NCBI GenBank assembly: GCA_015904075.1
Contig: JABMDH010000139.1
Location: 1 to 22,590 of the forward strand
DNA: 22,590 nt
Origin: Nitrospira sp.
GTDB taxonomy: Bacteria > Nitrospirota > Nitrospiria > Nitrospirales > Nitrospiraceae
Direction: 5' to 3'
Below are positions 1 through 22,590 of the stretch, piece by piece (position 1 is the first letter of the stretch; every line of letters begins with the position of its first letter). Below the pieces are notes generated by a model. That model was not told the DNA's origin and searched no databases. It worked only from the letters and a program-made list of their open reading frames with translations. A program made the translations under genes and the position numbers.

Positions 1-274
1 GATCGATAATCCAGAGATAAGGCGATGGCGCCTGTTCAATCCGGCCTTGCTCTTCAGCCAGGACGCTGTGGGTTGGGAATCGTGCATGGATATGGTCGAT
101 GACGCATCGCTCTGCTGCATGGTCTGCGTCTGTGACGAGATTGATCGGGTTCTTATGTTCAATGTGGAACCCAGATCTGGTGCAATCCTGCAGAATCGCT
201 CCGGCCTTTTTCCCCGCCGCGACCGCAACATCCAGCAGAACGCTCACGGGAACATGGTCTGCAGAAGATAGCAT
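1..274 (-). CDS. Inositol monophosphatase family protein (N-terminal part, runs off left edge)
   Basis: Reading the minus strand from the ATG at 274 to the window edge gives 91 uninterrupted codons. The family hydrolyses inositol-1-phosphate or related sugar phosphates with Mg2+; bacterial members are often called SuhB. The visible N-terminal third has the expected order: a helix with AAGKKAGAIL (about residues 19-28), the NLVTDAD strand (about 45-51), FPTHSVLAEEQG (about 66-77) carrying the metal-binding glutamate pair, and WIID at the very edge, where the family continues into the DPLDGT motif. That metal site and the C-terminal half lie outside the window. No good Shine-Dalgarno precedes the ATG, so the start is the best available rather than certain. 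The exact substrate cannot be told from this fragment. Confidence 0.88.
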   Translation of the reverse strand, partial: MLSSADHVPVSVLLDVAVAAGKKAGAILQDCTRSGFHIEHKNPINLVTDADHAAERCVIDHIHARFPTHSVLAEEQGRIEQAPSPYLWIID

Positions 275-536
275 GCCGGATCATAGCATGTTGAGCGGGA
301 GAGTGAGTATGGTTTGAAATCAGGTTGTTCGGATGCTGCAGGGAACGGCCGAGATCGTTCTATTGGAAGCTAGATTTGTAAGTCATTGTAAATAATGGAA
401 TTATAAAATATGCTATGTGCCAACAAGGCTTCTAGCTGCATGCTATGCAATGATTACTTGCGAGAATAAAGTGTTTCTATAAAACAGATTAATTATTCAA
501 TAATAATATCTTGACATAGTTCACAAGCAATGCTAT
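268..536. repeat. Cluster of five ATGCTAT/ATAGCAT heptamers (possible operator array)
   Basis: The heptamer ATGCTAT, on either strand, occurs at 268-274 (minus), 283-289 (minus), 410-416, 440-446 and 530-536. Chance would give far fewer than one in this length. The first two form a direct repeat 15 bp apart and cover the start codon of the minus-strand phosphatase gene. The last overlaps the extended -10 element of the plus-strand promoter. This is the pattern expected of a regulator binding site, but no known regulator is recognised. Confidence 0.4.
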
Positions 537-539
537 AAA
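511..539 (+). promoter_or_regulatory. Sigma-70-type promoter for the HARE-HTH gene
   Basis: TTGACA at 511-516 is a perfect -35 box. A 17-bp spacer leads to TATAAA at 534-539, preceded by TGC, so it is also an extended -10. The predicted transcription start is near 546, about 20 nt before the GTG at 566. The surrounding 360-545 region is strongly AT-rich. Confidence 0.8.
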
Positions 540-565
540 GCAAGCATGCTTTTTGGAGCATGAAT

Positions 566-1078
566 GTGGAAGAGCTAACCGACATCCTTGTTGGCCTTGA
601 GCAACGGATCAGCGCCTACAAGAATCGCTTCCAGGAACTCGAAAAAAAGCGTCGTCGTCTCGACGACGAGATTGCCACTATTAAGAAGTATCTTGAGCTT
701 GCAGAAACGCTCTATCGAGTCGAGGCTGATAAAGCCAAGCTTGCCAGTCTTTCTACGCAACTGATCACGGATGACTCCAAAGGTGTCCGTCCTCTTCCGG
801 TCATGGATGTGACCGACCAATCACGCGAAATCCTTCTGGGGCGAAGTAAGTATGTCGGGAAAAGTGTCCCTGAAGCAGCGTACGAAATTCTTCGAGAGTC
901 AAATCGTTCGATGCATGCAAAAGAGCTTGTGCAGCGCTTGGGTGAAGGCGGGCTGCAGATTAAAGGAAAAACCCCGCTTACCTCGATCGCAACCTCGCTC
1001 AAACGCGATAGGCGTTTCAGGAAAGTCGGACCGAACACCTTTGAAGCGGTGGATGACATGTTGATTCAGGCTGTGTGA
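566..1078 (+). CDS. Coiled-coil protein with C-terminal HARE-HTH winged-helix domain
   Basis: A protein of 170 residues. The first ~65 residues are charged heptad-rich sequence predicted to form a coiled coil (LEQRISAYKNRFQELEKKRR is typical). Residues about 100-163 fit the HARE-HTH/HB1 winged-helix family (KSVPEAAYEIL, HAKELVQRL, TSIATSLKRDRRF, GPNTFEA), found in restriction enzymes, RpoE-delta-like proteins and chromatin factors. A DNA- or nucleoprotein-binding regulatory role is likely, but the target is unknown. Start choice: GGAG at 555-558 is only 1 nt from the ATG at 560 but 7 nt from the in-frame GTG at 566, so GTG is preferred; the ATG form would add two residues. The gene has its own strong promoter and an intrinsic terminator downstream at 1188-1229. 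It may bind the repeated heptamers upstream; this is speculation. Confidence 0.85.
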   Translation: MEELTDILVGLEQRISAYKNRFQELEKKRRRLDDEIATIKKYLELAETLYRVEADKAKLASLSTQLITDDSKGVRPLPVMDVTDQSREILLGRSKYVGKSVPEAAYEILRESNRSMHAKELVQRLGEGGLQIKGKTPLTSIATSLKRDRRFRKVGPNTFEAVDDMLIQAV

Positions 1079-1131
1079 CGATCTCTTGGAGTCCGTCAAG
1101 CAAACATGAATGCTGAAGGGGGGTGAGAGTC

Positions 1132-1170
1132 TTGGCAACAAAGAAAGCAGCAAAGAAGAAGAAGAAGTAA
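1132..1170 (+). CDS. Possible micro-ORF for a lysine-rich 12-residue peptide
   Basis: TTG at 1132 opens a 12-codon frame ending with TAA at 1168-1170 that would encode (M)ATKKAAKKKKK. A purine-rich Shine-Dalgarno (GGTGAG at 1122-1127) lies 4 nt upstream. An in-frame GTG at 1123 would add three residues. The reading is like the basic histone-H1-like tails that many bacteria encode. It lies between the HARE-HTH gene and the terminator, so it would be on the same transcript. The ORF is too short for coding statistics and could be chance. Confidence 0.35.
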   Translation: MATKKAAKKKKK

Positions 1171-1187
1171 TCCCCGCCCATGAATCA

Positions 1188-1229
1188 TACGCCGGGCGTG
1201 AGGCCACTCGCTCCCGGCGTAGTTTTTCT
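1188..1229 (+). terminator. Rho-independent terminator
   Basis: TACGCCGGG (1188-1196) pairs perfectly with CCCGGCGTA (1213-1221). An inner GTGAG/CTCGC stem (1198-1202 with 1207-1211, one G-T pair) closes on a GCCA loop. GTTTTTCT follows at 1222-1229. It ends the HARE-HTH transcription unit. Confidence 0.9.
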
Positions 1230-1343
1230 CACCGAGATTCTCCTTAAAAATTTGCCAGAATAAATTGCCTGACAGGCAGATGAGTCGTCTGCCCGCAATG
1301 AGCTTTGCCTCAGCCCATAGAAGTCGGGCCGAGGCGGCAATGA
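1230..1343. other. Short spacer between converging transcription units
   Basis: No gene is seen here. A 6-bp hairpin, GGCAGA (1275-1280) with TCTGCC (1288-1293), could help end lpxC transcription on the minus strand, but its following T-tract is poor. Confidence 0.3.
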
Positions 1344-2273
1344 TTAGGAAGCTTGAAGGGCGACTGAAGCCTGGAGGTGAGCCAGGTGCAGAGCAGGCTG
1401 CTGTTCTTCTTCGGTGGATTCCGTATTGAGTAATGCCCACTTCTCGGGTTGCTCGAGGATCCGTTGAACCAATCGTGTATGAAGAGCGTGTCCGGATCGT
1501 TCTGCAGTAATATGCCCGATAACTGACATGCCAAGAAGAGAAAAGTCGCCGATGAGATCAAGGATTTTATGGCGGACGAACTCGTTATGGAATCGAAGAC
1601 CGGATTGATTCACAAGGCCGTCTTTTGAGAGCACAACTGTGTTGTCTAATGTGCCGCCTCGGCCAAGCCCACGAGCCCACAATGCTTGGACCTCATGGAG
1701 AAACCCAAAGGTTCTTGCATCCGCAATTTGATCTTCAAAGGCGCTCGGAGAGCAGTCATGTTCATAGGTCTGAGTCTTGATAAGAGGATGATCGTAATGG
1801 ATTGAATAGGTGATACGGGAGGTGGATGCAGGTTCGATTCGTATTCTTTTCGATCCTTCTGATACCTCGATTGGCGCCATGATTTTCAGAAAAGGCTGTT
1901 TCCGATCTTGCGAGATCACTCCAACAGACCGAATTGAGCGAACAAACGGCGCAGCGCTCCCATCCATCACGGGGATTTCGCTTCCTGTCACATCAATATA
2001 AACATTATCAACTTCAAGGCCGGATAAAGCCGACAGTACATGTTCAATGGTTTTGACTTGGAATCCATTGCCGGTAATGGCTGTGCACAATTCGGTTGGG
2101 ACGCAATACTCAACGGAAGCTGTGAGAGAGGCGGTAGAATCGCCCCTCTGATTGACAAAAACCACTCCGGTATCGGGAGGGGCCGGTCTCAGCGTGATGT
2201 TTGCGGGTTGACCAGAGTGAAGTCCTACTCCCGAGCACGTCACCGCCGCTGCTAACGTCTGTTGGTTTCTCAC
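1344..2273 (-). CDS. lpxC: UDP-3-O-acyl-N-acetylglucosamine deacetylase LpxC
   Basis: Cytoplasmic zinc enzyme that removes the N-acetyl group from UDP-3-O-acyl-GlcNAc, the committed step of lipid A synthesis. The 309 residues match the usual length of about 300. Visible motifs: TIEHVLSAL with catalytic E77 and zinc ligand H78; SEIPVMDGSAAPF (98-110); the FGFLHEVQ segment and GLGRGGTLDNTVV (about 189-214); RHKILDLIGD with zinc ligands H235 and D239 and D243; and SGH with the catalytic histidine at 262. These agree with the positions of H79, H238, D242 and H265 in the E. coli enzyme. The start is GTG at 2273, with GGAGG 4 nt upstream. The gene stands alone on the minus strand, diverging from the export cluster. 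The last ~30 residues, rich in Glu and Gln, are the only non-conserved-looking part. It shows that the host makes lipopolysaccharide. Confidence 0.97.
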   Translation of the reverse strand: MRNQQTLAAAVTCSGVGLHSGQPANITLRPAPPDTGVVFVNQRGDSTASLTASVEYCVPTELCTAITGNGFQVKTIEHVLSALSGLEVDNVYIDVTGSEIPVMDGSAAPFVRSIRSVGVISQDRKQPFLKIMAPIEVSEGSKRIRIEPASTSRITYSIHYDHPLIKTQTYEHDCSPSAFEDQIADARTFGFLHEVQALWARGLGRGGTLDNTVVLSKDGLVNQSGLRFHNEFVRHKILDLIGDFSLLGMSVIGHITAERSGHALHTRLVQRILEQPEKWALLNTESTEEEQQPALHLAHLQASVALQAS

Positions 2274-2862
2274 GATTCCTCCGTCAAATCATGCACTGCA
2301 CAGCAAGTCATCAATTTTCAGACAAGTGTTAAGCAACATGTGTGCCAACATAAATACTTCGTATGATGTTGATATGTTTGTTAAAACTATAATTCTCACA
2401 AACTGCAAATTGTGGCTAAAACATCACAGTTGTGGTCTTTCATAGTTAAAGCAGAGGAATTGCCCTCAGTAACCAAGGGGGAGGACCGATTAAGTTAGGC
2501 TTCCATTTGGAGGCCCATAGTATCCACCGTCTTTTTCGTCCTGCCCCAATTGAAAAGGGAAATTATTAAGATTTTCCCTAAGGCCTCTCTAGATATCATC
2601 CGAAGAGAAAGAATACAGCACTGTTTTGTGGCGGTCAAAAATGAATACGCACTACTGTAACAGAGAACGCTGTTCTGCAGGTATTCACAAGGCCTCAGCT
2701 ATGGAGGCGTAAGCCATGTACGAAAAAACAAAAACAGATGACATCTAGCAGCAGGCGAGTATTCTGCTGAACAAGAGTATTTCGGCGGACTTTTGAGGCC
2801 GACTGGGTAGAGGTTTGTCTTAACAAATTGGCGTAGTAGGAAGTGGCGAGATCAAGAATCTC
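2274..2862. other. Divergent intergenic region between lpxC and the export operon
   Basis: No convincing protein gene is seen in these 589 bp. The lpxC-proximal part (2290-2460) is AT-rich. It contains a perfect TATAAT (2388-2393, plus strand) without a well-spaced -35 box, and two TTGTG elements 20 bp apart (2410-2414 and 2430-2434), each facing a CACA half (2397-2400 and 2425-2428), which could be operator sites. A hairpin with a 7-bp stem occurs at 2498-2515 (GGCTTCC/GGAGGCC). Another, GCCTC/GAGGC at 2692-2708, covers the Shine-Dalgarno of an 11-codon frame at 2716-2748. A third (GAGAT/ATCTC, 2848-2862) abuts the next gene's ATG. No known riboswitch was recognised. Confidence 0.4.
2716..2748 (+). 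CDS. Possible 10-residue leader peptide upstream of the export operon
   Basis: ATG at 2716 opens ten codons (MYEKTKTDDI) ending in TAG at 2746-2748. GGAGG at 2703-2707 gives an 8-nt spacing, which is good. The Shine-Dalgarno is half of a small hairpin, GCCTC (2692-2696) with GAGGC (2704-2708), so its translation could be gated. The peptide has no obvious attenuator-type codon run. It may be chance. Confidence 0.22.
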   Translation: MYEKTKTDDI

Positions 2863-4386
2863 ATGGCTATAGGGAAACGTTCTCGAGTCATTACCAATCT
2901 TGTGTTGGGGGGCCTGGTGGCTTTCGCTGCTATCGGTTTGACCGGATGCTTCATTAAACCGGTTCCGTTGACTGTGGATGAAGTGCGGTCCCGGGTCACA
3001 GAAGATCGGGCTGTTCTGACGCAGGATCAAGAGCCCCTCTCCGGTCCGATGGACCTCTATGAAGCTATGGCCCGCGCACTGAAGTATAACCTCGATGCTC
3101 GTGTCGAACTAATGCATAAAATGTTGTCGCAGACCCAACTTGATTTATCGCATTACGCGATGCTCCCGCGACTGGCGGCGAATGCAGGATTTGATGGCCG
3201 CAGTAATTATGCAGGAGGGGTTGCGCAATCATTGGTTACGGGGAGGCGGGTGCTTGAACCGTTTACATCGGCTGAAAAAACATTTTTTTCTGCCGACTTG
3301 TCTCTCAGCTGGAATGTCGTCGATTTTGGGCTTTCCTACATTCGAGCGAAACAGGCTGCGGATGATGTGTTGATTGCCGAGGAAGAGCGGCGACGTGTGG
3401 CCAATCGCGTCATACAGGATGTACGGGCCGCCTATTGGCGAGCTGTCAGCGCGGAGCGGATTCTCCCGTCCCTCAAACAACTAGATGAGTGGGTCAAGAA
3501 CGCTCTCGAGAAGGCCCAGGCCGTGCAAGATGAAAAACTCAGCGCGCCGATGGTCCCGCTGCAGTATAAACTCGACCTTCTGAATACGCAGCGCTATATC
3601 CAGCAGCTGTTCAGAGAACTTAACATAGCCAAACTTCAATTGGCTGCCTTGATCAATCTCCCCCCTGACCAGGAGAAAGACATTGTACTCATGGTGCCGG
3701 AGCGCGAGTCTACGACTATGAGTCTGCCCTCCGAGATGACGGTGCTGGAAGACCGGGCGTTGGAGGCGCGTCCAGAACTCAAGATGATCGATTATCGTCG
3801 CCGCATCAACGCGCATGAGGCTAAGGCGGCGATTTTGGAACTGATGCCCAGCCTGAACCTTATTGTCGGAGAGAACTACAGCAGTAACAAGTTCCTATTC
3901 AACAATCACTGGGCTGCGTATGCCGCGCGGGCGAGTTGGAATTTGCTGAATTTATTTCGGTATCCGGCTCGTACCAAGACGATCGATGCGCAGGATAAGG
4001 TTTTGCACACGCAGAATCTTGCGCTGAGCATGGCGGTCATGTCGCAAGTGCATGTCGGCATTGCGCAGGTTGCGCATGCGAAGCGAGAGGTCTCAACCGC
4101 GAAGCTGTACTATGAGACGCAGTCGCAAATTACTGAACAGGTGCGCGTGGCCTGGAGGTCATCCCGAGTCAGTGAACAGGCGGTGCTTCGCGAGCGGGTG
4201 GCCCAAGTGGCAGCTCAGCTTCGATACGATGCCGTAGAAGCAGAACTCCAAACTGCCTGGGCGTCACTGTTGGCGGCGATCGGGGAGGATGTTTTGCCGA
4301 ATAATCTGACGCAAGAGCAGCGCCTCTCCGATTTGGCGTTCCAATTGCGTGCTCGATGGGCAAAGGGGAAGGAGTCGATCAAATGA
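2863..4386 (+). CDS. TolC-family outer-membrane efflux lipoprotein
   Basis: Trimeric outer-membrane channel protein with a periplasmic alpha-helical tunnel, 507 residues, within the TolC/OprM size range. The N terminus is a lipoprotein signal: basic MAIGKRSR, a hydrophobic stretch and lipobox LTGC with the lipidated Cys at 29, as in OprM-type channels. Two halves each carry long amphipathic helices, and the first half includes DLYEAMARALKYNLDARVE, the usual TolC N-terminal helix pattern. The start is ATG at 2863; TAA lies in frame upstream and there is no near Shine-Dalgarno. AGGA at 2838-2841 sits 21 nt away, or 6 nt if the 2848-2862 hairpin is looped out. It is the first of four coupled genes, and its stop overlaps the next start in an ATGA. 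The role inferred is exit channel for the cargo of this cluster. Confidence 0.92.
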   Translation: MAIGKRSRVITNLVLGGLVAFAAIGLTGCFIKPVPLTVDEVRSRVTEDRAVLTQDQEPLSGPMDLYEAMARALKYNLDARVELMHKMLSQTQLDLSHYAMLPRLAANAGFDGRSNYAGGVAQSLVTGRRVLEPFTSAEKTFFSADLSLSWNVVDFGLSYIRAKQAADDVLIAEEERRRVANRVIQDVRAAYWRAVSAERILPSLKQLDEWVKNALEKAQAVQDEKLSAPMVPLQYKLDLLNTQRYIQQLFRELNIAKLQLAALINLPPDQEKDIVLMVPERESTTMSLPSEMTVLEDRALEARPELKMIDYRRRINAHEAKAAILELMPSLNLIVGENYSSNKFLFNNHWAAYAARASWNLLNLFRYPARTKTIDAQDKVLHTQNLALSMAVMSQVHVGIAQVAHAKREVSTAKLYYETQSQITEQVRVAWRSSRVSEQAVLRERVAQVAAQLRYDAVEAELQTAWASLLAAIGEDVLPNNLTQEQRLSDLAFQLRARWAKGKESIK

Positions 4387-5171
4387 GATTCGAAAGCCGA
4401 CACCTGCTTGGCGGTATGATTATGGCCGCGTGGTTCCTCATCTCGATATCGATTGCGACGGCTGCCGCCAAGTCGGACATCAAGCCCACCAGCAATGCGG
4501 CAGAACTCAGTACGATTCGAGGGGTGGTGAAAGCTACTGCCCAGGCCACGTTGGCCAGCCAGGTTCAGGGCCGAATCAGCCAACTTCCCTTTAAGGAAGG
4601 GCAGCGATTCAAAAAAGGGGCTCTTCTGGTGGCCCTGGACTGCTCAAAGTACGAGGCGGAACTGGCAAGTGCTCAGGCAGAATATCGAGGTAAGAAGAAA
4701 ACCTATGAGAATAATCTCCGGCTCTCCGAGCATCAGGCTGTCGGTACGCTTGAGCTCGAAATTTCAAATGCAGATGCAGACAAGGCCTTTGCTGTTGTGA
4801 AAGCGGCGCAGGTCAATGTGAACGGCTGCACGGTGCGGGCCCCGTTTCCCGGGCGCGTGGTTAAAACGATTGTGAATGAGCATGAGAATGTTTTTCCCAA
4901 TGATCAGCTCATCAGCCTGTTGGACGACAGCTTGCTCGAAATCGAGTTGATTTTGCCGTCGAGATCCCTTGCCTGGTTGCGGGTCGGCACGCCTTTTGAG
5001 TATGCCGTTGATGAAACCGGACGCCGGTATGCTGCAGTCGTTCAAGATATCGGTGCGAATGTCGATCCTGCAAGCCAGACGGTGAAGGTCAAAGGATTAT
5101 TTCGTGTCCAGCCTGACCATGTGCTTGCGGGAATGAGTGGAACTGCTTTATTCGAGGAGCCGGCACACTGA
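4383..5171 (+). CDS. HlyD/RND-type periplasmic adaptor protein
   Basis: Membrane-fusion (adaptor) protein of 262 residues linking an inner-membrane machine to the TolC-type channel. A signal peptide or membrane anchor spans about residues 8-29 (ends ATAAA). The first lipoyl half-domain is about 50-90 (GRISQLPFKEGQRFKKGALL), then a short helical hairpin (about 90-140), the second lipoyl half (TVRAPFPGRVVKTIVNEHENV), and a beta-barrel domain to the end. Short adaptors of this kind usually pair with RND or ABC pumps, but neither is encoded nearby. Start choice: ATG at 4383 overlaps the previous stop (ATGA) and has AAGGAG 8 nt upstream; an in-frame ATG at 4356 would lack these features and prefix a non-signal-like stretch. 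One base separates its stop from the next start. Confidence 0.9.
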   Translation: MRFESRHLLGGMIMAAWFLISISIATAAAKSDIKPTSNAAELSTIRGVVKATAQATLASQVQGRISQLPFKEGQRFKKGALLVALDCSKYEAELASAQAEYRGKKKTYENNLRLSEHQAVGTLELEISNADADKAFAVVKAAQVNVNGCTVRAPFPGRVVKTIVNEHENVFPNDQLISLLDDSLLEIELILPSRSLAWLRVGTPFEYAVDETGRRYAAVVQDIGANVDPASQTVKVKGLFRVQPDHVLAGMSGTALFEEPAH

Positions 5172-5172
5172 T

Positions 5173-6540
5173 ATGGCTACAGCCGAAGCGGTTACCCACA
5201 GCCCCCCTCAAAGAAGCACATCGTTTACCATGCTGCTTCAGCTGGAAGGGATGGTCCGTGCGGCTCGGACTCGGCAGGAGCTGCAATTCTTTTTTGTCAA
5301 TGAAACACGCCGGCTGGTCCCCTATCAGCAAGCCATTCTCTTGATTCCGCCAGCCCCATCGTCGCCACGCTATGAAGTGCAGGCGGCATCGAGCGTGCCC
5401 ATCGTCGATCGTACTGCGCCGTTGATGCAATGGACAGAACGATTGATTCAGGGGCTGCGAGCAATGTCTCCGGGCTCCGACATTCGCCAGGTTTCGGACA
5501 GTGATTGCCCTGAGGAATTGAGGCGGGACTGGAAGGAATTTACCCCGGGTCATGGCGTATGGTGCCCGCTCAAGCATCCTGATGGGCAGCTACTCGGCGG
5601 CCTGTGGCTTACGAGGGAACAGCCATGGGCAGACCATGAGGTGACAGTCCTGCAGCGTATTGGCGACGCGTATGCCTATGCCTGGCGAGCGGTGGGTGCA
5701 TCAAGCAGTCTTCAATGGCGATGGGGGCTGAGCCGGACTGTGACGTGGATACTTGCCAGTGCGATAGTGGGCGCGCTTGCCATCCCTGTTCCCATGTCAA
5801 CGCTGGCGCCGGCAAAGGTTGTCGCAAAAGACTCTGCGATCGTCAGTGCACCGATCGATGGTGTCATCTCGGATATTCTTGTCCTCCCCAATACGGTCGT
5901 CTCCGAAGGGGAGGTGTTGTTTCGGTACGAGGACACAACATTCAGGAGTGAGTATCAAGTCGCGGAACGGAATCTGGACGTGTCGATCGCTCAGTATCGT
6001 CGTGCCGCCCAAGGGTCATTTGTCGAAGCGGAGCAAAAAGCCGATGTGCCGCAGTTGAAAGCTGAAGTCGAATTGCGAGAGACCGAGCGAAACTACATGT
6101 ACGAACGCTTGACGAAAGTTGAGGTCAAGGCTGAACAAGCGGGGTTGTTGCTGTATGCGGATAAGTCCGATTGGATCGGAAAGCCAGTTGTAGTCGGTCA
6201 GCGTATCATGGAAATCGCAGATCCGAAACATTTGGAAGTCCGTATCGATCTCCCCGTCGAAGATGCCATTGTGTTGCGCGAAGGGGCTACGGTGAAGTTG
6301 TTTTTAAATGCCAATCCATTTACCAGCGTGGCTGCGACAGTCAGTCATGCGAGTTATCATGCCGAGGTCTTGCCGAACAATACGTTGGCGTATCGGGTGA
6401 TCGCTCAGCTTGAGCAGGGGGCATCGGAACTCCGAATCGGTTGGCAGGGAAGTGCCAAAATCTACGGGGAGCAGGTGTCGCTGTTCACCTATCTGTTCCG
6501 TCGTCCGATTTCCGCCCTTCGACCTTGGGTAGGCCTATGA
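5173..6540 (+). CDS. GAF-like domain fused to transmembrane segment and HlyD adaptor domain
   Basis: A 455-residue fusion. Residues about 20-175 resemble a GAF fold (FFVNETRRLVPYQQAIL, HGVWCPLKHPDGQLLGGLWL, then a helix with VTVLQRIGDAYAYAW). A single membrane segment follows at about 189-208 (WILASAIVGALAIPV). The rest is an adaptor: lipoyl half (SAPIDGVISDILVLPNTVV), a coiled-coil stretch, second lipoyl half (AGLLLYADKSDW) and a beta-barrel. The predicted topology puts the GAF domain in the cytoplasm and the adaptor in the periplasm, so a cytoplasmic signal or protein partner could gate the export machine. The ligand is unknown. The start ATG at 5173 is 1 nt after the previous stop, with GAGGAG 13 nt upstream; the in-frame ATG at 5137 lies inside the previous gene. 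The stop overlaps the next ATG (ATGA). Confidence 0.87.
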   Translation: MATAEAVTHSPPQRSTSFTMLLQLEGMVRAARTRQELQFFFVNETRRLVPYQQAILLIPPAPSSPRYEVQAASSVPIVDRTAPLMQWTERLIQGLRAMSPGSDIRQVSDSDCPEELRRDWKEFTPGHGVWCPLKHPDGQLLGGLWLTREQPWADHEVTVLQRIGDAYAYAWRAVGASSSLQWRWGLSRTVTWILASAIVGALAIPVPMSTLAPAKVVAKDSAIVSAPIDGVISDILVLPNTVVSEGEVLFRYEDTTFRSEYQVAERNLDVSIAQYRRAAQGSFVEAEQKADVPQLKAEVELRETERNYMYERLTKVEVKAEQAGLLLYADKSDWIGKPVVVGQRIMEIADPKHLEVRIDLPVEDAIVLREGATVKLFLNANPFTSVAATVSHASYHAEVLPNNTLAYRVIAQLEQGASELRIGWQGSAKIYGEQVSLFTYLFRRPISALRPWVGL

Positions 6541-8669
6541 GCCAAGCAACGCTTCAGAGTCAGGAAAAGATACTGCCGCTGCTGCGCGAAGATCTTCGAT
6601 TTATCGAGGGTGCGTCGGGCCCCGATGGCTCACCAACATGGGTCATTGTCGACCCAGTCCGTGGAAAATACTTTCAGATCGGCTGGGCTGCCTACCAGAT
6701 GTTATCGCGTTGGAGGGGGGTATCGGCGGAAGCGCTCCTGTTACAGATTCATGCAGAGACAACCTGCCGTGCGACCCGAGAAGATCTCGATGGTCTTCTT
6801 CGATTCCTGTATGGGAACCACCTTATGAGGGACCCACCGCAAGGGGGCTATCGTGCGTATGCGGCACATGCCGATGCCGTGCGTCCGCTCTGGTTGCTCT
6901 GGCTTGTCCATCACTATCTTTTTTTCCAAATCCCACTGATTCAGCCGGACCGATTTCTTCGTGTGACCCTCCCCTATGTGGAGTGGATATTTTCACGGTC
7001 GGTTGCCTGCATTATTGCGCTGATAGGACTGACGGGCCTCTATTTGGTATCACGCCAATGGGATACCTTTACGGCAACAATTCTTCATTTCTTCACACTG
7101 CGGGGACTTGGGTTGTATGTCCTCTGTTTGGCAGTCGTCAAGGTGTTCCATGAATTGGGGCATGTCTATACGGCGGCGCGCTATGGTTGTCGGATTCCTG
7201 CCATGGGCGTTGCCATGGTTGTGATGGTTCCAATGCTGTATTCAGACACGTCTGATGCGTGGAGGTTGGCCTCCCGTCGCCAGCGAGCCGCCATCGGGGC
7301 TGCCGGCATGATTGTCGAGATATCGCTGGCGGCCATAGCGATCTTCATGTGGAACTTTCTCGATGATGGTGTGGTGCGGAGTCTCGTCTTTATCATGGCG
7401 ACCACGAGTTTATTAGTAGGCATCGGCATCAATCTGAGCCCTTTGTTGCGATTTGATGGGTACTACGTGTTATCCGATTTATTGGGTATTCCCAACTTGC
7501 ACGATCGTGCTTTCGCGTTCGGTCAGTGGCAACTGCGGCGGCTATTGTTTGGTCTGGATGTGCCGATGCCAGAGCCGGTTTCTGCAGTCCGTCGTCGATT
7601 TTTGGTCTGGTTTGCCTGGGCTGTGTGGGCATACCGGTTCATGCTGTTTCTTGGCATTGCCTTCATGGTCTATGAATACTTTTTCAAGTTACTGGGAATC
7701 ATCCTCTTCGCGGTCGAAATCGGGTGGTTTATCCTGCTGCCGATCGCACGAGAACTCAATGTTTGGTGGGGCTTGAGAGGAGTGATCGGCGAGCGTGGTC
7801 GAGTATGGGTATCGGTCGGTGTGCTGATATTTCTGACGGCAGCCCTGTTCATTCCCTGGTCCGATCGTCTCAGTTTCCCGGCGGTGCTGGAATCGACGCC
7901 ACATGCGACCATCTATGCTCCGGTACCGGGAAGAGTCGTCGAGTTAGTGGTGAATGAAGGCCAACGGGTAGGAGTGGGAGACAAACTGGTTGTGTTGGAA
8001 TCGCCGACGCTTGAGAAAGATATGGCACTGACACGTAAAAGGATCGAGGTCGAGCAACTGAAGGGCCGGCGGCAGTTTGTCAATCAACAAGAGCTTGCGA
8101 AGCACCAAGTGACGCTGGAAATGCTGAAGGCGCATCTCTCACACCTTGAGGGCTTGCAGCAGCAGCAGCAGAACCTCTCGCTGATGTCCCCAATCACGGG
8201 AATTGTGACCGATCGGGCGGAGGCGTTGCATGTGGGGCGATGGGTCAATAAAGAGTTGCCGCTTGCCTATGTGGTCAATCCGGCAGGTGAAGAACTGCAT
8301 GCATTGGCGCCTGAGACGGAGGTTGGTTATCTTCGAGCAGGGCAATCGGCTCGCTTCATTCCGGAGGTGCCGGATCGACCGAGTTTGAATGCGAAGGTGA
8401 TCGAGATTCGCGACATTGATGAAAGCAGCTTCACGGTCCCCTACCTTGCGTCTCTCTATGGCGGGGATGTGCCCGTTCGGGAAGATGCCACGCGTAAATT
8501 GAGGCCGGAGGCCTCTGTTTATCGCGTTACTCTGCAACTCGTCGAGTCGCCGCCTCAATGGAACCAGGCTGTGCGAGGGATGGTGTTGGTGGAAGGGCCG
8601 CGCATCAGCTTCGCCCAACGGTTGTGGGAACAAAGCGCCCGTATCTTCATTCGTGAAAGCGGTGTGTGA
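6537..8669 (+). CDS. PqqD-like / M50 site-2-protease-type membrane protein fused to HlyD adaptor domain
   Basis: A 710-residue inner-membrane protein of the 'peptide zinc metalloprotease' type. Residues about 15-110 resemble a PqqD-like domain (WVIVDPVRGKYFQIG). A polytopic M50 core follows, with the zinc motif HELGH at 205-209 and NLSPLLRFDG at 299-308, matching the second site-2-protease motif NxxPxxxxDG with D307 as third ligand; all catalytic residues are present. More membrane segments extend to about 445. From about 455 there is a lipoyl half (APVPGRVVELVVNEGQRV), a coiled coil with a QQQQQ run (about 490-545), the second lipoyl half (SPITGIVTDRAEAL) and a beta-barrel. Intramembrane cleavage of a substrate is plausible; the cargo's C-terminal membrane segment or N-terminal element are candidates. 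Start: ATG at 6537 overlaps the previous stop; the in-frame ATG at 6441 is inside the previous gene. Confidence 0.9.
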   Translation: MSQATLQSQEKILPLLREDLRFIEGASGPDGSPTWVIVDPVRGKYFQIGWAAYQMLSRWRGVSAEALLLQIHAETTCRATREDLDGLLRFLYGNHLMRDPPQGGYRAYAAHADAVRPLWLLWLVHHYLFFQIPLIQPDRFLRVTLPYVEWIFSRSVACIIALIGLTGLYLVSRQWDTFTATILHFFTLRGLGLYVLCLAVVKVFHELGHVYTAARYGCRIPAMGVAMVVMVPMLYSDTSDAWRLASRRQRAAIGAAGMIVEISLAAIAIFMWNFLDDGVVRSLVFIMATTSLLVGIGINLSPLLRFDGYYVLSDLLGIPNLHDRAFAFGQWQLRRLLFGLDVPMPEPVSAVRRRFLVWFAWAVWAYRFMLFLGIAFMVYEYFFKLLGIILFAVEIGWFILLPIARELNVWWGLRGVIGERGRVWVSVGVLIFLTAALFIPWSDRLSFPAVLESTPHATIYAPVPGRVVELVVNEGQRVGVGDKLVVLESPTLEKDMALTRKRIEVEQLKGRRQFVNQQELAKHQVTLEMLKAHLSHLEGLQQQQQNLSLMSPITGIVTDRAEALHVGRWVNKELPLAYVVNPAGEELHALAPETEVGYLRAGQSARFIPEVPDRPSLNAKVIEIRDIDESSFTVPYLASLYGGDVPVREDATRKLRPEASVYRVTLQLVESPPQWNQAVRGMVLVEGPRISFAQRLWEQSARIFIRESGV

Positions 8670-8835
8670 AAATTGGGCATCCGGGCACTCCTGTAATTAT
8701 CCTCCCTCCTTGTAGAGCAGAAACTCAAATAACAAATAAGTAATGCCCTGGACCAAAATCTGTGTTCGGCGGCCATTTCTCATGCCAAAAATGATTGTAA
8801 ACATTTAATAAATAAGTTGAATTTACCATCATTAA

Positions 8836-8851
8836 TGGCACCATCCTTGCT
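8836..8851 (+). promoter_or_regulatory. Sigma-54 (RpoN) promoter for the giant surface protein gene
   Basis: TGGCAC (8836-8841), five bases, TTGCT (8847-8851) matches the sigma-54 -24/-12 consensus TGGCAC-N5-TTGCW. GG at 8837-8838 and GC at 8849-8850 have the required 10-bp spacing. The predicted start is near 8862, 41 nt upstream of the ATG. The 60 bp upstream are AT-rich, with a palindromic ATTTAATAAAT at 8803-8813, as suits DNA bending and enhancer binding. It implies control by an enhancer-binding activator, which is not encoded in the window. Confidence 0.7.
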
Positions 8852-8902
8852 AGTCACTTATATGATGAACTAAGAACCGATTCCCCCGGTATGTAATCTG
8901 TT

Positions 8903-11900
8903 ATGCGGATACTGCGTAGAAAGAAAAAACCGGCGGGTGGCCCAGCGCGGGACAAGCATCTCCACGTAGTAGGTAAGGGAGCTGTTACCACATCCAACTC
9001 GAGCGTTGTCGGTACGTTGCTGTCGCTCGAATCTCGCCTCATGTTTGATGGTGCTGCAGTAGCCACGGCCGGGGCCGTGACGGCTGAGCAGTCTGCGCAC
9101 AGTCAAGCCGAGGCATCGTCGTCTGACGGTTCGGCGGCGGCCGATACCATTCCTGCAGCGCCGACAGGCGAGCCTCAGTTCACCACCGATGAGCAAGCGC
9201 TGTTCGACGCGCTGGCGGCCTATGATACGTCGGCGGCCCGTCAGGAAATCGTTTTTGTGTCCTCCAGCGTTCTCGAATATCAAAAACTCCTCGACGGCAT
9301 CAGCCCCAATGTCGAAGTTATCATTCTCGACCCTGCTCGTGATGGCATCGAGCAGATGGCGGAGGCGCTGGCCGGCCGTACAGGAATCGATGCGATTCAT
9401 TTGATTGGTCATGGCACAGAAGCAGAGATCCAGCTGGGGGCAAGTTCGCTGACACAATCTTCGATCGATACGCAATACGCTGAACAGCTTCAACAAATTG
9501 GTGGGAGTCTTTCGACGGAAGCCGACATTCTGATCTATGGCTGCAACTTCGGCCAGGGTGAGGCTGGACAGGCAGCCATCCAAACATTGGCGGCTCTGAC
9601 GGGAGCCGATGTCGCCGCCAGTACCGATGCCACGGGCCATGTCGAGCTTGGCGGCGATTGGAATCTGGAAGCGCAAACCGGCTCGATCGAAGCCCAGATC
9701 GCCATCGATCAGGCCGCACAAGACAACTGGAGTGACCTGCTAGGGGTAGTGGATTGGGATTCGTTGACCTGGACTGCGGGCGCTACCGCGCCGGTCAGTC
9801 AGATTCTGACATTGAGCGACGGGAGCAACGTCACGGTCACCGTGACCGAATCCGCCACAGGTACATTGAACGGCATTACGACGGCCAACACATATACCGG
9901 TGGTTTATCTCCTGTGCAGGACGCGTTGCAGTTTGGAATGAATATCAAGTCACCAACAGACACCATCACAGTCCGGATCGATTTCAGCAATCAGCTGGGC
10001 GGCAGCGTCAATAACATCAGCCTCACCCTGTTCGATGTGGATAATAACGAGTTTGCCATATTCAACAGTAATGTGGGGAACCCGACGTCGGCGACCACCA
10101 GCACGACGAATACATTCAATGGTACCAACACGGTATCAGGCAATGGCATAGGCGCAAACGCAAACACAGGCGCCGGCAATACAACAATTACGTTCGGGAA
10201 GTCAGGCATTACCTGGGTGGAATTCACCTATGGCAGCACCAGCAACGCTAGTCCGGTCGTCGTGCTTCACGACATACTCTTTAACAGCACAATTGCCGGT
10301 GGGCCGACGCTGGACCTAAACGACAACGATGCGAGCCAGAGCGCCAGTGATAATTTCGACGATACGGCGCCGTTCACCGCGGCCTATAACAATGTGTCCG
10401 GTGGTTCCATTCCATGGAGCACGAACTGGATTGAAGTGGATGGTGGCGCCGCTCAGAGCCCCACCGCTGGAGAAGTTCGAGTTGTGGATGCGGACGCCAC
10501 CGCTGGCGTGGATGGAGAACTTCAGATAGGCGGGGGCAGCATCCAACGTTCGGTGAATCTCACTAACTACGTCAACCCCACCCTTTCGTTCAATTACCGC
10601 ACCAGCGGCACATTGGAAGCCGGAGACACGTTGGTCGTAGAGGTATCCAAAGACGCTGGAGTGACGTTCACCACCTTGCAGACATTTACTGACGATAGTA
10701 CAGGCACCGCAAATCTGAATTTAGCCGGCCATGAATCAGCCGATACCATTATCCGCTTCCGTGTGACGGGTGGGTATACCGCTGCCGATGAATTCCTCTT
10801 CGTCGATAACGTCACAATTTCCGCGGAGCCCACTGGCCACACTGCTGCCTATACGGAGGGTGGGAGTGCTGTAGGCATCAGCGATAGTGACGTTGTAATC
10901 ACCGATGCATCCAGTGTGAACATGAGCGGCGGGACGGTAGCGATTGCCAACTTTGTATCCGGCGATACGTTGACGTTCACCAACACCGGAAACATTACCG
11001 GCAGCTATAACGCACTGACCGGTGTACTTACGATTAGCGGGGTGGACACCAGAGCGAATTATCAGACCTTTATTTCCTCCATTCGGTATAGCAGCACCAG
11101 CGATAATCCCACCGTGGGTGGAACCATGACCACCCGCACGATTTCCACTGTCGTCCGCGATCAAACGACACAGCTGCCCAGCAATACAGCCTTCACTACT
11201 GTGACTATTACGGCAGTGAATGATGCACCCGATATCGTTAATGCAACAGTGAGTCTGAATGAAAACAGCGCCAACGGTACAGCGGTCTACAACGTGAATG
11301 ATTCCTTCACAGGAACGGATTTTGATCGTGAGGGGACCGCGATCAGCTATAGCATCACGGGGGGAAATACTGGTGGCGCGTTTGCCATCAACCCGGCCAC
11401 CGGCCAAATCACGGTGAACAGCAGTGCGGTGCTGAATCGTGAGAGCATTTCGAGTTTCACGCTGACGGTGCAAGCAAGCGATGGAACATTGACGGATACC
11501 GCTACTATCACCATCAATCTGAACGATGTAGACGAGTTCGATGTGGGCGCCATTACGGACACGAATGGCGGGACCAATGCGGTGAATGAAAACGCTGCAA
11601 CCGGCACGCTGGTGGGTATTACTGCTTCCGCCAGCGACGCAGACGCGACCAACAACACCATCACGTACAGCTTGACGGACAATGCCGGTGGGCGGTTCCA
11701 GATCGACGGCACGACCGGTGTGGTAACAGTGCTGAATGGAGGGTTACTCAACTATGAGAGCGCGTCATCTCACAACATCACGGTTCGGGCCGATAGCGTG
11801 GATGGTTCCTTCTCGACGCAGACGCATACGATCAATGTAAACAACGTGAACGAAGCGCCGGTGCTGGGCGGGGACGTGAGCGTGACGGTGGCGGAGAACA

Positions 11901-13501
11901 GCACGGCGGTGGGGACGTTTGCGGCGACGGACGTGGATGCGGGCGACACGGTGACGTACGGGTTGAGCGGGGCGAACGCGGGGCTGTTCACGATCAGTGC
12001 GGCGGGGGTGGTGAGCTTCGTGACGGCGCCGGATTATGAGACGAACCCCGGGCCGTTTACCTTCATCGTGACGGCGACGGATGCGCTGGGGCTGACGGAC
12101 ACGCAGACCGTGACGGTGAGCGTGACGAACGTCAATGAGGCGCCGGTGAACGTAGTGCCGGGCCCGCAGGCGGTGGCCGAGGACACGGCACTGGTGATCG
12201 GGGGCGTGAGCGTCACTGATGTGGACGGCAACTTAAGCACGACACAGTTGAGCGTGGGCAACGGGACCGTGACGGTGAGCCTAGCGGGCGGGGCGACGAT
12301 CAGCGCGGGGGCGAACGGGACGGGGACGCTGACGCTCGCCGGGACGCAGGCGCAGATCAACGCGGCCTTGGCGACGATCAGCTACCAGGGGAACCTGAAC
12401 TTTACCGGGGCGGACACGCTGACGGTGACGAGCACGGACAGTAACGCGGTGGCGGACACCGACGCAGTGACGATCAATGTGATGGCGCTTGCGAACAGCG
12501 CTCCGAGTCTTACTACGAATAGCGGCTCTATCGTTGTCCAAGGACTCACCGACATCATTACGTCAGATGAATTGCAGGTAACGGACTTTGACAACACGCC
12601 GGATCAACTGGTTTATACGCTCACAAGTCTGCCTCGGAATGGTCATCTTGAATTAACAACGGCTCCAGGGGTGGCAATCACGAGGTTTACTCAAGCGGAT
12701 ATCAATGCCGGCCGACTGATGTTCGTCCATAACGGTGCAGTGAGTACAAGTGAGAGTCTCACGTTTTTAGTTAGTGATGGCGCTGGAGGGTCCATCGGGG
12801 TGTCAACATTTACCATTGAGGTGTTGCCGTTTGCGCCGCCCCCGCCGCCCTCCCCCCCACCCATTGATCCCGGTCCCGGTCCCGGTTCTGTCTCAGGCCC
12901 TGGACCAACATTGGGTTCTACGGAAACCAGACCGCCGGTGTTGCAGCCTCCACCGGTAGATATTCAGATGGAGGGTATACCCGACGAACTGGTGAAACGA
13001 GTAGCGCTGGCGAGCCAAAAGTTTGTGAGGGAGGAGAAGCCGGATATCGCGCTCCAGGAGCCGATGCTTCTTTGTTGGATTGAGCCTCCGATTAAAAAAG
13101 TGCTGGCCGTAGGCCATAAGTTAGCTGAGCATTTAACCAAGATGGCCGACGATCTTGATCGAGCAATGGACGAGCGTGAACGTCAGACTCACCTTATTGG
13201 GCGGCTCACGTTACTCACCGGGGTGGTTTTCTCTGCAGGGGTTCTGGCGTGGATCCTGCGCGGAGGATCTTTGGTGGCAAGTTTTCTTGTTTCGATGCCG
13301 GCCTGGCGCCGTTTTGATCCGTTGCCCATCCTAAAGGCGAATAATCGAGATCGACGGAAGCGTGATCGCGAGGTACAAGCGAAGCATGAACAGGAAGATA
13401 GGCAATTCCGTGGCATTGGTCGGATTCTGAAACCTTCCGTGAAGCCAACCAAACCACAAGAGAAAGATAGAAGCGAGAAACCGAAGTCGCAAAACGATTG
13501 A
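8903..13501 (+). CDS. Giant DUF4347/cadherin-repeat surface protein with C-terminal membrane anchor
   Basis: A 1532-residue adhesin-like protein. Architecture by residue: basic N terminus with no hydrophobic signal; LESRLMFDGA at 42-51; low-complexity linker; DUF4347 at about 114-279, with His170-Gly171 after a hydrophobic run and Cys214 in LIYGCNFG; two beta-sandwich domains (about 280-466 and 468-644); an Ig-like module (645-775); three cadherin-like repeats (about 778-1080), with acidic NVNEAP-type linkers; another Ig-like module (1082-1193); a CSPG-like repeat (1195-1306, with RFTQADINAGRL); a proline/glycine-rich linker (1308-1350); a helical region; a membrane segment at about 1434-1465; and WRRFDPLPIL then a basic tail. 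No RTX nonapeptides are seen. TAA lies in frame 7 nt upstream, so the start is fixed, but the Shine-Dalgarno is poor. It is probably the cargo of the upstream export cluster. GC and codon use jump between about 11855 and 12480. Confidence 0.9.
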   Translation: MRILRRKKKPAGGPARDKHLHVVGKGAVTTSNSSVVGTLLSLESRLMFDGAAVATAGAVTAEQSAHSQAEASSSDGSAAADTIPAAPTGEPQFTTDEQALFDALAAYDTSAARQEIVFVSSSVLEYQKLLDGISPNVEVIILDPARDGIEQMAEALAGRTGIDAIHLIGHGTEAEIQLGASSLTQSSIDTQYAEQLQQIGGSLSTEADILIYGCNFGQGEAGQAAIQTLAALTGADVAASTDATGHVELGGDWNLEAQTGSIEAQIAIDQAAQDNWSDLLGVVDWDSLTWTAGATAPVSQILTLSDGSNVTVTVTESATGTLNGITTANTYTGGLSPVQDALQFGMNIKSPTDTITVRIDFSNQLGGSVNNISLTLFDVDNNEFAIFNSNVGNPTSATTSTTNTFNGTNTVSGNGIGANANTGAGNTTITFGKSGITWVEFTYGSTSNASPVVVLHDILFNSTIAGGPTLDLNDNDASQSASDNFDDTAPFTAAYNNVSGGSIPWSTNWIEVDGGAAQSPTAGEVRVVDADATAGVDGELQIGGGSIQRSVNLTNYVNPTLSFNYRTSGTLEAGDTLVVEVSKDAGVTFTTLQTFTDDSTGTANLNLAGHESADTIIRFRVTGGYTAADEFLFVDNVTISAEPTGHTAAYTEGGSAVGISDSDVVITDASSVNMSGGTVAIANFVSGDTLTFTNTGNITGSYNALTGVLTISGVDTRANYQTFISSIRYSSTSDNPTVGGTMTTRTISTVVRDQTTQLPSNTAFTTVTITAVNDAPDIVNATVSLNENSANGTAVYNVNDSFTGTDFDREGTAISYSITGGNTGGAFAINPATGQITVNSSAVLNRESISSFTLTVQASDGTLTDTATITINLNDVDEFDVGAITDTNGGTNAVNENAATGTLVGITASASDADATNNTITYSLTDNAGGRFQIDGTTGVVTVLNGGLLNYESASSHNITVRADSVDGSFSTQTHTINVNNVNEAPVLGGDVSVTVAENSTAVGTFAATDVDAGDTVTYGLSGANAGLFTISAAGVVSFVTAPDYETNPGPFTFIVTATDALGLTDTQTVTVSVTNVNEAPVNVVPGPQAVAEDTALVIGGVSVTDVDGNLSTTQLSVGNGTVTVSLAGGATISAGANGTGTLTLAGTQAQINAALATISYQGNLNFTGADTLTVTSTDSNAVADTDAVTINVMALANSAPSLTTNSGSIVVQGLTDIITSDELQVTDFDNTPDQLVYTLTSLPRNGHLELTTAPGVAITRFTQADINAGRLMFVHNGAVSTSESLTFLVSDGAGGSIGVSTFTIEVLPFAPPPPPSPPPIDPGPGPGSVSGPGPTLGSTETRPPVLQPPPVDIQMEGIPDELVKRVALASQKFVREEKPDIALQEPMLLCWIEPPIKKVLAVGHKLAEHLTKMADDLDRAMDERERQTHLIGRLTLLTGVVFSAGVLAWILRGGSLVASFLVSMPAWRRFDPLPILKANNRDRRKRDREVQAKHEQEDRQFRGIGRILKPSVKPTKPQEKDRSEKPKSQND

Positions 13502-13762
13502 TGCAGCCAGATTGGCTAAGCAGCGACTGCCTTTCCTGCCGGGTACAGTTCAGTGCGTGGCTAAAAAGAAGAATTCGTTACAGGAAATGATGGGTCTTTG
13601 CTAAGTTCTCTTTTGAGAATCAAAGACTTGTGAGTGTATTGCTGCATCATGAGAATGCAGGCACGGGCTATTTCCCTATCGCAATTCAGGTCCAGGAGGT
13701 GAAACCTCTGGAAAGGTCTATTGAAGGGGAAAATGCAAACTGTGTAGGGGACTGAAAGTCTC
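13502..13762. other. Intergenic region between the surface protein and kinase genes
   Basis: No gene is seen. Two imperfect hairpins occur: TCTTTG (13595-13600) with CAAAGA (13621-13626) around an inner TTCTC/GAGAA stem; and CCAGGAGGT (13692-13700) with ACCTCTGG (13704-13711), one bulged G. Neither has a T-run, so they are weak as terminators and could be attenuators. No clear promoter was found for the kinase. Confidence 0.3.
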
Positions 13763-15679
13763 ATGCGAGTGACGCCCTTAGTCTGGATCAGTTTAGGTTT
13801 AGTCAGCCTGACGGTCAGCGTCATGTTGGCAGGGGATTCGCTTGTGGATCTGGTGCCGAACCAAGAGCGCCAGATCCTTGAGCTCCGTCGAAACCTTTCA
13901 GAATCGTTAGCGGTCCAGTATTCAGCGTTGGCGGAACGCGATCAAATCGAGACGGTGAAGTTTGCGATGGGGGAACTGGCCAAGCGAAACCAGGAGATCC
14001 TGTCGCTCGCGCTCCTTAAGAAAGACGGGTTGGTCCTGGCACAGATCGGGGAACACGCTCAGATATGGGTACAGCCACCAGGGGAAGAATCCAACTTAAA
14101 CTTTTTCCAGGTTCCAATCGTTGCCGGTGAACAGCCATGGGGAGTGCTCCAGATTGCTTTTCGACAAGCCGACAAGTCTTGGCGTCACTGGTTCCTCACG
14201 GACCCGTGGGTGCGATTTCTTGGGTTTGTCAGTGGGGTAGGATTTCTAGGGTACCTCTTTTTCATGAAACGCACGCTACGTCAACTCGATCCGTCCAGAG
14301 TGGTTCCGACTCGCGTAAAGGCTGCGCTTGATGCGCTCACACAAGGCGTGGTCATGATTGATATGCAGGAGCTCATCGTTTTGGCGAATGATGCGTTCTG
14401 TCAAGCCGCCGGTAAGCCGGTGACGTCATTGATTGGGTCAGATCTCAGCGCGCTCACCTGGAAGACTGCCGCATCATCCGCCTGTCAGATTTTGGAGCAT
14501 CCCTGGACGAGAGCGATCATGGAGAAACAGCCGCAAGATAACGTGTTCTTGCTTCTCGATTCCCCGGAGAGTGACCAGCGAAAATTTATCGTGAATGTCG
14601 TTCCAATTATGGACGATGGGTCGACAGTGAGAGGAGCCCTGGTTTCTTTCCATGACGTCACCGAATTGGATCGTGCAAATTCACAACTCAAAGACGCGAA
14701 CAACGAGTTGGAGTCCTCACGCGGCCAGATTCTGAAGAAGAACCAAGAACTAGAGACCATGAATGCGAATCTCTTTGTCGAGATCAATCAACGAAAAAAG
14801 GCTGAGACGGAAAAAGAAAGGCTGTATCAGGAGCTCATGCAGGCATCCCGACAGGCCGGCATGGCGGATGTGGCATCGAGCGTACTGCATAACGCCGGGA
14901 ATGTGCTCAACAGCATCAACGTTTCGACGGATACCTTGTTGAAGGCCGTGAAGAAACCAGGAGTCGAAGATGTCTGCCGTATTGCGTCCATGTTTCATGA
15001 GCATCAAAACAACCTGTATCAGTTTTTGACCGCTGATCAAAAAGGGAGACAGATTCCTGCCTACTTGAGTTTAGTCGCTGAATCCCTGAGTGGAAATCAC
15101 CAAACTATCCAGAATGAGCTCGATGCTCTCATGAAACAGGTTGACCACCTCAAGCAAGTCATCACGGTGCCACACGATGTCGCGCGCGCCGGGAATGTTC
15201 TGGAGCCGGTGTTCGCTGAGGAATTGATGGAGCAAGCCGTGTTGATCGCGATGCCGGAACTAGCGCGGTATCGAATCGAGATTATACGGGAATACCACCC
15301 TGTCCCAAGAATTATGACGGATCGGCATCAGGTCTTACAGATATTGGTGAATGTGATTACGAATGCGAGAAATGCCATGGTGGAATATCCGGGCCGGGCG
15401 CACCAGCTCAGCTTACGAGTCGGTATGATGCAGGACGGTAATCGATCGGTGAGATTTGAGGTGGCCGATACCGGATGCGGTATTGCGGCTGAGAATATCC
15501 CTCGTCTGTTCGCTCAGGGCTTTACAACTCGAAAGGCTGGACGAGGCCTCGGGCTTCACAGTGCTGCCATCTCTGCCAAGAGTCTTGGCGGATCTATTCA
15601 AGCGCATAGTGAGGGAGAAGGGTACGGCGCGATCTTTGTGCTCGATCTCCCGCCAACTCTAGCAGAGGCTGTCGCATGA
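13763..15679 (+). CDS. Membrane sensor histidine kinase with PAS domain
   Basis: Inner-membrane kinase of 638 residues that autophosphorylates on His and passes phosphate to the receiver protein encoded by the overlapping next gene. Transmembrane segment 1 is about 5-23, an extracytoplasmic sensor of no known fold about 24-148, and segment 2 about 149-168. A PAS domain occupies about 184-310 (ALDALTQGVVMIDMQELIVL). A coiled-coil leads to a variant H-box, SSVLHNAGNVLNSI with His376. The ATPase domain has an N-box with N534 (NVITNARNAM), a G1 box D569-TGCGI and a G2 box GRGLGLHSAA. The H-box differs from the ordinary HE-[IL]-RTPL form and belongs to the LHN(V/A)GNVLNS group. Start ATG at 13763 follows a weak AGGGGA. 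The stop overlaps the next start (ATGA). A likely input for the surface-protein cluster upstream, by position only. Confidence 0.93.
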   Translation: MRVTPLVWISLGLVSLTVSVMLAGDSLVDLVPNQERQILELRRNLSESLAVQYSALAERDQIETVKFAMGELAKRNQEILSLALLKKDGLVLAQIGEHAQIWVQPPGEESNLNFFQVPIVAGEQPWGVLQIAFRQADKSWRHWFLTDPWVRFLGFVSGVGFLGYLFFMKRTLRQLDPSRVVPTRVKAALDALTQGVVMIDMQELIVLANDAFCQAAGKPVTSLIGSDLSALTWKTAASSACQILEHPWTRAIMEKQPQDNVFLLLDSPESDQRKFIVNVVPIMDDGSTVRGALVSFHDVTELDRANSQLKDANNELESSRGQILKKNQELETMNANLFVEINQRKKAETEKERLYQELMQASRQAGMADVASSVLHNAGNVLNSINVSTDTLLKAVKKPGVEDVCRIASMFHEHQNNLYQFLTADQKGRQIPAYLSLVAESLSGNHQTIQNELDALMKQVDHLKQVITVPHDVARAGNVLEPVFAEELMEQAVLIAMPELARYRIEIIREYHPVPRIMTDRHQVLQILVNVITNARNAMVEYPGRAHQLSLRVGMMQDGNRSVRFEVADTGCGIAAENIPRLFAQGFTTRKAGRGLGLHSAAISAKSLGGSIQAHSEGEGYGAIFVLDLPPTLAEAVA

Positions 15680-16932
15680 CCAATCAAGAGATGATGAACA
15701 ACCGGCGGATTCTCGTCGTCGATGACAACCATGCCATCCATGATGACTTCAATAAAGTGTTTCGCTCAGATATCCACGAAGCGAACCTTGATCAAGCACG
15801 GGCTGCTTTGTTCGGTAGCCCGCAACCCTTGCAGGAGTCCGAACAGTTTGTGCTGGATTGTGCCGATCAGGGGCAGCGCGCCCTGACCATGGTGCAGTCC
15901 GCACTAAAGGAAGGCCGGCCGTATTCCGTGGGATTTATCGACATGAGGATGCCGACCGGGTGGGATGGGCTGGAGACGGTTGAACGTCTTTGGAAAGAGG
16001 ACCCAGAGCTACAGGTGGTTATCTGCACGGCCTATTCTGACCAGCCCTGGGATGAGATCCGGCGTCGAATCGGTCGAAACGACAAGCTGCTTATCCTCCA
16101 AAAACCGTTCAGCAGCGTTGAAGTGTTGCAGCTCGCGAGCGCACTCTGCCGAAAATGGAGTCTGGCTCATCAGGTGGGCAAACAGCTGAGCGAATTAAAT
16201 CAGCTCATTGACGAACGCACGGCGGAACTGCAGCGCATGAACGATCGGCTGACGCATCTGAATCAGTGCTTGGTGCGAACCGCAGCGGACCTCGATGCGG
16301 CTCAAGCGGAGATTTCCCTCAAAAATACGGAGCTGGAACGGGTAGCGTCTCGCGATTCCCTGACGGGGTGCCTCAAGCGCCGTGCTGTGTACATGAGTCT
16401 TGAAACGGCGTTTGCAGAAAGTCGTGAACAGGGTGTCGAACTTTGTTGTGTGATGGTCGATATCGACCATTTCAAAAATGTGAACGACCAATTTGGGCCT
16501 ACGGTCGGGGATCACGCCATCCAAGCGGTCGCTGCTTGTCTGTGCAGCGCCGTGCGGCTGACAGATGTCGTCGGTCGTTATGGGGGAGAGGAATTCTGTT
16601 TGGTGCTTCCGCGCACGACGATAGCGGAAGCCGCAGAGATGGCAGAGCGCCTTCGAGTTCGTATTGAAATAGAAGCAGGGAATCGGGTACGCACGTCGTG
16701 CAAGCTGGCGATGACGGTGAGTTGTGGAATATCGTCCACGAAGCTGGGGGCGGATACCCCGCTAGAATTGATTGATCAAGCCGACAAAGCGCTGTACGCT
16801 GCCAAAGAATCCGGGCGGAATTGTGTCATGGTACTCGACCCGATCATCACCGGGCCCGACGCACGTGATTTAGCTGAGCCGAAAGTCCGGCGGATCACTC
16901 CACGTCCATCGGACCCGGAGGATTCCCTGTAG
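15676..16932 (+). CDS. Response regulator with receiver and GGDEF (diguanylate cyclase) domains
   Basis: A cytoplasmic protein of 418 residues that makes c-di-GMP from two GTP when phosphorylated. The receiver domain (about 9-160) has acidic residues D16-D17, phosphoacceptor D89 (FIDMRMP), T118 and K143 (QKPF). The distance from D17 to D89 is about 30 residues longer than in CheY-like domains, so there is an insertion around 35-65. A coiled coil spans about 165-225. The GGDEF domain has DSLTGCLKRRA, the active-site GGEEF (303-307), and an inhibitory I-site R294-LTD297 five residues upstream, so it should be active and product-inhibited. Substitutions are small: LKRR for LxNRR, and GPTVGD for GHxxGD. 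It is translationally coupled to the kinase by an ATGA overlap and is its likely partner. Confidence 0.95.
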   Translation: MTNQEMMNNRRILVVDDNHAIHDDFNKVFRSDIHEANLDQARAALFGSPQPLQESEQFVLDCADQGQRALTMVQSALKEGRPYSVGFIDMRMPTGWDGLETVERLWKEDPELQVVICTAYSDQPWDEIRRRIGRNDKLLILQKPFSSVEVLQLASALCRKWSLAHQVGKQLSELNQLIDERTAELQRMNDRLTHLNQCLVRTAADLDAAQAEISLKNTELERVASRDSLTGCLKRRAVYMSLETAFAESREQGVELCCVMVDIDHFKNVNDQFGPTVGDHAIQAVAACLCSAVRLTDVVGRYGGEEFCLVLPRTTIAEAAEMAERLRVRIEIEAGNRVRTSCKLAMTVSCGISSTKLGADTPLELIDQADKALYAAKESGRNCVMVLDPIITGPDARDLAEPKVRRITPRPSDPEDSL

Positions 16933-17202
16933 GCGAGTGTGTTCCCTGCGCAAACGAGACATGCCCCCCCCCTTCCACCGATTGGCACTCCGCCTGCGAT
17001 AGCCAGAGTGGTTCTTCTTACTCATCGGCCGGATTCTCCCAATGGCAATCGTTGAACCAGGTATGATTGCGAGTTCCGGGAGGAGCACAGAAGAGCGGCT
17101 CCTCTTGAGGTCTCAGTGCAAGCAGAGTACATAAGGAGTTAGAATATGGCGGGCGCCGTAGTGTGAGGCGGTGGCAGTTCGTGGCGCGAGGATCGGGGGA
17201 CG
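16933..17202. other. Upstream region of the sdh operon
   Basis: 270 bp without a protein gene. TGGCAC-N5-CTGCG at 16983-16998 has sigma-54 spacing (GG-N10-GC) with one mismatch in the -12 box; it may be chance. A 7-bp hairpin, GAGGAGC (17080-17086) with GCTCCTC (17098-17104), has no T-run. AAGGAG at 17133-17138 precedes a 6-codon frame at 17146-17166 (MAGAVV, stop TGA) that is in frame with sdhC. No convincing sigma-70 promoter was found. Confidence 0.35.
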
Positions 17203-17880
17203 ATGCAGCGCGTCGGCTGGGTTCGGTCATCATTGGGCGGCAGAGTAGTCGTATCGCTGACAGGCCTGTGGCTTGTCGGGTTTGTTGTGTTCCACATGCT
17301 CGGCAATCTGCAAGTCTTTGAAGGACCCGACGCGCTCAATAGTTATGCGGCGATGTTGCGCGAGATGCCGATGTTCCTATGGGCTGTGCGGATTGGGTTA
17401 CTTGGCGTCGCGATCTTCCACATTGCCTTGGCGATTCAGTTGGCTCTGCGCAATCGACGCGCCCGCCCGGTGGGGTATGCCACCCGTGAATATCGGCACG
17501 CGTCCGTGGCTTCTCGCACGATGGCGCTCACCGGCAGTGTGTTGTTGGTTTTTGTCGTGTTTCACCTGCTGCATCTGACAGCGGGGCTCACTGATCCATC
17601 GAGTAATCATCGATTGGATGCAGGAGGCCATGTCGATGTCTATGGCAAAGTTGTCCATGCCTTTCAGAACCCTCTTTATGTCGTGATCTATCTCGTCGGG
17701 CAACTTGCACTCGGTGTGCATCTGAGCCATGCAGTATCCGGCAGCTTGCAGACACTGGGGATTGAGCATGCGGCCTTCAATCGCCTGTTCAAAGCGGCGG
17801 GGCCGGCGGTTGCAGTAATAGTTGTGTTCGGCAATCTGGCGATTATCTTTGCCATCTTTCTTGGACTTGTGCGCGCGTGA
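17203..17880 (+). CDS. sdhC: Succinate dehydrogenase/fumarate reductase cytochrome b subunit
   Basis: Five-helix membrane subunit (225 residues) that anchors the complex and passes electrons between the iron-sulfur subunit and quinone. The single-polypeptide form with five transmembrane segments matches the di-haem class of Bacillus SdhC and Wolinella FrdC. Helices start with [18 protein letters not shown] (about 18-35); candidate haem-ligand histidines are H31, H73, H121 or H124, H152, and H173 or H176. Start ATG at 17203 gives the N terminus typical of the family ([15 protein letters not shown]); its Shine-Dalgarno is the loose GAGGATCGGGGGA. The stronger AAGGAG at 17133 belongs to a short in-frame frame that hits TGA. 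The stop overlaps the next start (GTGA). Direction (oxidising succinate or reducing fumarate) cannot be read from sequence; frdC is the alternative name. Confidence 0.93.
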
Positions 17881-19790
17881 CAATACTCGATGCCAAGATT
17901 CCCTCCGGGCCGCTGGAGGCCAAATGGGACCGACGCCGGTTCAGTGAAAAGCTTGTGAGCCCCGCCAATAAGCGGCGGATCAAAATCATCGTCGTTGGGA
18001 GCGGTTTGGCCGGCGCCAGTGCGGCCTCTACGTTGGGGCAGCTCGGTTATGACGTGGAGTGTTTCTGTTTCCAGGACAGCCCGCGTCGTGCCCACAGTAT
18101 TGCGGCACAAGGCGGGATTAATGCGGCAAAAAATTATCAGGACGACGGAGATAGCGTCGCGCGACTTTTCTACGATACGATCAAAGGCGGAGATTTCCGT
18201 TCACGTGAGGCGAACGTCTATCGCCTCGCTCAGGTCAGCACACAGATTATCGATCAATGTGTGGCGCTTGGTGTTCCCTTTGCCAGGGAGTACGGCGGCC
18301 AGTTGGCCAACCGTTCGTTCGGCGGTGTGCAGGTATCCCGGACATTTTATTGCCGAGGCCAGACCGGACAGCAGTTGCTCTTGGGTGCGTATTCTGCGCT
18401 CTGCTGGCAAATCGAACGCGGCCGGGTCACCATGCGTCCGCGCACTGATATGCTCGATCTCATCATTGACGAGGGGCATGCGCGAGGGATTGTGGTCCGC
18501 GACTTGGTCACCGGTCAGATCACGGCCCATACCGCGCACGCCGTCGTGTTGGCAACCGGCGGGTACAGCAATGTCTACTATCTATCTACAAATGCCATTG
18601 GCAGCAATGTGACTGCAACGTACCGCGCCTGGAAACAAGGCGCCGCCTTTGCCAATCCCTGCTTCACGCAGATCCACCCCACGGCGATCCCGCCGGCAGA
18701 AACACAGCAGGCCAAGTTGACGCTGATGTCCGAATCCCTCCGGAACGACGGGCGGCTCTGGGTTCCGGCCATACCATCGGACAGCCGGCCTCCTGGCGCA
18801 ATCCCTTCTTCTGAGCGGGACTATTTCCTGGAACGCCGCTATCCGGGTTTCGGCAACCTGGTGCCTCGAGATGTCGCCTCCCGCGCCGTCAAATCGTTAT
18901 GCGATGAGGGGCGGGGAGTCGGGCCGGGCGGCCAAGGGGTCTATTTGGATTTCAGCGATGTGATTGAGCAGCAAGGGGCCGATGTTGTACGCGAGCGGTA
19001 CGGCAACCTGTTCGATATGTATCGGCGGATCACCGGGGAAGATGCCTACCAGGCACCTATGCGCATCTATCCGGCGCCGCATTATACGATGGGGGGGCTC
19101 TGGGTCGATTACAATCTTATGAGCACCATTCCCGGCCTCTTTGTCATCGGCGAGGCAAATTTTGCGGACCACGGTGCGAACCGATTGGGTGCCAGCTCGT
19201 TGATGCAGGGGCTGGCCGACGGGTATTTCATCCTGCCCTATACGATCGGACATTATTTGGCTACGACGAGGCTGGAGTTGCCGGTAGCGGATTCCGGCGT
19301 GTCTCGTGCAGCGGTGGAGCGTGTTACGGGTAGGTTGACTAAGTTGCTTCAGCCGAGCGGACGTCGAACGGCTGCCTCATTCCATCGGGAACTGGGCAGG
19401 ATATTGTGGGATTACTGTGGAATGGCGCGCTCTGACTCAGGGCTGAATCGGGCGCTACAGGAGATTCCGGCGTTGCGCGAAGAATTTTGGCGCAGTGTGG
19501 TGGTCCCTGGGTCAGGAGAAACGTTCAATCAAGAGCTGGAGTATGCGGGACGGGTTGCGGACTTCCTCGAATTCGGCGAATTGCTTTGCCACGACGCTCT
19601 GTATCGGAAGGAGTCGTGCGGGGCACATTTCCGAGAGGAGCATCAAACCGCCGATGGCGAACCGAAGCGTGACGATGAGCGATTCTCCCATGTTGCCGCG
19701 TGGGAGTATCGGGAGGATGGTCCACCCATTCTGCACAAGGAGCCGCTCGCCTTCGAGTTCGTGCAGCCGACGACCAGAAGCTATCAATAG
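17877..19790 (+). CDS. sdhA: Succinate dehydrogenase/fumarate reductase flavoprotein subunit
   Basis: Catalytic FAD subunit (637 residues) that interconverts succinate and fumarate on the cytoplasmic face. Motifs in order: dinucleotide fold [14 protein letters not shown] (37-50); [14 protein letters not shown] with H73 as covalent FAD attachment; [29 protein letters not shown] with active-site Arg; [21 protein letters not shown] with substrate-binding His; and [21 protein letters not shown]. The start is GTG at 17877, overlapping the sdhC stop as GTGA, so translation is coupled. The length fits the epsilon-proteobacterial/Bacteroidetes type. The C-terminal ~60 residues, after the cap domain, are charged and end at 19790, ahead of a 114-bp gap before sdhB. 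frdA is the alternative name, for example if the reductive TCA cycle is used. Confidence 0.96.
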
Positions 19791-19904
19791 TCGGTGAGGG
19801 GTGAGTGGTCAAGGGGAAGGAGTTGGGGTGAGAGGTACGGGGGCAGGGGCAAGGCGTGATACAGAAAGTGTGAGGGGATTGGGCGAGAGGCTGATAGGGA
19901 AGGC
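19791..19904 (+). repeat. G-rich spacer with GGGGTGAG-like units between sdhA and sdhB
   Basis: This 114-bp gap is almost purely G and A on the plus strand. It has repeated GGGGTGAG/GTGAGGGG-like units and five runs of four or five G (19798-19863), which could fold as a G-quadruplex in DNA or RNA. No ORF or promoter was recognised. It interrupts an otherwise tightly packed operon. Confidence 0.45.
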
Positions 19905-20693
19905 ATGACGTTCACTCTGAAAGTTTGGCGGCAGCCGGGGCCTGATGACAAAGGCTGGTTTGCGGTCTATGAAGCTCAAGATGTCAGCCCTGACATGTCA
20001 TTTCTGGAAATGCTCGATGGGATGAATCAGCGCTTGGTTCTGGCTGGTGAAGAGCCTGTGGCGTTCGAGCATGACTGCCGCGAGGGGATTTGCGGGAGTT
20101 GTTCGCTCGTGATCAACGGGGTGCCGCATGGCCCCGAACGCGGGATCACGACGTGCCAACTCTATATGCGGCAGTTTTCCGATGGTGCCACAATTACGAT
20201 CGAGCCCTGGCGTGCCCGCGCCTTCCCCATTATCAAAGATCTTGTCGTAGACCGGCGGGCGCTGGATCGGGTGATGCAGTCAGGGGGCTATATCTCCATC
20301 AATACCGGCGGGGCGGTGGACGGCAATGTCCTGTTGATCGGCAAAGAGCAGGCTGAGACCGCAATGGATGCGGCTTCATGTATCGGTTGCGGTGCCTGTA
20401 TCGCTGCGTGCAAGAATGCATCGGCCATGCTGTTTGTGGCAGCCAAAGTTTCTCATCTGGCTGCGCTGCCACAAGGTAAGCCGGAGCGCGCCCGTCGTGT
20501 TATGGCGATGATGGAGGCCATGGACCGGGAAGGCTTTGGCTCCTGTGGAAATCAATATGAGTGCGAAGCGGTGTGTCCCAAGAATATCAGCGTCCGTTTC
20601 ATTGCCACGCTTCAGCGGGAATATATCCGTGCCGGCATCGTGGAGTCTGGTTTGCAGACAGAACCGGACCCGGCCGATGAAGGACCTGGCTAG
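19905..20693 (+). CDS. sdhB: Succinate dehydrogenase/fumarate reductase iron-sulfur subunit
   Basis: Electron-transfer subunit (262 residues) linking FAD to the haems. The N-terminal plant-ferredoxin domain binds [2Fe-2S] through C58, C63, C66 and C84 ([11 protein letters not shown], then TTCQ). The C-terminal domain has [12 protein letters not shown] (C159, C162, C165, C169) and [11 protein letters not shown] (C214, C220, C224) for the [4Fe-4S] and [3Fe-4S] clusters; all expected cysteines are present. Start ATG at 19905 follows AGGGAAGGC. It completes the C-A-B gene order seen in di-haem type complexes. The G-rich gap upstream may alter its expression relative to sdhCA. Confidence 0.96.
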
Positions 20694-20754
20694 CGTTCTA
20701 TCCCAACGTGTGCTGGTCAGTGGCTGAGAGTGTTTGCGTGAGATGGCAATCAGC

Positions 20755-20782
20755 TTGACTGTGAGTGAAAGGCCTTTATAGT
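20755..20782 (+). promoter_or_regulatory. Sigma-70-type promoter for the PilZ gene
   Basis: TTGACT (20755-20760), a 16-bp spacer, then TATAGT (20777-20782). The predicted start is near 20789, about 44 nt before the ATG at 20833. Confidence 0.6.
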
Positions 20783-20832
20783 GCTATTTGGAGCAAGAAT
20801 GGCGCGTAAGTCAGTGACGGAGGCTGTGCTGA

Positions 20833-21390
20833 ATGAGCCGTCAGGTCATCTGTCCACATTGCCGGAAGGGCGGCGCATTTCGTTCACGGCCGCAGTCGCC
20901 GCGCGAATATCTCGCATCGTGGGTTTGGATTGTTCCCTTCCATTGTCAATTCTGTAGTCATCGATTCCTCGCCTGTCGGCTAGGAAGTGAGAGCTCTGAT
21001 CGTTTGATCGATCGCCGGGAGCATCTCCGTATTCCGGTGCGGCTGTGCCTGTCATTTTCAGGCGGGAAAATGCGCGGGGAAGGCACGGTGATGGATCTGT
21101 CTCTGGGCGGATGCATCATCACAAGCGATACAAATGTGCATGTCGATGACATTTTCTATCTCGAAATAGCTGTTGCAGAAGATGAACCTCCGATCGAAGT
21201 AGCGGCGATGGTCCGCTCCATCAGCGCGCGTGGCATTGCGTTCAAGTTTCTCCGGAAAGCTCAAGAAAACAAACGGCTGCTTTCGTTTATTCAGTCCCAT
21301 GCAGGATCTACCTCTTCCGTTCTCTCGAAAGTGGTCGAGTTGACAGGCGCTGCTCCACTTGCCCAGGACAGGGGTATTTCCGGCAAGTAG
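20833..21390 (+). CDS. Zinc-ribbon PilZ domain protein (c-di-GMP receptor)
   Basis: A predicted cytoplasmic protein of 185 residues. The N terminus has a zinc-ribbon pattern, C7-PH-C10 and C38-QF-C41. The PilZ domain at about 58-150 has both ligand motifs: R62-EHL-R66 (RxxxR) and D88-LS90-LGG93 (DxSxxG), so it should bind c-di-GMP. The ~35 residues after the domain look unstructured. ATG at 20833 has GGAGG at 20819-20823 with 9-nt spacing. A second, out-of-frame start at 20799 gives only 52 codons that overlap this gene. The nearest visible source of c-di-GMP is the GGEEF protein at 15676. Its stop lies 4 bp from the stop of the convergent gene. Confidence 0.88.
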   Translation: MSRQVICPHCRKGGAFRSRPQSPREYLASWVWIVPFHCQFCSHRFLACRLGSESSDRLIDRREHLRIPVRLCLSFSGGKMRGEGTVMDLSLGGCIITSDTNVHVDDIFYLEIAVAEDEPPIEVAAMVRSISARGIAFKFLRKAQENKRLLSFIQSHAGSTSSVLSKVVELTGAAPLAQDRGISGK

Positions 21391-21394
21391 TGCG

Positions 21395-21700
21395 CTAAAG
21401 CGGTGTTTCCCAGGCAGAAGAAAGCGGATAGTCCGTTATCAGACGGTCATGTTCCGCGAGGTCATAGGCTTCGATGGTCAGATCGTTTCGGCGTAGCGGC
21501 TCTATACACTGAGGAGAGGAAAGGAAGTCGATAAGGGCTTGGGCGCTCTCTTTGGTAGAAAACCGGCAGAGGCCGTATTCGGGCATGCTGGACGAGGGGT
21601 GCCAGAAGGCAAGGTCGATGGCACTGCCTTGATAGATGCCCAGCGTGTGATGTCGTACTTGAAACCCGCCTGGTAGTTGAGATGATCGTTCAAGAGACAC
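21395..21700 (-). CDS. Small hypothetical protein
   Basis: No family is recognised. From GTG at 21700 the frame gives 101 residues, with AGAGGA (21707-21712 on the plus strand, read as its complement) 6 nt upstream. The stretch from LGIYQGSAIDLAFWHPSSS through RRNDLTIEAYDLAEHDRL looks like an ordinary small soluble alpha/beta protein. The same frame stays open upstream to a TTG at 21898, but that extension is Arg- and Ser-rich, has no Shine-Dalgarno and reads less like protein. Another frame has an ATG at 21750 whose first ~35 residues look plausible, so a frameshift near 21640-21670 is possible. It is convergent with the PilZ gene and divergent from the bactofilin gene. Confidence 0.6.
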   Translation of the reverse strand: MSLERSSQLPGGFQVRHHTLGIYQGSAIDLAFWHPSSSMPEYGLCRFSTKESAQALIDFLSSPQCIEPLRRNDLTIEAYDLAEHDRLITDYPLSSAWETPL

Positions 21701-21900
21701 GCGACATCCTCTTCTAGACGCTCTTGATAAAGAGTAACGGATGATACCATGAGTGATATAGGTGTCTTCTACCCTCACGCGGCGATTTCTAGGGGATGAC
21801 CAGGTGGCGATCCGGGCTGAATGCCCACCAGGGCTTCCATCATGATCTGTGGGCTGCTCAATTAAATTGCGATAGAGACCGATAAAGGAAGGACTCAATG

Positions 21901-21928
21901 TTGACAGGGTGCAGGATTATATTATTTG
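21901..21928 (+). promoter_or_regulatory. Possible promoter for the bactofilin gene
   Basis: TTGACA at 21901-21906 is a perfect -35 box. The -10 box is unclear: TATTTG at 21923-21928 has 16-bp spacing but only three matches. TATTAT at 21920 is better but too close. It lies about 20-45 bp before the ATG. Confidence 0.4.
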
Positions 21929-21948
21929 AGGGATAGGGAGGCCATCGC

Positions 21949-22437
21949 ATGTGGAAGCAAGAGAATACCGCGTATGCTGAGGATGGAACAGCGCTGGTGA
22001 GACAAGGCTTCACGGGAGGGAGACCTGTGCCTGCGGACACGGTCATTGCCTTCATCGGAAAGGGTGTCGCGTTCAAGGGCGTGATTACCTATTCCGGTAC
22101 GGTGCGAATCGATGGGACCTTGGACGGTGAAATCTATACAGACGGAGGATTGATCGTGGGGCCCGAGGCGGTGATCACAGCCAAAGTCACAGCCGGGGTC
22201 GTTGTCTGCGAAGGCACGGTTAAGGGGAATATCCATGCTGAGGAGCGGATCACACTGCTGGATCCAGCCATGATCGAGGGAAGTCTGAATGCTCCCGTAC
22301 TGTCGGTTGAGGAAGGTGTACGCATGAACGGGACGCTGGAGATGGCGCCAGTGGTTCAACGGGTGGCGCCGCGCGAGGTCAAGCTCCATTCAGTAGGCCC
22401 CTCTAGCCGGTTGTCTGTCAAACAGGATGAGGAGTAA
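21949..22437 (+). CDS. Bactofilin (polymerising cytoskeletal protein)
   Basis: A 162-residue protein that should self-assemble into filaments of beta-helix subunits, often as a scaffold for cell shape, stalk, motility or polysaccharide machinery. The core, about residues 30-132, shows the repeating six-residue turn pattern (GKGVAFKGVITYSGTVRIDG, then DGEIYTDGGLIVG, AVITAKVTAGVVVCEG, GNIHAEERITLL, GSLNAPVLSVEEG). It is flanked by short disordered tails, as is usual. ATG at 21949 has AGGGAGG 7 nt upstream, so the start is secure. No M23 endopeptidase partner is seen next to it in the window. Confidence 0.94.
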   Translation: MWKQENTAYAEDGTALVRQGFTGGRPVPADTVIAFIGKGVAFKGVITYSGTVRIDGTLDGEIYTDGGLIVGPEAVITAKVTAGVVVCEGTVKGNIHAEERITLLDPAMIEGSLNAPVLSVEEGVRMNGTLEMAPVVQRVAPREVKLHSVGPSSRLSVKQDEE

Positions 22438-22518
22438 GGCGGGCTCGACAGCTCTTTCTCTAAGAAACTGGTGCGCTGAGCGATGTGAGAAATGTTGCGG
22501 TCGGCAGGTAGCTCGTAC

Positions 22519-22590
22519 ATGTCGAGGCATTGGTTTTTTCGACGGCGTGCCGATCAGGGAGATTGGTACTGCGCATCCTTCTTTCATAGC
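22519..22590 (+). CDS. Possible start of a further gene, cut by right edge
   Basis: An ATG at 22519 stays open for 24 codons to the end of the window (MSRHWFFRRRADQGDW and on). AGGT at 22506-22509 lies 9 nt upstream as a weak Shine-Dalgarno. No family can be named, and the frame may be chance. Confidence 0.25.
   Translation, partial: MSRHWFFRRRADQGDWYCASFFHS

Follow-up and report, generated by a model that had tools for sequence, protein, structure and literature searches.

A five-gene unit of Nitrospira, the probable pump-free route of a giant protein to the cell surface

The DNA analysed here, referred to as the window, is a stretch of 22,590 nt from Nitrospira sp. (assembly GCA_015904075.1, contig JABMDH010000139.1, positions 1–22,590, forward strand). 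Its ORF list and translations reveal a unit of five genes, all intact and all on the plus strand, and the content proposed in the first-pass annotation (a TolC lipoprotein, three HlyD-type proteins, an M50 protease and a giant cargo) was confirmed by the open reading frames and by Pfam and NCBIfam matches. The first gene (2863..4386) encodes a TolC-family outer-membrane channel (OEP, 107 bits), predicted to be a lipoprotein, with a lipobox, LTGC, recognized by eye in the sequence. Its stop codon is overlapped by the start of the gene for a short periplasmic adaptor with an apparent signal peptide (4383..5171, alternative start 4356; RND_mfp TIGR01730, 122 bits, over the cut-off). The third gene (5173..6540) encodes a GAF-like domain, one apparent transmembrane segment and an HlyD-type adaptor (HlyD_3, 55 bits). 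The GAF match of this protein is below the cut-off (19.6 versus 22.4 bits) and GAF was detected in 8 of 40 relatives at E values up to 1, while the GAF-HlyD protein of the sister system described below matches GAF_3 at 44 bits. The fourth gene (6537..8669), which overlaps the third, encodes a fusion of an N-terminal domain (distantly PqqD-like), a polytopic M50 site-2-type protease (Peptidase_M50, 34 bits) and an HlyD adaptor domain, as delineated from Pfam, relatives and a structure model; HlyD_3 was matched in genes two, three and four. After a gap of 233 bp, the fifth gene (8903..13501) encodes the presumed giant cargo of 1,532 residues, recognized by DUF4347 (190 bits), cadherin-type domains and its linkage to the module. 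No ABC, RND or SecA genes were found in the 22.6 kb, as judged from the ORF list and from Pfam and NCBIfam scans of eight proteins, and no RNA families, tRNAs or phage homologues were found in the window. Counts of promoter-like sites (5, shuffle mean 8.1) and terminator-like sites (14, shuffle mean 10.3) were not informative.

The M50 protein retains its protease site. The zinc motif HELGH occupies residues 205–209 (7149..7163, plus strand), and in an alignment of 67 sequences H205, E206, H209 and D307 are invariant. HExxH is kept in all 67 M50 proteins of the clade to which the window belongs and in 5 of 5 full-length proteins of a sister family, which score 266–314 bits against the window-clade M50 profile (163–226 bits for pieces of 440–498 residues). 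The structure model of the M50 protein has a pLDDT of 85.8, and among the 50 matches listed for it by each of Foldseek and VIA, all were of the adaptor or biotin-carrier type and so bear on the adaptor part of the protein only. Pfam did not detect PqqD in the window protein; across the window clade PqqD matched 3 of 67 proteins weakly (best E value 0.12), and in the sister family it matched one protein over the cut-off (29.1 bits). Comparison with PqqD by hhalign gave 9.7 % for the window clade, 75.9 % for the sister family and 0.2 % for the control, and the N-terminal domains of the two families gave 95 % with each other. It is because of this link to PqqD, weak and made indirectly through the sister family, that the N-terminal domain is considered a candidate leader receptor.

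Within the cargo, an N-terminal leader motif, LESRLMFD, occupies residues 42–49 (9026..9049, plus strand). It is followed by DUF4347 (9248..9742, plus strand), a domain with a putative CHAT/clan-CD-like fold and a candidate dyad of H170 and C214. Towards the C-terminus lies a hydrophobic hairpin with PAWxxFDPLPxL (13193..13333, plus strand), a possible inner-membrane anchor of Nitrospira cargos. Cargos may be far larger elsewhere: a Variovorax module adjoins an annotated protein of 16,239 residues with the leader, and an open frame of 14,920 residues, also with the leader, lies beside one sister locus.

The order of the four machinery genes is kept in 74 of 89 loci, from Nitrospira to plasmids of Escherichia coli, with seven of the remaining loci cut by contig ends and eight incomplete. 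The anticipated statistical linkage between these genes and the giant protein is strong, since all 45 Nitrospiraceae genomes with DUF4347 have the M50 gene. Among the 118 genomes of this family, 45 have both, three have M50 only, none has DUF4347 only and 70 have neither, the median gap between the two genes being 540 bp; in a Pseudomonadota sample of 398 genomes the corresponding numbers are 70, 6, 24 and 298, and both sets of counts ignore relatedness among genomes. The module finds a match in 24 of 5,426 E. coli genomes. Two E. coli units that were inspected consist of only the five genes amid insertion sequences, and the unit is also carried on plasmids of some gut bacteria. The expectation of a DUF4347-type cargo was upheld as far as co-occurrence with the module is concerned, but the domain itself is not the essential feature of a cargo, because two Pseudomonas cichorii cargos show no DUF4347 with the profile built here, although both have the leader, and because the 24 Pseudomonadota genomes have DUF4347 without an orthologous M50 gene. 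DUF4347 was thus rejected as a universal mark of the cargo.

The leader follows the module more closely. Its consensus is LExRxxFD, often preceded by a basic stretch, in the window clade and [LMI]ExRxxLS in the sister system. The best DUF4347 protein carries it in 30 of 30 module genomes, a further 4 of the 34 module genomes having no DUF4347 match. When all DUF4347 matches of module genomes are counted, 39 of 50 have the leader and 11 do not, so not every DUF4347 protein of these genomes has to be a client of the module. Among genomes without a window-type M50 gene, just 4 of 43 DUF4347 matches have the leader, and two of these four adjoin a sister M50 gene. The leader is also present in 12 of 13 readable giants that adjoin sister loci. 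Some sister loci weigh against the leader as a general rule: at L203 the giant is an exoprotein of the two-partner type whose signal peptide is ordinary, and no leader-bearing giant was seen in the fetched sequence of sister loci L195, L200, L208, L209, L227, L228 and L229. The leader pattern, which was widened after its first version had missed two sister cargos, was matched by 5 of the 1,118 other ORFs 300–1,000 residues long. The NF012209 LEPR-XLL domain covers this short N-terminal motif too, although it scores below its 17-bit cut-off in the cargos of the window (11.2 bits) and of P. cichorii (15.0 bits) and does not match the E. coli cargo.

The sister M50 family has an ATPase at its side. 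In Nitrospiraceae it adjoins a truncated SecA-like ATPase in 20 of 21 SecA-like loci, and in Pseudomonadota the SecA-like gene lies beside a sister M50 gene in all 20 examined of 34 matches. A SecA-like gene is found in just 3 of 34 window-clade genomes and, in the two checked, it adjoins a sister M50 gene. The one sister SecA-like protein scanned has no wing/scaffold domain, which ordinary SecA does show with the same library. A SecA gene downstream of the module at locus L026 was rejected as a dedicated partner, being a full-length, ordinary SecA with wing/scaffold and SEC-C domains. A locus type with SecA_DEAD, HlyD, Peptidase_M50 and GAF was published in 2015, its role then unknown, by Kamneva et al. 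(PMC4452313), whose text proposes secretion, with the M50 protein possibly forming an inner-membrane pore. As described there, that locus resembles the window in its GAF-HlyD, M50-HlyD and further HlyD proteins, its occasional OEP and its lack of an ABC gene, but it has a SecA-like ATPase, whereas the window locus has no SecA_DEAD. Further differences are that TolC stays within the operon in the window clade and that a giant with a leader has been identified there; neither DUF4347 nor LEPR is mentioned in the main text of that paper. The window unit thus shares its M50-HlyD and GAF-HlyD proteins with the secondary SecA_DEAD module, the GAF match of the window protein being below the cut-off.

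Taken together, these results make the five-gene unit a probable route for a very large protein to the cell surface, one that lacks a dedicated pump of the usual sort. That the five genes are a self-contained, leader-guided secretion module working as follows is proposed with moderate confidence, and we infer each step of transport, cleavage, energy supply and anchoring. The cargo would be addressed by its N-terminal leader and taken up at the inner membrane by the M50-HlyD protein, probably via the N-terminal domain of the latter, whose intramembrane protease may clip the leader or free the chain. The three HlyD domains (of the short adaptor, the GAF-HlyD and the M50-HlyD proteins) would together bridge the periplasm as far as the dedicated TolC lipoprotein, forming a conduit. 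The passage across the inner membrane could be powered by a Sec-type ATPase, the SecA-like protein in the sister system and most likely housekeeping SecA in the window clade, a role suggested by the sister system, its sole basis. The Nitrospira cargo would then be held in the envelope by its C-terminal hairpin.

It is unlikely, yet conceivable, that the translocon of the inner membrane is none other than the M50-HlyD protein, acting without SecYEG and driven by the SecA-like protein in the sister system and by housekeeping SecA or proton-motive force in the window clade. The protein is polytopic and fused directly to an adaptor domain, the sister SecA-like protein scanned has no wing/scaffold domain, and the pore idea was already raised in PMC4452313; however, a mere pore would not need the protease site, which is invariant. 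That the module is no exporter, and only trims, releases or controls the quality of a Sec-exported protein, is regarded as highly improbable: members of the M50 family do act as processing proteases (the daptide_HExxH model scores 159 bits on the M50 protein, below its cut-off of 300), but conservation extends to a TolC-type channel and to three adaptor domains.

Export could also be powered by a type I ABC exporter whose gene lies elsewhere in the genome, with the module giving adaptors and channel only, which is considered quite improbable. The claim that no ABC exporter or RND pump lies nearby was borne out, as no such gene is conserved around the 89 loci: ORFs with ABC motifs occur in the fetched flanks of six, and a single RND-sized ORF with nine or more transmembrane segments, a candidate by size, was seen among the flanks of all 89. 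A nearby ABC partner was rejected on this ground, and the description of the system as ABC-less holds to that extent, but it is incomplete, since the sister system encodes a SecA-like ATPase. Genome-wide, a search with two models, LapB-type and PrtD-type, showed 16 of the 34 module genomes to have a LapB-type exporter over the cut-off and 8 of the other 18 a PrtD-type one, which together give 24 genomes in favour of a distant exporter. Neither model exceeds its cut-off in the remaining 10, but 8 of these have a near-full-length LapB-model match below the cut-off, so the distant exporter is weakened and no more. Against it, genomes G004 and G027 have neither kind of match among the matches listed, and neither model exceeds its cut-off in an E. 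coli genome run as a control (distinct from the module carriers), though some E. coli carry the module. The window cargo, moreover, has no RTX match in Pfam (E value 0.001), whereas two leaderless DUF4347 proteins do end in RTX-like repeats.

Among known systems, type I secretion (HlyB/HlyD/TolC), to which LapA-type two-step adhesins provide the cargo comparison, resembles the unit in its TolC-type channel, HlyD-type adaptor and giant adhesin-like cargo. It differs in that the window unit has no ABC exporter gene and no RTX match, and that its cargo bears a leader at the N-terminus and its machinery includes an M50 fusion. An RND efflux pump would include an adaptor-linked RND transporter gene, which is absent from the window. 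The accessory Sec system (SecA2/SecY2) of Gram-positive bacteria exports giant serine-rich adhesins with a dedicated SecA-type motor and an atypical leader, and has no TolC, HlyD or M50 component. Its likeness in motor, giant adhesins and atypical leader extends to the sister system only; 31 of 34 window-clade genomes have no second SecA.

The present analysis suggests a likely substrate and address tag for the locus class described in PMC4452313, and adds another version, both common and mobile, that lacks a SecA-like gene. At its broadest, the proposal would be a widespread ABC-free system in which an M50 protease–adaptor fusion is the inner-membrane gate, reads an N-terminal LEPR-type leader and exports single proteins that can reach about 16,000 residues. 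Of its two versions, the first would have a SecA-like motor of its own, and the second, which is mobile and reaches E. coli plasmids, would do without such a dedicated motor; this generalization is put forward tentatively and is more likely wrong than right. A module of this kind would account for the arrival at the surface of some of the largest bacterial proteins, such as those beside the Variovorax and sister loci, and at stake is whether site-2-type proteases are able to act as gates in secretion. As the unit is no larger than five genes and is present in bacteria open to genetic work, such as Azospirillum brasilense, the crossing of two membranes by giant proteins could be tested by gene removal.

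At the C-terminus, the motif [FLM]xxQ[LVFMI] occurs in 41 of 49 tails (shuffle mean 5.4, maximum 13) and is treated as a lead only, because it was picked after the tails had been seen and many tails are related. The hairpin block of the window cargo recurs in the same or nearly the same form in the cargos of loci L010, L011 and L017 and in one cargo of L018.

The four machinery genes of the module in the window (2863–8669) overlap or nearly touch one another: the short adaptor gene starts under the stop codon of the TolC gene, a 1-bp gap follows and the last junction is a 4-bp overlap. Pfam and NCBIfam models identify an OEP protein, an RND-type adaptor (above cut-off) and HlyD_3 in the products of the following two genes, with Peptidase_M50 in addition in the latter of them. 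The product of 8903–13501 combines DUF4347 with cadherin-like repeats (Pfam), and the first-pass annotation of four tightly coupled genes followed by an adhesin-like giant is borne out. In its best 120 homologues listed, several of which are labelled Nitrospira or Nitrospiraceae, the M50 protein shows 74–91 % identity.

The association of the M50 gene with DUF4347, for which a co-occurrence search had been proposed, was found in two genome samples. Among 118 Nitrospiraceae genomes, DUF4347 was detected in 45, an M50 orthologue (>700 bits) in 48, both in 45 and neither in 70, while among 398 genomes of Pseudomonadota, the phylum of Pectobacterium, 70 encoded both, 6 only M50, 24 only DUF4347 and 298 neither (orthologues >600 bits, with only two M50 candidates scored per genome). 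The corresponding Fisher p values are 2e-29 and 2e-49, with relatedness ignored. In Nitrospiraceae, DUF4347 lies within 5 kb of 43 of 50 M50 matches, and the median gap is 540 bp for the 44 pairs on one contig. A Pectobacterium versatile genome (G008) carries two M50 orthologues, on contigs C24 (locus L131) and C5; its sole DUF4347 match belongs to a giant beside one of them.

Gene order is also largely conserved between Nitrospira and E. coli plasmids. Relatives of the M50 protein are encoded in 76 plasmid records, and six of eight fetched plasmid regions (from Variovorax, Azospirillum, Burkholderia, E. coli, Kosakonia and, by ORFs alone, Cupriavidus) contain, in order, a long ORF, TolC, two adaptors and the M50 fusion. 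In pMSR-1, the first place is taken by a shorter ELWxxDGT-repeat protein, and in the Phyllobacterium region, where a type I secretion pair is encoded close by, only the last two module genes are present. A scan of genome contigs yielded at least 527 M50 relatives, and the best 80 were combined with the eight plasmid loci and the window into a set of 89 loci, in which genes were called with home-made profiles. All four machinery genes were found in order in 74/89 loci; of the remaining 15, seven are cut near contig ends and eight are incomplete. Of the 75 loci whose fetched DNA extends 1 kb or more upstream, 66 have a long ORF adjoining the module, which lies upstream in 50, downstream in 14 and divergently in 2. 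This count is crude: it takes in four contig-edge fragments of <500 residues and three possibly unrelated downstream ORFs of 642–659 residues, and antisense ORFs of G+C-rich loci can mask the cargo. Genes annotated as tail fiber protein (L003, Burkholderia; L008, Kosakonia) or with a Collar domain (PF07484; L131, Pectobacterium) were also seen beside modules. A contig filed as Chloroflexi, which may be misbinned, has a module of 49 % identity accompanied by a DUF4347 ORF (L016).

When the four machinery genes of the E. coli plasmid unit were compared with 5,426 genomes of that species, 24 genomes gave a match (22 over at least 80 % of the query), at 21 plasmid and 4 chromosomal places. Both inspected units, of which one is plasmid-borne and the other part of a chromosomal island, consist of the five genes amid insertion sequences. 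If the module is functional in E. coli, other needed factors may be housekeeping ones.

The cargo is marked by an N-terminal leader, not by DUF4347. The motif LExRxx[FYL][DS] precedes DUF4347 in the best-scoring DUF4347 protein of all 30 module genomes with this domain, with the consensus ALEPRxxFD(A/G)Ax(A/V)AT and a median peak hydropathy of 1.43 over 12 residues; the NCBIfam LEPR-XLL model scored below cut-off or gave no match on the leaders tried. Nine of the other 20 DUF4347 matches in these genomes also have the leader (in three cases as a second domain or repeat within a single protein), giving 39/50 in total. The 11 leaderless matches (L235, L239–L244, L246–L249) have on the whole lower scores, 52–167 bits with a home-made profile, and none was found beside an M50 gene of the module. 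Where DUF4347 occurs without the orthologous M50 gene (24 genomes), the leader is present in 4/43 matches (4/30 plus 0/13, the 30 including two weak matches and a few contig-end cuts). These four are two proteins of draft genome G339 and those of G294 and G336, which lie by a sister M50 gene. Many of the remaining proteins of this set begin right with the domain, some have an ordinary signal peptide, and two end in RTX-like repeats. Conversely, the leader is present in two P. cichorii cargos with no DUF4347 detected by the home-made profile, and the Variovorax cargo, annotated at 16,239 residues, starts with both. The window encodes the candidate catalytic histidine of DUF4347 at 9410–9412, but several Nitrospira cargos have Glu or Asp at this position (variation noted at L010, L013, L014 and L015).

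A second M50-HlyD family occurs in both samples, scoring mostly 220–372 bits against the window-clade profile, with one intermediate match of 512 bits. At its locus in genome G002, the order is GAF-HlyD, M50-HlyD, a 662-residue SecA-like protein, two short adaptor-like proteins and TolC. The SecA-like protein has SecA_DEAD, P-loop and preprotein-binding parts, and the domain scan gave no wing/scaffold match. Of 21 SecA-like genes in Nitrospiraceae, 20 adjoin a gene of this family, and an M50-HlyD frame (two being short fragments) lies within 1.5 kb of all 20 fetched Pseudomonadota SecA-like matches (of 34); no SecA-like gene was found on the contig of two Nitrospiraceae sister M50 genes and of 8/20 in the Pseudomonadota sample. 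In one Nitrospira draft genome, the sister SecA-like gene is split over two reading frames (L127, 5633–7856, minus strand). Only 3/34 window-clade genomes (G001, G002 and G004) have the SecA-like gene, in G001 and G002 beside a sister M50 gene. The longest open frames of giants beside sister loci have 11,649 and 14,920 residues, and 12 of 13 giants (same strand, >2,000 residues, readable start) carry [LMI]ExRxxLS, the exception (L203) having a two-partner-exoprotein-like start with an ordinary signal peptide. Outside this count are L226 (too short), L198 and L220 (cut off ahead of the start), L208 (start in a masked stretch) and L199 (LEPRVLLD in a divergent ORF); no leader-bearing giant was found within the fetched DNA of L195, L200, L209 and L227–L229.

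Loci of the sister type were described by Kamneva et al. in 2015 (PMC4452313), in passages which note the absence of an ABC gene, propose SecA_DEAD as the source of ATPase activity, with the M50 protein as pore, and call the broader biological role completely unknown. Its main text contains neither of the terms DUF4347 and LEPR (term search), and searches of open-licence PMC papers brought up no description of the SecA-less clade or of a link between leader and cargo. The data show anatomy and association; read most simply, the leader would serve as the address of the cargo. The M50-HlyD protein may act as both cargo receiver and leader-processing protease, with the HlyD domains and TolC as the presumable exit route. 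M50 catalysis probably matters, since the zinc motif is kept in both clades (67/67 window-clade and 5/5 full-length sister copies). The motor would be an ATPase of the Sec type (a dedicated one in the sister system, the housekeeping one in the clade of the window), and the chain might cross the inner membrane through either SecYEG or the M50 protein.

The C-terminal ends of cargos vary by lineage: in the five Nitrospirota cargos examined, a hydrophobic hairpin closes with PAWxxFDPLPxL or a similar sequence, and a short [FL]xxQ[LV]-like motif is present in 41 of 49 other tails. We infer that the C-terminus is kept in the envelope. Elsewhere in the window, a small HARE-HTH protein encoded near lpxC (560–1078, Pfam) apparently has no link to the module. 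After the cargo, 13763–16932 encodes a PAS histidine kinase and a receiver-GGDEF protein (Pfam), which may be regulators of the cargo; at L011, a 637-residue ORF also directly follows the cargo.
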